From assembly GCA_018432315.1 (NCBI GenBank), contig JAHDLB010000025.1:248001-312000 (forward strand): a stretch of DNA of 64,000 nt, given 5' to 3'. How positions within the stretch are numbered: position 1 is the first letter of the stretch; each line of letters starts with the position of its first letter. The translations under genes and the position numbers were made by a program. Below are positions 1 to 64,000 of the stretch, piece by piece. The DNA comes from Anaerolineae bacterium (GTDB lineage Bacteria; Chloroflexota; Anaerolineae; Aggregatilineales; Aggregatilineaceae). The notes below the pieces were generated by a model. The model was not told the origin of the DNA and ran no database searches. It saw nothing but the letters and a program-made list of their open reading frames with translations.

Positions 1-3000
1 TCGGAGAACGCCAGGAAGTCCGCCGGCAGGACGGACGCCGCAGCGACCTGGTTGACGTACCGGGGCCGCCATTCGTTGATGACCTGCACCGGCAGCAGGT
101 CGCTCCGGCTGAGATCGATCGTATGGCCGGCGAACCGGTCGGCGCCGGCCCCGCGCCCTTTGGCGCCGACGAGCTTGTCGTCGTCGATCAGCCAGACGTA
201 GACCCCCTGCACGCCGAAGATGCCGGTGCTCTCGTGGCAGATCAGGTCGAGCACGTTGTCCCGGTCGAGCTGCGCGCTGATCGCCAGGCTGAGGCGGCCC
301 AGGTCCGTCGAGAGCATCCCGCGCCGCGCGGTGTCTTCGAACAGGTTGGCATTTTCGAGCACGACGCCCAACTGCTGGCCGATGTTCGCCAACACCTGCT
401 GCAGATCCTTCTCCAGCGGCTCTTTGCCGCAGGTGCTGATGCTCAACAGGCCGATCTCCGAGCCGCGCGCGACCAGGGGGACGCTGAAGAACTCGTGGCG
501 CTGCCCGTCCGCCAGCGTGACCGGCGGCAGCGTGGCCCCCGGCGGCAGGCGGTCCAGCCGGCGGGTCACCTCGTCGGGCAGCCCTGCCGCGGCCCGCAGG
601 CGCAGCTCCTGCGAGGCAGTATCGTGCTGGTGGATCATGCCCCCTTCGAGATCGAGCGTTTCCAGCACGCGCCCCAGCGACGCGCTCAGCAGGTTGTCGT
701 GAACTAGCGCCTCGTTGCTGGCGGCCAGCACGTTGTTGAGCGCGCGCAGCGCCCGGTTCTGGCGGCTGGCTTCTTCGAGCAGGCGGAAGTTCTCGACCGC
801 GGACGCGATGTGGTTGGCGAAAACCTGCGCGATCTGGAAATCGTCCTCGGTGAAACTGCCCGGCGTGTAGCTGTCCACGTTCAACAGGCCGATCGCCCGG
901 TCGCGCACGATCAGCGGCGCGCCGATCCAACTGGCCGGGTCGTCTGTCTCCGCCTCGACCGGGGCGCGCAGCTTGGCGCGCCACAACTCGTGATCCCGCG
1001 TGCGGCGCACCAGCATCGGGCGCCTGGTCCTGATCATCCGATCGATGAGCGGGAAATGCGCGATGGGGATCAGCTCGCTGGACGGCACGTCGGACATATC
1101 CGGGTACCCGACGCGCGGCGTCCAGGTCCGGTCGTCCACGTTGATCAGGCCGATGTGCGCGCGGTCGAACGTCATCAATTCGGCCAGATGGCGCAGCGAG
1201 GCCGACAGCGCGCTGTCGAGATCGGGGCTGGAGGTCAGGTCGATCGATGCCTGTTGGAGCACCTCGGCCTGGACGCGCCGCCGCTGCTCGGCCTCGAACA
1301 GGCGCGCGTTCTGGACCGCGATCACGGCCTGGTCGGCGAAGGTTGCGGCCAGCTTGAGGTGGGCTTCGGTGAAATAGCCCGGCTGGTTGTGCGCGAGGCT
1401 GATGCAGCCCAGCACTTGATCGCGCGTGACCAGCGGCACCCCCATCCAGGAATAGTAGCTGAAACTGCCGGGTTTCCACACGGAATCGACGGCGGTGTTC
1501 GCCACAAGTTGGGGCTTGCGCTCGTCGAACAGGCGCCTGAGATACGGAAACGACTCGATCGGGATGCGGACGTCTTCCAGCGAGCCATCCTGCGGCGCGC
1601 GGGTGAACCCGGCGTGCGCCCGGATCGCCAGCAGGCCGGGCTCGGCCATCAACAGCACGGTCGCGCGATCGTAGTTCAGCAGGGTGGCAAGCTGTTTCAG
1701 CATGGCCTCCAGCGCTTCGCCCAGGTTCTGGCTGTTGAGAATGCTGGCAACCTCGCGCATGGCTTCGGCGATCTGGCGCTGCTGGCGTTCGCGCGCGTGC
1801 AGGCGCGCGTTGTCCAGCGCCACCGCAAGCTGGCGGCCCACGCTGTCCAGCATCGCGATCTCGACCGCGTCGAATTTGCGCGGCGTGGGGAACACCACGC
1901 GCAGCAAGCCGATCACCCGGTCCCGCGCGATCAACGGGACGGCGGCGCCGGTATTCAGCGCGCCGTCACGACCGTCCAGGGCGGTGCTCGTGTCGGTCGG
2001 GCCATTCGCCGACAGCACGACCTGCCGGGAGTGCATGATCTGCTCGACCAGGGTATCGCCGACCGCCAGCACCCCGGCGGGCGCGCCGAACGAGGGCACG
2101 TCGCCGCGGCTGCCCATCAGGTCCAGGTGAGTCTTGTCGGCCTCGTTGACCAGGTAGACCATGCTCTGCCCGGCCCCGGTGAGGGCGATGACCTGTTCGA
2201 GCGCGCGTTCCACCACCTGGTCGATCTCGAGCGACGAGGCGATCTCCGTGCTGATGGCCGTCATCGCCAGCAGCTCGCGGCTGCGCTCTTCGAGGCTGCG
2301 CCGGATGCGCGACGCGGTGATGTCGCGCAGGACGAGAAGCTGCCCGCCCGACAAATGGCGCACGTTGACCAGCGGCTCGCGGACAATGTGCAGCACGTAT
2401 TCCTCGCCGTCGAGCAGCAGATCGACCTCGCCCTCGGTTTCGTCCGTGCTCAGCAAACGCTCGATGGGGCGCGCGAACGCCGTCCCGCGCACCAGGTCGA
2501 ACAGGTGCGGCGGCGCAAAGGGGTTGGGGCGCTTTTCGCCCAGCCAGCGCGCGATCTGCGGGCTGAACCACACCACCCGGTGCCCCACATCCAGCACGAT
2601 CACGTTCTCGCCCGACACGGCCTGGGTGAGGAAGTCCAGCGGAATCTCGCGCCCGAGGCGGAAGATCACGAAGGCGAGCAGGCCCAGCGGCGGGACCAGT
2701 CCCAGCGCCGTGGCCACCACCGACCAACCCGCCCCCACGGACAGGGCCGCCCCCGCCACGGCCATCCCCACCAGCGACGCCCCGGCAAACGGGATCACCT
2801 CGCGCCAGCGGATCAGCCGGCGGTACTGCATCGCCGCCGCGAGCACCACGCCCACCAGCCCCAGACAGATCAGCGCCAGCGCGGCGACGAACGCCCTCAC
2901 CGGTTCTGCATCGAAAACGAAATGGACGTAATATGCATTCTCGACCGGCTGCACCAGATCGGTCCGGATGGGAAAGGCCTGCCACAGAAACGGCACGTTC

Positions 3001-3323
3001 AACCCGGCAACGATCAGCAGGCCCAGCGCCAGGAGGCGCGGCCAGTGCGCCTGGAGCCAGGTCTCGAAATAGAGGCCCACCAGGGCAATCGGGAAGAACA
3101 GGCAGGCGTTGAAGCTGGCGCTGACGAAAATACCGAGGGCGGCGGCCCCGGCCAGATCGCGATCGGAAGTCGTGCCCACCACCACGAACAGCGCCGTCAC
3201 CAGGACGGCACTCCACGCATATACGGCCAGCGCAGCATTCGAAACGCTGCGCGGCTGGCGGAGCATCACCGCCACCGCCAGCATCCCGTATAAACCCATG
3301 GGCACGAACAGGAGATAAGCCAT
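1..3323 (-). CDS. 7TM-PAS-multi-GAF sensor protein (C-terminus beyond window)
   Basis: The reading frame runs without a stop from the ATG at 3323 off the left edge (over 1100 residues). Residues 1-215 are hydrophobic with seven to eight membrane spans, as in the HisKA_7TM sensor class. A PAS-like unit follows (about 228-330), then at least five GAF units starting near residues 350, 520, 688, 863 and 1006; each begins with a helix and has the typical PL-x-R-D-x-[AV]-[IL]-G core. The effector domain (histidine kinase, GGDEF or phosphatase) would lie beyond position 1, so the output is unknown. It is probably a membrane-anchored sensor integrating small-molecule or redox inputs. The ATG is favoured because the first span starts at once. 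The AAA/winged-helix gene directly upstream on the same strand may belong to the same pathway. Long reading frames on the opposite strand here are GC-driven shadows. Confidence 0.85.
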   Translation of the reverse strand, partial: MAYLLFVPMGLYGMLAVAVMLRQPRSVSNAALAVYAWSAVLVTALFVVVGTTSDRDLAGAAALGIFVSASFNACLFFPIALVGLYFETWLQAHWPRLLALGLLIVAGLNVPFLWQAFPIRTDLVQPVENAYYVHFVFDAEPVRAFVAALALICLGLVGVVLAAAMQYRRLIRWREVIPFAGASLVGMAVAGAALSVGAGWSVVATALGLVPPLGLLAFVIFRLGREIPLDFLTQAVSGENVIVLDVGHRVVWFSPQIARWLGEKRPNPFAPPHLFDLVRGTAFARPIERLLSTDETEGEVDLLLDGEEYVLHIVREPLVNVRHLSGGQLLVLRDITASRIRRSLEERSRELLAMTAISTEIASSLEIDQVVERALEQVIALTGAGQSMVYLVNEADKTHLDLMGSRGDVPSFGAPAGVLAVGDTLVEQIMHSRQVVLSANGPTDTSTALDGRDGALNTGAAVPLIARDRVIGLLRVVFPTPRKFDAVEIAMLDSVGRQLAVALDNARLHARERQQRQIAEAMREVASILNSQNLGEALEAMLKQLATLLNYDRATVLLMAEPGLLAIRAHAGFTRAPQDGSLEDVRIPIESFPYLRRLFDERKPQLVANTAVDSVWKPGSFSYYSWMGVPLVTRDQVLGCISLAHNQPGYFTEAHLKLAATFADQAVIAVQNARLFEAEQRRRVQAEVLQQASIDLTSSPDLDSALSASLRHLAELMTFDRAHIGLINVDDRTWTPRVGYPDMSDVPSSELIPIAHFPLIDRMIRTRRPMLVRRTRDHELWRAKLRAPVEAETDDPASWIGAPLIVRDRAIGLLNVDSYTPGSFTEDDFQIAQVFANHIASAVENFRLLEEASRQNRALRALNNVLAASNEALVHDNLLSASLGRVLETLDLEGGMIHQHDTASQELRLRAAAGLPDEVTRRLDRLPPGATLPPVTLADGQRHEFFSVPLVARGSEIGLLSISTCGKEPLEKDLQQVLANIGQQLGVVLENANLFEDTARRGMLSTDLGRLSLAISAQLDRDNVLDLICHESTGIFGVQGVYVWLIDDDKLVGAKGRGAGADRFAGHTIDLSRSDLLPVQVINEWRPRYVNQVAAASVLPADFLAFS

Positions 3324-3360
3324 AGAGAGGCACCTAGCCGGTATTCAACTGGCAACCCGC

Positions 3361-3390
3361 CTGATAGTATACCATTTTACAGCCTATCAG
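3361..3390 (-). promoter_or_regulatory. extended -10 promoter inside a 7-bp inverted repeat, upstream of the sensor gene
   Basis: On the minus strand TGG-TATACT (TATACT at 3371-3366) forms an extended -10 element about 43 nt before the sensor ATG. It has no good -35. CTGATAG (3361-3367) and CTATCAG (3384-3390) form a perfect inverted repeat enclosing it, a plausible operator. Regulation is inferred from the overlap only. Confidence 0.45.
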
Positions 3391-3442
3391 CCTGGTGCCG
3401 TAACCGGCTGTACCGAAATTGTGACGCGCACCCACCCTCATT

Positions 3443-4846
3443 CTACAGGCTCGTGACACCGGCGGCCTCGGTGTTCGCCCGGTTGAGCCGGTATCCCCGC
3501 CCGCGAACGGTACTGATGAATCGGGGATTGGATGGATCGACTTCCAGCTTGGACCGCAGGCGGCTGACCAGCTTCTCGATCCGGGCGTCGTCCACGTCTC
3601 CCAGGTAGTCCTGTCCCCACACAGCCTCGACGATCTGGGCCTTGTCGCAGATTTTGTCCAGCCGCCCATACAGCAACAACAGCAGCCGGTATTCAAGCTC
3701 GGTCAGCGATTCGATTTCCCTGCCGTGGACCCACACCGTCCCCGCGTCGATGTCCACCCACACGCCGTCCGGCACCGACTGCTGCACCAGCCCCTGCCGC
3801 CGGGCGTAGTTCTCGAACAGGCGCGCGAACAGGCGAAGCCCGCCCGCGTCCTCCACCAACAGCCCCCGCAGCAGCAGCTCGCGCCGCTCGGCTTCGGTGA
3901 GCGCGGAGGCGCCGCCCGCGACAAACCGGGTCACCGCGTCGCGCTCGGAAGGCAGCAGGTGCTTCCAGAGCTTGCCCAGTTCGTTGCGCACCAGCCGGTG
4001 ATTCTCCAGCACATCCCCGGCCATGCTCAGCGCTTTCTCGGTGTAATTCGGCGGCGCGCCGGATTCGACCTCCATCACGACGTACGCCACCGCCTGGATC
4101 AGCCCCGGGTGGCCGCCGGCCTGCTCCAGAATGTAATCGCGCTCCGGCGGGTCGAGGTGATCGTTGGCCTGCTCGAAGACTTCAACCGCCAGCTCGGTCG
4201 CTTTGTCCGGGCTGAGGGGGACCAGGTAATGCTTGTACGCCGCGAACAGCTCGAAGAATTCGGCCAGGTCGTCGCCGCCGCCCACCGCCGACGGCGGCTT
4301 GAGCGTGGCGGTGACGTACGACAGCCGCTCGACGTATTTGTCTTTGAGCGCCCGCAGGTTCAAAAACACGCGCTCGTCCAGGCCGGTGAGCACGGCGTCG
4401 AACTCGTCCAGCAGCAGGACCACGTCTTGCTCGGGCTGGTCGCGCAGCAGGGCAATGATCGCATCGTTGAACGCCAGCGGAACCGCGAACGTGCCCGGCG
4501 ATTCGATGACGGTCTGGTAGTGGGCGGCCACGGCGTGCTTGAGCGCCACGCGCGGCACCGGCGCGCGATCGAGCGCCTCCAGGGCCGCGCGCAGGATCAC
4601 CTCGTACAGGCCCTGGGCGCTCATCTCCAGCATGCGGTTGCAGTCCACGTAGACCAGCATCACGGCGCGGCCCGTCAGCGCTTCGTAGCGGCGGGCGACC
4701 TCCGGCTCGACCATCTGGCGCAGCAGCATCGACTTTCCGAGGTTGCTCAGGCCGACAACCGAAACGGACTGCCCGGTCGCCAGCCGGTCGAGAACAGCGC
4801 TCACATCGTGCGATCGATAAGGCGTCAGGTGAAAATCAGAGTTCAT
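3443..4846 (-). CDS. AAA ATPase fused to C-terminal OmpR/PhoB-type winged helix
   Basis: This 467-aa soluble protein has a Walker A (GLSNLGKS, residues 32-39) and a Walker B (VVLLLDEFDAVL, DE at 147-148) in an ORC1/STAND-like ATPase module (about 1-330). The last 100 residues form a PhoB/OmpR winged helix, with the recognition segment DDARIEKLVSRLRSKL and the terminal wing FISTVRGRGYRL. There is no receiver domain, so ATP or ligand binding rather than phosphorylation probably controls DNA binding. No Shine-Dalgarno is visible before the ATG at 4846. A 24-bp palindrome sits 19-42 bp upstream, which suggests autoregulation. It lies upstream of, and on the same strand as, the GAF sensor, so the two may be co-regulated. 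Confidence 0.85.
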   Translation of the reverse strand: MNSDFHLTPYRSHDVSAVLDRLATGQSVSVVGLSNLGKSMLLRQMVEPEVARRYEALTGRAVMLVYVDCNRMLEMSAQGLYEVILRAALEALDRAPVPRVALKHAVAAHYQTVIESPGTFAVPLAFNDAIIALLRDQPEQDVVLLLDEFDAVLTGLDERVFLNLRALKDKYVERLSYVTATLKPPSAVGGGDDLAEFFELFAAYKHYLVPLSPDKATELAVEVFEQANDHLDPPERDYILEQAGGHPGLIQAVAYVVMEVESGAPPNYTEKALSMAGDVLENHRLVRNELGKLWKHLLPSERDAVTRFVAGGASALTEAERRELLLRGLLVEDAGGLRLFARLFENYARRQGLVQQSVPDGVWVDIDAGTVWVHGREIESLTELEYRLLLLLYGRLDKICDKAQIVEAVWGQDYLGDVDDARIEKLVSRLRSKLEVDPSNPRFISTVRGRGYRLNRANTEAAGVTSL

Positions 4847-4864
4847 AGGAAGCTAACTCACAGA

Positions 4865-4888
4865 GGGGCGATTGAAGTCAATCGCCCC
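4865..4888. promoter_or_regulatory. 24-bp near-perfect palindrome between two minus-strand genes
   Basis: GGGGCGATTGA (4865-4875) and its exact complement TCAATCGCCCC (4878-4888) are separated by 2 bp. It overlaps a minus-strand TTGACT that could be the -35 of the AAA/winged-helix gene. It could be an operator or a hairpin terminator of the preceding gene; the lack of a U-run and the 2-nt centre favour an operator. Confidence 0.5.
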
Positions 4889-4928
4889 CTGATTATGTGA
4901 CCAACTGGTCGTTGTATGGTGACGGTTA

Positions 4929-6659
4929 TCAGGCCGACGCGCGCAGCTTGCGCGCGATGAACACCACCGCCACCAGACCGATCGCCGCAATGGCGAGCAC
5001 CGTCAGGCCGTTGGAGCCATCCAGGCCGCCGTCGCCATCCGACGAGAATAACCCGCTCTGCGGCATTTCCGGCTCGACCGTATCGGTCGGCGTGACCAGG
5101 CCGGGCGTCCCTTCGGTGGGCGTGATGTTTTGCTCGGCGAAAGCCGTCGCCGTCAGGTCGATCGGCGCCAGCCCCGGTGTCGCCGTCGGCAGCGCCCCGA
5201 TGGTGAAGGTGATCTCGCCGCTGACGGGCACGTCGACCATGACGTACACCAGCTCGACAGTCGGATCGGGCACCAGCGCCTTGAGATCGTCGGGCAGCGA
5301 GTCGTAGTCGAGCTCCAGCCAGTAGATGCCCGGCTCCAGCGCGCCGAAGTCGAAGCTGCCGTCCGGGCCGGTGATCACGCTCGTGATGAACTCGTCCGGC
5401 TCAGGTGTGGGCGTGCCTTCGCCCTCTTGCGGCAGCGGGCCGAGTGCCTCGATGGGCACCACCCGCGCGAACGGCGGGATGGTGTAGCCGCTGGCGTCGT
5501 CCGGCGCAGGCGCGGACTCGCTCTCCGCCGCGTCTTCCTCGAACGCCTCGCCGCTGCTCAGTTCCAGCGTCAGCGAGTACGGCCCCGGCGCGGCCACGCT
5601 GTCCACGTTGATCGTGTACCGGCCATCGGCGGGCAGGGCGTAATCGAAGATCGCCGCGTTGAAGTCGCCGCCGCTGTCGTCGTCGTCGATCAAGAACTCG
5701 TCGTCCGGCCCCAACAGCTCAAGGAACAGGTCCATCTGCTCCGGCTCGCCGGCCTCGGTCGTGATCGTGATCAGGTCGCCTTCCGACCCGGTGAAGAACC
5801 ACGGATCGGGCGCGTTGCCGGTCAGCGTGCCCTGGACGGTCTGGCCGTAGCTGATCGGGCGCACGTCGGGCACGTCACCGGTCCCGGCCTCGCCGCCGGT
5901 CGCGCCGTCACCGATGCCCGGCGCGGGAGTTGTCTCCGGCGGGGCGACCTGGCCCTCGACGACTTCCGCCGTTTCTTCAGGCCCGGCAGGCGGGGCGGCA
6001 GGTGTGACCGATGCGGCGGGCGTCGGCACGATGGCGACCGGCGCCGGGTTGAACACGCCATCGCCATCATCGCGATAGAGGCGAATCCCCACGTTGCCGA
6101 AGACCGTGCCGTCTTCGTTGACCAGCCGCCCGCGAATCGTGCGCGCCGCGCTCTCGGTGGCCGTCATGGCCGCGTTCAGCGCTTCCTGCGTGGCGGCTTC
6201 GGAGGTGGCCGTCTGCCCGGCGAGGAATTCGGCGGTGGCCGTCTGTTCGGCTTCGAGCGTGGCCTGGGCGGACTGCGTCTGGAAGCTGATCTCGGTCTGC
6301 GTGGCGTTGAACTCGAACGTCATGATCGCTTCGCGCGTCGCCTGCTCGGCCAGCGCGACAGCCGTCACAGTATTGTCAAGCGCTATCGCCACCGCGGTAT
6401 TGGTCTGGATGACCGCCGTGCTGGTCATCTCGTTGGGCGACAGCTCATCGTCGCCGGTGACGGCCAGCGCGATCAACACGCCAACGATGACCAGGACCAA
6501 CACCAGCAAGATCGCGCCAACGATCTTGAAGGTCCGACTGACCCCGCCGCGCGGCTCTTCTTCCTCGGCAAACGGATCTTCCTCAAAGTCGAACGTTGGC
6601 GACTCGTCTAGGGCGCTGTAATCTTCGAGGTCTTGGAAAAGTTCGTCATCTTGGCTCAT
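4929..6659 (-). CDS. membrane-anchored surface protein with split SdrD/Cna-like domain and PPC-like insert
   Basis: 576 aa. Residues 1-43 are acidic and cytoplasmic, and 46-67 are a transmembrane helix. Residues 80-165 are Thr/Ala/Gln-rich with helical periodicity (probable coiled stalk). A carboxypeptidase-regulatory/SdrD-like strand set begins (GRLVNEDGTVFGNVGIRLYR), is interrupted by Pro/Thr linkers and a PPC-like beta sandwich (DPWFFTGSEGDLITI through YTINVDS), and resumes (TGPDGSFDFGALEPGIYWLE). The C-terminus has MPQSG, a hydrophobic span and a short basic tail, like a sortase sorting signal although not LPxTG. The Shine-Dalgarno GGAGGAAA lies 5 nt before the ATG. It follows the 359-aa protein by 63 nt and could be the last gene of the MutL operon or have its own promoter. 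Function is unknown beyond an envelope role. Confidence 0.8.
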   Translation of the reverse strand: MSQDDELFQDLEDYSALDESPTFDFEEDPFAEEEEPRGGVSRTFKIVGAILLVLVLVIVGVLIALAVTGDDELSPNEMTSTAVIQTNTAVAIALDNTVTAVALAEQATREAIMTFEFNATQTEISFQTQSAQATLEAEQTATAEFLAGQTATSEAATQEALNAAMTATESAARTIRGRLVNEDGTVFGNVGIRLYRDDGDGVFNPAPVAIVPTPAASVTPAAPPAGPEETAEVVEGQVAPPETTPAPGIGDGATGGEAGTGDVPDVRPISYGQTVQGTLTGNAPDPWFFTGSEGDLITITTEAGEPEQMDLFLELLGPDDEFLIDDDDSGGDFNAAIFDYALPADGRYTINVDSVAAPGPYSLTLELSSGEAFEEDAAESESAPAPDDASGYTIPPFARVVPIEALGPLPQEGEGTPTPEPDEFITSVITGPDGSFDFGALEPGIYWLELDYDSLPDDLKALVPDPTVELVYVMVDVPVSGEITFTIGALPTATPGLAPIDLTATAFAEQNITPTEGTPGLVTPTDTVEPEMPQSGLFSSDGDGGLDGSNGLTVLAIAAIGLVAVVFIARKLRASA

Positions 6660-6722
6660 GCTGTTTCCTCCGCGATAGCGGCATGACTAAGTACGCTGAT
6701 CGGCGTGCGATGTCCCAACCAT

Positions 6723-7802
6723 CTAGCCCAACAGCTCCAGGTTCGCCAGCGGGACCACCACCACGCGCTCGCTGGGCAGTTTCACCCGAGCGCAGGGCAG
6801 CCGCAGCCCGCTGCCAACGACCTGAGGTCCATCGGGCAGAGCCACCACCTCGCCAATCCGACCATAGCCCGGCGCGCGCACAATTCGCACCCTGGCCCCC
6901 ACGGCCACCGGCTGATCCAGCGCCGGCGCGGGCGGCAGAGTCCCCCCTGAGGGTAATGGGATCACGATCTCCGGGCGATCCTTCGACCAGGGATCGGGCA
7001 CGGCAGCATCGAAAGCGGCCTGCCGTCCCATGTTACTCTGCAATAGGGTATAAATCAATTCGGTCGAGCGGCGCTGTCCAAACCCTTCTGTAAGCAATAC
7101 TGGGAATGTAAGCTGCATCGCAAATTCGCGCAAGTTGGACGGCATGCTCGGCGCGACCACGCCGGCGACCTCCTGCTGTTGGGCGACCAGTAAGTCGCCC
7201 TTGTTGATCGGCGCCGGGCTGATGATCACCACGTGGCGGTATTCCGAGATGCGCACGTCGAGCTTGCTCAGCCCGACGAAGCCTTCCTCCGGCAGAAACC
7301 GGTAGGGGCTGAAGCGGTACTGCCCGTTGCCCCAGGCGCACTGGATGAGCGCGCCGTTGCCCACCACCTGGACGGCGTTCGGCTCCACCGACACCAGCTC
7401 GCCGGGGATCCTGGCCTGGATCTCGACTGCGCGCTCGCTGGCCTGGATGATGATCCGGCTGTCCTCGACCCGCACCACCTGCCCCTCCACCGGGGAGAGC
7501 ATCGACCTGGCCCGGCGGCCTTTGCCGCGCCGCGCCAGCTCCTGGCCGAACTGGACGCGCTGCCCCTCGCTGACCTCGATCAGCTCGGCGGCTTTTTGCG
7601 CCTGGCGGATGTTGAAGAACGCGGCCACATCCAGAATGCGGTACTGCTTGAGGATGTCGCCTTCGAGCACCACGGTCACGGCGTCGACCGACTGGCCGGC
7701 CACGATGTGCACCGGGCGCGGGATGGCCTGGGGCGGCAGGCGGCGCTCGCGCTGGATGCGGGTCAACCCCTGGATGATCGTCGTCTCAGGATAGGTTGCC
7801 AT
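6723..7802 (-). CDS. uncharacterised protein with barrel-sandwich-like and KOW-like segments, last gene of MutL operon
   Basis: 359 aa, soluble, mostly beta. The start is set at the ATG at 7802 because AGGAGG lies 6 nt upstream; a longer frame would add a basic low-complexity tail. The start overlaps the end of the MutL-like gene by 17 bp, indicating coupled expression. Residues about 70-120 look like a lipoyl/HlyD-type barrel-sandwich half (MLSPVEGQVVRVEDSRIIIQ). The C-terminal 60 residues resemble a KOW/SH3-like barrel (VGARVRIVRAPGYGRIGEVV). No catalytic motif is evident and I do not recognise a named family. Its position suggests it acts with the ATPase. Confidence 0.75.
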   Translation of the reverse strand: MATYPETTIIQGLTRIQRERRLPPQAIPRPVHIVAGQSVDAVTVVLEGDILKQYRILDVAAFFNIRQAQKAAELIEVSEGQRVQFGQELARRGKGRRARSMLSPVEGQVVRVEDSRIIIQASERAVEIQARIPGELVSVEPNAVQVVGNGALIQCAWGNGQYRFSPYRFLPEEGFVGLSKLDVRISEYRHVVIISPAPINKGDLLVAQQQEVAGVVAPSMPSNLREFAMQLTFPVLLTEGFGQRRSTELIYTLLQSNMGRQAAFDAAVPDPWSKDRPEIVIPLPSGGTLPPAPALDQPVAVGARVRIVRAPGYGRIGEVVALPDGPQVVGSGLRLPCARVKLPSERVVVVPLANLELLG

Positions 7803-9606
7803 CGGCGGCCTCCTCCGGCGCGGTGGGGTACAGGTCCTCGATGCTGGGCAGCAGGGCATCGGCATCCGGCTGGGCGCGCTGGCCCATCATGGCGAGCTGC
7901 CACTGCATGAATCGCGCGGCGCGATCGCGCGGGCGGGGCATCACCAGCGGGCGGCCCCGGCCATCGAAGATCACGCCCGCCGCGCCCGCCGTCACCCGCA
8001 GCTTGAATCGCCGCCGCCCGCTGATCGTCAGCCCGCCGCGCAGCCTGACCGCCACCTCGACCGGGTCGCCGGGCAGCGCCGGAACCATCCAGATCTCGCC
8101 GCCGCGCACGGTGTGATTCAGGACCTGCCCGTCAGCCAGCCGGGCCTGCACGTACATCACGTCCTGCCCGTACCGGACGCGTCCCTGGGGGCTGAACGCC
8201 GTCCCCAGGCTGACCAGGCCGGGCGCTTCGAGCGCCTGCACGGTGATGAGCGGCTTGAGGTAGGCCACCACGCCCAGCGACGACAGCAGGTTGTACGGGT
8301 CGATCTGAAGCTCGGTGATGCCGACCGGCTGCAGCGCGTCCAGCAGCAGCAGCGCCGCGATGCCCGGATGCTGGGCTTGGGTCAGGATCGACCCGGCGGC
8401 AATGATCGGGCGGAAGGCGGGCAGCAGGTCGCCGTGCCCCAGGCCCCAATCGGCGCGCGCTTCGGCCACCAACAGGCGCAAAATCTCGCGCGCGAATGCC
8501 TGTTCGAGCATCAATTCCTCGGCAGTGCCGGGCACCGTGGACGGGCGAAGCTGCTTGTTGTGCGCGTAGTCCCACAGGTCGTCGATCTCGACGTCGAACG
8601 GCACCCAGCGCAGTACGTTCTGCGGCGTGATGGCTTCCTGCGCGCTGACCATGCTGTGTCCCATGCCCAGATCGGTGCGGATGGTGAAGCGCGGCTCGCG
8701 GTCGACGCCCGCCACCAGCGCGCTGTTCGCGCTGCCGATGTCCGCCACCAGCGGCCCGATCCCCTTTTGCGGCAGGTGGCTGAGGTACCGCACGGCGCTG
8801 ATCAGGCCCTGGACGGTCGGGACGACGCCCACCTGGCTGTGACGCCCGATCTCGACGAAGCCGCCGGGCGACTTGGTGCGGTAATCGTCGTACACCAGCG
8901 ACAGCTCGATCTGCGCGGGGAATACCTGCTCGTCGGCCAGCGTGGGCCGCACGTTGCGCGCCATATATACCTCGGTGACCGGCGAGAGCAGCTCGTCCAC
9001 CTCGCGCTTGAGGGCGCGATTCCCGGCGAACAGGACGACCGGCATCTTGCCGCGCGTGAGCAGCAGCAGCGCCTGCTGGATCGTCTTGACCAGGTCGATC
9101 AGGATGTCGTCGGCCCCCTCGTCCGTCCCGCCGACGATCAGGATCAGGTCCGGCTCGTCGCGCAGGATCGCGTTGATCTTCTGCTCCTCGCTGCGCAGGT
9201 CATCGGTGCTGAGCGTGTCGGTGACCGTGACGTAGGTCCCGGCCAGGGCGCGGCGGCCACTGGCGATGCTGATCTCCGGTGTGAGGCCGACCAGAAAGAC
9301 CTTCATGGGGCGCCCGGCGCTGCTCGTCGCCAGGAACTCGTCCACGCCGTGGCCGCCCGCTTCGGGCATGATGAACATCTGATCGGCTTCCAGGCTCAGC
9401 AGGCCGCGCCCGATCTGGTGCGCCATCGCATCCGCGGCGTGCTCGACGCCCAGGCTCACGTTGCTGAGCGGCGGCGCGGCGGTCGTGCGGGCGCGCGAGG
9501 TGGCGATCAGCCGGTACTGGCCCTCGACCAGATCGAGCAGCACCAGCCGGGTGTGCACGTTGCCGATGTCGGCGATCAGGAGCGAGTTGACGTGTTCGAA
9601 TGCCAT
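7786..9606 (-). CDS. MutL/GlmL-type actin-fold (ASKHA) ATPase, extended form
   Basis: 606 aa from the ATG at 9606, 5 nt after the stop of the upstream membrane protein; a longer frame would read through that gene. Phosphate-1 is LLIADIGNVHTRLVLL (D13, G15, T19). A second ADIGSANSALVAG (288-300) and an adenosine-type AAGSILTQAQHPG (403-415) complete the ASKHA signature. This matches the glutamate mutase L family, which is usually about 450-470 aa and encoded beside the cobalamin mutase subunits. Here no mutase subunit or B12-binding motif is nearby. The C-terminal 140 residues (about 465-606) are an extra beta-rich segment. Encoded among integral membrane proteins, it is more likely the motor or switch of an envelope complex than a mutase reactivase; that role is inference. 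Confidence 0.85.
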   Translation of the reverse strand: MAFEHVNSLLIADIGNVHTRLVLLDLVEGQYRLIATSRARTTAAPPLSNVSLGVEHAADAMAHQIGRGLLSLEADQMFIMPEAGGHGVDEFLATSSAGRPMKVFLVGLTPEISIASGRRALAGTYVTVTDTLSTDDLRSEEQKINAILRDEPDLILIVGGTDEGADDILIDLVKTIQQALLLLTRGKMPVVLFAGNRALKREVDELLSPVTEVYMARNVRPTLADEQVFPAQIELSLVYDDYRTKSPGGFVEIGRHSQVGVVPTVQGLISAVRYLSHLPQKGIGPLVADIGSANSALVAGVDREPRFTIRTDLGMGHSMVSAQEAITPQNVLRWVPFDVEIDDLWDYAHNKQLRPSTVPGTAEELMLEQAFAREILRLLVAEARADWGLGHGDLLPAFRPIIAAGSILTQAQHPGIAALLLLDALQPVGITELQIDPYNLLSSLGVVAYLKPLITVQALEAPGLVSLGTAFSPQGRVRYGQDVMYVQARLADGQVLNHTVRGGEIWMVPALPGDPVEVAVRLRGGLTISGRRRFKLRVTAGAAGVIFDGRGRPLVMPRPRDRAARFMQWQLAMMGQRAQPDADALLPSIEDLYPTAPEEAADGNLS

Positions 9607-9611
9607 GCTGA

Positions 9612-10289
9612 TCAGCCCCCCACTCTGTCGAGGATGAACCGGATCTGCGCGTCGATCACGTCGCCGAAAATCGTGATGCTGGTGACAATCGCCCCAGCGT
9701 ACAGGGCCCCTAACGCCACCATCACGAACAGGCGCCCGACCGCGCCCAGCGGGCGAAACAGGCGCGGCGCGCGGATCTCGCCGCCCCGCTCGACCGCCCA
9801 ATACTGGAAATAGGCCAGGGTGGTCACGGTGCCCACCACGATCACGATGCCGTCCAGGGCGCTATCGCCCACCGCCTCCCCGGCCTCGCGCGCCAGCGGG
9901 ATCACCGTCCCGGCGACGGCGCCGACCACGGCGACCGCGGTCCCGATGCCGATCACGGCGGCCAGCCCCAGGTTGCCCACCGGCGCCAGCCGCGGCGACA
10001 GCTTGAACAGCAGCAGCGCGCCGAACAGGAGCGGGACCGCGCCTATCACGCGCAAGGCGACCATCGTCGCGTCGCTGCGCGCGCCCTGATCGGCCAGCAG
10101 CGTGTCGTTCAGCCACGGGACGAGCACGCTCTCCAGCGCCACCACGGCAATGTAGCCCGCCGCCACGCCGACCAGCACGTGCACGGCGATGCGGTAGAGC
10201 ACGTTGTCGCCGAGCAGATAGCTGAACACCAGCAGCGTCAGCACCAGCGAGGCCCACCCGGCTATCAGGTCAAGGGTATCAGGAGTCAC
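9612..10289 (-). CDS. integral membrane protein, about six TM helices
   Basis: 225 aa with GTG start at 10289, which forms a GTGA overlap with the stop of the 1032-aa gene upstream (10286-10288). Hydrophobic segments lie at about 8-28, 32-55, 78-98, 105-130, 145-165 and 180-205, with short loops and no enzymatic motif. It is similar in size and topology to the 222-aa membrane protein two genes earlier, so the pair may be diverged paralogues forming a membrane platform. Family not recognised. Confidence 0.8.
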   Translation of the reverse strand: MTPDTLDLIAGWASLVLTLLVFSYLLGDNVLYRIAVHVLVGVAAGYIAVVALESVLVPWLNDTLLADQGARSDATMVALRVIGAVPLLFGALLLFKLSPRLAPVGNLGLAAVIGIGTAVAVVGAVAGTVIPLAREAGEAVGDSALDGIVIVVGTVTTLAYFQYWAVERGGEIRAPRLFRPLGAVGRLFVMVALGALYAGAIVTSITIFGDVIDAQIRFILDRVGG

Positions 10290-13200
10290 CGCCGTCGCCT
10301 CCGTCCTAGCGCCCGGATACTGTTCACCACCATCCCCAGCGCGATCACGCCCGCCGCCAGCGCCAGCCCCAGCGCCATGCTGTGCCAGCGCGCGTCTTCC
10401 GGATTCGGCAGGTCGAGCGGCAGGTCGCCGGGCATGACGTAGGCCGCCCGCGAGGCCGCGTTGCGCGCCTGGTTGTAGCTGGCCGCGTCGCGATATCCTG
10501 CCAGATAGCCGGCGTACGCGTCCTCGTGGATGTACGGCGCGACGAGCGGCTCCAGCGCCGCCGTGACCAGCGCCACTTTCGGCACATCCACGCTTTCGAG
10601 CTGTTCGGCCCAGGTGCGCACCGCCTCGGACTCGCCGCCGATGACCGCGATCAGGCTGATGTCCGCCTCCACGCGGCTGATCGGCAGGTCGGTCGCCTCG
10701 CCGCGCAGGGTCGTGTCGAATGCCGGGTGGCGCTTGGGGGTGCCGTCGCTGTCCGAATAGGCATAGCGCAGCGAGCGCACGCCGACCGCCTCGCCCGGCA
10801 GGTAGGCCAGCGCGGCGTAATCTTCGCCGGGGACGAGCGCCGTCTCTTGCTGGCCGCGCACCGCGAGCAGCGCCGCGTCATCCGCCAGCGGCTCGATCAC
10901 CGCCCCGGCGTGGAACGCGCCCAGCGGGTCCGTGCTGAGCGCCAGCGGCACCGCCCCACGCGCCAGCACGTCGCGCAGCAGGGCTTCGACCAGCCCGTCC
11001 AATTCGCCCGCCGACGGCGGCCCGTACTCGAACGCGAACAGCACGTAGTCGCCCGGCTCCAGCGCGTCGACCTCACCGGCAACGGCCAGCCGGTCACCGG
11101 CCAGCGCGGGCGGATCCGCGGCCAGGTGCAGCGCGTCGGTCGCGAAGGGCACCAGCAGCCCCACCAGCAGGATCAGCGCCACCAGCACGCGGTCGGGCTT
11201 CAGGCGGCTTTTCCGGCGGCGCGCGGGGGCGGCCTCGCCGGCTTCGGCGTCCTCCGCCTCGTCATCCGCCGATATCGCGTCCATCAGCGCCTGCAGCCGC
11301 CGGGCGCGGGCCTGCTGCTCCGGCGTCACGACCAGCCCTTCGACCGATGGCGCGCGCGTCGCGGGGGGGAACACCGCGTCGATCAGCGGCAGCGCCCCGG
11401 CCACCCCGGCCAGCGGGCCGCTTTCCGGCGCCGGCGCGAGGTCTGCGTCGCCCAGGTCGTGCAGCGCCGCCTCGCGGAAGGCGCGCACGCGGTCGGGCAG
11501 TTCGTCGAGCTGCTTCTGGCGCATGCTCTTTTCCGCGCCGCCGGCCTTCACCGTCACCGGCAGGTCCGAGGGCCGCAGCTCGGCCACCCATTCGGGCTGC
11601 GCGCCGGGCACCGCCGGTTCTTCGGGCAGTTCCGGCTCGGCTTCCGGCTCTGGCTCCACGGCGAGCGGTTGGGGCGGCGGGGTCGGCGGGCGAGCGCTCT
11701 CGTCGCCTGCCGCCGCGAATTGATCGTCGATCTCCGGCAGCGCCTCGCCCGGCTCGCCGCCCGCGAACAACGCCTCGAAATCGGGCATATCGGCGGCCTG
11801 GGGTTCTGCCGGTTGGGCGGGCAGGCCCAGGTCATCGTCCCACACCATACCGGCCCCCAGGTCCTCATCGATCAGGGCCGGCCACGCTTCCTCGCCGGTT
11901 GGCTCCAGGTCCAGTTCCGCTCCCGGTTCCGGCTCACCGGCGGACTCGTCCACATCGTCGTACAGCCCCAGCAGTTGATCGAGCGCCTGGCTGTCCAGCG
12001 GCGCCGTGCCGAGCGCGTCCCCGGCGGCTTCTTCCGCCGGTTCCTCCGGAGCGACGACCTCCTCAGCGCCCATCCCGGCGCCTTCATCCGCCTCCACCTC
12101 CGACAGGTCGGCCAGCCAATCCATGTCGTCTTCGGACACGCTCACCGGGGCCGGTTTTTCCGCCTCGGCTTCGGGGGCCGCCTCGAAGGGCGATTCATCG
12201 AATTCAGCGCTGCCTTCTCCGGCCATATCGCGCAGCCACGCCGGGGCTTCCTCGTCGACCGGGGCAGGCGTGAACTCGTCCGGCGTCAGCGGCTCGAAGC
12301 GCTCGACGAAATCTTCCGGCTCCGTCGCGGCCTCCTCCGGCGCGGCGGCGGGCGGCATCTCGGCCAGCCACGCGTCCACATCGCGCGCGGCAGGCTCGTC
12401 GGGCGGCGGTTGGTCCAGGTCCAGGTCGGGGAAGGGGATGTCTTCCGGCCCGGCGATCGCGTTATCCTGAGCGCCCGCATCACCGAGATCGTCCAGGTCC
12501 GGCAGGGGCAGTTCCTCGCCGGAATCGGCCTCGCCGGGCAGCGGGAGATCCATCCCCGCGAACCAGTCCGGCAGGTCGTCGCCGGACGGCTCGTCGCCGG
12601 GCGCGCCGGGTTCGGGCATATCCACAGGCCGTGTGACGGCTTCCGCCGACAGGTCCAGGTCCTGGAACCAGTCGGGCGCCTGTTCGGTGTCCTGGTCCTC
12701 CAGGCCCAACGCCCAGCCGGGCATGAACTCCGCCTCGCCGGGCGATTCCGGCGGCTCGCCTTCGGGCGGCCCGCCCGCCGCTTCGACCTCGTCGAACCAG
12801 TCGGGGACCTCTTCGAGCAGGCGTTCTTCGGGGGTTTTCTGTTCTTCGCGCAGGCGTTCCTGCTCGCGCTGCTCCCATTCCTCGAAGGTCAGATCCTCGT
12901 CGTCGGGCGCGGGTGCTTCCGCCTCGGGCGGGCGCGCCTCGTTGAGCCAGTCGGGGATCATGCCCGGCTCGGCGGGCGGCGCCTCGTCGGTGGGCATGTC
13001 TTCCGGCTGGTCGTCCACCGCGCTCAGCCAATCCGGGACTATCTCCGGCTCGGCGAGCGGCGCCTCGTCGGCGAACGGTTGCTCCTCCGGCTGGTCGTCC
13101 GCCGCGCTCAGCCAGTCGAGGTCCTCGTCGCTGGACTCGTCGGGGAGATCGGCCTCGGGCGCCTGTCCGAATGCGCTCAACCAGTCGTCATCCGCGGCGG

Positions 13201-13384
13201 GCGCGCCCGGCTCGGCCCCGGCTGCATCGGGCTGATCAGGCTCCAGCCACGGCAGCGCATCCCCGTCAGGCTGGCCGGGCTGCGACTCGCCGGACGGCTC
13301 GCCCTCGGACGCGTCATCATCGTCCATGTCGCGCATCCAGTCCGGCAGCAGGCTGTCATCAAAAAAGTTCGGATCGTCCGGCAT
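10286..13384 (-). CDS. 1032-aa acidic scaffold with repeated P-[DAG]-W-[LFM] motifs and two TM helices
   Basis: Residues 1-720 are highly acidic, Pro/Glu/Asp-rich and apparently disordered. They carry about 13 copies of a short motif such as LPDWMRDM, VPDWLSAV, IPDWLNEA, VPDWFDEV, APDWFQDL, LPDWFAGM, APAWLRDM and MDWLADLS. TM1 is at about 733-751 (after a KSRLKPDR stop-transfer-like patch). An extracytoplasmic globular domain spans about 752-1000, and TM2 (1003-1024) ends in IRALGRRRRR. By the positive-inside rule the acidic tail and C-terminus are cytoplasmic. The motif array looks like multivalent docking sites for partner proteins, plausibly those in this operon. No catalytic domain was recognised in the extracytoplasmic part. 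Confidence 0.8.
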   Translation of the reverse strand: MPDDPNFFDDSLLPDWMRDMDDDDASEGEPSGESQPGQPDGDALPWLEPDQPDAAGAEPGAPAADDDWLSAFGQAPEADLPDESSDEDLDWLSAADDQPEEQPFADEAPLAEPEIVPDWLSAVDDQPEDMPTDEAPPAEPGMIPDWLNEARPPEAEAPAPDDEDLTFEEWEQREQERLREEQKTPEERLLEEVPDWFDEVEAAGGPPEGEPPESPGEAEFMPGWALGLEDQDTEQAPDWFQDLDLSAEAVTRPVDMPEPGAPGDEPSGDDLPDWFAGMDLPLPGEADSGEELPLPDLDDLGDAGAQDNAIAGPEDIPFPDLDLDQPPPDEPAARDVDAWLAEMPPAAAPEEAATEPEDFVERFEPLTPDEFTPAPVDEEAPAWLRDMAGEGSAEFDESPFEAAPEAEAEKPAPVSVSEDDMDWLADLSEVEADEGAGMGAEEVVAPEEPAEEAAGDALGTAPLDSQALDQLLGLYDDVDESAGEPEPGAELDLEPTGEEAWPALIDEDLGAGMVWDDDLGLPAQPAEPQAADMPDFEALFAGGEPGEALPEIDDQFAAAGDESARPPTPPPQPLAVEPEPEAEPELPEEPAVPGAQPEWVAELRPSDLPVTVKAGGAEKSMRQKQLDELPDRVRAFREAALHDLGDADLAPAPESGPLAGVAGALPLIDAVFPPATRAPSVEGLVVTPEQQARARRLQALMDAISADDEAEDAEAGEAAPARRRKSRLKPDRVLVALILLVGLLVPFATDALHLAADPPALAGDRLAVAGEVDALEPGDYVLFAFEYGPPSAGELDGLVEALLRDVLARGAVPLALSTDPLGAFHAGAVIEPLADDAALLAVRGQQETALVPGEDYAALAYLPGEAVGVRSLRYAYSDSDGTPKRHPAFDTTLRGEATDLPISRVEADISLIAVIGGESEAVRTWAEQLESVDVPKVALVTAALEPLVAPYIHEDAYAGYLAGYRDAASYNQARNAASRAAYVMPGDLPLDLPNPEDARWHSMALGLALAAGVIALGMVVNSIRALGRRRRR

Positions 13385-13408
13385 AGCAGTCCTGTCCCTC
13401 GCGCGGCG

Positions 13409-14077
13409 TCAGTCGCGGAATGACCGGTCCTGGCCGATCAACACGCGGACCCCGACGGTCAGCGTGCCCAGGCCCACCCCGATCAACAGGCCGCGCATCC
13501 CGGCGCTGGCCGGTACGCGCACGACCCAATCGCGCACATCGCGCAGCACATCCATATCCTCAAACGGAACCCATCCCACCAGCACGACGATCACCGTCAG
13601 GCTGAAGAGCGCATTCCACACCGTGACGCGGTCGCGCATCAGGCGGTAGGCCGCGAACACCAGGAAGAACACCAGCAGCGCCGCCAGCGCCGACTCCAGG
13701 CTGACCTGCACCGACTCGAAGACGCGCACGCTGATCTGCTCGCCCTCCAGATCGCCCGACCAGACCTCGGCCCGGTCGAGGATCCGCAGCACGCCCACCA
13801 CCAGCGCCACCACCAGCACGAGCACACTGTACGGCCAGCCGCGCTCGGCCCGCACGAAGCGCCCCAGGTGGACCGCCACCAGGTTGACCAGCCCGGCCAG
13901 CACGGCCACGGCGGCGATCACGGTGACGAGCTGGATCAAAAACCGCGCCGTATCGGCAGCGGTCGAGCCGTCGTCGCTCAGCAGGCCGATCAGGGTGACC
14001 AGCCCGGAGCTGATCACGATGACGGTCGCCAGGAAGTTGAGTAAGCGATGGCGCTGCGCGCCGCTGTTCGTCGCCAT
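13409..14077 (-). CDS. integral membrane protein, about six TM helices
   Basis: 222 aa. Hydrophobic helices lie at about 14-34, 45-68, 80-100, 125-147, 155-170 and 195-212, with an external-looking loop around residues 100-125. It starts at ATG 14077, 7 nt after the stop of the 246-aa gene. Twenty-four nucleotides separate it from the acidic scaffold gene. No known transporter or enzyme signature was seen. It probably pairs with the 225-aa membrane protein downstream. Confidence 0.8.
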   Translation of the reverse strand: MATNSGAQRHRLLNFLATVIVISSGLVTLIGLLSDDGSTAADTARFLIQLVTVIAAVAVLAGLVNLVAVHLGRFVRAERGWPYSVLVLVVALVVGVLRILDRAEVWSGDLEGEQISVRVFESVQVSLESALAALLVFFLVFAAYRLMRDRVTVWNALFSLTVIVVLVGWVPFEDMDVLRDVRDWVVRVPASAGMRGLLIGVGLGTLTVGVRVLIGQDRSFRD

Positions 14078-14084
14078 AGTCGCC

Positions 14085-14825
14085 TCAGACCGCCGCCTGC
14101 ACCGCGGCCACGATGATGCCCAGGATCACCAGCCAGCGCAGCACGTCCAGCGCGACCACGCCGCCCCGTTCCAACGGGCTGCCGTTCAAATACGCCGCCG
14201 CCACGTACAATTCTTCGCCCAGCAGGGCCTCGTCCGCCTGGACGAACGCGACGGCCTGCCCCTCCGGCAGATCGCTGTGCGCGATCAGGCCCTGGTCGTG
14301 GCGGAGCGCGCTCTCGCCCAGCAGCGCCATTTCCACGCCGAACCGCCCCAGCAGCACGCTGCTGTGCACGTCCGCATCCGCGGCCAGGCTGGCGGCCCCG
14401 GCGGCAAACGACAGCGAGCGCGCGCCTTGCGGATACCACGCGGCGGCGCTGCTGCGATAGTGCGCCATGTTCTGGCGGAACTCGTAGGCCCGGCGCAGCG
14501 TGTCCTGCGCCAGCGGGAGCGTCAGCGGCTGGCTCAGCGTGACCAGCGGCGTCTGGCGGCTGACGGCTAACCGCTCCGAGAGCCGGTAGACGACCTCCGC
14601 CGCGGCCAGGGCGCTGAGGCTGCTGCTCGCGCCCAGGGCGCTGCTGCCCAGCGAGAAGTGAATCCGGTTGCTGCTCTCGACGGCGTCGGCGGCCTGTTCG
14701 GGCAGCACCCGGTACGCGGCGATCGGCCTGTGGTACAGCCGGGCCCGCCGCCAGAGAATCCGGGCTGCCAGGGTCTGCGCCAGGGCAACCGCCAGAAGAA
14801 CCCAGGTAAGCTCAGTGTTATTCAT
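14085..14825 (-). CDS. DUF6754-like membrane-anchored protein
   Basis: 246 aa with an N-terminal TM helix (about 5-24) and a C-terminal TM helix (about 225-243), enclosing a soluble alpha/beta domain. Features such as RIHFSLGSSALGAS, a central EFRQNMAHY segment and LLGEELYVAAAYL near the end resemble DUF6754 as I remember it; that family is uncharacterised. The start overlaps the end of the 98-aa gene by 8 bp, so the two are translationally coupled. It is probably a membrane component of the MutL-like ATPase complex. Confidence 0.7.
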   Translation of the reverse strand: MNNTELTWVLLAVALAQTLAARILWRRARLYHRPIAAYRVLPEQAADAVESSNRIHFSLGSSALGASSSLSALAAAEVVYRLSERLAVSRQTPLVTLSQPLTLPLAQDTLRRAYEFRQNMAHYRSSAAAWYPQGARSLSFAAGAASLAADADVHSSVLLGRFGVEMALLGESALRHDQGLIAHSDLPEGQAVAFVQADEALLGEELYVAAAYLNGSPLERGGVVALDVLRWLVILGIIVAAVQAAV

Positions 14826-15114
14826 GAGATGTCAACCCGCCATCCGGCTCAACCAGCCTGTCCCGCAGCCAGGCCATCCCGCCCGGCTGATCCAGCACGC
14901 GCGCCAGCGCGCCGATCTCGTCGCGCGGGACGAACAGCCCCAGCGCCGGCTGCGCGATCCATAACACGTGCGCCCCCAACGGCCCCAACGGCTCCGCCGC
15001 ATCGAGCAGCGCGCCGGCCAGCCCGTCCAGGCGGGCGGCGTGCAGGCGTCGGGACCAGCGGGCGAGCCGCTGCGCCCAGCGTTCGGCGTCAGGGGGAGCC
15101 ATCATCGGTAACAT
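14818..15114 (-). CDS. 98-aa uncharacterised protein, first gene of MutL operon (leaderless)
   Basis: The start is placed at ATG 15114 because a TATACT -10 element ends exactly 7 nt upstream, which would put the transcript 5' end on the A of ATG; no Shine-Dalgarno exists. The product is a small helical soluble protein (MLPMMAPPDAERWAQRLARW at the N-terminus) rich in Ala, Leu and Arg. Family not recognised. It overlaps the DUF6754-like gene by 8 bp and heads the operon. Confidence 0.7.
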   Translation of the reverse strand: MLPMMAPPDAERWAQRLARWSRRLHAARLDGLAGALLDAAEPLGPLGAHVLWIAQPALGLFVPRDEIGALARVLDQPGGMAWLRDRLVEPDGGLTSHE

Positions 15115-15120
15115 AGCGCC

Positions 15121-15126
15121 AGTATA
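15121..15126 (-). promoter_or_regulatory. -10 element TATACT of leaderless promoter for the MutL operon
   Basis: Minus-strand TATACT at 15126-15121 followed by 6 nt and the ATG at 15114. The -35 is weak. It is divergent from the T-box promoter about 80 bp away. Confidence 0.6.
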
Positions 15127-15205
15127 GCACAGCGCAGTTTGTGGAGGAAATCGTACCAGCGACCTAGAAACGGCGCCCGCGGGCCGGGTCATTCGTAAGA
15201 AAACC

Positions 15206-15234
15206 TTGACACTCCGGTCCTTTTTGCGTATCCT
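15206..15234 (+). promoter_or_regulatory. consensus sigma-A promoter for T-box/thrS transcript
   Basis: TTGACA at 15206-15211, a 17-bp spacer, then TATCCT at 15229-15234. The predicted transcript start is near 15241. Confidence 0.85.
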
Positions 15235-15240
15235 CAATGG

Positions 15241-15520
15241 CATATTACAAATTGGCACAAAGCGTTGACCGGGACGAGTATTGGCCCCGGCCATTCCCAG
15301 GGAAAGCGGGTCGTGGACTGGAAACCCGCTCGATTGGCCCGCCAGGAAAACCCCCCGCGAGCGCGTCGCCGAACCGCCCCGGCGCAGTAGGTGATGCCGG
15401 CTGGCCCCGTTACCGGCCCCAAGAGGACAACCGCGCCCCGGCGCGCGCGTCGAAATTGGGTGGAACCGCGTGGATCATGAGGACCCTCGCCCCAAGTCTG
15501 TTGGGCGGGGGTCTACTATT
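15241..15520 (+). ncRNA. T-box riboswitch leader (threonyl-tRNA sensing, transcriptional)
   Basis: The core T-box TTGGG-TGGAACC-GCG lies at 15456-15470. TTGGG pairs with CCCAA (15491-15495) and GCG with CGC (15488-15490), leaving the 7-nt TGGAACC bulge of a canonical antiterminator. CGCCC is also the 5' arm of the terminator at 15482-15513, so the two folds exclude each other. Upstream, CCGGG (15269-15273) pairs with CCCGG (15378-15382) to close Stem I. ACGAGTA sits on the 5' side of the specifier loop (AGTA at 15277-15280) and GAACCG on the 3' side, giving ACC (Thr) at 15373-15375 as the best specifier. Uncharged tRNA-Thr should promote read-through into the 118-aa gene and thrS. The specifier is less certain than the antiterminator. 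Confidence 0.9.
15482..15520 (+). terminator. T-box intrinsic terminator
   Basis: GACCCTCGCCC (15482-15492) pairs with GGGCGGGGGTC (15503-15513) as an 11-bp stem with one G-U pair and a 10-nt loop. The tail TACTATTT is only moderately U-rich. Confidence 0.8.
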
Positions 15521-15581
15521 TGGAGTCAGTTTGGGTGTAAGATGGGAACAACTGGCTCACTGAGTAAGAAGGCGAACGACC

Positions 15582-15938
15582 GTGTTGATCAAGCGCGTTT
15601 GGATTGAACCCGAGTCGATCCTGGGATTTGATCCCAAGACCGACAGCGCCGATGTGTTGGTGGAGATGGAAGACAACAAGCTGTGGCAGGCGCACTTCGT
15701 GACGCTGGCCCATCTCCAGCAGGAAATGCAGCTCAGCCTGGATGTTGCCCGCGAGCACAACCAGTCGCTGGCGCCGACCCCGTTCCTCGCGCTGGAAACG
15801 CCGCACGTCATCGTCGAGATGCTGACGGCGGACATCATCGAGGACGTGATCGACAACCTGATGGCTCTCGGCGTGTTCGAGAGCGTGTTTGCCGAATTCG
15901 AGGCCGAAGCCCGCGATACCGACATCGTCGGGACGTAA
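15582..15938 (+). CDS. 118-aa uncharacterised protein between T-box and thrS
   Basis: GTG start at 15582 (next codon TTG) with AAGAAGG 6 nt upstream. The acidic soluble product begins MLIKRVWIEPESILGFDPKT, has a beta-rich first half and a helical second half with many Glu/Asp. Family not recognised. Because it is the first gene behind the T-box it should rise when tRNA-Thr is uncharged, suggesting a role linked to translation or Thr supply, although this is guilt by association. Confidence 0.7.
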   Translation: MLIKRVWIEPESILGFDPKTDSADVLVEMEDNKLWQAHFVTLAHLQQEMQLSLDVAREHNQSLAPTPFLALETPHVIVEMLTADIIEDVIDNLMALGVFESVFAEFEAEARDTDIVGT

Positions 15939-15955
15939 CGACAAAGGAGCGCGCC

Positions 15956-15997
15956 ATGACCGATCCAACCGGCAGCACTACCGGGCGGCCCTGGTAG
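15956..15997 (+). CDS. candidate Thr-rich leader peptide upstream of thrS
   Basis: A 13-codon frame reads MTDPTGSTTGRPW and stops with TAG. AAAGGAG lies 7 nt before its ATG, better than the site of many real genes here. Four of 13 codons are Thr. The stop codon is the first part of a nested inverted repeat (15993-16067), the arrangement expected of ribosome-coupled attenuation. It may also be chance; coding evidence is limited by its length. Confidence 0.4.
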   Translation: MTDPTGSTTGRPW

Positions 15998-16067
15998 GGA
16001 CATCCTGCGCTGGTCCCTACCGCACGCGCCGCATCGCCGGCGGTGGGGCATAGCGCAGGGTGTCCCT
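15993..16067 (+). repeat. nested inverted repeats with mutually exclusive hairpins before thrS
   Basis: A short hairpin pairs GGTAGGGAC (15993-16001) with GTCCCTACC (16013-16021). A long one pairs 15996-16011 with 16052-16067 over 16 bp (one G-U) and encloses CCCTACCGC (16015-16023) against GCGGTGGGG (16040-16048). The same bases are shared, so only one fold can exist at a time. It could be a translation-dependent switch for thrS or a dispersed palindromic repeat; the sequence alone cannot decide. Confidence 0.6.
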
Positions 16068-16133
16068 GCTGCGTAGATCATCATCCACACTCACGGGTTG
16101 CTACCCGGCTCAGAGGAGAAGGTTTTCACCATC

Positions 16134-17933
16134 ATGCAACGGTACCAGGACAGTCAGCTCTACCGTATCCGTCACTCGACGGCGCACGTCATGGCCCAGG
16201 CCGTGCTCGAGAAATTCCCGGAGGCCAAGATCGCCATCGGCCCGCCCATCGAGGACGGGTTCTACTACGACTTCGACCTGCCCCGCCCGCTGACGGAGGA
16301 AGACCAGGTCGAGATCGAGAAGCGGATGCGCGAGATCATCCGCGAGGGGCACGAGTTCATCCGCCGCGAAGTGAGCGCCAAAGAGGCTCGCGCCCTGTTC
16401 AAAGGCCAGCCGTACAAGCTCGAGCTGATCGACGGGCTGGAGCGCGGCGGCGTGGACGAATACGGCGAGAAAACGGACGAACCGGTCGTGATCAGCACGT
16501 ACCGGCAGGACACATTCGAGGATCTGTGCCGCGGGCCGCACGTCGCCAACACCCGCGAGATCAACCCGGACGCGATCAACATCACGTTCAAGGCCCCGGC
16601 GGGCGCGTACTGGCGCGGCGACGAAAACCGCGAGATGCTCACCCGCATCTACGGCACGGCGTGGCAGACGCCCGAACAGCTTGCGGAATACCTGGAACTG
16701 CTCGAAGAAGCCAAAAAGCGCGATCACCGGCGCATCGGCCAGGAGATCGGCCTGTTCACGTTCAGCCAGTTGGTCGGCAAGGGCCTGCCGCTGTGGAAGC
16801 CGAAAGGCGCCGTGCTGCGCGACCTGCTCGAGCGCTTCCTGCGCGACGTGCAGCTCAGCCGCGGCTACGAGCCGATCCTCACGCCGCACATCGCGCGCGT
16901 CAGGCTGTTCGAGACGTCGGGCCACTACCCGTACTATAAGGACAGCCAGTATTCGCCGTTCGAGGTCGAGGGCGAGCTGTTCATGCTCAAGCCGATGAAC
17001 TGCCCGCACCACATCCAGATCTATAAAGACGAGCTGCGCTCGTACCGCGACCTGCCGGTTCGCTATGCGGAGTTCGGCACGGTCTACCGCTACGAGAAAT
17101 CGGGCGAGCTGCACGGCCTGACGCGGGTGCGCGGCTTCACGCAGGACGACGCGCACATCTTCTGCACGCCGGAGCAGCTCGAGGAGGAATTCCTCAAGGT
17201 CGCGGACCTGGTCGAGTTCATCCTCAACAGCGTCGGCCTGACGGACTTCCGCGCGCGGGTGGGCATTCGCGACCCGGAGAGCGACAAGTACGTCGGCGAA
17301 GACGAGGGCTGGGAACACGCGACGCAGGCGATCATCGCGTGTGCCGACAAGCGCGGGCTGGATTACACGGTGGAAGAGGGCGAGGCCGCGTTCTATGGCC
17401 CCAAGCTCGACTACATCATCCGCGACGCGCTCAAGCGCGAATGGCAGATCAGCACGATCCAGGTGGACTACAACCTGCCCGCCCGCTTCGAGCTGGAATA
17501 CGTGGGCGAGGACAACGAGCGCCACCGCCCGATCATGATCCACCGCGCGCTGTACGGCAGCATGGAGCGTTTCGTCGCGGTGATGATCGAGCACTTCGCC
17601 GGCGCGTTCCCGGCGTGGCTGTCGCCGGTGCAGGTCGTGATGATCCCCGTGGCCGACCGCCACCTGGACTACGCGCGCGAGGTCGCCGCCCAGCTCCGCG
17701 ATGCCGGGCTGCGCGTGGAAGTCGACGACTCGGCGGGGCGCATGGGCGGCAAGATCCGCAGCGCGACGACGCAGAAAATCCCGTGGATGCTGATCGTCGG
17801 CGACCGCGACATCGAAAAGAGCGCGGTCAGCGTGCGCCTGCGCTCCGGCGAGGACCTGGGCGCGATGCACGTGGCGGACTTCATCACCCAGGCGAGCCAC
17901 ATCGTCGAGACGAAGGCGCTGCAACTGGCCTGA
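16134..17933 (+). CDS. thrS: threonyl-tRNA synthetase (no N-terminal TGS domain)
   Basis: 599 aa from ATG 16134, preceded by GAGGAGAAGG. It charges tRNA-Thr in the cytoplasm. The editing domain has RHSTAHVMAQA (H14, H18) and CRGPHVANT. The class II catalytic core shows MNCPHHIQIY (zinc-ligand Cys), motif 2 RYEKSGELHGLTRVRG and FTQDDAHIFC. Motif 3 is in PIMIHRALYGSMERF, and a C-terminal anticodon-binding domain starts at about AWLSPVQVVMIP. Bacterial enzymes are usually about 640 aa with an N-terminal TGS domain; here the protein starts directly at the editing domain. A longer frame from TTG 16098 adds only 12 residues and no TGS. Control by the upstream T-box is strongly supported; an intrinsic terminator follows the stop. 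Confidence 0.97.
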   Translation: MQRYQDSQLYRIRHSTAHVMAQAVLEKFPEAKIAIGPPIEDGFYYDFDLPRPLTEEDQVEIEKRMREIIREGHEFIRREVSAKEARALFKGQPYKLELIDGLERGGVDEYGEKTDEPVVISTYRQDTFEDLCRGPHVANTREINPDAINITFKAPAGAYWRGDENREMLTRIYGTAWQTPEQLAEYLELLEEAKKRDHRRIGQEIGLFTFSQLVGKGLPLWKPKGAVLRDLLERFLRDVQLSRGYEPILTPHIARVRLFETSGHYPYYKDSQYSPFEVEGELFMLKPMNCPHHIQIYKDELRSYRDLPVRYAEFGTVYRYEKSGELHGLTRVRGFTQDDAHIFCTPEQLEEEFLKVADLVEFILNSVGLTDFRARVGIRDPESDKYVGEDEGWEHATQAIIACADKRGLDYTVEEGEAAFYGPKLDYIIRDALKREWQISTIQVDYNLPARFELEYVGEDNERHRPIMIHRALYGSMERFVAVMIEHFAGAFPAWLSPVQVVMIPVADRHLDYAREVAAQLRDAGLRVEVDDSAGRMGGKIRSATTQKIPWMLIVGDRDIEKSAVSVRLRSGEDLGAMHVADFITQASHIVETKALQLA

Positions 17934-17997
17934 GCCAGCCGGCGGCCTATCGCCCGCACACTCTGCCCGTCAGCGCCGGCTGGCGGGCTTGTTTTTC
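17934..17997 (+). terminator. intrinsic terminator after thrS
   Basis: GCCAGCCGGCG (17934-17944) pairs with CGCCGGCTGGC (17974-17984), with GGGCTTGTTTTTCT after it. The loop is long (29 nt). Confidence 0.75.
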
Positions 17998-18039
17998 TGA
18001 CAAACTGCGCTACGCTTGGGGCCTTCTGACCCCATCCAG

Positions 18040-18966
18040 ATGGAGAACCTCACCGTGCCCCTTCCCGTAGGCGAACTGGCAGGGCTAGCGACCTCGTTGT
18101 GCTGGAGCTTCACCTCGATCTTCTTCACGCTGTCGGGGCGGCTGGTCGGCTCGCCCGTCGTCAACCGGACCCGGCTGGTGCTGGCGTTCGTCATGGTCAG
18201 CAGCCTGCACCTCGTCACCCAGGGCGAGCTGCTGCCGGTCTATGCCGACCCGGAGCGCTGGGGCTGGATGGCGGCCTCCGGCGTGATCGGGTTCGTGATC
18301 GGCGACGCGTGCCTGTTCCAGGCGTTCGTGATGATCGGCCCGCGCCTGTCGATGCTGCTGATGGCGCTCAACCCGGTGATGGGCGCCGTGCTGGCCCGGA
18401 TGCTGCTGTCCGAATCGCTGACCGCGGGCCAACTGGCGGGCATCGCGCTGGCGATCAGCGGCGTGGCGTGGGTGGTCACCGACCGGCGCAACGGGCGCGA
18501 CGACCTGCCGGATGCCTCGCTGCGCTTCTACGTCATCGGCGTGCTGTTCGGCCTGGGCGGGGCGTTGGGGCAGGCCGTTGGCCTGATCGCCTCGAAGAAG
18601 GGGCTGGAGGGCGATTACTCGGCGCTGTCGGGCAACCTGATGCGCCTGACCGTCGCCACGATCGTGATCTGGGCGCTGGCGGCGGCGAACGGCCAGATGC
18701 GCCCCACCGCGCAAAAACTGCGCGACCATCCGCGCGCGATCCGGTTCATCGTGGGCGGCGCGATCGCCGGGCCGTTCCTGGGCGTGTGGCTGTCGCTCAT
18801 CGCCGTGCAGAACGCGCCGGTCGGCGTCGCCTCCACCCTGACGAGCCTGACGCCGGTCTTCCTGCTGCCGCTGGGCTGGCTGTTCTTCAAGGAGCGCATC
18901 ACCCAGCGCGCCGTGGTCGGCACCGCGCTGGCCGTCGCCGGGACCGCGATCCTGTTCCTGACGTGA
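18040..18966 (+). CDS. EamA/DMT-family transporter
   Basis: 308 aa with ten predicted TM helices in two EamA halves (about 8-140 and 160-305), as expected for the drug/metabolite transporter superfamily. Hallmark residues include LNPVMGAVLARMLLSESLT at the end of half one and LTSLTPVFLLPLGWLFFKER at the end of half two. The substrate is unknown. ATG 18040 was chosen; a TTG at 18016 would add eight residues unlikely to belong to the first helix. A weak promoter (TTGTTT 17989-17994, TACGCT 18011-18016) overlaps the thrS terminator tail. Confidence 0.88.
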   Translation: MENLTVPLPVGELAGLATSLCWSFTSIFFTLSGRLVGSPVVNRTRLVLAFVMVSSLHLVTQGELLPVYADPERWGWMAASGVIGFVIGDACLFQAFVMIGPRLSMLLMALNPVMGAVLARMLLSESLTAGQLAGIALAISGVAWVVTDRRNGRDDLPDASLRFYVIGVLFGLGGALGQAVGLIASKKGLEGDYSALSGNLMRLTVATIVIWALAAANGQMRPTAQKLRDHPRAIRFIVGGAIAGPFLGVWLSLIAVQNAPVGVASTLTSLTPVFLLPLGWLFFKERITQRAVVGTALAVAGTAILFLT

Positions 18967-19042
18967 GCGCCGTTCGCCCGCCGCGCCCGCGCGCGGTAGA
19001 CTTGGGCGCACTATTCGCCTGGTCATCCTGAAGACAGCCGGT

Positions 19043-21820
19043 ATGGTTCCGTCATCCACTCGTGCAACGCGTCTGCCCTTCCGATCCCGGCGGCTGTGGC
19101 TGGGGCTGGGATTGCTGGCGCTGGCCTGCATCCTCTTCGCGCCGGCCTATGCCCCCCAGACGCGCGTCATCCACCGCTACGGCGGCATCGCCCACCGGGC
19201 CGCGTGGGTCTGGCTGGACGCGATCACCATCACCACGGAATCCGCCCAGGAAGGGCAGTTCGAAGGGGCGCTGATGGCCCCTGGCGAGCTGTGGGTCGAT
19301 AACACCCTGGGCGCCGATCTCACGCTGACGCTGGGCGGCGAAACCGTCTACGAGGGCGATGCCTCGCCCCGCGTGACGCTGCCCGACACCGGCGAGGACG
19401 CCATCCCGTTCGCGCTGCGCTACACGGTCCCCGACTCCTATCCCCCGGATGGGCACCTGGCGTTCGAGCAGGCGAACGCGCTGGGCCTTCGCAGGCCCGT
19501 CCCGGCCTGGGACTACGCCCCGCCGGGCGGGGGCTACTCGCTGAGCGACGCCGCCCGCGCGCTGTTCAGGCCGCTGTCGCTGGTGATGGGGCTGGGCGGC
19601 GTCATCGTCCTGGTCTCGGCGCTGCGCATCTCGCGGCGCATGTGGATCGCCCTGGCCCTGATCCTCGCCCTGGCGTTGGGCGCGCGGCTGGTCACGCTGG
19701 CGCAGAAATTCGACAACGACCCGACCCTGTGGACGATGGACAAAATCTGGGACAACTACGTCATGCTGGGGCGCGGCTGGATCGCCGGGGAGGTGCCGGT
19801 CGGCGGTCAAATCTTCCAACAGGGCATGTTCGTGTATCTCGGCCTGCTGCAAATGGTCCTGGGGCCGGACCTGCAACTGCTGTACCTGTTCAACACGACC
19901 GTCGCCAGCCTGAGCGCGGTGATGCTGGCGCTGGCCGGGTGGGCGCTGTTCGACCGGCCCACCGGCGTCATCGCCGGGCTGCTGGCGGCCCTGTTCCCGC
20001 CGCTGATCCACTACCAGCACACGCTCCAGATCGTCGGCCCGGCCACCTGGCTGATGTTCGCCCTGGCCGCCGCGCTGGCGGCGGTGGTGCGCTGGCGCCA
20101 CCCGGCGTTCATCCTGCTGTGCGGGATCGCGATCGGCCTCGGCGCGGTGTTCCGCAATACGATCCTGGTCATGCTCTTCCTGCCGCTGGTCGTGCTGGCG
20201 ATCCAACCCGGCGCGAGCTGGCGCCGCCGGGCGCTGAACAGCAGCCTGCTCATCCTCGCGACGGCGCTCTGCATCATGCCGATCACGGTGGCGAACCTGC
20301 GCGCCGGGGTCGTCGCGCTCACCGCGGACCTGGGCGACTACCAGTTGTTCCGGTCCAACAACCTGAACTCGACCGGCATGAACACGTACAAGACGCAGAG
20401 CGAACGGCTCGCGCTGGCGCGGGGCGACCGCTGGCTGGAGGCGCTCGCCCGCGACGTGGAGCGCGATCCGGCCCACCCAATCGAGCTGACGCTGCGCCGC
20501 GTGGCCCTGTTCTGGGAGCCGGTCGAGCACAGCGACTCCGAGATGATCGATTACCGGGCGACCGGGCTGGACGTCTCGCCGCTGCTGGCCGCGCTGGCGG
20601 CGAACGAGCAGGTCAACTTCCGCCTGCTGATGGTCCTGGCGCTGGCCGGGTTCGGCCTGAGCGTGGCCGCGCGCGAACGCCGTTTCGCCGCGCTGCTCGT
20701 CGGGGCGGCACTGGTGCTCTACATCCTGTCGCTGGCGGCCTTCTACGTCATCGGGCGCGTGCGGATGCCGGCGGCCCCGCTTGCGCTGCTGCTGGCGGCG
20801 AGTGCGCTCACCGGCCTGTGGGGGCTTCGCCGGGCGCCGCGCCGCCTGATCACGCTGGCGCTGCCCGTGCTGGCCGCCGCGCTGATCGTCACCGCCGGGG
20901 CGAACGCGCTGGCCGGGTATCTGCCGCGCCCCAACATCATCGACTCCGGCGATCTCCCGTCCGATCTGGTCCGGGTCGAAGCGACGTATGCCGGCGAGAT
21001 CCGCCTGTTGGGGTATGCCTATTACGACAGCAACTTTCTGCCCGGCGGCTACCTCACCTTCGAGTTGTTCTGGGAAGCGCTCCGCCAGCCGAGCAAAGAT
21101 TACGTCGTGTCGATCCGCCTGGTGGATCACATGAGCCAGCAGGTGCAGCAGGTCGACAACGCGGTCCTGGGGCGGCTCGGCACGCCCGAACACCCGGCCA
21201 GCCGCTGGCAGCCCGGCGACGTGTTTTACGAGCGCTACCTGATCACGCTGCCCGCCGCCGGGGACGAGCCAATGAGCAGTTACGATATCCTGGTGAGCCT
21301 GTACGACTGGGACGCCGGGCAGGCGCTCCCGGTCGCTGAGGCGACGGCGGGCGTGCTGGACGATCACGTCCGCCTGACGGCGGTCAGCGCCGTCACGACG
21401 CCGCTGGACGCGCCCCCGGATGGCGCGCTGGTCGCGTGGGAAGACGCCGTGAGCCTGACCGCCGTCGACTGCCGCACCACGCCGGCGGGCGAGCTGCGCG
21501 TCGATCTCGCTTGGTCCGCGCGGCGGCGCCCGCCCCAGCCGGCCCACCTGTTCATTCACGTCTGGGATGGCGACACGCTGATCGATCAGGCCGACCTCCC
21601 GCCCCACGCAATCCCGCTGGACGCGTGGCTGCCGGGGATGGCCTTCCACACGAGCTGGCGCGCGCCGGTTGCCACGGAGACGCCAACGGTCAAAATCGGC
21701 CTGTACGACGTCTTCTCGATGCGCCGCTGGGCGATTACCGGCTCGCCGAGTCTCCCGGTGGTGGATGACATCGTAGAATTGCCCTGCACACAGGAGACGC
21801 CGGCCCCAACTCAACACTAA
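19043..21820 (+). CDS. GT-C fold (PMT/ArnT-like) membrane glycosyltransferase with C-terminal extracytoplasmic domain
   Basis: 925 aa. A first TM (about 20-38) is followed by an extracytoplasmic beta domain (40-175) and then about ten further TM helices (180-630). The loop after the second helix contains FDNDPTLWTMDKIWDNYVML, where the acidic catalytic pair of GT39/GT83-type enzymes is expected. The last 290 residues form beta-rich extracytoplasmic modules (GYAYYDSNFLPGGYLTFELF and LFIHVWDGDTLIDQ), probably sugar or glycan binding. It would transfer a lipid-linked sugar to protein or surface glycan; donor and acceptor are unknown. The start is ATG 19043 and the first hydrophobic segment follows a basic stretch. 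Confidence 0.8.
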   Translation: MVPSSTRATRLPFRSRRLWLGLGLLALACILFAPAYAPQTRVIHRYGGIAHRAAWVWLDAITITTESAQEGQFEGALMAPGELWVDNTLGADLTLTLGGETVYEGDASPRVTLPDTGEDAIPFALRYTVPDSYPPDGHLAFEQANALGLRRPVPAWDYAPPGGGYSLSDAARALFRPLSLVMGLGGVIVLVSALRISRRMWIALALILALALGARLVTLAQKFDNDPTLWTMDKIWDNYVMLGRGWIAGEVPVGGQIFQQGMFVYLGLLQMVLGPDLQLLYLFNTTVASLSAVMLALAGWALFDRPTGVIAGLLAALFPPLIHYQHTLQIVGPATWLMFALAAALAAVVRWRHPAFILLCGIAIGLGAVFRNTILVMLFLPLVVLAIQPGASWRRRALNSSLLILATALCIMPITVANLRAGVVALTADLGDYQLFRSNNLNSTGMNTYKTQSERLALARGDRWLEALARDVERDPAHPIELTLRRVALFWEPVEHSDSEMIDYRATGLDVSPLLAALAANEQVNFRLLMVLALAGFGLSVAARERRFAALLVGAALVLYILSLAAFYVIGRVRMPAAPLALLLAASALTGLWGLRRAPRRLITLALPVLAAALIVTAGANALAGYLPRPNIIDSGDLPSDLVRVEATYAGEIRLLGYAYYDSNFLPGGYLTFELFWEALRQPSKDYVVSIRLVDHMSQQVQQVDNAVLGRLGTPEHPASRWQPGDVFYERYLITLPAAGDEPMSSYDILVSLYDWDAGQALPVAEATAGVLDDHVRLTAVSAVTTPLDAPPDGALVAWEDAVSLTAVDCRTTPAGELRVDLAWSARRRPPQPAHLFIHVWDGDTLIDQADLPPHAIPLDAWLPGMAFHTSWRAPVATETPTVKIGLYDVFSMRRWAITGSPSLPVVDDIVELPCTQETPAPTQH

Positions 21821-21823
21821 GTC

Positions 21824-21851
21824 TTGAATTCGGCGCTGTCGCTGTTACAAT
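21824..21851 (+). promoter_or_regulatory. sigma-A promoter for the 394-aa protein
   Basis: TTGAAT at 21824-21829, 16-bp spacer, TACAAT at 21846-21851, 4 nt after the glycosyltransferase stop. The transcript would start about 25 nt before ATG 21884. Confidence 0.7.
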
Positions 21852-21883
21852 TGCTTATCCTGATCAATTACACCTAAAGTCTC

Positions 21884-23068
21884 ATGCAGATAATCCGCGC
21901 ATCAAATCATCTCACCATCGAACTCAGCCCTACGACGTGGCGGCTGATGAACGGCTCGCAGTCGCCCGGCCTGTCCGAAACGCGCCCCATGCTGGTCGAA
22001 GCCCGCGAAGACGGCGTCTACTTCTCCGGCGATTTTTGCCGGGCGCGCCACCTGCCGGAAGATGGCCCGCTGGCGCCGGCGGACATCAAGCGCGTGGTGG
22101 TCGGTTGGGCGCCCGAAACGCAGAACTGGCACCTGGGGCTGCTGCTGGCCGCCCCGCCCGGCTCCGGCGAAAAAATGCGCTGGTGCGGGCTGGCAAACTG
22201 GCCGAGCGGCCCGGTCGACGAATATGCCGGCGAAGCCGCCACCGCCGGGCGGGCGCTGGCGGAGGTGATCGCGCGGCCCTTCCACCTCGTGCCCCCACCC
22301 GCCGAAGCGGGGCACGCGCCGCCCGCCGAGCCGGTATCGGCCACGCAGCCGATCGAGATCACCGCGCCGATGGCCGCGGTCGAGCCGCTCGTCCCCAGCG
22401 TCACGCCCCAGGAGCCGCCCTTCGAGTTCGAGGATTGGGCCCTGGCAGCCACGCCCGGCGGGCTGGTGTGGCAGCGGCGCGGCGGCTGGGTCGTGGGGAT
22501 GGCGTTCCGCGCTGCCGGGTTCTTCGCGCTGGCGCTGCTGTTCGTCATTCTGAGCGTCGGCACGCAGGTCAGCGGGCTGGCGACCGTCAACCCGGAATGG
22601 CTGCCCTGGGTCGGGCTGGGAGTGGCCGTCGTGCTGGCGATCAGCGCCGTGCGCACCTTCGCCGCCCTGCTGGGCAATACCAACGTCATCATCGACACCA
22701 CGCGGCGCGAAATCCGCAGCCAGGGGCGCTTTTCGACGCGCGTCAAATGGAGCCTGGCCTTCGATTCGGTGGATTACGTCCTGCTCTCGCAGACGCCCCC
22801 GCGCCAGCAGGGGGGCGCCAAAGACGGCGACGCGGTGCGCATCGCCCAGGAAGTCTGGCTGCACCTCTACGACGGCGACCGGTTCTGGCCGGTGGTCGAT
22901 CTAGGGCGCGTCGAGGGCAAATCGCACACCTGGGAGGCCATCCGCCCCTTGCAGAAAAAACCGGGCCGCCGCGCGCTGCGCCTGGCCGATTACGACACGC
23001 CCGCCCACCACGCGGCCCACGTCATGGCCCGGACCATCGAAACCGGCCTGTGGCTCGATATCCGTTGA
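21884..23068 (+). CDS. uncharacterised two-TM protein
   Basis: 394 aa. Residues 1-130 form a soluble domain (beginning MQIIRASNHLTIELSPTTWR). A Pro/Glu linker (about 138-180) follows, then two TM helices (about 205-230 and 240-265) and a C-terminal region (270-394) of PH/YcxB-like beta character (VIIDTTRREIRSQGRFSTRV). No catalytic residues are obvious. It has its own promoter. Family not recognised; possibly a membrane-associated lipid- or protein-binding factor. Confidence 0.75.
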   Translation: MQIIRASNHLTIELSPTTWRLMNGSQSPGLSETRPMLVEAREDGVYFSGDFCRARHLPEDGPLAPADIKRVVVGWAPETQNWHLGLLLAAPPGSGEKMRWCGLANWPSGPVDEYAGEAATAGRALAEVIARPFHLVPPPAEAGHAPPAEPVSATQPIEITAPMAAVEPLVPSVTPQEPPFEFEDWALAATPGGLVWQRRGGWVVGMAFRAAGFFALALLFVILSVGTQVSGLATVNPEWLPWVGLGVAVVLAISAVRTFAALLGNTNVIIDTTRREIRSQGRFSTRVKWSLAFDSVDYVLLSQTPPRQQGGAKDGDAVRIAQEVWLHLYDGDRFWPVVDLGRVEGKSHTWEAIRPLQKKPGRRALRLADYDTPAHHAAHVMARTIETGLWLDIR

Positions 23069-23079
23069 TGGCGCCGGCT

Positions 23080-23108
23080 TTGACATCGCCCCGGCGCCAT
23101 GCTACGAT
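23080..23108 (+). promoter_or_regulatory. consensus sigma-A promoter
   Basis: TTGACA at 23080-23085, exactly 17 bp, TACGAT at 23103-23108. It drives the 181-aa protein and perhaps the M42 genes. Confidence 0.8.
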
Positions 23109-23150
23109 CCGCCCCAGGTTGTGGGGGGCCTGGCGAGAGATAACAACACT

Positions 23151-23696
23151 ATGGGCTTCGATCCCTTTTCGCGAATGACGGACAGCCGGCAGACGACGCG
23201 CATGGTCTTGCTGGCGATCATCCTGGTGACGCTGCCGTGCTACTGTCTGGGGGCGGTCATGCTCGCCTACGCGCCAGAAAGCGCCCCCCGCCGCACGAGC
23301 ATCCCGACGAATGCCACGCTGGGCGGCGCGACGGCGTCCCCGCGCACGACCGCGACGTTCACGCCGTTTTTCACCGGCACGTTCACGCCGTTCGGCAACC
23401 AGTTGGGCGCCACGCCCACCCAGATCTACCTGATCCCGACGGTGCGGCTGCCCACCCTCACGCCGACCCCATTCCCCACGCTGACACCCTTCCCCACCGC
23501 CACGACGGCGCCGACGCTCACCGTGCCGCCGACGGCGACGCTGGCCCCATCGGCCACGCCGACGAACACGGAGCCGCCGCCAACCGACGCGCCACCACCT
23601 ACCGACGCACCACCGCCGACGGATCCGCCGCCGCCCACGGACGCGCCGCCGCCGACCGACGCGCCGGTCGAGACTCCAACGCAAGAAACGTTGTGA
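23151..23696 (+). CDS. membrane-anchored Pro/Thr-rich surface protein
   Basis: 181 aa from ATG 23151. One N-terminal TM (about 19-41) is followed by a low-complexity Pro/Thr tail ending in five PPPTDAPPPTD-type repeats. Alternative GTG 23121 would add ten residues. No globular domain is seen, so it is likely a wall-spanning or glycosylated stalk. It precedes the M42 genes by 28 nt, but functional linkage is unproven. Confidence 0.75.
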   Translation: MGFDPFSRMTDSRQTTRMVLLAIILVTLPCYCLGAVMLAYAPESAPRRTSIPTNATLGGATASPRTTATFTPFFTGTFTPFGNQLGATPTQIYLIPTVRLPTLTPTPFPTLTPFPTATTAPTLTVPPTATLAPSATPTNTEPPPTDAPPPTDAPPPTDPPPPTDAPPPTDAPVETPTQETL

Positions 23697-23724
23697 TCGA
23701 TTTTGCCGTGTCAGGACGACGAAC

Positions 23725-24804
23725 ATGCCGCTGGACCTGAAAGCACATATCAAACATCTGAGCGGGCTGGCCGCCCCGTCAGGTTATGAGGAGGCCGCCC
23801 GCGACGCGATCCGCGAAGCGTGGGCCGGCCTCGCGGACACCTTCGAGGTGGACGGTCTGGGCAACCTGATCGCCACCAAGACTGGCAGCGGGCCGGAACC
23901 GCGCCGCAAAGTCATGCTGTGCGCCCACATGGACGAGATCGGCCTGATCGTCGCCGAGATCCGCGACGGGTTCATCCGCGCCGCGATGCTCGGCGGCATC
24001 GACTCGCGCGTGCTGCTCAGCCAGCCGGTGCTGGTCCATGGCCGGCGGGTGCTGCCCGGCGTCTTCGGGGCCGCGCCGCCGCACATGTCCCGCCGCCGCA
24101 CCGAGTACCCGACGCTCGATGACCTGTGGATCGACGTGGGGCTGCCGGGCGAGGACGTGGCCGCGCTGGTCCGCGTCGGCGACGTGATCACCTTCGACGC
24201 GCCCGCCATCGAGTTGAAAGGCGACCGCCTGGCCGGGAAGTCGTTCGACAACCGCGTGTCGGTGGCGGCGATCACCGTCTGCCTGGAGGAACTCGCGGCG
24301 CGCCAGCACGCCTGGGACGTGGTGGCGGTAGCGTCGGTGCAGGAGGAGGTTGGCAGCCACGGCGCGATCACGGCGGCGTACAAGGTCCAGCCGGACATCG
24401 CCATCGCCATCGACGGCAACTTCGCGGCCCAGGCCGGGGCCAACGACGACGAGACGTTCAAGCTGGGCGACGGCCCGGTGCTCGGGCGCGGGCCGAACTT
24501 CCACCCGCAGTTGTTCAAGCACGCGCGCGAGGTCGCCAAATTTGAGGAATTCAAGCACCAGATCGAGGCCCTGCCCGGCAGCAGCGGCACCGACGCCTGG
24601 CTGATCCAGGTCAGCCGCGAGGGCGTGCCCAGCCTGTTGATCAGCATCCCCATGCGCAACATGCACACGCCGGTCGAGGTGATCGACGTGCGGGACGTGC
24701 GCCGGACCGGGCGCTGGATGGCGGCGCTGATCGCGGGGATGGGGCCGGATTTCCTGGACACGATCGCGTGGCCCGAAACCCTCTCTGAGAAAGGCGAATC
24801 ATGA
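23725..24804 (+). CDS. M42-family glutamyl/leucyl aminopeptidase (copy 1)
   Basis: 359 aa. It is a cocatalytic two-metal aminopeptidase of the PepA/TET type, probably cytoplasmic. Metal and catalytic residues are visible in order: His in LCAHMDEIG, Asp in KSFDNRVS, the Glu pair in VQEEVGSHG, Asp in AIDGNF and His near the end in RNMHTPVEV. First of three tandem paralogues; its stop overlaps the next start (ATGA, 24801-24804). It probably degrades short peptides, and the copies may form mixed dodecamers. Confidence 0.92.
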   Translation: MPLDLKAHIKHLSGLAAPSGYEEAARDAIREAWAGLADTFEVDGLGNLIATKTGSGPEPRRKVMLCAHMDEIGLIVAEIRDGFIRAAMLGGIDSRVLLSQPVLVHGRRVLPGVFGAAPPHMSRRRTEYPTLDDLWIDVGLPGEDVAALVRVGDVITFDAPAIELKGDRLAGKSFDNRVSVAAITVCLEELAARQHAWDVVAVASVQEEVGSHGAITAAYKVQPDIAIAIDGNFAAQAGANDDETFKLGDGPVLGRGPNFHPQLFKHAREVAKFEEFKHQIEALPGSSGTDAWLIQVSREGVPSLLISIPMRNMHTPVEVIDVRDVRRTGRWMAALIAGMGPDFLDTIAWPETLSEKGES

Positions 24805-25832
24805 TCCTGCGCGAATTGAGCAACGCGATCGGCGTGTCCAGCGACGAGGGCGCCGTGCGCCAGCTCATCCTGGACGCCATCCGCGACACCGTCGACGACA
24901 TCCGCATCGACGCCCTGGGCAACGTGTTGGGCGTCCGGCGCGGGACCGGGCAGGTGGACCTGCGCGTGATGGCCGCCGCTCACATGGACGAGGTGGGCAT
25001 GATGGTCTTCGGCTACGACGGCGACGGCGGCATCCGTTTTCGCGCGGTGGGCGGCCTGGACGCGCGCATCCTGCCCGGCACGCGCGTGCTCGTCGGCCCG
25101 GACCGCATCCCCGGCGTTATTCAGTGGGTGCCCATCCATCAGAACACAGACACCAAGACCGTGCCCATCGAGCGGCTGCGGATCGACATCGGCGCGGCCA
25201 ACCGCGAGGCAGCCCAGAGCGCCGCCGAGCCCGGCGACCTGATCGCGTTCGACTCGCCGTTCACCGAGCTGGGGCCGACCGTGCGCGGCAAGGCACTCGA
25301 CGACCGGGCGGGCTGCGCCTCGCTGATCGCGCTGGTGCAGGGCGAGCCGTTCCCATTCGACCTGCACGTCGCCTTCACCGTGCAGGAAGAAGTCGGGCTG
25401 CGCGGGGCGCGGGTGGCGGCCAACGCCATCCGGCCCGACGTGGCTTTCGTGCTCGAAACGACCGCCTGCCACGACCTGCCCGAAGACCCCGACGAGCCGG
25501 ACCAGACGACGATCACGCAGTTGGGCGGCGGTCCGGCGATCACCGTGGCCGACCACAGCATGATCAGCGATCCGCGCCTGGTGCGCCACCTGGTTCGCGT
25601 GGGCGAGGCCGAGGGCATCCCGCACCAGTTCCGCTCGCCGCAGCACGCCGGCGGCACCGACGCCGGGGTCATTCACCGCGCGCGGGCGGGCGTGCCGAGC
25701 GTCGTGGTCGCCAACCCCTGCCGCTACATTCACGGGCCGCACTCGATCATGAGCCTGTCCGATTTCGAGAATCAGAGCCGGCTGCTGCGCGCCGCGTGGA
25801 TGGCGCTCACGCCGTCCGTGTTGGAAAGGTGA
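24801..25832 (+). CDS. M42-family aminopeptidase (copy 2)
   Basis: 343 aa. Conserved ligands: AAHMDEVG, KALDDRAG, VQEEVGLRG, and the terminal CRYIHGPHS. The fourth ligand region reads VLETTACHD, with Glu where copies 1 and 3 have Asp. It shares operon coupling with copy 1 by an ATGA overlap and ends within 8 nt of copy 3's start. The residue differences suggest distinct substrate preference. Confidence 0.92.
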   Translation: MILRELSNAIGVSSDEGAVRQLILDAIRDTVDDIRIDALGNVLGVRRGTGQVDLRVMAAAHMDEVGMMVFGYDGDGGIRFRAVGGLDARILPGTRVLVGPDRIPGVIQWVPIHQNTDTKTVPIERLRIDIGAANREAAQSAAEPGDLIAFDSPFTELGPTVRGKALDDRAGCASLIALVQGEPFPFDLHVAFTVQEEVGLRGARVAANAIRPDVAFVLETTACHDLPEDPDEPDQTTITQLGGGPAITVADHSMISDPRLVRHLVRVGEAEGIPHQFRSPQHAGGTDAGVIHRARAGVPSVVVANPCRYIHGPHSIMSLSDFENQSRLLRAAWMALTPSVLER

Positions 25833-25837
25833 CTGCT

Positions 25838-26833
25838 GTGGAAACACTGATCAAGAAACTGGCCGAAGCCTGGGGGCCGTCCGGGTTCGAGCACCAGGTG
25901 CGCGACCTGATCCGCGAGGAAGTCGCGCCGCTGGCCGACGCGATCACCGTCGATCCGCTCGGCAACCTGATCTGCCGGGTCGGGGACGGGGACGCGCGCG
26001 TGATGGTCGCCGCGCATATGGACGAGCTGGGCGTCATCGTCAGCCACATCGACCGCCAGGGCTACGCCCGCTTTGCCAGCCTGGGCACGCTGCTGCCCGG
26101 CACGCTGCTCGGCGCGCGGGTGCGCTTCGAAAACGGCGTGATCGCCAACATCGGCGTCGAAAACCAGTACACCCGGCGGCGCGATCTGCCAACCTTCGAC
26201 GGGTTCTTCATCGACATCAGCCAGGACGCGGACGGCAGCGCCCCGGTCCAGGTGGGCGATCCGGGCGCGTTCGTGCGCGAGGTGGTGTGGCGCGGCGAGC
26301 GCGTGGTGGGCAAGGCCCTCGACGACCGGCTGGGCTGCGCCGTCCAGATCGAGGCCATGCGCCGCCTGAAAGACCAGGGCACGCCGCATACCGTCTATTT
26401 CGTGTTCACCGTGCAGGAAGAGGTCGGCTCGCGCGGGGCGCGCCCGGCAGGCTACGGGGTGGAGCCGCACCTCGCCATCGCGGTGGACGTGTCGCCCGCC
26501 GGTGACGTCCCCAAGCCGAAGGATGCCGGGATCAGCCTGGGCGGCGGCGCCGTGATCAAGGTGCGCGATACCCGTCATATCGTCCCGGCGCCGGTCAAAA
26601 ACCTGATGATCCGGCGGGCCGAGGAGCGCGGCATTCCCTATCAACTTGAAGTGATGACGCTGGGATCAACGGATGGCGCGGAGATTCAGCTTGCGCGGTC
26701 GGGGGTGCCCACGGGCGCGGTCGGGATTCCGGCGCGCTACGTCCACACTCAGAGCGAAACGGCGGACCGGCGCGACATTCAGGCCGCGATCGATCTGCTG
26801 GTCGCCATCCTGAGCGAGCCTGTCGAGCTGTAG
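25838..26833 (+). CDS. M42-family aminopeptidase (copy 3)
   Basis: 331 aa from GTG 25838, preceded by GGAAAGG at 8 nt; an upstream in-frame GTG at 25829 overlaps the previous stop and is less likely. Ligands: AAHMDELG, KALDDRLG, VQEEVGSRG, AVDVSPAGD and RYVHTQSE. Last gene of the trio. Same predicted function as its neighbours: two-metal removal of N-terminal residues from peptides. Confidence 0.9.
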   Translation: METLIKKLAEAWGPSGFEHQVRDLIREEVAPLADAITVDPLGNLICRVGDGDARVMVAAHMDELGVIVSHIDRQGYARFASLGTLLPGTLLGARVRFENGVIANIGVENQYTRRRDLPTFDGFFIDISQDADGSAPVQVGDPGAFVREVVWRGERVVGKALDDRLGCAVQIEAMRRLKDQGTPHTVYFVFTVQEEVGSRGARPAGYGVEPHLAIAVDVSPAGDVPKPKDAGISLGGGAVIKVRDTRHIVPAPVKNLMIRRAEERGIPYQLEVMTLGSTDGAEIQLARSGVPTGAVGIPARYVHTQSETADRRDIQAAIDLLVAILSEPVEL

Positions 26834-26873
26834 GACCGGGCGCAGAGGGGCGCAGCCCGGCGGGTTTGCGCCC

Positions 26874-27248
26874 TCATTCCACCCACACCTCGACGCGCTC
26901 GCCGCTCTCCAAGTCCTCGATATCGACCAGCTTGCCGCTGGCGCCCCCCTTGATGGCATCCATGATCACGTCGTAGTTCACGTCAGCGTTGGCCGGGGTG
27001 AACCGCGCGCCGAGCTTCACGCCCACGTTCACCAGGCTCATCGGGATGTTGACGTTGACTTTCGTCTTGCCGCTGCGCAGGTCCGTGATCCGGACGCGCA
27101 GCAGGCGCGGATCGTGGGCCGGCGGTGGCGGCGGGGTAGGCCGCCCGCCCCGGCTGAGCGCCTGGAGCAGGTTGGCGCCTTCCTCGGCGCTGACTTTGCC
27201 TTCCTGGATCATCTGCAGGATCCGCATTCGCTCTTCAGAAGTGGTCAT
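26874..27248 (-). CDS. SHOCT-like helical-hairpin protein
   Basis: 124 aa, last gene of the DUF2089 operon. The N-terminal hairpin ILQMIQEGKVSAEEGANLLQ matches the repeated motif of this operon. A Pro-rich linker leads to a beta/alpha module (VNVNIPMSLVNVGVKLGARF) also present in the 148-aa paralogue. An AAAGGAAA site lies upstream of ATG 27248. Probable oligomerisation partner of the other SHOCT-like proteins; biochemical role unknown. Confidence 0.8.
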   Translation of the reverse strand: MTTSEERMRILQMIQEGKVSAEEGANLLQALSRGGRPTPPPPPAHDPRLLRVRITDLRSGKTKVNVNIPMSLVNVGVKLGARFTPANADVNYDVIMDAIKGGASGKLVDIEDLESGERVEVWVE

Positions 27249-27290
27249 ACTTGTCGTTTCCTTTCCAGCCGGGCCGCAGGCGCGCCGGGC

Positions 27291-28283
27291 TTATGGCTGC
27301 CAGATCATGTGCACCAGGGTGCGCTCTGGCCTGAAATGAAATCCGCGCAGCGCCTCGCTCGCCGCGACGTCGTCGTCAGGATGCTCGGTGACCAGCGGCT
27401 GCGCCCAGCCGCCCGCCCGCCGGATCAGGCTCGCCAGCAGCGGAGTTTCCAGCTCGCCCGCCCGTTCGGGACGCACCAGCAAATCGAACAGGGCCGTCGA
27501 GCAGCCCAGTCGCGTCTCGAACCGCAGCGCTGCGTCGAATGCCCCATCCGCGCCGGGCAGAATCCACGTCGTCACGCTCCGCCCGCTGAGCAACCGCCCC
27601 AGGGCGGGCCAGCGTCCCGGACGCAGCCCAGGCAGGTCGTTGGGGCGCAGCCAGCCCATGCCGCCGCGCTCGTTGGGCCGGACGCGCTCGGCCAGCGCCA
27701 GCAGGTCTCGTGACTCAACGCGCCGCACGGGCCGGACCGGCAGCGGCGGCGCGTCGCCCTCCGGCAGGCGCAGGCGTGTCGCGCGGCGCCAGCGGGTGAA
27801 CGTGCGCTGCTCCGTGAAGCCCAACTGCGCGTATAGCGTCCGCGCGCCGTCATTGTCGGCGTCGACTTGTAGGACGGCGAACGTCCCCCGCTGCGCGACC
27901 AGGTCGAGCGCCGCGTGCATCAACTGGCGGGCGATTCCCCGCCGCCGGTAGTCCGGATGTACGGCAACGTTGGCGATAATCCAGCCGCTGCCATAGCCTG
28001 CCGGGGTCACCGAGACGTTGCCGATCAGGCGGCCATGCTCGATCCAGACGAAACCGGTCATGACGCCCGGCACGGCAGTGCTCAGCCGGCCCAGCGCCCA
28101 CACGACAGGGCCCGACCGGCTGAGCAGGCGCATCTCGTTGATGGCGGACCGCCCCGCAGCGTCCAGCGTGGGCGCGAAACAGAACTCGATCAGGTCCGCG
28201 ATGTCGGCCAGATCGCGCCGCAACTGGACCGGGCGCAGCCCGCTGGACGGGCGGTGTGCCGAAGCCAATCCCGCGGCTGACAT
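27291..28283 (-). CDS. GNAT-family N-acetyltransferase (tandem GNAT-like)
   Basis: 330 aa. The first half is a complete GNAT domain with the acetyl-CoA loop VHPDYRRRGIARQLM at about 110-123 and NDGARTLYAQLGF as motif B. The second half (about 185-330) looks like a degenerate second GNAT domain ending FHFRPERTLVHMIWQ. Substrate unknown. It is the only gene in the DUF2089 operon without the SHOCT-like hairpin. GGGAGGGG lies 1 nt before ATG 28283, close for a ribosome site. Confidence 0.85.
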   Translation of the reverse strand: MSAAGLASAHRPSSGLRPVQLRRDLADIADLIEFCFAPTLDAAGRSAINEMRLLSRSGPVVWALGRLSTAVPGVMTGFVWIEHGRLIGNVSVTPAGYGSGWIIANVAVHPDYRRRGIARQLMHAALDLVAQRGTFAVLQVDADNDGARTLYAQLGFTEQRTFTRWRRATRLRLPEGDAPPLPVRPVRRVESRDLLALAERVRPNERGGMGWLRPNDLPGLRPGRWPALGRLLSGRSVTTWILPGADGAFDAALRFETRLGCSTALFDLLVRPERAGELETPLLASLIRRAGGWAQPLVTEHPDDDVAASEALRGFHFRPERTLVHMIWQP

Positions 28284-28292
28284 ACCCCTCCC

Positions 28293-29435
28293 TTACGATT
28301 CGAGCGCCGCCAGCAGCCGCTCGGCCTCCTCGATGGTGATCTTTCCCTCTTGCACCATTTTCAAGATCATCAGCCGCTCCTGCTCCGTGACCGGGTCCAG
28401 AGGCGGGCGAGGTGGCAGCGGCGCTCCCCAATGGACGTGCCCGCTGGCGGGCCGCCCCTTGCGCTTTTCCTTCTTCGTTTCCATCTTGCGCCGCAGCCGC
28501 TCGGCGGTGCGCTGCGCCTGGCGCTGGGCGCGTTCCGAGAGCCGTTCGGCCTGAGAGGCCCACTGCTCGGTCTTCGAGCGGATGCGCTCGTCCAGCCCTT
28601 CGAGCTGCTGGCTGAGCTTCTCTTCGAGCATCGACATGCGGGCTTCCAGCTCTTCCTCGATCTGCACGCCGAGGTTGAGCATGTAGTCCTCGCCTTCGCC
28701 GACCAGACGCAGCTCGACGGCCTCGTCAATGTAGATGGTAGCACTCCCTTCGCCCAGCGTCACGATCTGCTGGTCGTTGTCGTCGTCCTCGGTCACCTCG
28801 GCTTCGACATCCAGCCCCAGCGCGACGTGCGACGGCAGGATGAACCGGGCGTTGGCGTCCGGCCCGACACGACAGAGTATATCGCTGCCTACCCGGAAGC
28901 GATACTCGTTCCCCGGCGCGAAGTCGATGCTGAGCAGCAGATCGGCCCCTACCTGGTCGACCACGCAGTTCCCCTCGATGTTGCGCAGGAACAGGTCCGC
29001 CCCGATCCGGCCCACGCGGACCGATCCCTCGACCTCGCGGATGGTGGCATCGGCGCCCACCGCGACGACCTGGACGTCTCCCTCGGCCCATTTCACGCGC
29101 AGGTCCGCGCCCACGCTGCGAATCCGGACCGGCCCGACGTTCCGCACGGTGAGGTCCGCGCCCACCTGGTTGATGTCCAGCGCGCCGTCCAGGTCGGTGA
29201 TTTTGGCGTCGCCGCCGACCTGCTGAACGCTGACCGAGACATCCCCCGGGACCAGGATCCGGCAGTCGCCGTCACAGGTGACGACGTACGGCTGGTCCTC
29301 GCCAAGCTGTTCGATCGAGCCGCTGTCGCCGTCCAGGATGAGCAGACTGTCCTCGCGCCCGCGCAGGCGCAGGTCGCCGCCCACCGTCTTGATGATCACC
29401 GTTCCCGATACATTTTCCCGAACTTCGCGTCCCAT
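28293..29435 (-). CDS. DUF4097/bactofilin-like beta-solenoid protein with C-terminal SHOCT-like hairpin
   Basis: 380 aa from ATG 29435, preceded by GGAGGT at 6 nt. Residues 10-150 contain about seven turns of 19-20 residues, each starting VGGD or VGAD (VGADLTVRNV, VGADLRVKWA, VGADATIREV, IGADLFLRNI), characteristic of a beta-helix. A coiled coil (about 255-335, Glu/Arg-rich) follows, and the protein ends LMILKMVQEGKITIEEAERL, the shared hairpin. No signal peptide is present, so a cytoplasmic polymer or membrane-associated scaffold is likely. It is the largest product of the operon. Confidence 0.8.
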   Translation of the reverse strand: MGREVRENVSGTVIIKTVGGDLRLRGREDSLLILDGDSGSIEQLGEDQPYVVTCDGDCRILVPGDVSVSVQQVGGDAKITDLDGALDINQVGADLTVRNVGPVRIRSVGADLRVKWAEGDVQVVAVGADATIREVEGSVRVGRIGADLFLRNIEGNCVVDQVGADLLLSIDFAPGNEYRFRVGSDILCRVGPDANARFILPSHVALGLDVEAEVTEDDDNDQQIVTLGEGSATIYIDEAVELRLVGEGEDYMLNLGVQIEEELEARMSMLEEKLSQQLEGLDERIRSKTEQWASQAERLSERAQRQAQRTAERLRRKMETKKEKRKGRPASGHVHWGAPLPPRPPLDPVTEQERLMILKMVQEGKITIEEAERLLAALES

Positions 29436-29459
29436 CACAATACCTCCACTCCCACCACG

Positions 29460-29906
29460 TCAATCGACGAAAATGTGCACGTGCTCGTTATCGTCCAGGT
29501 CCTCGACTTCGACCAGGGTGCCGGAAAACTCCTGTCCATCCAGGGCGCGCAACACGTCGTTCATCATGTCCGAGTCGACCTCGTCGGTGAAGCGCGCGCC
29601 CACTCGCAGCCCAAAGTTGACCAGCCCCAGCGGCACGTTGACGCGCACGCGGCTGCGGCCTGTGTCCAGCTCGCTGACGTGAATGTGCAGCCAGCGCGGC
29701 CCGGACCAGGAGTCCGAACGCGGCTCCGGCGCGACCGGCGGCGCGGGTTCGACGGCGGGCGCAGGGGCAGCCGGCTCGGCGGCGGGCTCCGGGGCGGGCG
29801 GCGGGGGCGGCGGGGTCGCGCTCGCCTCGTTCAACATCTCGGTTGCGCGAGTCACGTCTATCTGACCCTGCGCCAGCATCTCAAGGATTTCTTTCCGCGT
29901 TGGCAT
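29460..29906 (-). CDS. SHOCT-like helical-hairpin protein with Pro/Ala linker
   Basis: 148 aa from ATG 29906, with GAGGAG 8 nt upstream; a GTG at 29915 is less well placed. The N-terminal hairpin is EILEMLAQGQIDVTRATEML. A long Pro/Ala/Glu linker (about 30-70) is followed by the module VRVNVPLGLVNFGLRVGARF shared with the 124-aa paralogue. Function unknown; probably partners with the beta-solenoid protein downstream. Confidence 0.8.
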   Translation of the reverse strand: MPTRKEILEMLAQGQIDVTRATEMLNEASATPPPPPPAPEPAAEPAAPAPAVEPAPPVAPEPRSDSWSGPRWLHIHVSELDTGRSRVRVNVPLGLVNFGLRVGARFTDEVDSDMMNDVLRALDGQEFSGTLVEVEDLDDNEHVHIFVD

Positions 29907-29925
29907 GGTGATCACTCCTCGCCAA

Positions 29926-30321
29926 TCAGGGCATCTCGCCGCGCAGCAGCTCGACCGCCTCTTCAGATGTAATGCGCCCGGCGGCCAGGTCGTCCAGCAC
30001 CCGGCGCCGCACTTCGGGCGTCAGATCTTCCCCAACCTCCGAGCCGGGCAATTCGTACCCCATCGCCAGGATGATCTCATTCAGGCGGCTGCGGACCGTG
30101 GGATAGCTGATGCCCAGTTCTTTTTCGACGTGCTTGATCTTGCCGTCACAGCGCAAGAACACTTCGACAAACTCCAGTTGTTCGGGCGAAAGCAGCCCCA
30201 GGCGTCCGATCGAGAACCGGCCCTCGATGGTCACGTCGCAGTCGGGGCAGTACAGCCGGGTGATCGTCATCTCGTTGTTACAAACCGGGCACTGCCCGGG
30301 CATGGGATATACGGGATACAT
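29926..30321 (-). CDS. DUF2089 family zinc-ribbon/HTH regulator
   Basis: 131 aa from ATG 30321; a GTG seven codons earlier is possible, but GAGGCAG suits this ATG. A zinc ribbon uses C11-x2-C14 and C25-x2-C28. A sigma-like helix-turn-helix covers about 60-86 (HVEKELGISYPTVRSRLNEI), and the C-terminus VLDDLAAGRITSEEAVELL is the operon's shared hairpin. It is the first gene of a five-gene operon. An inverted repeat lies between the -35 and -10 of its promoter, so autoregulation is likely. Confidence 0.88.
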   Translation of the reverse strand: MYPVYPMPGQCPVCNNEMTITRLYCPDCDVTIEGRFSIGRLGLLSPEQLEFVEVFLRCDGKIKHVEKELGISYPTVRSRLNEIILAMGYELPGSEVGEDLTPEVRRRVLDDLAAGRITSEEAVELLRGEMP

Positions 30322-30353
30322 GGTTTCTGCCTCACAGTGCACGAATTTACCCT

Positions 30354-30382
30354 ATCATAACGAAATACGTTCAATTCGTCAA
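30354..30382 (-). promoter_or_regulatory. consensus promoter of the DUF2089 operon with internal dyad
   Basis: Minus strand: TTGACG (30382-30377), exactly 17 bp, TATGAT (30359-30354). ACGAA (30360-30364) and TTCGT (30375-30379) form an inverted repeat in the spacer, a candidate operator. Confidence 0.75.
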
Positions 30383-30681
30383 TATCTCTATCAACATTTC
30401 TAAACAATCACTTTGATATTATTGATGCGTACTGCAAATTATACGATAAATGGCGCTGCGGGTTTCGATCTGCCGGGCGAGATGCCGCATTCGCGTACAT
30501 CTAAACCGTTAACTTAACACTACGGATCTGAACAAGTCATGAACAATTATAGTATCGGGGTACTATCGAGCCGGTGACAAAAAATGCGATAAGCTGAAAA
30601 TGACGCGGTGCGTGTGCAAAGGAGGAGATGCCGTCGCGTAATCGTGTATAATGGCTATAACGTCAAGAAAGGAGGGCGCTT
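30383..30681 (+). promoter_or_regulatory. intergenic region upstream of the Flp pilin
   Basis: Holds a good -10 TATAAT at 30647-30652 without a convincing -35, and a small ATAGTA/TACTAT hairpin at 30549-30566. The rest is AT-richer than the flanks, with no RNA gene seen. Confidence 0.45.
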
Positions 30682-30855
30682 ATGATCTGGCAGTGGATGC
30701 GGTGTCATCCTCGCCTGCCCACCTCAGCGCGCGGGCAAGGTCTCGTCGAATACGCCTTGTTGCTCATCTTTGTCGCCGTGGTCCTCATCGCGCTGCTGAC
30801 CATTTTGGGGCCAGGCTTGCAGAACATCTACCAGAACATCATCGACAACCTGTAA
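30682..30855 (+). CDS. flp: Flp-family type IVb pilin subunit
   Basis: 57 aa. AAGGAGGG lies 5-6 nt upstream. The sequence has a short basic leader ending TSARGQ, then GLVEYALLLIFVAVVLIALL: the class III pilin signature, with prepilin cleavage after the Gly and Glu at mature position +5 region. Ends LQNIYQNIIDNL. Exported and assembled by a Tad system, none of whose genes are in the window, so it is an orphan here. It has its own promoter and terminator. Confidence 0.9.
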   Translation: MIWQWMRCHPRLPTSARGQGLVEYALLLIFVAVVLIALLTILGPGLQNIYQNIIDNL

Positions 30856-30920
30856 CCCCTGCATCGTCCGGAGCTTAGTCTCACATTTATCGCACCCCAC
30901 AACTTCATCTGTCTTGATCG

Positions 30921-30947
30921 AGACCTCGCGAATGCGGGGTCTTCATT
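30921..30947 (+). terminator. terminator after the pilin gene
   Basis: AGACCTCGC (30921-30929) pairs with GCGGGGTCT (30934-30942) around AATG-type loop, then TCATTTT. It is shared by the convergent PyrD-like gene ending at 30943. Confidence 0.7.
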
Positions 30948-31899
30948 TTGGGGGAAGCGGCTTGTCCGGCGGCGAGTCGTCTTCGGGCGGCGTCCCGCGC
31001 CGGGCACGCTCGCGGTCGATGCGCATGGTCTGGCCCATGCCCGGCTCCCATTCGTCGCTCAATGCGCCCACCGCCCGCGTGAGCTCCAGCCCGCCCAGGT
31101 TGCGGGCGATGACTTCCAGCATGTGCGGCTGCGTCCAGGTGACCGAATCGACCTGCACGGCGATCGCACCCGCCTCGATGAAATCGCGCGCGTCGTCCGG
31201 GGAGTGAATCCCGCCGCTGCCAATGACGGGGATGCCGGCGATCTGCGCCACCTGCCCCGTCGCGCGCAGGGCCTGCGCCTTGAGCCACGGGCCATAGATG
31301 CGCCCGCCGACCAACTGCCCCGTTTCGGGATCGCGCGTTGTGCCGCGCGGCGGCGCGGCGATCACCAGGGCGCCCGCCCCGGCAGCCTCGGCAGCGCGCG
31401 CCAGCGGCACCGCCTGGTACAGCGGCACGCGCACCAGCAGCGGCAGCAGCGTGTTGGCCTCAGCCGCCGCCAGAATCTGCGCGACGTCGTCGGGCGTGGC
31501 CTGGTCGTGCAGCCCGATCTCCAGCGCGGCGACGCCCTCGCAGCGGTCGAGCGCGTTCGCGCACCGGGCGACGTCGGCGGGCGAGGTGGCGACCACGTGC
31601 ACGATCACCGGCACCTCGCTGCGCGCCCAACGCGCCCCGTACTGCTTGATCGCCCGGTTCGTGCCGGGGTTGGGCAACCCGGTGTGAATCAGCACGCCGG
31701 ACGGCAGCGGCACCACGCGCGGCCCGCGCGCCACGCGGCGCGGTCGCCAGGTGAGCGGGTTGGTCACCACCGCCCCCAGCTTGCCCACGTCGATCAGGGC
31801 GCGGTAGGGCGCGTGGTCGAACCCGAAGGTGCCCGCGGCGGGCATCACGGGATTGTCGATCACCAGGGACGTCTTGCCGGGACGCGTCAGCTCGATCAT
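30943..31899 (-). CDS. dihydroorotate dehydrogenase-like TIM-barrel flavoprotein with eroded active site
   Basis: 318 aa from ATG 31899, which overlaps the PIG-L stop (ATGA). The fold matches class 1B PyrD: NPVMPAAGTFGF (16-27), GLPNPG (74-79) and IPVIGSGG (223-230) for FMN phosphate. Residues that bind and oxidise dihydroorotate are missing: the usual L-E-x-N-x-S-C-P-N stretch is LEIGLHD (126-132), the FMN-site Lys of VTK is Asn (VTN, 45-47), and the barrel Lys of VKL is Arg157. It therefore probably acts on another substrate or is a non-orotate oxidoreductase. The operon with a PyrK-like partner supports an electron-transfer complex. Confidence 0.8.
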   Translation of the reverse strand: MIELTRPGKTSLVIDNPVMPAAGTFGFDHAPYRALIDVGKLGAVVTNPLTWRPRRVARGPRVVPLPSGVLIHTGLPNPGTNRAIKQYGARWARSEVPVIVHVVATSPADVARCANALDRCEGVAALEIGLHDQATPDDVAQILAAAEANTLLPLLVRVPLYQAVPLARAAEAAGAGALVIAAPPRGTTRDPETGQLVGGRIYGPWLKAQALRATGQVAQIAGIPVIGSGGIHSPDDARDFIEAGAIAVQVDSVTWTQPHMLEVIARNLGGLELTRAVGALSDEWEPGMGQTMRIDRERARRGTPPEDDSPPDKPLPPK

Positions 31900-32675
31900 T
31901 CGCCCGCCTCGTGGAACCGGGGCTGCCACGCGCCAGCCGATCGCAGCCGCGCGGCGAACGGATCATCGGGCGCGGCGCGACCGTCGACCGGCGGCCACTG
32001 GCGGCGAAACGACTCGACCGTCCGGATCGCCTCGCGCACCGTCGCCAGCTTGCGCCGCCGTTTGAACAGCGCGTGCTGCGTGCGATGGCAGAGCATGGCC
32101 GCGTGCTTGGCCTCGACCCAGGGCGTGATGTCCAGCGCCAGGTGCGCCGGATCGCTGGCGTTCCACAGGCGATCCTCGATCTCCGGCACCAGGGCCCCCA
32201 CGCTGTAAAACAGCACGTCCGGGGCCTGCTCGCGCACGGCGCGCGCCACGGCGCGGTGGACCTGCACGTGGGCCGGGTGGCCGTACTCGCCATCGGTGCC
32301 GTGACTGATCACCACCGAAACGCCCTTGTCCAGGATGTGCCCGGCCACCTGCGCGATCAGCGCCGCCTCATCCGCCGCGAACCCGAACAGCTCCTCGTCC
32401 GGCCCCATGACCGGGTCTTCGTATCCCAGCCACGTCAGCCCGTCGATGCCCAGCGCGCCCGCGGCACAGCGCAGCTCCTCCTGGCGGACCGCGGCCAGCG
32501 CCTCCGGCGTGGACGCTTCCGCGACGCCGCCGGACTCGCCGCCGCGCCCGTCCGTCGCGCAGAGCACAGTTACCGGCACGCCCTGGGCGCCCAGCATCGC
32601 CAGCGTGCCGCCGGCCATCACCGTCTCGTCGTCAGGGTGCGCGCCCACGAACAGGACGCCGCGCAAATCGCTCAT
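31896..32675 (-). CDS. PIG-L/LmbE-family zinc de-N-acetylase
   Basis: 259 aa. Zinc motif GAHPDDE (11-17, His13, Asp16) and the second ligand region SHGTDGEYGHPAHVQVH are intact, so hydrolysis of N-acyl groups from a sugar or similar substrate is likely. Both ends overlap neighbours by ATGA (32672-32675 and 31896-31899). It lies between PyrK-like and PyrD-like genes, an unusual combination. The relative BshB/MshB type cannot be assigned from sequence alone. Confidence 0.9.
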   Translation of the reverse strand: MSDLRGVLFVGAHPDDETVMAGGTLAMLGAQGVPVTVLCATDGRGGESGGVAEASTPEALAAVRQEELRCAAGALGIDGLTWLGYEDPVMGPDEELFGFAADEAALIAQVAGHILDKGVSVVISHGTDGEYGHPAHVQVHRAVARAVREQAPDVLFYSVGALVPEIEDRLWNASDPAHLALDITPWVEAKHAAMLCHRTQHALFKRRRKLATVREAIRTVESFRRQWPPVDGRAAPDDPFAARLRSAGAWQPRFHEAGE

Positions 32676-33412
32676 CGAAAGGCCACCTTTTTGAGATCGA
32701 CCGCCGGGCCATCGGTGCAGGCCAGCAGATCGTATTTCTGGCCCGGAATCTGGCAGGCGAGACAGGCGCCGGTCCCGCAGGCCAGCCGGTAATAGTACAG
32801 CCCGAACACGTAGCCATCCGGCACGTTCTGCACGCGAAGCTGGCTGATCGTGTCGTACAGCCCGGCGTAGACCTCGGCGCAGGCATACGGCGGCGCCAGG
32901 GCGATCACCTGATCGGCCCAGGTGAGCGTCTCGACCTGATCGGGCCAGCGCCAATCGGTATCAGCCCGCAGGATCTCGACTTCGGCGGGCAGCAGCTCCA
33001 GCGGGTAGGCCAGCGCCCGCCCGCCCAGGACCAGCGTGACCGCCGCGCCACGGGCACAGAGATCCCCGGCCAGCCACACGAACGGCGTCGGCAGCGCGTC
33101 GTTGGCGATCAGCAGCATGTGCTGGAGGTGGGGGCGCAGCGGGATCGCCCGGCCCAGCGGGGCAAGCAGGCTCACCACCTGGCCGGGCGTGTAGGGGTGC
33201 GCCGACGGAATCTCGACCACCATCTGGCCTTCGCGCAGCCCCACCGGGATCCACTGCTCGCGCAAATAGGACTCGCCGCCATTCAGCGGCGCGGCAAACA
33301 GCGACTGGCCGGCCTGTGCCTGGGCCAGCGACGGATCGACGGACAGGTGAAGCTGTTGGAGGGTATCCGACACGCGCCGGACACGTTCGATGATGGCTTG
33401 TGTTTCGCGCAT
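32672..33412 (-). CDS. PyrK-like ferredoxin-reductase protein with 2Fe-2S C-terminus
   Basis: 246 aa. Start ATG 33412 is set by a leaderless promoter (-10 ends 8 nt upstream); a longer frame exists but crosses that promoter. The C-terminal cluster site is C212-x4-C217-x2-C220-x11-C232, as in the PyrK electron-transfer subunit. The N-terminal FAD barrel is recognisable around HPYTPGQVVSLLAP, but the dinucleotide-binding glycine motif expected after HMLLIAND is not clear. It probably shuttles electrons to or from the PyrD-like protein; the donor may not be NAD(H). Confidence 0.78.
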   Translation of the reverse strand: MRETQAIIERVRRVSDTLQQLHLSVDPSLAQAQAGQSLFAAPLNGGESYLREQWIPVGLREGQMVVEIPSAHPYTPGQVVSLLAPLGRAIPLRPHLQHMLLIANDALPTPFVWLAGDLCARGAAVTLVLGGRALAYPLELLPAEVEILRADTDWRWPDQVETLTWADQVIALAPPYACAEVYAGLYDTISQLRVQNVPDGYVFGLYYYRLACGTGACLACQIPGQKYDLLACTDGPAVDLKKVAFR

Positions 33413-33419
33413 GGGCCAG

Positions 33420-33448
33420 AGCGTACAACGGGCCGGATAGAATTGCAA
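33420..33448 (-). promoter_or_regulatory. leaderless sigma-A promoter for the PyrK-like/PIG-L/PyrD-like operon
   Basis: Minus strand: TTGCAA (33448-33443), 17 bp, TACGCT (33425-33420). The -10 ends 8 nt before the A of ATG 33412. Confidence 0.7.
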
Positions 33449-33543
33449 GTTTGCCCACGTGTCTTGATGCCCGCGCCGTACTCCCGAGGACCACACCGTC
33501 CACACTAATATTATTCTCATCAATACCTCGGCTGTTTCTCATC

Positions 33544-33571
33544 TTGACAGACTAAGATCGGGGCATACGTT
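33544..33571 (+). promoter_or_regulatory. promoter for the FAS1 protein
   Basis: TTGACA at 33544-33549, 16 bp, TACGTT at 33566-33571; about 60 nt of leader before ATG 33640. Confidence 0.65.
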
Positions 33572-33639
33572 GGGGCAACAAGCAATCCAAATCTGCATGA
33601 CCGATCAGACCGATCTAAAAACACAAGGAGAAAAACACC

Positions 33640-34587
33640 ATGCGTAAACTAACAGTTTTCGGAGTCCTGCTCGCACTTCTCGTCGCGGTGGCGCTCCCGG
33701 CGGGCTCGGTAGCGCGCGCCCAGGATGATGACACCGGCACCGACCAGGTTGGCGCCAGCCCGAATATCGTCGAAGTCGCCCAGAACGCGGGCAACTTCAC
33801 CACCCTGCTGGCCGCGGCAGAAGCGGCTGGCCTGGCCGACACCCTGGCGACCGGCGGCCCCTTCACCGTCTTCGCGCCTACGGATGCCGCCTTTGCGGAT
33901 GCGCTGAACGTGCTCGGCATATCGGCGGAAGACCTGCTCGCCAATGAGGCGTTCCTGACCGAGATCCTGACCTACCACGTCGTTTCCGGCGAAGTGACCG
34001 CGGCTGAGGTAGTGGAACTGGACAAGGCCACGACCCTGCAGGGCAGCGACATCAACATCGCGGTTGGCGCCAGCGGCGTGAAGCTCAACGGCACGGCGAA
34101 CGTCATCCTGACCGACATCTTCGCGAGCAACGGCGTCGTGCACGTGATCGACAGCGTGCTGTTCCCGCCCGACAACATCATGGGCACGATCAGCAAGAAC
34201 TACTATATGAGCACGCTCAAGGCCGCGTTGGAAGCCGCCAACCTGGACAGCGCGCTGCTGGGGAAAGGCCCCTACACGGTGTTCGTCCCGAGCGATGACG
34301 CCTTCGCCGCCCTGCTGGACGAGCTCGACGTGACCGCGGACGAACTGCTGGCCGATACCGCCCTGCTGACCGACGTCCTGCGCTATCACGTCGTGTCCGG
34401 TAAGTTGACTGCGGCGGATGTGGCAGAGCTCACCTCGGCCCGCACGCTCAACGGCGCGTCGATCAGCATCGAGGCGCGGGATGGCGCCGTCTTCCTGAAC
34501 GGTGACGTCATGGTCACCCAGCCGGACCTGATCGCGTCCAACGGCGTGATCCACGTCATCGACGGCGTGCTGCTGCCGCCCCAGTAA
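33640..34587 (+). CDS. secreted protein with two FAS1 (fasciclin) domains
   Basis: 315 aa. A Sec signal peptide (MRKLTVFGVLLALLVAVALP, cleavage near ARA-QD) precedes two FAS1 domains at about 42-175 and 180-315. Each has the H1 box (GPFTVFAPTDAAFADAL; GPYTVFVPSDDAFAALLD) and the YHVVSG and VIHVID H2 motifs. It is an extracellular adhesion or matrix protein. AAGGAGAAA lies 8 nt before the ATG. A strong terminator follows, so it is monocistronic. Confidence 0.93.
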   Translation: MRKLTVFGVLLALLVAVALPAGSVARAQDDDTGTDQVGASPNIVEVAQNAGNFTTLLAAAEAAGLADTLATGGPFTVFAPTDAAFADALNVLGISAEDLLANEAFLTEILTYHVVSGEVTAAEVVELDKATTLQGSDINIAVGASGVKLNGTANVILTDIFASNGVVHVIDSVLFPPDNIMGTISKNYYMSTLKAALEAANLDSALLGKGPYTVFVPSDDAFAALLDELDVTADELLADTALLTDVLRYHVVSGKLTAADVAELTSARTLNGASISIEARDGAVFLNGDVMVTQPDLIASNGVIHVIDGVLLPPQ

Positions 34588-34616
34588 GGCCAACCAGCAC
34601 CACCCACGTCAACGAA

Positions 34617-34650
34617 CGAGGCCGGGAAACGCTCCCGGCCTCGTGCTTTT
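34617..34650 (+). terminator. strong intrinsic terminator after the FAS1 gene
   Basis: CGAGGCCGGGA (34617-34627) and TCCCGGCCTCG (34633-34643) with a 5-nt loop, then TGCTTTT. It also faces the end of the convergent decarboxylase operon. Confidence 0.85.
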
Positions 34651-34675
34651 CATGCCCCAATCCGCCCCTGCGCGG

Positions 34676-35803
34676 TCACAGGATCGCCGTCACCAGGGCC
34701 AGCAGCACGCCGCCCGCCATCACGCTCCCCAACTGCCCGGCAGTGTTGGCGCCCATGGCGTGCATCAGGATGAAGTTCTCGAAGTCCTCGTCCTGCGCGA
34801 CCTGCGCGGCCAGCCGCCCCGCCATCGGGAAGGCGCTGATGCCCGCCGCGCCGATCAGCGGGTTGATCCTGCCGCCGGTGAGGCGCGCCATGAACTTCCC
34901 GAAGACCAGCCCCGCCGCCGTGTCGAGCACGAAGGCCAGCAGGCCCAGGATCAAAATCTGGACCGTGTCGAGGTTCAAGAAATCGCCCGCCGTCATCGTG
35001 GCGCCAACGGCCAGCCCCAGGAACAGCGTCGCCACGTTGATGATCTCGTTCTCCGCCGCCAGCCGCAGCCGGTCCACCACGCCGCTTTCGCGCAGCAGGT
35101 TGCCAAGCATCAGCATGCTGATCAGCGGCGTCGCCTCCGGCACCAGCAGCCCCACCGTCAGCGTGACCACCACCGGGAACAGCACGCGCGCGCGGCGCGA
35201 CACCGGGCGCGGCGCGTATTCCATGCGGATGCGGCGCTCCTCGCGGGTGGTGAGCAACCGCATGATCGGCGGCTGGATGATCGGCACCAGCGACATGTAC
35301 GAATAGGCCGCCACCGCGATCGGCGCGAGCAGCTCCGGCGCCAGTTTTTGCGCCACGTAGATCGAGGTCGGACCGTCGATGGCGCCGATCACGCCGATGG
35401 ACGCGGCCTCGTTCAGCGGAAAGCCGAGCAGCGTCGCCAGGATCAGCGTGCCGAAAATGCCAAACTGCCCCGCCGCGCCCAGCAGCACCATGCGCGGCAT
35501 CGCCAGCAGCGGGCTGAAGTCGATCATCGCGCCCACGCCAATGAAGATCAGCAGCGGGAACAGTTCGTTGCCGATCCCGGCATTGTACAGCACGTCGAAC
35601 AGGCCGCCGTCCTCCGTCATGCCGGTCAGCGGGATGTTCGCCACGATGCAGCCAAACCCGATCGGCAGCAGCAGCACCGGCTCGTACTGTTTGAGCACGG
35701 CCAGCGCGATCAGCACCAGCCCGGCGACGATCATCACGCCGTTGCCCAGGGTGAAATTCGACAGGCCCTTGGTCAGTTCGGGCCACAGTTCGGAAAACTC
35801 CAT
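34676..35803 (-). CDS. oadB: Na+-translocating decarboxylase beta subunit (OadB/MmdB type)
   Basis: 375 aa with about nine to eleven TM helices. Characteristic OadB signatures are visible: GVGAMIDFSPLLAMP, GAIDGPTSIY (the Asp of the Na+ site), YSYMSLVPIIQPP and the C-terminal ISAFPMAGR and HAMGANTAGQLGS. It couples decarboxylation of carboxybiotin to Na+ export across the inner membrane. Last gene of a four-gene operon, 23 nt after the biotin carrier gene. Confidence 0.95.
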   Translation of the reverse strand: MEFSELWPELTKGLSNFTLGNGVMIVAGLVLIALAVLKQYEPVLLLPIGFGCIVANIPLTGMTEDGGLFDVLYNAGIGNELFPLLIFIGVGAMIDFSPLLAMPRMVLLGAAGQFGIFGTLILATLLGFPLNEAASIGVIGAIDGPTSIYVAQKLAPELLAPIAVAAYSYMSLVPIIQPPIMRLLTTREERRIRMEYAPRPVSRRARVLFPVVVTLTVGLLVPEATPLISMLMLGNLLRESGVVDRLRLAAENEIINVATLFLGLAVGATMTAGDFLNLDTVQILILGLLAFVLDTAAGLVFGKFMARLTGGRINPLIGAAGISAFPMAGRLAAQVAQDEDFENFILMHAMGANTAGQLGSVMAGGVLLALVTAIL

Positions 35804-35826
35804 AGTCGTGTCCGCCTCTCGCGCGC

Positions 35827-36267
35827 TCAGCCCGCGTATTCGACCAACACCTGGTGATGTTGGACGTGCTGGCCGACCGCCATCGCCACCGTGGCGATCT
35901 CACCGTCGCGCGGCGCGCGGATCGTGTTCTTCATCTTCATCGCCTCCAGCACGCACAGCTCCTGGCCGGTGCTCACCTGGTCGCCCGGCTGGACCGACAC
36001 CGACACGATCACGCCGGGGATCGGCGCGTGGACGGCGCTGGCGTCCGAATTAGACGGCGCGGCCCTGGCCGCGGGAGCGCTCGCCGGCGCGGGAGGCTCC
36101 GGCGCGGCGGGTGCGGGCGCGCTGGCGGCGAGAGCCGTCCCGCTGCCGATCGCTTCCGGCCAGATCTCGAACGTTTCGCCCTCGACGACCGCCACGATGG
36201 GCCGGGCGTTCAGATCGCCGATCTCGACCTCGTACAGTTTCTCGTCTACCCGGACAATCACTTTCAT
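35827..36267 (-). CDS. biotin carrier protein of decarboxylase (MmdC/OadA-C-terminal type)
   Basis: 146 aa. N-terminal 45 residues are beta, followed by an Ala/Pro linker (44-78) and a biotinyl domain with EAMKM (biotin Lys111). The start at ATG 36267 overlaps the gamma-like gene stop (ATGA); longer frames run through that gene. It carries CO2 from the carboxyltransferase to the beta subunit. Confidence 0.93.
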   Translation of the reverse strand: MKVIVRVDEKLYEVEIGDLNARPIVAVVEGETFEIWPEAIGSGTALAASAPAPAAPEPPAPASAPAARAAPSNSDASAVHAPIPGVIVSVSVQPGDQVSTGQELCVLEAMKMKNTIRAPRDGEIATVAMAVGQHVQHHQVLVEYAG

Positions 36268-36584
36268 CGCGTTGGACCCTTCCGCGTAAGCTGCTGGCTG
36301 CGCTGGACGGCCTGCCAGGCGGTGACGATCGCCGTCGGCGGCAGCGGAAATTCGTGGGGTTCGTTCTGGTCGGCCTGGCGTGCCAGCGCCACGGCCACCG
36401 CCGCCAGGGCCGCGCGGCGCCGGCGACCGGTCTCGATCACCGCGTCGCTTCCGGCGGGCTCGCCTTCGTCGGCGGCGAGGCGCATCAGGACGGTCATCAC
36501 CGCCCACAGCAGCAGGATCGCGCCGAAGACCAGCGACATGCCGACCACCGTGATGGTCAGCGCGTTCGTCAAATTCTCACCCAT
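36264..36584 (-). CDS. OadG/MmdD-like gamma subunit
   Basis: 106 aa. One N-terminal TM (about 10-34, TITVVGMSLVFGAILLLWAV) with the GMxxVF pattern typical of OadG, followed by a charged soluble tail with RRRR at about 53-57. It anchors and assembles the Na+ pump. It overlaps the biotin gene by 4 bp and starts 14 nt after the carboxyltransferase stop. Confidence 0.85.
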   Translation of the reverse strand: MGENLTNALTITVVGMSLVFGAILLLWAVMTVLMRLAADEGEPAGSDAVIETGRRRRAALAAVAVALARQADQNEPHEFPLPPTAIVTAWQAVQRSQQLTRKGPTR

Positions 36585-36598
36585 CGTCGCCGCTCCTC

Positions 36599-38155
36599 TC
36601 AGACCGGGATGTTGCCGTGCTTGCGCGGCGGGGCGGGCGAATACTTGTCGCGCAGCGCGGCCAGCGAGGCGATGATCTTGGCGCGGGTTTCGCGCGGCTC
36701 GATGATGTCGTCCACGTACCCGGCGCTGGCCGCGTGGTACGGGTTGTTGAAGCGCAGCCGGTAGTTTTCGGCCAGCCGCCTTTGCTCGGCTTCCGGATCG
36801 GCGGCCTGGTTGATCTCGCGCCGGAACATGATGTTGACCGCGCCCTCCGCGCCCATGACCGCGATCTCGGCGCTGGGCCACGCGTAGTTCACGTCCGTGC
36901 CCAGGTACTTGCTGCTCATCACGACGTACGCGCCGCCGTAAGCCTTGCGCGTGATCACGCTGATCTTGGGCACCGTCGCCTCGGAATAGGCGTACAACAC
37001 CTTCGCGCCGTGGCGAATGATGCCGCGGTGTTCCTGGTCGACGCCGGGCAGGAACCCCGGCGAATCGACGAACGTGACCAGCGGCACGTTGAAACAGTCG
37101 CACATGCGCACGAAGCGCGTGATCTTGTCGGCGGCGTCGATGTCGATCACTCCAGCCATCACGCTCGGCTCCTGGGCCACGATCCCGACGCTGTGGCCGC
37201 CGATGCGCGCCAGCCCGACAATCGCGTTCAGCGCCCAGGTGGGCTGAAGCTCGAAGAACTCGCCGTGATCGACCACGTGGCCGATCACCTCGTGCATGCT
37301 GTACGGCTCCGACGGATCGAGCGGCACGATCGCGTTGAGCGCCTCGTCCATGCGCAGCGGGTCGTCGGTGGGCGGGATGTAGGGCGGGTTCTCGACGTTG
37401 TTCGAGGGCAGGTAGCTCAGCGCCCGGCGGCACAGGGCCAGCGCCTCCTGCTCGGAATCGGCCATCAGGTGCGCCGTCCCGCTGATGCTGGCGTGGACCT
37501 CGGCGCCGCCCAACTGCTCGGTATCCACGTCCTCGCCGGTCACCGTCTTGATGACCTGCGGCCCGGTGAGGAACATGAACGAGTGCTCGCGCACCATGAT
37601 GATCAGGTCGGTGAGGGCCGGCGAATAGGCCGCGCCGCCCGCGCACGGGCCGAGCATCACGCTGATCTGCGGGACCACGCCCGAATACAGCGCGTTGCGG
37701 CGGAAGATCTCGGCATAGCCGCCCAGGCTGCGCACGCCCTCTTGAATGCGCGCGCCGCCCGAATCGATCAGGCCGATGATCGGCGTGCCGTTGCGCACGG
37801 CCAGGTCCATCACGCGGCAGATTTTATGGCTCTGCATCTCGCTGAGCGTGCCGCCGTACACGGTGAAGTCCTGGGCGTAGACGTACACAGTGCGCCCGTC
37901 GACCTGCCCGTAGCCGGTCACGACGCCCTCGCCCATATACTGGTCGGTCGCCAGCCCCATCTCGTCGTCGGCCTGGTGCGTGATGTACGGTTCCAGCTCG
38001 TTGAACGTGCCCGGATCGAGCAGCAGGTTCAGCCGCTCGCGGGCGGTCAGCTTGCCTTTGGCGTGCTGCGTGGCGATGCGATCTTCGCCGCCGCCCTGCC
38101 GCGCGCGGTCGCGCATGGCGCGCAGCTCCAGAATACGGGGATCTTCTTGCGGCAT
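36599..38155 (-). CDS. mmdA: acyl-CoA carboxyltransferase alpha subunit (methylmalonyl-CoA decarboxylase type)
   Basis: 518 aa, usual length for MmdA/PccB. Two crotonase-like halves: IDSGGARIQEGV and GPCAGGAAYSPALTD in the first, VDSPGFLPGVDQEHRGII and RKAYGGAYVVMSS in the second. It removes CO2 from methylmalonyl-CoA (or a related acyl-CoA) onto biotin. With beta, gamma and biotin carrier genes downstream this forms a Na+-pumping decarboxylase rather than an ATP-dependent carboxylase; no biotin carboxylase gene is adjacent. GAGGAC lies before the ATG. Confidence 0.94.
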   Translation of the reverse strand: MPQEDPRILELRAMRDRARQGGGEDRIATQHAKGKLTARERLNLLLDPGTFNELEPYITHQADDEMGLATDQYMGEGVVTGYGQVDGRTVYVYAQDFTVYGGTLSEMQSHKICRVMDLAVRNGTPIIGLIDSGGARIQEGVRSLGGYAEIFRRNALYSGVVPQISVMLGPCAGGAAYSPALTDLIIMVREHSFMFLTGPQVIKTVTGEDVDTEQLGGAEVHASISGTAHLMADSEQEALALCRRALSYLPSNNVENPPYIPPTDDPLRMDEALNAIVPLDPSEPYSMHEVIGHVVDHGEFFELQPTWALNAIVGLARIGGHSVGIVAQEPSVMAGVIDIDAADKITRFVRMCDCFNVPLVTFVDSPGFLPGVDQEHRGIIRHGAKVLYAYSEATVPKISVITRKAYGGAYVVMSSKYLGTDVNYAWPSAEIAVMGAEGAVNIMFRREINQAADPEAEQRRLAENYRLRFNNPYHAASAGYVDDIIEPRETRAKIIASLAALRDKYSPAPPRKHGNIPV

Positions 38156-38332
38156 TGGGATGTCCTCGGTTCAATAATCATTAAGCGATTGTGAACTAAT
38201 GAGCGGTTTTAGTGTCATTTCATTCAGGATAACTCAATTTTAAGTATACCGGGACCGAAGCGCGCCGGCACCGACGATTGTCACCTTTCGCAGCAGCGGA
38301 TAGCACAGGCCCAGGGGCAGCGGGCGCGGGCA

Positions 38333-39244
38333 TCATTTGGAGCGCGCGTCGCCCGCCACCGGCGAGGCGGGCAGCGAGGCCGGCGACTCGCTCACCTGCC
38401 CATCGCCCAGCTCGGCGACCAGCATCCCGGCCAGGATCAGGCCGCAGCCCACCAGCTCCTTCGCACCCAGCACTTCGCTCGCCAGCGCCCAGCCGAACAG
38501 CGCGGCGAAGACCGGCTCCAGGCTGAACAGCAGCGCGGTGTGCGTCGGCGTGGTGAAGCGCTGGACGTAGACTTGCAGGCCGAAGGCCAGCGCCGTCGCC
38601 GCCACGCCGGTGAACGCGATGGCGAACCACGTATCGGCGGGCAGGCTGGCGCGCGGCGTCTCGAAGGCGAGCGCGGCCCCGGTCGCCAGGACGGCCACCG
38701 TCGCGATCTGGACGACCGCCAGCCGGACGGCGTCGTAGTGGGGCGAAAAGCGCGAGACGGTCACGATGTGCAGCGCGAAGGCGAACGCGCAGCCCAGCAC
38801 CCACAGGTCGCCGGACTGCACGCGCAGGTTGCGGTCGAGCGACAGGAAGCCCAGCCCGACCGTCGCCGCGACGATCCCGGCAGAGGCGCCGCGCCCCGGC
38901 GGGCGGCGCAGCAGCGCGGTCGCCAGGACGGGCACGATGACCACGCTCAGCCCGGTGATGAACCCGGCTTTGGCGCTCGTCGTAGTTTGCAGGCCGATCG
39001 TCTGGAAGATGTAGCCCAGCGCCAGCCAGACGCCGATCAGGCCCCCGGCGAGCACTTCGCCCCGCACCAGCCCGCGCATTCGGCGGCGGAACAGGATCAC
39101 GAGAAAGAGCGACGCCAGCCAGAAGCGCCAGCCGACGAACGTCATCGGCTCGACGGCGTCCAGCGCGTTCTTGACCATCACGAACGTCGAGCCCCAGATC
39201 AGCGCGATCAGGGCCAGCGTCGCGTCCGCCTGCCAGCGTTTCAT
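38333..39244 (-). CDS. EamA/DMT-family exporter
   Basis: 303 aa with ten TM helices in two EamA repeats. Motifs include ALIWGSTFVMVKNALD at the first helix, TSAKAGFITGLSVVIVP at the end of half one and PTHTALLFSLEPVFAALFGW in half two. It starts immediately after the Fe-ADH stop (0-nt gap), implying co-translation. It may export the product of the adjacent enzymes; the substrate is not predictable. Confidence 0.9.
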   Translation of the reverse strand: MKRWQADATLALIALIWGSTFVMVKNALDAVEPMTFVGWRFWLASLFLVILFRRRMRGLVRGEVLAGGLIGVWLALGYIFQTIGLQTTTSAKAGFITGLSVVIVPVLATALLRRPPGRGASAGIVAATVGLGFLSLDRNLRVQSGDLWVLGCAFAFALHIVTVSRFSPHYDAVRLAVVQIATVAVLATGAALAFETPRASLPADTWFAIAFTGVAATALAFGLQVYVQRFTTPTHTALLFSLEPVFAALFGWALASEVLGAKELVGCGLILAGMLVAELGDGQVSESPASLPASPVAGDARSK

Positions 39245-40399
39245 CTAGCGCGCCCGCTCCACGATCTGCCGCATCTCGTCCTCGGTGAGCGCGATCGGGT
39301 TGCCCTTCATCGAGCTGGCGACCGCCGACTTTTCGACCAGCGGCGCGATGTCGCCACCGGTCAGCCCGTAGTGATCCAGGCCCGGCACGCCCAGCGCGGC
39401 GACCAGGTCCGCCACCCAGGCCGCGCCGTCGGCGGGAGTCGCGTCGTCGCGCCCGGTCAGGATGCGCGCGATCTCGGCGTAGCGGGCCAGGGCCGCGCCC
39501 TGAGGCTCGCGGGCTTGCAGGGCGCGGACGTTGACCGCCATCGCGCCCGGCAGCAGCGCGGCGCAAACCGCCCCGTGCGGCGCTTCGAACATGCCGCCGA
39601 ACGGCCCGGCGAAACCGTGCACCGCGCCCAGCCCGGCATTCGCCAGCGCCAGCCCGCCGAACAGGCTCGCCAGCGCCATATCCTCGCGAGCCGCTGCGTC
39701 GTCGCCGCGCTCGAACGCCCGCCGCAGCGAGCGCGCCACCCGGCCCAGCCCGTCGCGGCAGATGGCGTCCGTCATCGGGTTGGCACGCACCGAGACGAAC
39801 GGCTCGATCAGTTGGGTGAGCGCGTCCAGGCCGGTCGCCGCCGTCACGTCGGGCGGCAGGGTGAGGGTCAGCTCCGGATCGACCAGCGCCAGCCGGGGCA
39901 GCATCAGCGGGCTGCGCAGGCTGACCTTGACGCGATGCTCCGGCGAGGCCAGCACGGCGTTGCGCGTCACCTCGGCGCCGGTGCCTGCCGTGGTCGGGAT
40001 GGCGATGGCCGCCAGCGGCGCTTTGGCCAGCGCTTTGCCGCGCCCGATCACTTCCAGGTAATCCAGCGGTTCGCCGGGGTTGGTCGCCAGGGCGGCGATC
40101 GCTTTGGCCGCGTCGATGGCGCTGCCGCCGCCGAAGCCGATCACCACGTCGCAGCCGGCCCGGCGCGCCTGCTGCACGCCGTGCTCGGCCAGGTCGACCG
40201 TCGGCTCCTGGTAGATCGGGAAGGTGACCGTCTTGACGTTGTGCCGGTCCAGGTGTTCGACGAGCGGGGCGGCGCGGTCGGCGCTCTTGCCAATCACGAC
40301 CAGCGCCCGGCTGCCCATCTCGGCGGCCAGCGGGCCGATCTCGGCCAGCGTGCCCGGCCCGAAGATGATGCGCGCTGCGGTGGCGAATTCGAAACGCAT
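39245..40399 (-). CDS. iron-containing alcohol dehydrogenase
   Basis: 384 aa, normal family length. NAD(P)-binding GFGGGSAID (88-96), PTTAGTGAE (135-143), and metal-site residues Asp192 (in DALTQLIE), His261 and His275. The usual second ligand His is Gln196, as in one Fe-ADH subgroup with the DALTQLIE variant. Oxidises alcohols or reduces aldehydes or ketones; specific substrate unknown. It lies in an operon with the LsrG-like gene (6-nt gap) and the EamA exporter. Confidence 0.92.
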   Translation of the reverse strand: MRFEFATAARIIFGPGTLAEIGPLAAEMGSRALVVIGKSADRAAPLVEHLDRHNVKTVTFPIYQEPTVDLAEHGVQQARRAGCDVVIGFGGGSAIDAAKAIAALATNPGEPLDYLEVIGRGKALAKAPLAAIAIPTTAGTGAEVTRNAVLASPEHRVKVSLRSPLMLPRLALVDPELTLTLPPDVTAATGLDALTQLIEPFVSVRANPMTDAICRDGLGRVARSLRRAFERGDDAAAREDMALASLFGGLALANAGLGAVHGFAGPFGGMFEAPHGAVCAALLPGAMAVNVRALQAREPQGAALARYAEIARILTGRDDATPADGAAWVADLVAALGVPGLDHYGLTGGDIAPLVEKSAVASSMKGNPIALTEDEMRQIVERAR

Positions 40400-40405
40400 C
40401 GCTGC

Positions 40406-40714
40406 CTACCCCCAGCCGTCTTCGCCGGGGAAGACGTTGTCGTAGATCACCTTGCTGCGCGGCTCGGCCATCATCGGGTTGGCGATCTCGGCCCAGCGCT
40501 TGTAATGAGCGGTCTCGCGGTGGTGGGCCGGATCGTCGCGGGTGTAGTAGACTTCGACCAGGGTGAAGCGCGTGGGATCGTCGGCCTGCTGCAGCACGTC
40601 GAAGCGGGCGACGCCCGGCTCCTGGACGCTGTGGCTGGCGTTGTCGATGCACGCCTCGCGGAACGCATCGACGTCTTCGGGTTTCACACGACAGTGCACA
40701 TGGACGATATACAT
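40406..40714 (-). CDS. LsrG-like antibiotic biosynthesis monooxygenase-fold protein
   Basis: 102 aa, a single ABM/ferredoxin-like domain. The pattern SVQEPGVARFDVLQQADDPT, the late HYKRWAEIANPMM and FPGEDGW tail closely resemble LsrG (an isomerase in autoinducer-2 breakdown) and related small monooxygenases. It is first in a three-gene operon with an Fe-ADH. No other lsr gene is nearby, so an AI-2 role is speculative. Confidence 0.85.
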   Translation of the reverse strand: MYIVHVHCRVKPEDVDAFREACIDNASHSVQEPGVARFDVLQQADDPTRFTLVEVYYTRDDPAHHRETAHYKRWAEIANPMMAEPRSKVIYDNVFPGEDGWG

Positions 40715-40825
40715 GGCGGAGCGCTCCTTGACTCAGTGGTGCGAGTATCGAGGCGAGTATAGTGACAGGCGCGGCAGTTGCCAAGCAACTCCCCACCCGT
40801 GACGCGCCACAGGGCGCGGGCGCGC

Positions 40826-40861
40826 CCGGATTTTCGTAATCCGGCCCGGGTGTAATATACT
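40826..40861 (+). promoter_or_regulatory. hairpin and -10 element upstream of the CNNM-like gene
   Basis: CCGGATT (40826-40832) pairs with AATCCGG (40838-40844). TATACT follows at 40856-40861, without a strong -35. Confidence 0.45.
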
Positions 40862-40901
40862 AAGTTACACACAGCATATCAGGGAAAGTCCAAAACACCG
40901 C

Positions 40902-42272
40902 ATGAATACCGCTTTAGGTCTTGTGGCCGTCTTCGCGCTCGTCTTCATGAACGGCTTCTTCGTCGCCGCCGAGTTCTCGCTGGTGGGATCGCGGCGCACC
41001 CGCATCGCCCAGCTCGCCGCCGAGGGCAGCGCCGGGGCCCGCGCCGCCGAAGAGGCCATCGCCCACCTGGACAGCTTCATCGCCGCGACCCAGCTCGGCA
41101 TCACGCTCGCCAGCCTGGGCCTGGGCTGGATCGGCGAGCCGGCGGTCGCGCACCTGTTCGAGCCGCTGCTGGAACTGATCCTGCCGGAACACGTGCTGGC
41201 GACCTTCGGCAAGACGATCATGGTCGCCATCGGCTTCTCGATCGTGACCATGCTGCACATCGTCCTCGGCGAGCTGGCCCCCAAGTCGATCGCGCTCCAG
41301 CGCCCGGAGAGCACGTCGATCATCGTCGCGCGCCCGATCACGCTGTTCCTCAAGATCTTCCGCCCGGTAATCTGGCTGATGAACGGCGTGGGGAACGCCG
41401 TCGTGCGGCTGCTCGGCTTCGAGCCGGCGGCGGGGCATGCCACCGTCCACTCGCCGGAAGAGCTGGAAATGCTGGTCCATTCCAGCCGCGAGGCGGGCCT
41501 GCTGCAAGAGCGCGAAGAACGCCTGCTGCGGCGCGTCTTCGATTTCAGGGACATCAGCGTGCAGGAAGTGATGCAGCCGCGCGTCGACGTGGACGGCATC
41601 CCGGTCGACCTGTCGCTGCCGCTGCTGCTGCACCGCATCGCCACGCAGCACCACTCGCGCTACCCGGTTTACGAAGGCTCGATGGACCACATCACCGGCA
41701 TCCTGCACACCAAAGACCTGTTGGACGCGATCATCCACCAGCCGGAAGTGCTGACCGCGGAGGAGGGCTTCGACCTGCGCGCGATTCTGCGCGAGCCGCT
41801 GTTCGTCCCGGCCACGATCAGCGTCGACAAGGTGCTGGAAAACATGCAGCGCACCCAGACTCACCTGGCCGTGGTGATGGACGAATACGGCGGTGTGGCG
41901 GGCATCGCCACCATGGAAGACATCATCGAGGAGCTGGTCGGCGAGGTCGAGGACGAGTTCGACAGCGAGAGCGCGGCGTACGACTCCGCCGACAGCGCCA
42001 ACGTCGTCGAAGGGCTGGTCAGCCTCAACGAGACGATCGAACGGTTCGGCGATCCCGGCGGCGAGCCGCGCTCGACGACGATCGGCGGGTACGTGGCCGA
42101 GCGCCTGGGGCGCATCCCCACCGCCGGCGACCGGGTCCCCTTTGGCGACTACGACATCGTCGTCGAAGAGATGGACGGGCTGCGGGTGGCGCGCGTCCGG
42201 TTCGCCCGGCGGGCCAACAAGCCGGACAATCCCCCGCCCGCCTCCCTGGGCGCCACGGTCACCGAGTCGTGA
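40902..42272 (+). CDS. CNNM/CorC (HlyC-type) membrane protein with CBS and CorC_HlyC domains
   Basis: 456 aa. The DUF21/CNNM module spans residues 1-190 with three to four TM helices (FMNGFFVAAEFSLV, TQLGITLASLGLGWIGEP). Two CBS domains lie at about 215-345 (MQPRVDVDGIPVDLSLPLLL onward, VVMDEYGGVAGIATMEDIIE). A CorC_HlyC PCMH-like C-terminal domain covers 360-440. It is probably a Mg2+ or Co2+ efflux or regulatory protein, not a true haemolysin. Promoter evidence lies just upstream; monocistronic. Confidence 0.92.
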   Translation: MNTALGLVAVFALVFMNGFFVAAEFSLVGSRRTRIAQLAAEGSAGARAAEEAIAHLDSFIAATQLGITLASLGLGWIGEPAVAHLFEPLLELILPEHVLATFGKTIMVAIGFSIVTMLHIVLGELAPKSIALQRPESTSIIVARPITLFLKIFRPVIWLMNGVGNAVVRLLGFEPAAGHATVHSPEELEMLVHSSREAGLLQEREERLLRRVFDFRDISVQEVMQPRVDVDGIPVDLSLPLLLHRIATQHHSRYPVYEGSMDHITGILHTKDLLDAIIHQPEVLTAEEGFDLRAILREPLFVPATISVDKVLENMQRTQTHLAVVMDEYGGVAGIATMEDIIEELVGEVEDEFDSESAAYDSADSANVVEGLVSLNETIERFGDPGGEPRSTTIGGYVAERLGRIPTAGDRVPFGDYDIVVEEMDGLRVARVRFARRANKPDNPPPASLGATVTES

Positions 42273-42382
42273 TCTGGCGGCGCGCGGCCCGGCGGGAATA
42301 CTCACACCGTTCTTATGGTCACCCGTCGCGCGTTCCCCTAAAATCGAGACTGTAACGACGATCGAGAGGACGATGGAACGCG

Positions 42383-43039
42383 ATGTTTGAGATACCCCTT
42401 TTCCCGTTGAACACGGTCCTGTTTCCGGGGATGCCGATCAACCTGCACATCTTCGAGCCGCGCTACAAGCTGATGATCGAGCAGTGCCTCCAGAACGATG
42501 AGCCGTTCGGCGTCGTCCTGATTCACAAAGGGACCGAGGCCCAGGGCCCGCTGGCCGAGCCGTATCCCATCGGCTGCACGGCCCAAATCACACAGGTCGA
42601 GCGGCTCGACGGTGGCCGCATGAACATCCTGGCGGTGGGACTCGAGCGCTTTCAGATCCGCTCGCTGAACCACGACGAGCCGTACCTCGTCGGCACAGTC
42701 GAGCTGATGCCGCTGGACGAACACAACGAGCCGGTCATCGAGCGGGCCGGGCACCGGCTGCGCCCGTGGGTCGAGCGCTACCTCGCGGTGCTGTCGCAGG
42801 TGGCCGACGACGTCAATTTTGACCCCGACCGCCTGCCGGACGACCCGCTGGCACTGGCTTACCTGGCCGCGGCGCTGCTCCAGATTCCGTCCGACCAGAA
42901 ACAGACGCTGCTGGCCGCCGAAGGCGCCGCCGACTTCGTGACCACCGTGCGGACTGTCTACCGGCGCGAGGTGGCGCTGCTGAGCGCGATCGTCGCGCGC
43001 GACACGATCGACATGCAGGGGCTGTTCTCGCTGAACTAG
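42383..43039 (+). CDS. LON-substrate-binding-domain protein
   Basis: 218 aa consisting of the N-terminal half of Lon without protease or ATPase modules. The beginning IPLFPLNTVLFPGMPINLHI and FEPRYKLMI are diagnostic. It is widespread as a stand-alone protein of uncertain function, perhaps a substrate adaptor. The ATG at 42383 has no strong Shine-Dalgarno; TAAAAT at 42339-42344 may be the -10. Confidence 0.92.
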   Translation: MFEIPLFPLNTVLFPGMPINLHIFEPRYKLMIEQCLQNDEPFGVVLIHKGTEAQGPLAEPYPIGCTAQITQVERLDGGRMNILAVGLERFQIRSLNHDEPYLVGTVELMPLDEHNEPVIERAGHRLRPWVERYLAVLSQVADDVNFDPDRLPDDPLALAYLAAALLQIPSDQKQTLLAAEGAADFVTTVRTVYRREVALLSAIVARDTIDMQGLFSLN

Positions 43040-43069
43040 GGCCCGCCCCTGCCGCCTGGCGCGCGGCGC

Positions 43070-44047
43070 TCACTCCAGCCGGATGCGCGGATTCAGGACC
43101 GCGTACAACAGGTCCGCGACGAAATTGGCGACCAGGATGATCATCACCGTGACCATCACCGTCGCCTGGATCAGCGGCAGATCGCGCTTGTTGATCGCGT
43201 TGTTGATCAACAGCCGCCCCAGCCCCGGATAGCTGAACACCGATTCGATCACGACCAGCCCGCTGATCAACCAGCCGGTGCTGGTCGCGATCACGGTCAC
43301 GGTGGGAATCAGCGCGTTGCGCAGCACGTGCTTGACCACCACCACGCGGTACGGCAGCCCCTTGAGCACCGCCGTCCGCACGTAGTCCCGCTTCAACTCC
43401 TCGATTACCCCAGCGCGCACCAGCCGCACGATGTAGGCCATCAGCACCAGGGTGGCGGCGATGGCGGGCAGCCACAGGCTGGGCAGCGCCTCCGAAAACG
43501 GCGCGTCCGCCGGGATCGCCGAGCTGGCCGGGAACCAGCCGAACCGCTCGGCGATCGGGTTGTCCTGCCAGTTGAGCGCCACCACGTTGATCAGAAACAG
43601 GCCGGTCACGAACTCCGGCAGGCTGACCACCGACAGCGACAGGATCGAGATCGCGCTGTCCGTCAGGCGGCCCTCGGTCAGCCCGGCGATCACGCCCAGC
43701 GTGATCGAGATCGGGAGCGCGATCAACAGCGTGAGCGCCGCCAGCCGGCCCGAGTTCACCATGCGCTCGCCCACCACCGCGCGGATGTCCCGGCGCGGGT
43801 TGGCGAACGTCTCGCCCCAGTCCCCGGTGACGAAGTCCTCCGCCCAGGCCCCATATTGCACGATCAACGGCTCGTCCAGGCCCAACTCCTCGCGCTTGGC
43901 GGCGACCGCTTCCGGGCTGGCATCGCGCCCCAACAGCACGCGGGCCACGTCGCCGGGCAGGACGCGCGTCAGGATGAACACGAACACCGAGGTGAGGAAC
44001 AACGTGAAGACGAAGAACGCCATCCGCCGTGCAAAGAAGCGCCACAT
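43070..44047 (-). CDS. peptide/nickel ABC transporter permease, DppB type
   Basis: 325 aa with six TM helices, beginning MWRFFARRMAFFVFTLFLTS. It has the characteristic N-terminal ARMAFF pattern, the long periplasmic loop (FGWFPASS) and the EAA loop LKRDYVRTAVLKGL. It forms the channel of a peptide importer with the DppC-type permease. It starts one nucleotide after the double-ATPase gene stop. Last gene of the operon. Confidence 0.94.
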   Translation of the reverse strand: MWRFFARRMAFFVFTLFLTSVFVFILTRVLPGDVARVLLGRDASPEAVAAKREELGLDEPLIVQYGAWAEDFVTGDWGETFANPRRDIRAVVGERMVNSGRLAALTLLIALPISITLGVIAGLTEGRLTDSAISILSLSVVSLPEFVTGLFLINVVALNWQDNPIAERFGWFPASSAIPADAPFSEALPSLWLPAIAATLVLMAYIVRLVRAGVIEELKRDYVRTAVLKGLPYRVVVVKHVLRNALIPTVTVIATSTGWLISGLVVIESVFSYPGLGRLLINNAINKRDLPLIQATVMVTVMIILVANFVADLLYAVLNPRIRLE

Positions 44048-44048
44048 C

Positions 44049-46148
44049 TCACCCGCCCTCCCGTTCCATCAGGTCCAGATCGCTTTGCAGGTCGCGCAGT
44101 TCGTCCAGCGGAATGTGGCAGCGGATGAAGTGCCCGTCGCCATCGTCGCGCCAGGGGGGCGCCTCGTTCTCGCAGATCGCGCCGATCTTGTGCGGGCAGC
44201 GCGTGTGAAAACGGCAGCCGGTGGGCATGTTGCGCGGGCTGGGGATGTCGTCGGTCAGGCGGACCCGCCGTACCCGCCGCGACGGATCGGCCACCGGGAT
44301 GGCCGACACCAGCGCCTCGGTGTAGGGATGCAGCGGCGGGCTGAACAGGTCGCGCCCGTAGCCCACCTCGAACAACTGGCCCAGGTACATCACCGCGATG
44401 TAGTCGGCCAGGTAGCTCACCACCGCCAGGTCGTGCGAGATGAACAGGTATGCGGTGTCGCGATCCTCCTGGAGCTGGGCCAACAGGTTGAGCACGGCGG
44501 ACTGGACCGACACATCCAGCGACGACACCGGCTCGTCACAGATGATCAGCGACGGGTTCGACGCGAAGGCGCGCGCGATGGCGACGCGCTGTTTCTCGCC
44601 GCCGCTCAATTCGCCGGGGTAGCGCAGCGCGTATTCGTCGCGCAGGTTGACGGCGCGCAGCAGGCGGCACACCTCGCGGTCGGCCTCGGCGCGGTTCATC
44701 CCCGCCAGCGTGATCAGCGGGCGCCGGATCGCCTGCCCGACCGTCAGATACGGATTCAGCGAGTTCTGCGGGTTCTGGAAGACCATCTGCAATTCGGCCA
44801 GCGCCTGCTTGTCGCGGTCGTGCACGTCGCCGCGCAGGTCCATCCCCAGCAGGTCGATCGTCCCGGCGGTGCGGTCTTCCAGCCCGATGATCAGGCGCGA
44901 GAGCGTGGTCTTGCCGCTGCCGCTCTCGCCCACCAGGCCCAGCGTGCGCCCGCGCTGCACGTTGAGATTCACGCCGTCCACCGCGCGGACCGGGGCGGGC
45001 TTCACGCCGCGAATCATCTCGGCCAGGCTGCGCCGGATCGGGAAATGTTTGACCAGGTTCTCGACGCGCAGCAGTTTCTCGCGCTCCAGGTCGGCAGTGT
45101 CGATCGCCTCGACGCCCGCCTTTTCCTTCGCGCTCACGCTCACCTCGCCCGCGTCGATCTCGCGCCAGCGGTGGCAGCGCACCAGCCGGCCCTCGGCGGG
45201 TACTTCGAGCGGCGGGCGCGTGTGGCAGATCGGGATCGCCAGCGGGCAGCGCGGCGCGTAGACGCAGCCCTCCGGCAGATCGGTCAGCGACGGCGGGCGG
45301 CCCGGAATCGTCTGCAGGCCGACGTCGCGCTTGGTCTGGCCCAGGCGCGGCACGCTGTTCAGCAAGCCGATCGTGTACGGGTGCAGCGGGCGCTCGAACA
45401 GCGCCGCCACGCTGGCCTCTTCCATGATCTCCCCGGCGTACATCACCACCACGCGCTCGCACAACTGCGCCACCACGCCCAGGTTGTGGGTGACGTAGAG
45501 CGCCCCGGCGGCCTCGTCGCGGATCAGGTTCTTCACCAGGTCGAGGATCACGGCTTCGGTCGTGACGTCGATGCTGGTGGTCGGCTCGTCCAGCACGAGA
45601 AGCTGCGGCGAGGTGATCAGCGCCATGGCGATCACCACGCGCTGCTGCATCCCGCCGCTCAGCTCGTGCGGGTAGCGCTTGAGGATACCCTCCGGGTCGG
45701 GCAGGTTCACGCGGCGGAACTCCTCGACCACCTGGGCCAGCGCCGCCGACCGGTCGGCGCCCATGTGCCGCCGCACGATCTCGGCCACCTGCTCGCCCAC
45801 GCGGATCGACGGGTTCAACGCGGCGGCGGGATTCTGGGGAACCATGCTCATCCGCGCGCCCCAGATGTGCTGCATGGCGCGGCGCGGGCTGGCCGAGATG
45901 TCCTCGCCCATGAACGCGATTTTGCTGTCCGGCTCGGTGCGCCCGTTGGGCGGCAGGAACTGCATGATGCCGGTGGCGACGGTCGATTTGCCGGACCCGG
46001 ACTCGCCGACCACGCCGACGATCTGGCCGCGCGCGACCTCGACGCGGAACTCGCGCACGGCGCGAATCCACCGGCGCCCCACCTTGTAACTGACGCTCAG
46101 GTTGTCGACACTCAGGACGGTGTCGCCCATTTCAACGGCCATGATCAC
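44049..46148 (-). CDS. fused double ABC ATPase (OppD-OppF in one chain)
   Basis: 699 aa. Two complete ATPase units: Walker A GESGSGKST (about 49-57) and GESGSGKTT in the second half, signatures LSGGMQQRVVIAMAL and LSGGEKQRVAIARAF, and an OppD/F-type C-terminal with CVYAPRCP and CRFHTRCPHKIG cysteine patterns after each. The start may be GTG 46148 (GTGA overlap with the previous stop) or ATG 46142. It energises peptide uptake as an internal heterodimer. Confidence 0.94.
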   Translation of the reverse strand: MIMAVEMGDTVLSVDNLSVSYKVGRRWIRAVREFRVEVARGQIVGVVGESGSGKSTVATGIMQFLPPNGRTEPDSKIAFMGEDISASPRRAMQHIWGARMSMVPQNPAAALNPSIRVGEQVAEIVRRHMGADRSAALAQVVEEFRRVNLPDPEGILKRYPHELSGGMQQRVVIAMALITSPQLLVLDEPTTSIDVTTEAVILDLVKNLIRDEAAGALYVTHNLGVVAQLCERVVVMYAGEIMEEASVAALFERPLHPYTIGLLNSVPRLGQTKRDVGLQTIPGRPPSLTDLPEGCVYAPRCPLAIPICHTRPPLEVPAEGRLVRCHRWREIDAGEVSVSAKEKAGVEAIDTADLEREKLLRVENLVKHFPIRRSLAEMIRGVKPAPVRAVDGVNLNVQRGRTLGLVGESGSGKTTLSRLIIGLEDRTAGTIDLLGMDLRGDVHDRDKQALAELQMVFQNPQNSLNPYLTVGQAIRRPLITLAGMNRAEADREVCRLLRAVNLRDEYALRYPGELSGGEKQRVAIARAFASNPSLIICDEPVSSLDVSVQSAVLNLLAQLQEDRDTAYLFISHDLAVVSYLADYIAVMYLGQLFEVGYGRDLFSPPLHPYTEALVSAIPVADPSRRVRRVRLTDDIPSPRNMPTGCRFHTRCPHKIGAICENEAPPWRDDGDGHFIRCHIPLDELRDLQSDLDLMEREGG

Positions 46149-47152
46149 CCACTTTTCTGCACGGCGCGCCGGATGCCGTCCGACATGAGATTGACGCCGA
46201 CGACCAGCAGGGCGATGGCGGCGGCGGGATATTCGAGCGCCCAGGGCGTCAGATCGAACAGGCCGCCCCGATTCTCGTTGACCATCAGGCCCCAGTCCGG
46301 CGAGGGGGGCCGGGCCGCCACGCCCAGGAAGCCCAACGACGCCACCAGGAAGATCGCGTACGAGAAGCGCAGCGACGCCTCGACCACCAGCGCCGGGATC
46401 ACCGACGGGAAGATTTCGCGAAAGATGATGTAAAACCGGGATTCGCCGCGAATCTGCGCCGCCTGCACGAACTCGCGCGTTTTGATCTCCAGGGTGCTGC
46501 TGCGAACCACGCGCGCGACGATGGGCACGTACACCAGCGCGATCACCAGCAGCACGCTGTTGTCGGCCAGCAGCGCCTGAAAGCTGCCCTCTTCAAACTC
46601 CAGGTTGCGAAGGATGCCCAGGATGACGAGCGCGATCAGCAGGGCCGGCATCGCCAGCAGCGCGTCGATGAACCGGCTCACCACCTCGTCGACCAGCCCG
46701 CCCTGGTAGCCGACGAACAGGCCGATCACCGTCCCGACGATCACCGCGATCAGCGTGCCGAAGCCCGCGATCCGGAAGATGCTCGCCGTGCCGAGGATCA
46801 CCCGGCTGAAGACGTCGCGCCCCAGGTAGTCGGTGCCAAACGGGTAGTCACCGAGATCGTAGGTGCCGGGATCGACCAGGTTGGCCGGATCGTCGCGCAC
46901 GGACCGGAAGACCTGGGCGGGCGAGATGGTGGGCGCGAGGCGCACGGGCGACGACTGGTTGTTGGCGGAATACGGCGCCAGGCGCGCGCCAAACAGCGCC
47001 AGCACCAGGAAGAACAGCACGATCACCGTGCCCAGCGCCGACTGCGGGCTGCGCAGCAGCTCGCCCACGAACCGGGCCACTGCCGCCATACTGCGCCGCG
47101 CGGGCACGGCCGCGCCCGCCCAGCGCCGGAGTGGGTCTGCTTGCTCGGACAT
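46145..47152 (-). CDS. peptide/nickel ABC transporter permease, DppC type
   Basis: 335 aa from ATG 47152; a longer frame would extend into a hairpin region. Cytoplasmic N-terminus of about 35 residues, six TM helices, and the EAA loop (REFVQAAQIRGESRFYIIFR). FGTDYLGRDVFSRVILGT is a DppC hallmark. Pairs with the DppB-type permease. Confidence 0.93.
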   Translation of the reverse strand: MSEQADPLRRWAGAAVPARRSMAAVARFVGELLRSPQSALGTVIVLFFLVLALFGARLAPYSANNQSSPVRLAPTISPAQVFRSVRDDPANLVDPGTYDLGDYPFGTDYLGRDVFSRVILGTASIFRIAGFGTLIAVIVGTVIGLFVGYQGGLVDEVVSRFIDALLAMPALLIALVILGILRNLEFEEGSFQALLADNSVLLVIALVYVPIVARVVRSSTLEIKTREFVQAAQIRGESRFYIIFREIFPSVIPALVVEASLRFSYAIFLVASLGFLGVAARPPSPDWGLMVNENRGGLFDLTPWALEYPAAAIALLVVGVNLMSDGIRRAVQKSG

Positions 47153-47175
47153 GAGATACCCAGCCTCGGAGTAAG

Positions 47176-47197
47176 GCGGGGACACAGTGGTCCCCGC
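47176..47197 (-). promoter_or_regulatory. intercistronic hairpin between binding-protein and permease genes
   Basis: GCGGGGAC (47176-47183) and GTCCCCGC (47190-47197) form a perfect 8-bp stem with a 6-nt loop and no U-run. It likely protects the binding-protein mRNA or partly attenuates downstream genes. Confidence 0.55.
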
Positions 47198-47231
47198 GCT
47201 CTGGTAACTGGTATGAGATTGTGAAAGCGAC

Positions 47232-48779
47232 CTAGACGGTGGCGGCGTGGAAGTTGGTACGCCCAACGAACGGGTGCACCTCGATCCCGCTCACGTAGTC
47301 TGCCAGGACACCGAACGACGCGAAGAAGTAGGGGATGATGATTGGGCCGCGTTCGATCATGATGCGCTGGATGTCGTGATAGGCACGGGTGCGCTCCTCG
47401 TCATCGAGCGTCGAGCCGGCCAGCGCGATCAACTCGTCGATCTCGTCGTCGCTCCAATGCGCTTCGTTCCATACCGCGTCGGATTTGAGATACAGGTCCA
47501 GGAAGACCTGCGGGACCGGGCGCGGTCCCCAGGGGGTGATCGCCAGATCGACTTCGAGCCAGCCGCTTTCGGCATAGTAGACGGCTTCCTCTTGCGGCTC
47601 GATGGTGATCCGGATGCCGGCCTCTTCCCACTGCGCGGCCAGCGCCTGCGCCAGCGCCACGCGGTCGGCCAGGTTGGGCACGTAGAGCGTCATCTCCAGG
47701 CCGTCGGGATACCCGGCCTCGGCCAGCAGCGCGCGCGCCGCTTCGGGATCGCGCCCCGGCAGCGGGGTGTCTTCGCTGTAGTAGCGGGCGAAGACGGGGC
47801 TGAACGGCGAGTCGCGCCCCACCGCGCCAAACCCGAACTGCGTGCGCTCGAAGATCGCCTGGCGGTCGGTTGCCAGCCGGAACGCCTGCCGCACGCGTTC
47901 GTCATCGCCCGGCGCGCGGTCGGCGCGCAGCCGGACCAGGTCGTGACCGCTGGTCAGGATTTCCATCGCGTTGAACGCATCGTCGCCGGTCAGGCCGAGG
48001 AACGTCGCGTTGTCGACGCGCAGCACGACATCGACCACGCCGCCGCGCAGCGCGTTCACCGCGCCATCGACGCTGTCGAAGTAGATGAATTCCAGCGTTT
48101 CGACGCCCGGCGCGCCGCCCCAGTAATCCGGGTTGGCGGCCAGCAGCGCGCGGTCGGACTCGTATTCCTGGAGCACGAACGGCCCGGTGCCGTTGAACTC
48201 GTCGCCGATGTTCTCGGCGCCCGCCTTGAGGATCACGGCGTGGTTGTCCGTCAGGTTGTAGAGAAAGTCGGGATTGGTCGTTTTGAGCGTGAACACGACG
48301 CTGAGACCCTCGCCCGCGGCCACGCTCTCGACGTTGGCGTACAGGTCGGCGGTGGGGCCATCGCTGCGCAGGCGGTCGAACGTCCAGATGACGTCATCGA
48401 CGGTGAGATCGCTGCCATCGTGGAACTTGACACCTTCGGCCAGTTGGAGGGTGTACGTCAGGCCGTCGTCGCTGACCGTCCAACCGGTCGCCAGGCGCGG
48501 CACCAGCTCGGACTGCGTGTCCGTGTCGATCAGATAGTCGTAGACGGCATTCAGAAACGAGATCTCCGTATCCGCTGACGCATACAACGGATCGAGGGTC
48601 GCTGGCGCGCCCCCCCAGGCTACGCGCAGCACGCCGGACTGGCGGCGCGCCGCCACGGCGGCCACCTGATCCGCGCCAAGCTCGATGCCCAGAGTCGCGG
48701 CGACGACCCCGGCGGTGCCGAATTTCAGAAAACTCCGGCGGGACATCCGAGGCGGATTCGAGTTCTCTTGGGTATTCAT
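47232..48779 (-). CDS. peptide ABC transporter substrate-binding protein (family 5, Tat exported)
   Basis: 515 aa. The N-terminus has a Tat motif SRRSFLKFGTAG (13-24) and hydrophobic core. Family 5 binding-protein features: ATGWTVSDDGLTYTLQLAEG, HDGSDLTVDDVIWTFDRL and NPDYWGGAPGVETLEF. No lipobox Cys, so probably anchored by the Tat signal or released. First gene of the importer operon. Confidence 0.93.
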   Translation of the reverse strand: MNTQENSNPPRMSRRSFLKFGTAGVVAATLGIELGADQVAAVAARRQSGVLRVAWGGAPATLDPLYASADTEISFLNAVYDYLIDTDTQSELVPRLATGWTVSDDGLTYTLQLAEGVKFHDGSDLTVDDVIWTFDRLRSDGPTADLYANVESVAAGEGLSVVFTLKTTNPDFLYNLTDNHAVILKAGAENIGDEFNGTGPFVLQEYESDRALLAANPDYWGGAPGVETLEFIYFDSVDGAVNALRGGVVDVVLRVDNATFLGLTGDDAFNAMEILTSGHDLVRLRADRAPGDDERVRQAFRLATDRQAIFERTQFGFGAVGRDSPFSPVFARYYSEDTPLPGRDPEAARALLAEAGYPDGLEMTLYVPNLADRVALAQALAAQWEEAGIRITIEPQEEAVYYAESGWLEVDLAITPWGPRPVPQVFLDLYLKSDAVWNEAHWSDDEIDELIALAGSTLDDEERTRAYHDIQRIMIERGPIIIPYFFASFGVLADYVSGIEVHPFVGRTNFHAATV

Positions 48780-49339
48780 AGGATGCTCCTCAATCTAAAA
48801 GGCCATCTGGGATAGCACCTCACCACGTTGAGCCGGGTGAGCGGGTGAAGAAGCGCGGTGGGCGCTTCACTGGCATCAGCGGGCAGGGGACGCACCGCCG
48901 ATCACGTTCAACAGCCTTTATACGATTCCATACACTAATTATGGCAATAAATGAGCCAGTATTACAAACCGCATGCGGCGGAGGATGAACGCTGCCGCCC
49001 GCGCCCCCACTGCCCGCACGAGATTAGTTGCGCGATCGCCGCCCGACGAGTATGATTTTTCCGAAGGTTGGTCGGTTTGCTGTTTGCACTTCATGGTAAG
49101 ATTAGCGAAACTCTAACCACCGCACGCGCGAGATCGACCTGGGGGCAATCCATCCACTCGAACAGGCCAGCGGCCCGTCAGCTCCACGTCGCCGAACACC
49201 TGCCACACATCCAGTTGAGGGGCATTTGCTCGATAGCGTAGCGCGCCGTTGTGTGATGGTTCGAATTCCGCTGCAACTTTTTCTTCCTCATCCGCGTACA
49301 GGTTAACGCCATCTCGCATTGCCCAAGGAGACACACCCC
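48780..49339. other. divergent intergenic region between two ABC transporter operons
   Basis: 560 bp. It contains an AT-rich core around 48918-48960 with TATA-like minus-strand -10 options for the binding-protein gene, and a weak plus-strand TAAGAT at 49095-49100. AAGGAG lies 10 nt before the ATG at 49340. No stable RNA or gene was recognised; a T-arm-like stretch near 49259 has no acceptor stem. Confidence 0.5.
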
Positions 49340-50092
49340 ATGGCAGAAGCTTTCATCCAGATCAAGGACCTCGTCAAGACGTTCGACACACCTGCCGGGC
49401 CGCTCAATGTTTTGCGCGGCATCAATCTCGAGATTCAGAAAGGCGACTTCATCGCCCTGCTCGGCCCATCGGGCAGCGGCAAGACCACGTTCCTGAATAT
49501 GCTCACCGCCGTAGACTCCCCGACGAGCGGCGAGATCGTGGTCGGCGGCGTGCCGATCACCCAGGTGCCGCAGCGCCACCTGACCAAATGGCGCGCGCGC
49601 AACGTGGGCATCGTCTTCCAGTTCTTCCAACTGCTGCCCACCCTGACCGTTGCCGAGAATGTCATCGCGCCCATGGACTTCGCCAACGTGTGGAAGCCCC
49701 GCGAGCGCCGCGAGGTCGCGACCAAACTGCTCGACCGGTTCGGCATCGCCGACCAGGCGTACAAAACGCCCGACATGCTCTCCGGCGGCCAGCAGCAGCG
49801 CGTGGCCCTGGCCCGCGCCCTGGCGAACAACCCGCCGCTGGTGGTGGGCGACGAGCCGACCGGTAACCTGGACCGCATGAGCGCGAACAACGTCTTCGAC
49901 CTTTTCCGGAGCCTGGCCGAGCGCGGCACCACCGTGATCATGGTCACCCACGACCGCGAGCTGGTGAAGAACGTGCCCAAGGTGTTGGAACTGGTCGACG
50001 GCACCATCGGCGAAACCACCCTGGCCGCCGCCGCCGCACGCCGTACGCAGGAACTACGCGCCACTCGCACGCGCCTCGCCACACGAGGATAG
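49340..50092 (+). CDS. ABC ATPase of MacB/LolD/FtsE type (ATPase 1)
   Basis: 250 aa from ATG 49340. Walker A GPSGSGKT (42-49), Q-loop [12 protein letters not shown], signature LSGGQQQRVALARAL, Walker [12 protein letters not shown] and switch His in VTHDRELV. Starts a four-gene operon with a FtsX-type permease, a second paralogous ATPase and a STAS protein. Confidence 0.94.
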   Translation: MAEAFIQIKDLVKTFDTPAGPLNVLRGINLEIQKGDFIALLGPSGSGKTTFLNMLTAVDSPTSGEIVVGGVPITQVPQRHLTKWRARNVGIVFQFFQLLPTLTVAENVIAPMDFANVWKPRERREVATKLLDRFGIADQAYKTPDMLSGGQQQRVALARALANNPPLVVGDEPTGNLDRMSANNVFDLFRSLAERGTTVIMVTHDRELVKNVPKVLELVDGTIGETTLAAAAARRTQELRATRTRLATRG

Positions 50093-50110
50093 CCCTTCGG
50101 AGATTTCATC

Positions 50111-52612
50111 ATGCTCAAAACGCGTGGTCGCAAAATCATTCGCGACGTGTTGTCCCGCAAAGGGCGCACGTTGCTGGTCGCGCTCAGCATCATGATCGGC
50201 GTGTTCGGGGCAGTCACCCTGATCTCGGTGAACGACCTGATCATCAGCCAGCTCAAAAGCGATATCAATCCCGACGAAATCGCCATGACGCGCGTCTATC
50301 TGACCGTGCCTTCGGCGGGCACTAACGTCCTCACCGAGGAAGGCGAAGATCAACTCCTGGCGCTGGTACGCGAGAGCCGCGGGCAGAGCGTCCCGCCGCC
50401 CGGCATCGCCGGCATCGCCGACGTCGAGGGCAAGGTTCTCCAGCCGGTCTACTGGCAGCTTCCCGGCGACGAACGCTTCCGCGAGGGCGAGCTGTTGGCG
50501 TCGTCCGAGCCGTTCGACGCCCTGAAACTCGAGCCAATGCGGCTGGTCAGCGGCGATTGGCCCCAGCCAGGGCAGAACCAGCTCGCCATCGAACGCCGCA
50601 TGGCCGATGAATACGATTTGAGCGTGGGCGACACCCTCGTTTTCCGCGCCACAGGCACGGGCGGCGATGAGATCCAGGAATGGACCATCACCGGGATCGT
50701 GTTCCATCCCTATTGGGTGGGGCAGACCAACGAAAACGCCGACCGCCGGGTTTATACCTGGCTGGAAGATGCCCGGCAGCTCACCCGGTTCTCCGGCTAT
50801 TCGGAGTTTTTCCTGCGCTACGTGGACGTCAACACGTCCGAGGCCCAGTCGGATGACCTGATGCGCACCATCGCGCGCGAAACCAACTACATCCCAACGG
50901 CTGCCTGGCAGGACGATCCCGACGACTACACGCTGATCCGCGAAGTGCAGAATGTGACTAACATCCTGACGCTGCTGGCGATTGTGGCCCTGGTGGTGTC
51001 CGGTTTCCTGGTCACCAATGTAATCAACACCATCGTCGTCGAGCAAAAAGGGCAGATCGGTGTGCTCAAATCGGTCGGCGCCACCCGCTGGGACACGTTC
51101 GTCATATTCGCCGGGATCGCCGCGATGTACGGCATCCTGGGCACCATTCCGGGCGTGATCCTGGGTGTTATCGCCGGATCGTTCATGGCGGAGCAAGTCG
51201 CGCCGTTTGCCTTCACCCTCATCGAAGGCTTCAACGTGTCGGTGACCGGGATCATCGTCGGCGCCGCGATGGGCATCCTGGTGCCGGTGCTGGCCTCGCT
51301 GGTGCCCGTCTTCAACGCCACGCGCGTCTCCATCCGCGAAGCGATGACCGATCTCGGCATTTCGTCCCGTTGGGGCACCGGCCTGCTGGCGCGCCTGATC
51401 AACGCCCTGCCCCTGCCGATCAATCTGCGCCAGGCGCTCAGCAACGTCAGCCAGAAGAAAAGCCGGCTGCTGCTGACCGTGATCACGCTCACGCTGGCGG
51501 CGGCGGCATTCATGGGCGTGTTCGCCATGTTCACCGTCATCAATGACGAGATCGACAAGATGTTCGACACGTTCAACTACGACCTGGTGATCGTCCCCAC
51601 CGAGGCGCAGGACTACGAGCAGGTGAGCGCGCTGATCGGCGAGGTCGAGGGCATCGGCACGGTGTATCCGGGCGTGGGCTTCAACGTCAGGGTGCTGGAC
51701 CTGTCCGGCACGTCCCTGTTCATCGGCGCGCAAGGCCAGGAAGAGCTGGAAGCCATCGGGTTCGAACCGGCGGACAACATCGTGAGCTTCACCTACGAAG
51801 CGGGCTCGGGCCTGGGGGACAACCCCGACCGGCGCGGAATCGTGCTCACCAAACCGGCGGCGGACATCGTGGGCAAGACGGTTGGCGACGAGGTGGTAAT
51901 TGTCGCCGGGGGACGCTCCGCCGAATATGAGATTCTCGGCATTGCATCGTACCCGATGGATATCGCCGTCATGCGCTGGCAGGAGCTGGCCCGGCTGGCC
52001 GGTTTCGTGGACGACAACGGCACGCCCGACGATGAGAGCGACGACATCCCGCTGCCAGTGCTTTACCTCGCCTCTGTGAACGAAGGCGATGCGAGCGCTG
52101 CCCAGGTGGACGACATCATCACCGCCGTGTCCGATCGCCTGCTGGACAACGGCATCGCGACCAACGCCACGAACATGGTGGCCCAGCAGGAAGAGATCGG
52201 CGAAACCATGCAGGTGTTCAACCTGATCTTCCAGATCACGTCGGCGGTGATGGCCGCCGTGGGCGCGATCGGGCTGCTGGCGACGCTGTCGATGGCCGTC
52301 TACGAGCGCCAGAAGGAGATCGGCGTCATGCGCTCGATCGGCGCCCGGTCGTCGACGATCATCACGCAGTTCCTGGCCGAGGGCATCCTGATCGGGGTGC
52401 TGGCGTGGGTGCTGGCCGTCCCGCTGAGTTACCTGCTCGCCCTGTCACTGCTCGATGGGATGGGGTTCTCGGACTTCATCGACTTCAGCTATCCATTGTG
52501 GGTGCTGGGTCTTGGCCTGGCCGGTATGATTGTGATAGCCTCTATTGCAAGCCTGTGGCCTTCGTTGTCAGCCGCACGGCGGACCGTCTCGGATATTCTA
52601 CGCTACCAATAG
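50111..52612 (+). CDS. ABC permease, MacB-like with two FtsX modules
   Basis: 833 aa. N-terminal TM (about 17-38), an extracytoplasmic domain, three TMs at about 285-410 forming the first FtsX module. A second such pair begins near 435-470 ([20 protein letters not shown]), with a second extracytoplasmic domain and three final TMs (700-830) including [12 protein letters not shown]. This is the fused pair of FtsX modules typical of lipoprotein or macrolide-type extruders. It is energised by one or both flanking ATPases. Confidence 0.93.
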
Positions 52613-52634
52613 GCGTATGGGAGAATACAGAACC

Positions 52635-53369
52635 ATGAACAACGGAAACAATCGATCCCTCATCTCGCTGGAGAAGGTGGAGAAGATCTACAAAACCAAA
52701 GCCGGTCCGCTGCGCGTGCTGAAGGGCGTCGACCTGGAGATCGACGAGGGCGAGTTCGTCGCCATCGTCGGCCCGTCGGGCAGCGGCAAGAGCACGCTGA
52801 TCAACATGATCACCGGCATCGACCGCCCCACCTCGGGCGAGGTCTTCGTGGCCGGGCAGCGCCTGACCAAGCTCAGCGAGAACCAGGTCGCCAAGTGGCG
52901 CGGCAAGAACGTCGGCGTGGTGTTCCAGTTCTTCCAACTGCTGCCCACGCTGACCGTCATCGAGAACGTGATGATGCCGATGCACTACGTCGGCACCTAC
53001 AGCGGCCAGCGCCGCGAGCGCGCCATGGAGCTGTTGGAGCTGGTCGACCTGCCCGACGTCGCCAACAAGTATCCCAGCCAGATCTCCGGCGGCCAGCAGC
53101 AGCGCGCCGCCATCGCGCGCGCGCTCGCCAACGACCCGCCGCTGATCGTCGGCGACGAGCCGACCGGTAACCTCGACGCGGTGTCGGCGGGCCTGATGTT
53201 CGCCATGTTCGAGGACCTCGTCGCCCAGGGCAAGACGATCGTCATGGTGACGCACGACCGCGACCTGGCGGGCCAGATTCCGCGCGTCGAAGAAGTGCGC
53301 GACGGCCAGTTGATGTCGCCCGACGAGATCGACCAGCGGCTGGTCGCGTCGGCGGGCCAAGAGTCGTGA
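52635..53369 (+). CDS. ABC ATPase of MacB/LolD type (ATPase 2)
   Basis: 244 aa from ATG 52635, with GGGAGAA 9 nt upstream; earlier in-frame starts overlap the permease. Walker A GPSGSGKS (46-53), signature [15 protein letters not shown] and [14 protein letters not shown] resemble ATPase 1 closely. Paralogue from duplication; it may form a heterodimer with ATPase 1 or replace it under other conditions. Confidence 0.93.
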
Positions 53370-53394
53370 GCGCGGACAAGGAGAGGAACAGGCG

Positions 53395-53727
53395 ATGAAC
53401 ATCACCCGGCACGACACAAACGGGATCGCGACCTTCGTCCTGGAAGGCCGCGTCGACAGCACCGGCGCCACCGAGCTGGACACGGCGCTGCACGCCGCCG
53501 CCACCGAGGGCATTCACAAAATGGTGCTGGACATGGCCGAGGTCACCTACATGAACAGCGCCGGCCTGCGCACCCTGGCCGACGTCCTCACCCGCAACCG
53601 GGCGAACAAGGGCGACCTGCTGCTGGTGGCGACCAATCCGAAGGTCGAGCGTGTCTTCAAGATCATCGGGTTCGACAAGTTCTTCGACACCTACGACAGC
53701 ATCGACGCGGCGCTGGCCCAGTTCTGA
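53395..53727 (+). CDS. STAS-domain anti-sigma factor antagonist-like protein
   Basis: 110 aa, complete SpoIIAA-like STAS domain. Ser55 lies in YMNSAGLRTLAD, the conserved phosphorylation site. It presumably counteracts a serine kinase/anti-sigma factor; none is nearby. Last gene of the ABC operon, 25 nt after ATPase 2. Confidence 0.92.
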   Translation: MNITRHDTNGIATFVLEGRVDSTGATELDTALHAAATEGIHKMVLDMAEVTYMNSAGLRTLADVLTRNRANKGDLLLVATNPKVERVFKIIGFDKFFDTYDSIDAALAQF

Positions 53728-53765
53728 CCTGGGCGGGCATTTTTCGCCCCATACACGCGTAACCG

Positions 53766-53803
53766 AACAGGCCTGCGGACCCGGTCCGTGGGCCTGTTTT
53801 TTT
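53766..53803 (+). terminator. intrinsic terminator after the STAS gene
   Basis: AACAGGCC (53766-53773) pairs with GGCCTGTT (53791-53798), extended by an inner GCGGAC/GTCCGT, followed by seven T. Confidence 0.9.
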
Positions 53804-54215
53804 GCGCCAGAGAGCGGATCGCGCGGCGTTGGTGACTAATATATTCAAAGAACTTTGAAATTATCCTGCTTTGTGTATAATGAACCCTATATCCCGATGC
53901 ACGATCCGCGCAGCGCGCAGCCCGGCGCCGCGCGCCCGGGTGCGCAGAGGCCGGCGTGCCATGCGAGCCGCTGTCAGCCGAATTGCTGCCGGTTGTTTTA
54001 CAAGCCCGCTACCACATGAATTAAGGAAAGGTCGAGGCTCTATAAAGGAATTGTATCAAATTATAAAAATTTCCGAAGACTTTATAAAATCCCCCTTTCC
54101 TTTAACCAAGATCGCTTAAAATGGGGGTAAGGGTGGGACCTGTTGCAGCCGGTGAATGGCGACAACGGGTGTGTTGTTTTCCCAAAATCGAATCACTGAC
54201 AGGGAGCATCCGTCT
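53804..54215 (+). promoter_or_regulatory. long leader/promoter region upstream of the 200-aa protein
   Basis: 412 bp. TTTGAA (53854-53859), 16 bp, TATAAT (53876-53881) is a strong promoter, giving a leader of about 320 nt. 54030-54120 is unusually AT-rich with several TATAAA-type stretches (second promoter or transcript stability element). A coding frame is absent. Confidence 0.6.
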
Positions 54216-54818
54216 ATGAAGCGCCGGATCAGCCGCCGCGAAATCGCCTATCTCGTCTCAGGCCTGTGCATCGGCCTGCTGGTGGGCGCGGCGTTGGTCG
54301 GCAGCAACGACGATCTGCGAGCGTCGCTTTTTGGGTCGGCAGTCAGCGACGACACCCGGCGGGCGGATGACTTCAGAGACTATGCCTATTTTCTGGTGGA
54401 CTTACCCACAGCAGAAAACTGGCTCGTCGAGCAATATCCTGACAGCGGCGACGAGCTGGCTGCTACGCTGGAGACCATCACGAGGCTGCCGTCTTCGCCC
54501 AACTTTCGCCAGGATTTCCGCGCTGTGCAGCCGGATGTGGGCCGCCTGCTGCCACAGGTCGCGCAGGCGCTGGACCCGTCCGCGCCACCAGACGCCAGCC
54601 CCGCCGGAGAAGCGGCGCTGGCGACCTGCCTGGGATTGGACGATGATCCGTACCGGTCCCAGCCAACCCTGTATTTGTACGTGACGATTCCGGCCAGCCG
54701 GGTAGACCAGATCGACGTGCCTGATACCTGGGAGCGCCTTGAAAAGCCGAAGGCCAACGCGCTCTTCTGGCAGTTGCTCGCCTGCTATCCCGCGCCGGAG
54801 TTGGAGCTTGTGTCGTAA
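54216..54818 (+). CDS. membrane-anchored protein of unknown function
   Basis: 200 aa from ATG 54216 with CAGGGAG 9 nt upstream. An N-terminal TM (about 12-32, preceded by KRRISRREI) anchors an extracytoplasmic soluble domain with two Cys (in ATCLGLDD and LLACYPAP). No recognised family. It precedes the 1801-aa surface protein by 204 nt and may be expressed with it. Confidence 0.78.
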   Translation: MKRRISRREIAYLVSGLCIGLLVGAALVGSNDDLRASLFGSAVSDDTRRADDFRDYAYFLVDLPTAENWLVEQYPDSGDELAATLETITRLPSSPNFRQDFRAVQPDVGRLLPQVAQALDPSAPPDASPAGEAALATCLGLDDDPYRSQPTLYLYVTIPASRVDQIDVPDTWERLEKPKANALFWQLLACYPAPELELVS

Positions 54819-55022
54819 CCTGAGACGCCGGTCCAGCCTGCCGGACTCGTCCGGTGTTGGAAAGGCTGGCTCACATCCTTCAGAGAGGATTGCGCTTCCA
54901 TCACCAAACACTTTCATCCCAGACAAGGAGGTCACGGCGTCTTTGAGACGGCAGCCACTATCGATTTCGATCATCTCACGTCGGCAACCCGACTGAAGTA
55001 ATCATTACCAGGAGCGAATTTG

Positions 55023-58000
55023 ATGCAAGGTAGAAGGTTCAACCGCCAGACTCTGACCATTGGGGCCGTCGCCCTGATCGTGCTGATCGCAGGCGCGCTC
55101 GTCTTGGGCGGCACCGATCTCTTCGGCACGGCGGGCGAGCAGCCCACGGAGGAGCCGCCGGAAGTCGCTCAGCAGCCGCCGACCGAGCAGCCGAGCGACG
55201 ACGCCGGGCCAGCCCCTGCTGCAACCGAAGAACCGCCGGGCGACCAGCCACCGGTTGAAGAACCACCGCCGCCGCCCGCCCAGCCGCCCGAAGACCAACC
55301 ACCGCCAACCGAGCAGCCGCCGGTTGTCGAGCCACCACCACCGGCAACTGAGCCGCCGACCGTAGTCGAGCCACCGCCGCCGGCGACTGAGGAGCCTCCG
55401 GTGGGCGATCAACCGCCCGCCGACGAGAAACCACCGGCGACCGAAGACGTGCCGCTTGCTTCGACTCAAGAGGCCACCGAGGAACCAACCGCGGAGCCGA
55501 CTGAGGCGCCCACCGAGGAACCGGCAGAGGAACCCACTGCCGAGCCGACCGAGGTTCCTACCGAAGCGCCCACCGAGGAAGTGACTGCCGAGCCCACCGC
55601 GGAGCCGACTGAGGTACCAACCGAAGAGCCCACCGAGGAACCGGCAGCACTCCAGGCAGAAGCTGACGTGATGGAGCCGTTCGCGCTGGTCGATCCCGAA
55701 CCGGTGGGCGGCAACCCCACCTGTGGCAGCCTGGGCTTGCCCGATGGCGTCACATTCGACCCGCCCAACCCGGTGTCGGGTTACGATGCCGGCCCCGGAA
55801 CGATCTCGTGGAGCTTCAGCGCGGGCGCATACCAGATCGACTGGAGCGCGACGTTTGGCATCAGCGCGGTGATCATGAAAGGCGGCCAGGTCGGCGCCAA
55901 TGTATACCACTACGATCCGCCGGCGCTCGGCGATTCAGGGCTGATAACCGCCAACAACCCCAGCGGCCAACCCGCTGGCCTGAGCCATCTCGTCTTCTGC
56001 TACGACGAGGCGCGTGTCCCACTGGCAGCCGGTGGGCTCGACGTGACCAAGGTCGCCGATTGGAACGGCGTGCCGGTCGATGGCACCCAGACCTTCGAGA
56101 TCTGCATCACCGGCCCGTCCTATCCGGATGGCGACTGCCAGAGCGTGGGCGCCAACGGGGGCACCGTCTCCTGGCCCGGCCTGGACGCGGGCGACTACAC
56201 CGTAACCGAGACCGATCCGGGCGCAGTCTGGACCGTGTCCGGCAGCGGCGTTTCGGTCGCTGTAGCGGACGACCAGACCGCCAGCGCGACTATCACCAAC
56301 ACGCACGATCCGCTGCCACCGCCGCTCGACGCTTACCAGATCTTCATCAGTAAGGCGTGGCTTGATGCCAGCATGAACTCCACCGACGCCCCGGCGCTGT
56401 CCGGCGATTTCGCCATCACCGCGACCAGCTCGATCGGGCAGGCAACGTGCACCTGGTCGGGCGGCAGCCTGGGGTGCAGCTACACCAACCAGATCCCACC
56501 GGCGCTAAACAACGACGGCCTGTGGGTGCCTGCCGGCGAATCGTACACCGTGTCTGAGGCCGGGCTGCCCGCCGGGTGGTACGGCATTTCAGGCGTCGGC
56601 ACGTTCCCGGCCACCTGGGGCTCGTGCGACGGCACAACGTGCCTGCACACGGTCCAGAACCAATCCTCGGCGGGCGGGCGCGTCGTCGTGACGAAGACCG
56701 TCGACTGGAACGGCACAACGCCGGACCCGAGCCAGACGTTCGAGTTCTGCATCTTCGGCCCGTCGTTCGTCAGTCCGCCGTACAACTGCCAGACGGTCGG
56801 TCCCAACGGCGGTACGGTGTCGTGGGCGGACCTGATGCCCGGCCAGTATGACGTCGTCGAATCGACTCTAGACCCGATCTGGGTCGTGGGCCCCACCCGC
56901 ATCCAGAAGGCGACCATCATCGACGTCAACACGGTCGAGCTGACGTACACCAACACTTACGGTACTCCGAGCGGCCCCAGCCTGTCGGTTGAGGGTACGT
57001 GCGACATGACCACCGGGCAGGTGACCTTCACGCTCACCAACAACGGCTCGGCCATGTCCGCGGGCGTCCCGTACACCATCAGCAACGCCGGTGGCACAAT
57101 CGCGTCCGGCACCACCGACGCGCTCGGCGCGGGCGCGAGCCAGACCTTCCTGCCGCCCATCCAGACCGGCGGCGGCACCATGACCTTCGAGACGACCGGT
57201 ACCGACGGCCTGTACGCCTACGCTGAAGTCGCGGACTGCTTCGCGCCGAGCGGCCCCAGCCTGTCGGCTGAGGGCACGTGCGACATCGCCACCGGGCAGG
57301 TGAGCTTCACGCTCACCAACAACGGCTCGGCCATGTCCGCGGGCGTCCCGTACACCATCAGCAACGCCGGTGGCACGATCGCGTCCGGCACCACCGACGC
57401 GCTCGGCGCGGGCGCGAGCCAGACCTTCCTGCCGCCCATCCAGACCGGCGGCGGCACCATGACCTTTGAGACGACCGGCACCGGCGGCCTGTACGCCTAC
57501 GCTGAAGTCGAGGACTGCTTCGCGCCGAGCGACCCGCGCGGGCGCGTCGAAGTGACCAAGGTCGTCGACTGGAACGGCTTCACGCCGGACCCGAGCCAGA
57601 CGTTCGAGTTCTGCATCTTCGGCCCGTCGTTCGTCGATCCGCCGTACAACTGCCAGACCGTCGGCTCCAACGGCGGCACGGTGGCATGGGACAACCTGCT
57701 GCCCGGCGAGTACGATATCGTCGAATCGACGCTGGGCACGGTCTGGGTCGTGAGCCCCGACCGCATCCAGAAGGCGTTCGTCGTCGGTGGCGACGTGATC
57801 CAGCTTGAGTACACCAACCGCTACAACCCGCCGAACCTGGTCGCCGAGGGCACGTGCGACACGGCCACCGGGCAGGTGACCTTCACGCTCACCAACAACG
57901 GCTCCGCCATGTCGGACGGCGTCCCGTACACGATCACCAATGACAACGGCACGATCGCATCCGGCACGACCGACGCGCTCGGCGCGGGCGGCACCCAGAC

Positions 58001-60428
58001 CTTCACCGTCCCGGTTCAGGTCGATGGCGGCACCATCGTCTTCCAGACGACCGGCGCCGAGGGCCTGAGCACCTCCGCCGAAGTCGACGACTGCCTCGCG
58101 CCGGTCAACTTGGTCGCTGAGGGCACGTGCGACACCGCCACCGGGCAGGTGACCTTCACGCTCACCAACACCGGGCAGGCGATGTCCGCGGGTGTGCCGT
58201 ACACGATCAGCAACGACAACGGCACCATCACCTCCGGCACGACCGACGCGCTCGGTCCCAACCAGAGCCAGACGTTCACGGTCCCGGTCCAGGTCGATGG
58301 CGGCACCATCGTCTTCGAGACGACCGGCAGCGGCGGCCTGTACGCCTATGCTGAAATCGACGACTGCCTCGCGCCGGTCAACCTGGACGTCAGCGGCACG
58401 TGCGACACGGCCACCGGGCAGGTGACCTTCACGCTCACCAACACCGGGCAGGCGATGTCCGCGGGCGTGCCGTACACCATCAGCAACGACAACGGCACGA
58501 TCATGTCCGGCACGACCGACGCGCTGGCCCCGAACGGAAGCCAGATCTTCCTGGTCCCGCTCCAGGTTGACGGCGGCACGGTCGTCTTCGAGACGACCGG
58601 CACCGGCGGCCTGTACGCCTACGCTGAAGTCGACGACTGCCTCGCGCCGGTCAACCTGGTGGCCGAGGGCGAGTGCGACGTCGCCACCGGGCAGGTGATC
58701 TTCACGCTCACCAACCTCGGCCAGGCGATGTCGTCCGGCGTCCAGTACACCATCTACACCGACAACCGTGACCTGCAGAGCGGCATCACCGACGCGCTGG
58801 GCCCCAACGAAACCCAGCAGTTCGTCGTCGATGCACGCCCGAATGGGGCCACGATCTACTTCATGGCGAACGGCATGCTGGTGCCCGCCGAAACCACCGA
58901 CTGCTTCGCGCTCGACAAAGTCATCTTCGACGCGCAGTGCACGGTCGATGCCGTGGCGACGTTCACCATCACCAACAACGGCGGCCCGATGAGCCAGACC
59001 GCCACCTACGAGATCGTCAATGAGGACGGCGACGTCGTCGGCAGCGGCAGCTACCAGCTTGGCGCGGGCCAGTCCACGTCCGCCACCGTCTCGGGGTACT
59101 ACGGCGAGATCCGCTTCAACCAGCCCGGCGCCAAGACGGTGACGACGTACTGCGCGCCGCCTCCGCCGCCGCCCACACCGCCGCCGCCCACTCAGACGGA
59201 AGAACCGGAAGAGCCGGAAGCGACCGAAGAGCCGCCGGGGCCACAAGGACCGGTCGCGGTCGCACAGGCGGTCTGCGGTGAAACGACCGAGACGGGCCTG
59301 AACGGCTTCCCGGTGATCGGCATGAATCCGGAAGACTGCGTCGACGAGCCGCTGCCGGCGCCCGAATGGGAGCCGCTGGCGGTGGGCGAGGCGGTCTGCC
59401 CCGACTGGTTCGTGTATCACACCAACATGACCGGCGACTGGGAAGTGTTCCGCCTGGGCGAGCTGCTCAACGATCCGGGCGCCGAACCGAACCTGACCCA
59501 GGGCGTTGGCCCGCGCGTGTACGATGTGGCGCCCAGCCGCTCGCCCGATGCTGAGTGGATCACCTTCGCCAGCAACCGCGACGGCAACTGGGAAATCTAC
59601 ATTGGCCGGGCCGACGGCTCCGAACAGCGCCGCGTGACGTACAACACCACTGCGATCGACATCGATCCGATGTGGTCGCCGGATGGTAACTGGATCGTCT
59701 ACGACTCGGCGCGTGACGGCAACTGGGAGCTGTACATGATCAACGTGGGCACGGGCGTCGAGGTCCGCCTGACCGACGATCCCGGCAACGATCTGAACGC
59801 CTTCTGGGCGCCCGATGGGACCAGGCTGGTCTTCCAGAGCGACCGTGACGGCCTGTGGCAGGTCTACGAGCTGGAGATCGCGACCCTGGAGGTCACGCGG
59901 CTGAGTGATGGCGAGGGCGACGATCACGATCCGCAGTACTCGTTCGACGGCGAGCAGGTGGCTTTCCGCTCGTACCGCAACGGCGAGAACAGCGTGATCT
60001 ACAAGATGGACGCCGACGGCGCCAACGGCGAGGCCGTGTCGGACCTGACGGCAGACGCGACCAACCACGCCTGGTCCGACGACGACAGCCTGATCGCGTA
60101 CCAGTCCGACCTCGACGGCGACCTGGACATCTACGTGTTCGAGGTCGAAACCGGCGAGACGCGGCTGGTCACCGACAACGACATTCCGGACTACGCGCCG
60201 ACCTGGTGGTGCCAGTCGCCGGTGCTGATCTTCACGTCGGACATCACGGGCGACGCGAACATCTTCGATGTGCCGGCGCTGCCGATGGACGCCGATCCGA
60301 TCGACGTCCTGCGTGAAGCGAGCCAACTGACCACCGACGAGGAGTCGGATCAGTTCCCGGAAAACACCCCGTCCGAGGAAAACGCGAGCCGCCAGCGGTC
60401 GCTGCCGTCTCCGGCCAAGAACCGGTAA
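55023..60428 (+). CDS. 1801-aa repetitive surface protein with SpaA-like repeats and C-terminal TolB-like propeller
   Basis: AGGAGCG lies 9 nt before ATG 55023. TM/signal anchor at 12-29, then a Pro/Glu/Thr stalk (40-215, PTEEPTAEPTEAP type). Three SpaA/Cna-B-like domains begin near residues 337, 553 and 839 (VTKVADWNG, VTKTVDWNG, VTKVVDWNG). Seven copies of a 91-93-residue domain (GTCDxxTGQVTFTLTNNG onward) occupy 650-835 and 938-1379. After a Pro linker a propeller of about six TolB/PD40-type blades (1460-1760, SRSPDAEWITFASNRDGNWE and four similar) closes the protein. Probably a large envelope adhesin or wall protein; ligand unknown. Confidence 0.85.
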   Translation: MQGRRFNRQTLTIGAVALIVLIAGALVLGGTDLFGTAGEQPTEEPPEVAQQPPTEQPSDDAGPAPAATEEPPGDQPPVEEPPPPPAQPPEDQPPPTEQPPVVEPPPPATEPPTVVEPPPPATEEPPVGDQPPADEKPPATEDVPLASTQEATEEPTAEPTEAPTEEPAEEPTAEPTEVPTEAPTEEVTAEPTAEPTEVPTEEPTEEPAALQAEADVMEPFALVDPEPVGGNPTCGSLGLPDGVTFDPPNPVSGYDAGPGTISWSFSAGAYQIDWSATFGISAVIMKGGQVGANVYHYDPPALGDSGLITANNPSGQPAGLSHLVFCYDEARVPLAAGGLDVTKVADWNGVPVDGTQTFEICITGPSYPDGDCQSVGANGGTVSWPGLDAGDYTVTETDPGAVWTVSGSGVSVAVADDQTASATITNTHDPLPPPLDAYQIFISKAWLDASMNSTDAPALSGDFAITATSSIGQATCTWSGGSLGCSYTNQIPPALNNDGLWVPAGESYTVSEAGLPAGWYGISGVGTFPATWGSCDGTTCLHTVQNQSSAGGRVVVTKTVDWNGTTPDPSQTFEFCIFGPSFVSPPYNCQTVGPNGGTVSWADLMPGQYDVVESTLDPIWVVGPTRIQKATIIDVNTVELTYTNTYGTPSGPSLSVEGTCDMTTGQVTFTLTNNGSAMSAGVPYTISNAGGTIASGTTDALGAGASQTFLPPIQTGGGTMTFETTGTDGLYAYAEVADCFAPSGPSLSAEGTCDIATGQVSFTLTNNGSAMSAGVPYTISNAGGTIASGTTDALGAGASQTFLPPIQTGGGTMTFETTGTGGLYAYAEVEDCFAPSDPRGRVEVTKVVDWNGFTPDPSQTFEFCIFGPSFVDPPYNCQTVGSNGGTVAWDNLLPGEYDIVESTLGTVWVVSPDRIQKAFVVGGDVIQLEYTNRYNPPNLVAEGTCDTATGQVTFTLTNNGSAMSDGVPYTITNDNGTIASGTTDALGAGGTQTFTVPVQVDGGTIVFQTTGAEGLSTSAEVDDCLAPVNLVAEGTCDTATGQVTFTLTNTGQAMSAGVPYTISNDNGTITSGTTDALGPNQSQTFTVPVQVDGGTIVFETTGSGGLYAYAEIDDCLAPVNLDVSGTCDTATGQVTFTLTNTGQAMSAGVPYTISNDNGTIMSGTTDALAPNGSQIFLVPLQVDGGTVVFETTGTGGLYAYAEVDDCLAPVNLVAEGECDVATGQVIFTLTNLGQAMSSGVQYTIYTDNRDLQSGITDALGPNETQQFVVDARPNGATIYFMANGMLVPAETTDCFALDKVIFDAQCTVDAVATFTITNNGGPMSQTATYEIVNEDGDVVGSGSYQLGAGQSTSATVSGYYGEIRFNQPGAKTVTTYCAPPPPPPTPPPPTQTEEPEEPEATEEPPGPQGPVAVAQAVCGETTETGLNGFPVIGMNPEDCVDEPLPAPEWEPLAVGEAVCPDWFVYHTNMTGDWEVFRLGELLNDPGAEPNLTQGVGPRVYDVAPSRSPDAEWITFASNRDGNWEIYIGRADGSEQRRVTYNTTAIDIDPMWSPDGNWIVYDSARDGNWELYMINVGTGVEVRLTDDPGNDLNAFWAPDGTRLVFQSDRDGLWQVYELEIATLEVTRLSDGEGDDHDPQYSFDGEQVAFRSYRNGENSVIYKMDADGANGEAVSDLTADATNHAWSDDDSLIAYQSDLDGDLDIYVFEVETGETRLVTDNDIPDYAPTWWCQSPVLIFTSDITGDANIFDVPALPMDADPIDVLREASQLTTDEESDQFPENTPSEENASRQRSLPSPAKNR
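56970..57527 (+). repeat. tandem near-identical 279-bp repeat inside the 1801-aa gene
   Basis: Unit 1 (56970-57248) and unit 2 (57249-57527) differ at only a few positions, implying very recent duplication or gene conversion. Each encodes one 93-residue domain. Confidence 0.9.
57834..58916 (+). repeat. four further 273-bp repeats of the same domain
   Basis: Units start at 57834, 58107, 58380 and 58653 with an exact 273-bp period. They are more diverged from each other than units 1-2, and a seventh degenerate copy runs to about 59157. Confidence 0.85.
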
Positions 60429-60452
60429 CCGGCCTCGCCCGAAGAGGCTTGT

Positions 60453-60490
60453 GGAGCCGCCCTCCGCCCTGGAGAGCGGCTCCGTGTTTT
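60453..60490 (+). terminator. intrinsic terminator after the 1801-aa gene
   Basis: GGAGCCGC (60453-60460) pairs with GCGGCTCC (60476-60483), with an inner CTCC/GGAG extension, followed by GTGTTTTTG. Confidence 0.85.
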
Positions 60491-60539
60491 TGTTGCCCCA
60501 GACGGCAACTTGTGCTAGGATGATGCGTCAGATTGGATG

Positions 60540-60568
60540 TGGTAAGCATATCATTACCAAGATAATAT
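60540..60568 (+). promoter_or_regulatory. promoter with overlapping palindrome for the BMP transporter operon
   Basis: TGGTAA (60540-60545) and TTACCA (60554-60559) form a dyad with an ATAT core. TAATAT (60563-60568) is a good -10; the left arm of the dyad lies at the -35 position. A repressor bound here would block transcription. Confidence 0.5.
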
Positions 60569-60614
60569 TTATGGTCTTCTTTTTTATCCATCGCACCTTT
60601 GCATCGAGGGTCCT

Positions 60615-61802
60615 ATGAATGTAAGCTCATGGCGCAATCCCCGGCTGGACCGCGTGCTCGATGCCCTCATGCCCGTTTTTGCCACCCTGGCCGCTCTGAT
60701 GATCGGCGCCGTGATGCTCGTGCTCATGGACGCCAACCCGGTAGACGCCTATAAGGCATTATATGAGGGCGCCTTCGGCACCAAGAACTCTGTTGCGGAC
60801 ACGCTCATCAAAGCCACCCCCCTGCTGCTGGTCGGCATCGGAATCTGCATCAGCTTCCGGGGGGGCGTGATCAACATCGGTGGCGAGGGACAGATGATTG
60901 TTGGAGGGCTGGCCGCGACGTGGCTGGCCCTCGAATTTCAGGACGCAAGCCCCGAAGTCATGATCCCGGCGTGTCTCGTCGCCAGCTTCGTCGCGGGGGC
61001 CATCTGGGGCGGCATCGCGGGCGTGCTCAAGGCGTACTTCAACGTCAACGAGATCCTCAGCACGATCATGCTCAACCAGATCGCCTCGCTGGGCATGGGG
61101 TATCTCGTGCGCCAGGTGTTGATCGACCCGCGCCACAAAAACTCGGCCTCGCCCATCCCCGAAACACAGCGGCTGCCGCGCGAATTCGATCTGCCGCGCA
61201 TCGGCGAAGCGCTGGACAAAGTCTACGATTTCCTGGGCATTTCGGGCGAGAAGGTCTGGTCGACCACCCTGCTGCACAACGGAGTGATCATCGCCGCGAT
61301 CCTGTCCATCCTGGTGTATATCTTCCTGTGGCGCACGACCATCGGCTATCGCATCCGCGCGGTGGGCAAGAACCAGCGCGCCTCGCGCTATGCCGGCATC
61401 CAGGTCAAGCATTACGTGGTGCTATCGCTCGTGCTCAGCGGCGGATTTGCCGGGCTGGCGGGCGGCATCCAGGTGTTAGGGGTGCGCCACCGCATGAATG
61501 CCGAAGGCGGCGCGATCGCGTTCACCGGCAACGCCGGCTTCAACGGCATCGTCGCGGCCCTGTTCGGCAAGCTGCACCCGCTGGGGACGATCCCGGCGTC
61601 GGTGTTGTTCGGCGCCCTGCTGGTCGGCGGCAACAAGCTCCAGCGGGCGGTGCAGGTGCCGTCCGCGCTCATCACCGTGCTGATCGGCCTGGTGATCGTG
61701 TTCGTGGTGGGCAGCGACCTGTGGAGCCGCCGGCGCGCACAGCGACGCGTCGCGGAGACCGTATCGGAGAAGCAACCGGCACAAGCGGGTGGGACAACAT
61801 GA
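60615..61802 (+). CDS. BMP-type nucleoside/simple-sugar ABC permease 1 (YufP-like)
   Basis: 395 aa with about nine to ten TM helices; GVINIGGEGQMIVGGLAATW and VNEILSTIMLNQIA are typical of the BPD_transp_2 family. The stop overlaps the next ATG (ATGA, 61799-61802). Its partner permease and binding protein follow; no ATPase gene is present within the window. Confidence 0.93.
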   Translation: MNVSSWRNPRLDRVLDALMPVFATLAALMIGAVMLVLMDANPVDAYKALYEGAFGTKNSVADTLIKATPLLLVGIGICISFRGGVINIGGEGQMIVGGLAATWLALEFQDASPEVMIPACLVASFVAGAIWGGIAGVLKAYFNVNEILSTIMLNQIASLGMGYLVRQVLIDPRHKNSASPIPETQRLPREFDLPRIGEALDKVYDFLGISGEKVWSTTLLHNGVIIAAILSILVYIFLWRTTIGYRIRAVGKNQRASRYAGIQVKHYVVLSLVLSGGFAGLAGGIQVLGVRHRMNAEGGAIAFTGNAGFNGIVAALFGKLHPLGTIPASVLFGALLVGGNKLQRAVQVPSALITVLIGLVIVFVVGSDLWSRRRAQRRVAETVSEKQPAQAGGTT

Positions 61803-62719
61803 TCGAGGACCTCTTCACTGTCAGCGTGTTGGCGTCGGGCATCCGGCTGGCAACCCCGTACCTGTACGCGTCGATCGGCGAGATGTTCGGGCAGCGCAGC
61901 GGCGTGCTCAACCTGGGCGTCGAGGGCGTGATGCTGATGGGCGCGTTCACGTCGTTCTACGCGGTGCACCGGACCGAGAGCCTGATCCTGGGCGTGTTGA
62001 CCGCGATCGTCGTGGGCCTGTTGATGGGGCTGGCGACGGCCTTCATCAACGTCACGCTCAAGGCGGAGCAAGGCATCAGCGGCATCGGCATTTACCTGTT
62101 CGGGCTGGGCCTGAGCGAACTGCTGTTCAACGTCAGCTTCGACACGGTCGTGACCGTCAACGGCTTCCCGAAGATCGCGATCCCGCTCCTGGCCGATCTG
62201 CCGGTCCTGGGCGAGATCCTCTTCAACCAGAACCTGCTGGTCTACGTTGCGTTTGCGCTCGTGCCGCTGTCGTGGTTCGTGCTCAACAAGACCACGCTGG
62301 GACTCAACATCCGCGCCGTCGGCCAGAACCCCGAGGCGGCGGACGCGATGGGCATCAGCGTCACCCGCATCCGCTATTTCACCGTGACGCTGGGCGGCGT
62401 CCTGGCCGCAATGGCCGGCGCCTCGCTCTCGATCGCGCTGTTGAACGTCTTCCAGCAAAACATGACGGCGGGGCAGGGCTTCATCGCCGTGGCGCTGGTC
62501 TATTTCGGCGCGTGGCGGCCCACCCGCGTGATGGCGGGCGCGCTGTTGTTCAGCCTGGTCAATGCGCTGCAGATCCAGGTGCGGACCATCGGCGTGGACA
62601 TTCCCGACGAGTACGCCTCGATGGCGCCCTACGTGCTGACCATCATCGCCCTGATCTTCGCGTCGCGGCGCATCGACCAGCCGGCGGCGCTCACCAAGCC
62701 GTTCGAGCGGGGGGAGTAG
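61799..62719 (+). CDS. BMP-type ABC permease 2 (YufQ-like)
   Basis: 306 aa from ATG 61799; an earlier frame would run through permease 1. Motifs GVLNLGVEGVMLMGA, GISGIGIYLFGLGLSE and NPEAADAMGIS match the second permease of this family. Forms a heterodimeric channel with permease 1. Confidence 0.94.
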   Translation: MIEDLFTVSVLASGIRLATPYLYASIGEMFGQRSGVLNLGVEGVMLMGAFTSFYAVHRTESLILGVLTAIVVGLLMGLATAFINVTLKAEQGISGIGIYLFGLGLSELLFNVSFDTVVTVNGFPKIAIPLLADLPVLGEILFNQNLLVYVAFALVPLSWFVLNKTTLGLNIRAVGQNPEAADAMGISVTRIRYFTVTLGGVLAAMAGASLSIALLNVFQQNMTAGQGFIAVALVYFGAWRPTRVMAGALLFSLVNALQIQVRTIGVDIPDEYASMAPYVLTIIALIFASRRIDQPAALTKPFERGE

Positions 62720-62799
62720 GCCCTTTTGGTGAAGATCGCCAAGCCAGCGAGTGGCCCAGCGCGGCGCAGATCGTTAGATTCTTTGCAGAGTGGTGTAAC

Positions 62800-62822
62800 A
62801 CAGTCCCGTACCAGCGGGCTGT
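62800..62822 (+). promoter_or_regulatory. small hairpin between permease and binding-protein genes
   Basis: ACAG-CCCG pairs with CGGG-CTGT with one bulged T (62804) and a 6-nt loop. It may protect the mRNA 5' end of the highly expressed binding protein. Confidence 0.4.
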
Positions 62823-62864
62823 AGGAAAGTATCGTTCTCACAAGTTTAAGGAGAAAAAAGCGGT

Positions 62865-63905
62865 ATGAAGAAAGCAGGATTACTTCTCACCCTGGTCATG
62901 ATCGCAGCCCTGGCTATTCCCGTCTTGTCACCTGGAGCCAAAGCCCAGGATGATCCGTTCCGCGTTGCCGTCGTGACGCCGAGCACGGTCAACGACCTCG
63001 CCTTCAGCCAGAGCATCGCCGATGCGCTGGCCGCCATCCAGGAAGAGCGCGGCGAGGAGAACTTCCAGTTCGATCTCTCCGAGAATCAGTTCGTGGTCGA
63101 GGATGCCGCGACCGCCCTGCGCGACTACGCGAACGAAGGCTATGACCTGATCATCGCGCACGGCTCGCAGTACGGCTCGTCGCTGGCCGAAATCGCCCCG
63201 GACTTCCCCGATACGGCGTTCGCGCACGGCACCACGGTCGATACGTTCTCCGAAGAGGGCATCACCAACGTCTACGCCTATGAAGCGCGCTCCGAAGAAG
63301 GCGCGTTCGTGATGGGCGTGATGGCGGCCATGCTCAGCGAGACCGGCATCATTGGCATCATCGGCCCGATCGAGACCGGCGATGCCAAGCTCTACGTCGA
63401 TGGCTTCAAGGCCGGCGTCATCTATGAAAACGAAGACGCCGAAGTGCTCGTGAACTACATCCAGTCCTTCAGCGACCTCGCCCTGGCCGCCGCTGCGGCT
63501 GAGTCGATGCTGGCCGAGGACGCCGACATCCTGACCGGCACGGCCCAGATGGTCCCCGGCGCGGTCAACAAGGCCAAGGAAGCCGGCGCGCTGTGGTTCG
63601 GCACCCAGGCCAACCAGACGACCCTGGCCCCCGAGACCGTGGTCGCCAGCCAGGTCTACGACTGGACCGTCGTGCTAAACCCGATCATCGAAGACGTGCT
63701 CTCGGGCGAGATTGAGGGCGAGGCGTTCGCCATCACGCTCGAAAACGAGGGCCTGGTGATCGAGTTCAACGAAGACTTCGAGCTGCCCGAGGACGTCATG
63801 GCCGCTGGTGAAGAGCTGATCCAGGCCATCGTCGATGGCGACATCAGCTTCGAGGTTGAGGAAGACGGCACGCTGGTGGTCGTCGAGACCGAAGCCGAAG
63901 AATAA
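62865..63905 (+). CDS. BMP-family substrate-binding protein
   Basis: 346 aa. AAGGAGAAAAAA lies 6 nt upstream of ATG 62865. Signal peptide MKKAGLLLTLVMIAALAIPV with cleavage near AKA-QD; there is no lipobox Cys, unlike most BMP lipoproteins. Core features: TPSTVNDLAFSQSIADAL, DLIIAHGSQYGSSLAEIA and GIIGIIGPIETGD. It binds nucleosides or similar small molecules for the two permeases upstream. C-terminal tail is acidic. Confidence 0.93.
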   Translation: MKKAGLLLTLVMIAALAIPVLSPGAKAQDDPFRVAVVTPSTVNDLAFSQSIADALAAIQEERGEENFQFDLSENQFVVEDAATALRDYANEGYDLIIAHGSQYGSSLAEIAPDFPDTAFAHGTTVDTFSEEGITNVYAYEARSEEGAFVMGVMAAMLSETGIIGIIGPIETGDAKLYVDGFKAGVIYENEDAEVLVNYIQSFSDLALAAAAAESMLAEDADILTGTAQMVPGAVNKAKEAGALWFGTQANQTTLAPETVVASQVYDWTVVLNPIIEDVLSGEIEGEAFAITLENEGLVIEFNEDFELPEDVMAAGEELIQAIVDGDISFEVEEDGTLVVVETEAEE

Positions 63906-63919
63906 CGCTCGACCAATCA

Positions 63920-63959
63920 GGGGGCGTTGCTCGGATAGAGCGACGTCCCCCGTTTTTTT
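63920..63959 (+). terminator. intrinsic terminator after the BMP gene
   Basis: GGGGG (63920-63924) pairs with CCCCC (63947-63951) together with an inner CGT/ACG and GCTC/GAGC, followed by seven T. An ATG at 63998 may begin the next gene, cut by the window. Confidence 0.85.
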
Positions 63960-64000
63960 CTGGAATTAATCCTTAGCACACAGCCGGGGAACCGACTATG

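Follow-up and report, generated by a model that had tools for sequence, protein, structure and literature searches.

What does a MutL-type ATPase do in an operon of membrane proteins that contains no mutase? This question was raised by a gene set in a 64,000-nt stretch of DNA (the window), for which no published function was found in a literature search. The original prediction had described a tightly coupled seven-gene set at 4929-15114; its coordinates, overlaps and gaps were confirmed, and the operon is real. Genes A to H are all on the minus strand of the window, and gene I is an optional neighbour.

Gene A, 15114-14818, minus strand: 98 aa, first in the operon; no Pfam family
Gene B, 14825-14085, minus strand: DUF6754 protein; TM, cytosolic Rossmann-like domain, TM
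Gene C, 14077-13409, minus strand: 222 aa, six-TM protein without known family
Gene D, 13384-10286, minus strand: 1032 aa; acidic cytosolic PxW tail, TM, extracytoplasmic Rossmann-like domain, TM
Gene E, 10289-9612, minus strand: 225 aa, six-TM protein without known family
Gene F, 9615-7786, minus strand: 609 aa, long MutL-type ASKHA ATPase; likely ATG at 9615
Gene G, 7802-6723, minus strand: 359 aa; barrel-sandwich hybrid (BSH) domain and C-terminal KOW domain
Gene H, 6659-4929, minus strand: 576 aa; acidic N-tail, TM, extracytoplasmic PPC and CarboxypepD_reg-like parts, C-terminal TM
Gene I, 4846-3443, minus strand: optional neighbour; AAA/STAND-like ATPase with OmpR-type DNA-binding domain

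Genes A and B overlap by 8 bp, D and E by 4 bp, E and F by 4 bp, and F and G by 17 bp; gaps of 7, 24 and 63 nt separate B from C, C from D and G from H, respectively.

Gene order and distribution

Synteny was examined in 81 loci, the window and 80 fetched loci selected by an F or B hit (60 of the 80 by F). The latter were hand-picked, favouring long contigs and different families, from a class F search (40 of 130 genomes), a DUF6754 search (20 of 68) and a wider F search (20 of 184). In each locus the top match to every gene was taken at E < 1e-3, and the window was trimmed to its first 22 kb for these scans. The members found kept the order A-B-C-D-E-F-G-H on one strand in 81/81 loci, and the operon is widely conserved across distantly related Chloroflexota. 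An ordered gene set in a deep phylum, almost without a nameable part, probably has a basic role in these cells.

The operon consists of two modules, A-E (module 1) and F-G, often with H (module 2). F-G was found without A-E in whole lineages and is the minimal unit. In two genomes (G070 and G041), A-E and F-G-H were both intact on separate contigs, indicating that the modules are kept together without linkage. F was contained in 18 of the 20 loci selected by DUF6754, the other two stopping at a contig end, and an F match was listed in at least 66 of the 68 DUF6754 genomes; of the remaining two, one fell below the completeness filter of the F search and one was absent from the listing. The B profile gave no match in 19 genomes whose F-G locus is without B, C and E, nor in 9 genomes without F.

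No DUF6754 was detected in 14 control genomes. When plasmids were searched by tblastn, E matched no record and F matched eight (five with the annotation GlmL or glutamate mutase L, three unannotated), in no case beyond query residue 460. As judged from the 14 control genomes and the plasmid and PDB searches, the gene set has so far been seen in Chloroflexota only. A contig scan of the genomes yielded a single contig, 68 % identical.

The long MutL-type ATPase

Judged by its sequence, F belongs beyond doubt to the MutL family: residues 13-461 of its 609 matched Pfam MutL (PF13941) with an E value of 1.5e-57 and 195.8 bits against a cut-off of 27, in line with the family proposed for it beforehand. 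Comparison by hhalign with two ordinary MutL proteins (GlmL) of the phylum gave probabilities of 99.8-99.9 %. Among 54 aligned F proteins, the consensus DxGSxxT, GGxDGG, DxG and GxxLxxxPxPG was kept, which we take to be the ASKHA nucleotide motifs. Identification as GlmL by NCBIfam was rejected, with scores of 95.6 of 475 bits for NF040745 and 70.7 of 204 bits for TIGR01319.

An extra tail of 140 residues had been described for this ATPase. The tail is present, but it is not peculiar to this protein; the alignment of 54 revealed a conserved C-terminal domain at approximately residues 460-580, characteristic of a long MutL type. In a quick, unrooted tree, one branch with a support of 100 separated 79 long forms, defined by a match beyond profile position 530, from 12 ordinary forms; long rows were trimmed to 470 residues, L137 was left out for falling in the same place as L101, and several rows had long branches or unlike composition. 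The F alignment (A4) was made without L064, L066, L067, L068 and L071. A C-terminal piece of F (154 residues) found no useful match among PDB profiles, and kinship of this domain to G was rejected (hhalign probability 0.2 %).

The prediction that no B12 mutase subunit is present was borne out for GlmE. GlmE had no match at E <= 0.001 in the genome of the window, where F is the single MutL. Of the 46 genomes searched, 44 had a long MutL, and 4 of these (G348, G037, G066 and G001) gave a GlmE match over the cut-off. Each such match shared its contig with a second, ordinary MutL; none adjoined the long MutL, and in the single-contig genome G348 GlmE and the long gene were 0.48 Mb apart. Of 11 ordinary MutL genes used as a control, 5 were within approximately 600 bp of GlmE, 3 had a weaker match approximately 3 kb away and 3 were without a GlmE match on their own contig. 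Linkage of GlmE or GlmS in relatives had been named as evidence against a shared complex; the GlmE genes found always went with an ordinary MutL. F thus shares the ASKHA core with MutL/GlmL (PF13941, NF040745), the accessory protein of glutamate/methylaspartate mutase, but differs in its conserved C-terminal domain, its fixed membrane partners in many lineages and its separation from GlmE in all genomes searched. The Pfam label MutL in Chloroflexota therefore often denotes the long type, with other partners and without a mutase. With the conserved order and no linked mutase in relatives, the proposed membrane-linked gene set is well supported.

Proteins encoded around the ATPase

A profile of A matched in place in 26/41 class loci and 18/20 DUF6754-selected loci. 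B is a member of DUF6754 (PF20539; E 1.6e-18, 67.2 bits against a cut-off of 27, residues 9-244), as had been anticipated; the family is without described function, and no publication naming it was found in the literature search. Its topology was read from charged residues, the mean K+R being 0.2 at the N-flank, 5.6 at the loop flanks and 0.3 at the C-flank (28 of 50 orthologues called two-TM). The predicted model of B (pLDDT 93.6) has a Rossmann-like domain with generic fold matches and no Foldseek match at E <= 0.001; the best structural match was CODH/ACS epsilon (VIA Z 10.0, 2.8 A, 131 aligned), tied with RCK and others.

C and E each showed the expected six segments by a simple hydropathy count, as did 43/51 C and 44/54 E orthologues. 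In alignments of 41 of the 51 C proteins (A5) and 45 of the 54 E proteins (A6), no family was common to more than one member of either set. B, C and E had no match among PDB profiles (C and E at E 0.1). C touched TssN below the threshold, at 0.096.

G was present in 39/41 class loci, 10/20 DUF6754-selected loci and 20/20 loci of the third, F-selected set. Its description as a barrel/KOW-like protein was substantiated by matches to BSH-type and KOW-type domains, including the SPT5/NusG KOW profiles; among 49 members (E <= 0.1), RnfC_N was matched in 17, KOW in 17 and NQRA_N in 10. G combines the small beta domains of BSH (RnfC_N, NqrA_N, biotinyl) and KOW proteins, but the search around them turned up neither an Fe-S nor a complete biotinyl-enzyme nor a transcription-factor architecture. 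No signal peptide was seen in G.

The 576-aa gene H, proposed as a possible eighth member, was followed up with Pfam: PPC was barely over the cut-off (7.1e-6) and CarboxypepD_reg under it (1.2e-4), and the TM and acidic tail were judged by eye. An H-type gene follows in 34/41 class loci; the figure is less firm than the other counts because H is variable and its profile, which expanded from 8 to 36 matches over rounds, is partly low-complexity. Sub-threshold hits of H were TrbL (0.005), FliL (0.04), GltJ (0.35) and T4SS_pilin (0.85). Gene I matched Trans_reg_C (1.1e-19) and, slightly under the cut-off, AAA_16 (5.3e-7), and was downstream in 8/41 class loci.

D is the most striking part of the operon. 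Its N-terminal tail, which is acidic, predicted to be cytosolic and probably disordered, contains 9 PxW[LFMIVA] motifs in the window against 0.9 in shuffles, which agrees with the multiple P-x-W motifs first reported in this 1032-aa protein; other D tails have up to 63 motifs of the [DE]-[VLI]-P-x-W-L type against approximately 4 expected. The C-terminal 310 aa were modelled with a pLDDT of 89.8 as a Rossmann-like domain with generic fold matches and without a Foldseek match at E <= 0.001. The best structural match was again CODH/ACS epsilon (VIA Z 9.3, 3.1 A, 146 aligned), tied with RCK and others, and matches to PDB profiles were non-significant. Sequence kinship between the B and D domains was rejected (hhalign probability 0.6 %). 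The D alignment (A1) was made without L036, L037, L054, L056, L064, L065, L067, L068, L071 and L091.

PxW arrays, whose short motif may be sticky, mark the D gene. In the 81 loci, 47 ORFs had four or more PxW[LFM] motifs; 45 were D by profile and 2 (L106 and L108) were assigned as D by their position. These ORFs come from 46 loci, one of which must contribute two. F was present in 45 of the 46, the exception (L091) stopping at a contig end, whereas G was not found in 9 (including L091) and B, C and E were all missing in 5. F is thus the sole constant partner of the arrays among the operon products, although this constancy is in part a product of the selection, an F hit having been the criterion for 60 of the 80 loci fetched. 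In several lineages F was seen with no PxW-array gene for a neighbour, and family f57 includes three loci whose D is tail-less.

Candidate function

In PilM-PilN and FtsA-FtsZ, the ASKHA protein grips its partner by a short peptide. A similar arrangement, a two-module membrane scaffold switched by ATP, with F clamping the tail of D, is the reading that we prefer, at a little less than even confidence. Module 1 (A-E) would be a membrane assembly in which B and D each hold a Rossmann-like domain between two TM helices, in the cytosol for B and outside for D, and from which D would project its acidic, probably disordered tail of [DE]-[VLI]-P-x-W-L motifs into the cytosol. Module 2 would comprise the cytosolic ATPase F and the BSH/KOW adaptor G. 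Free of a mutase, F may be an ATP-controlled clamp or switch that binds the motifs of D; many F molecules, with G where present, would gather at the membrane, and this would either assemble module 1 or transmit its state through the membrane. F may act as a switch or polymer, as originally predicted. F and D would act like PilM-PilN or FtsA-FtsZ, outside those families: all place an ASKHA protein next to a membrane partner whose cytosolic tail bears short motifs, but F has no profile kinship to PilM (0.2-0.3 %) or FtsA (3 %), and the motifs of D, by contrast, are in arrays. What the data show are the gene order, the joint retention, the distinct long type, the motif arrays and the predicted folds and topology; from these we infer a complex, F-D binding, ATP switching and a role in envelope organisation. 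A broader claim is tentative and open to considerable doubt: that this is an undescribed membrane machine, old in Chloroflexota, in which a MutL-family ASKHA protein reads a P-x-W-L code on a membrane-anchored scaffold, forming an ATP-controlled multivalent inner-membrane assembly coupled to a DUF6754/six-TM/extracytoplasmic Rossmann module.

Two other explanations are unlikely but carry some weight. GlmL is thought to be the reactivase or chaperone of its own mutase, and F-G might by that model be an ATP-driven reactivase or maturation chaperone for another client, with the membrane genes as client or anchor. This would fit the MutL family of F, the resemblance of the BSH domain of G to RnfC, NqrA and biotinyl parts, and F-G as the minimal unit; however, GlmE, the sole mutase searched, was in only 4/44 long-MutL genomes and always at the ordinary MutL, loci inspected by eye had no steady enzyme neighbour of F-G, and A-E match no cofactor-enzyme family. 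Quite unlikely is that F serves as an actin-like polymer or scaffold for wall growth or division, an extra MreB/FtsA-like element. FtsW/RodA was matched in 36/36 F-positive genomes, and the 4 of 61 genomes without it are all F-less, but so was it in 21 of 25 F-less genomes (5 of the 25 F-less by single-sequence search alone), and F as a mere cell-wall marker was rejected on this count. In two F-positive genomes (G302 and G505), the best FtsA-family match was only as strong as MreB-type matches elsewhere; however, an FtsA-family match was over the cut-off in 61/61 genomes and clear (E < 1e-17) in 59, F-positive or F-less, making replacement of FtsA unlikely. By eye, L122 has F-G after what we take to be an alanine-racemase-like gene, and in L066 F-G is flanked by presumably PBP-like and PspA-like genes, but F has no steady cell-wall neighbour and a polymer is itself conjectural.

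The remaining alternatives are less probable still. For Herpetosiphon aurantiacus, a published report (PMC3368417) states that no counterparts of the known gliding genes turned up and that the genes needed were yet to be identified, which could leave room for the operon as a gliding motor of filamentous Chloroflexota; this is improbable, as the operon occurs throughout the class and also in small genomes belonging to other families, there being no ground for supposing that every one of them glides, and no gliding family was over the cut-off, a GltJ model reaching H at no better than E 0.35. It is very improbable that the operon is related to the assembly platforms of type IV pili or type II secretion, with F as PilM and D as PilN. 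The sole two PDB sequences in the F profile search were PilM and a PilM-PilN fusion (E 0.06-0.07), and D is membrane-anchored with a cytosolic N-tail, but hhalign of F against two PilM-like proteins of the phylum gave 0.2-0.3 %, the same as a TPR control, two F-positive genomes encode a separate PilM-like protein, and the operon contains no secretion ATPase or accepted pilin family. PilM/type IV pilus membership was rejected, with no PilN/O/P, pilin or secretion ATPase match over a cut-off in the nine proteins scanned; several matches of the PilM search fell on FtsA or, by eye, EutJ-like proteins. An Rnf/Nqr-like electron-transport complex, with G as RnfC and C and E as six-TM Rnf subunits, is barely credible: two six-TM proteins are encoded and 17/49 G proteins have an RnfC_N-type match, but the match is restricted to the BSH domain, and the G matches include no Fe-S family, the C and E matches no Rnf/Nqr family. 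Anti-phage defence was also rejected, PADLOC assigning no family to 8 proteins at E 0.1.

Returning to the ATP-switched scaffold, several findings speak against it, among them the generic fold matches of B and D. A distant TPR protein in the genome of the window also has a PxW array, and the tail of F in L082 itself has two PxW motifs; the receptor of the motif could therefore be encoded elsewhere. TPR proteins elsewhere are perhaps further bearers of a P-x-W-L code read by F. A strict PDW[LF] DNA pattern showed no genome-wide enrichment (54 matches against 70 in the reversed control). The PxW-L arrays offer a ready handle, and a synthetic peptide could serve directly as bait for the receptor. 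Between F proteins of array and non-array loci, only a single column (P46) differed.

Gene set and its conservation

Seven genes, or possibly eight (A to H), had been claimed by the original prediction for the minus-strand operon at 15114-4929, and their positions were borne out on re-examination. The window corresponds to C39:248001-312000 in a source genome of 5.69 Mb. F, the 609-aa ATPase, matched Pfam MutL (1.5e-57), B matched DUF6754 (1.6e-18), and part of H (576 aa) matched PPC. BSH-type and KOW-type matches were found in G, the Pfam match of the BSH domain being under the cut-off. Family-model scans gave no accepted family for A (98 aa), the six-TM proteins C and E, or D (1032 aa), and C and E had no matches in profile searches. 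At its C-terminal end, H (4929-6659, minus strand) has a P-Q-S-G stretch followed by a TM helix and basic tail, which by eye resembled a surface-protein sorting signal. Outside the operon, the following features were noted:

3443-4846, minus strand: AAA/STAND-like ATPase with an OmpR-type C-terminal domain, downstream of H and in the same place in 8 of 41 class loci
15256-15497, plus strand: T-box leader, 71.3 bits, E 3.2e-15, below the Rfam gathering score of 93 and absent from the default Rfam scan output

Downstream of the T-box leader lie an ORF of 118 aa and a gene for threonyl-tRNA synthetase (16098-17933, plus strand), divergent from the operon.

Conservation was examined in 81 loci, comprising the window and three sets. 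For set 1, a search for F among 199 class genomes gave matches in 130 (E <= 0.001), with partial or ordinary MutL matches at the weak end; 40 loci were fetched, used for building the gene profiles and then mapped with them. Set 2 consisted of 20 loci picked phylum-wide by DUF6754, which matched 68 of 301 genomes and 0 of 14 control genomes; F was therefore not the selector there. Set 3 was 20 loci picked by F in divergent families, the F profile matching 184 of 300 genomes. Taking the best match per gene, the members found lay on a single strand and in A-to-H order in all 81 loci, so that the synteny check in relatives set by the original prediction came out in its favour. The complete set ABCDEFGH was present in 24 of the 41 class loci (window and set 1), some of the remaining loci being cut off by the end of their contig; ABCDEF lacking G was seen in 8/20 loci of set 2, and set 3 displayed F-G alone (14), D-F-G (4), A-F-G (1) and B-G (1).

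In G070 and G041, two genomes from a single genus, the F locus had F-G-H only and A-B-C-D-E was intact on another contig, indicating a natural break between E and F and retention of both modules though unlinked. The B profile had no match in 19 genomes having an F-G locus without B, C and E, nor in 9 genomes without F; it located B elsewhere in 4 genomes whose F contig was cut short.

The ATPase F and the mutase

Alignment of 54 proteins showed that F consists of a MutL core, in which the nucleotide motifs are kept, and a conserved domain past about residue 460, which ends in GGxxGLIIDARGRPLxLP...W and in which D548, R550 and W569 were invariant (54/54). Ordinary MutL proteins of the phylum (n = 12), which lack this domain, stopped at profile position 446-452 of 561. 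In an unrooted tree of the core only, one branch with a support of 100 separated 79 long from 12 ordinary MutL, a split equalled by none of 500 shuffles. Both forms co-occurred in 6 genomes (G348, G037, G066, G001, G448 and G245).

The search for GlmE, the glutamate mutase subunit, covered 46 genomes, of which 44 have the long form, and gave matches over the cut-off in 6. The original prediction had noted no mutase subunit beside F, and the relatives agreed: GlmE scored over the cut-off in 4 of the 44 long-form genomes (G348, G037, G066 and G001), each time on the same contig as an ordinary MutL; in G348, which has a single contig, it lay 0.48 Mb from the long MutL gene. Three other long-form genomes (G018, G224 and G302) gave sub-threshold GlmE matches only. 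As the control, the genomes searched contain 11 ordinary MutL, of which 5 were within approximately 600 bp of GlmE, 3 had a weaker GlmE match approximately 3 kb away, and 3 (G350, G245 and G448) had no GlmE on the contig; the classical S-L-E order was seen in an annotated plasmid copy from E. coli. F is distinct from plain glutamate mutase L. At L134 5472-7469 (minus strand), the frame of an ordinary-type MutL extends about 200 residues ahead of the core; this MutL comes from G245, a genome that also has a long MutL and gave no GlmE match.

Membrane proteins and PxW arrays

The model of B (pLDDT 93.6) and that of the C-terminal part of D (pLDDT 89.8) each displayed an alpha/beta Rossmann-like domain flanked by two TM helices. 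CODH/ACS epsilon subunits topped the VIA lists for both (Z 10.0 for B and 9.3 for D), on a par with RCK and dehydrogenase domains; Foldseek gave no match to either domain at E <= 0.001. Positive-inside counts were 0.2 / 5.6 / 0.3 for B and 3.5 / 2.0 over 30 residues / 3.4 for D, with topology assigned by simple hydropathy, which called two TM helices in 28 of the 50 B proteins and in 44 of the 58 D proteins. From these counts, the domain of B is predicted to be cytosolic and that of D is suggested to lie outside.

In D, a long acidic tail is followed by a TM helix, an approximately 230-residue domain predicted to be extracytoplasmic, and a second TM helix. Its tail in the window carries 9 PxW-hydrophobic motifs versus 0.9 in shuffles, and the maximum was 63 versus 4.1 (L083); the context over 712 motifs was [DE]-[VLI]-P-[DAE]-W-L-[RQK]-[ED]. 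Six-frame scanning of all 81 loci revealed 47 ORFs with at least 4 PxW[LFM], 45 being D by profile and 2 being a gene in D's place. Fewer than 4 motifs were present in 19 of 65 D proteins, and a zinc-ribbon-like CxxC...CxxC in 40 of 65. The window D had no Pfam match; two D-equivalents had an N-terminal zinc ribbon:

L112 8808-9671: DZR 1.1e-9
L104 7590-9473: DZR 0.0026 and Zn_Ribbon_1 0.00056, both under cut-off

In L112 and L115, D consisted of a zinc ribbon, 2 or 3 motifs and a TM helix (the helix by eye). In the large genomes of set 3, D lacked the C-terminal domain, as well as B, C and E as neighbours, and retained the zinc ribbon and array, with a basic amphipathic end by eye. In three loci of family f57, D is tail-less and about 300 residues long. 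Outside the operon and far from it in the source genome, a TPR protein (1305-residue frame, L102 8536-12450, minus strand, contig C43) bears 14 PxW-hydrophobic motifs and is followed by an acidic ORF with 4 (L102 6045-8492, minus strand). The strict PDW[LF] DNA pattern was otherwise not enriched across this genome, with 54 matches versus 70 for the reversed control.

F was beside the array in 45 of 46 array loci, the exception (L091) stopping at a contig end; G was not found in 9 (L091 included), and B, C and E were all absent from 5. F being the only constant partner of the arrays among the operon products, we propose, from gene content, that it may read the PxW motif. The argument loses weight because 60 of the 80 fetched loci had been picked by F, because some lineages have F without an array in its vicinity, and because the F of L082 itself bears two PxW motifs.

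Novelty and proposed mechanism

The literature search found no paper on DUF6754, and the literature listings none linking MutL-type proteins of Chloroflexota to a membrane system. Part of the Herpetosiphon genome paper describes the genes for gliding in Chloroflexi as unidentified (PMC3368417), Chloroflexota appear only as reported gliders in part of a 2026 review (PMC13104615), and 'glutamate mutase' is absent from a portion of the text of the Chloroflexus aurantiacus genome paper (PMC3150298). We rate the operon as new as a whole system and F as a new subgroup within the known MutL family.

The analysis established the conserved set, its two modules, the long MutL type, the arrays and the predicted topology; in the mechanism proposed beyond these, F would be an ATP-switched ASKHA clamp that would gather on the multivalent membrane-anchored tail, and would be coupled to the outside via B-E. 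PilM-PilN and FtsA-FtsZ are the model for how such a clamp would work. In profile comparison, F matched GlmL, the MutL-family accessory protein of the mutase, with a probability of 99.8-99.9 %, in contrast to 0.2-0.3 % for PilM (0.2 % for a TPR control) and 3 % for FtsA, values on which F is not a member of the PilM or FtsA family. An FtsA-family match over the cut-off was found in 61 of 61 genomes and was clear in 59; in G302 and G505, both with F, the matches were of MreB strength only. The other loci inspected had no steady cell-wall neighbourhood alongside two in which, by eye, F-G was preceded by an alanine-racemase-like gene (L122) or lay between PBP-like and PspA/IM30-like genes (L066).
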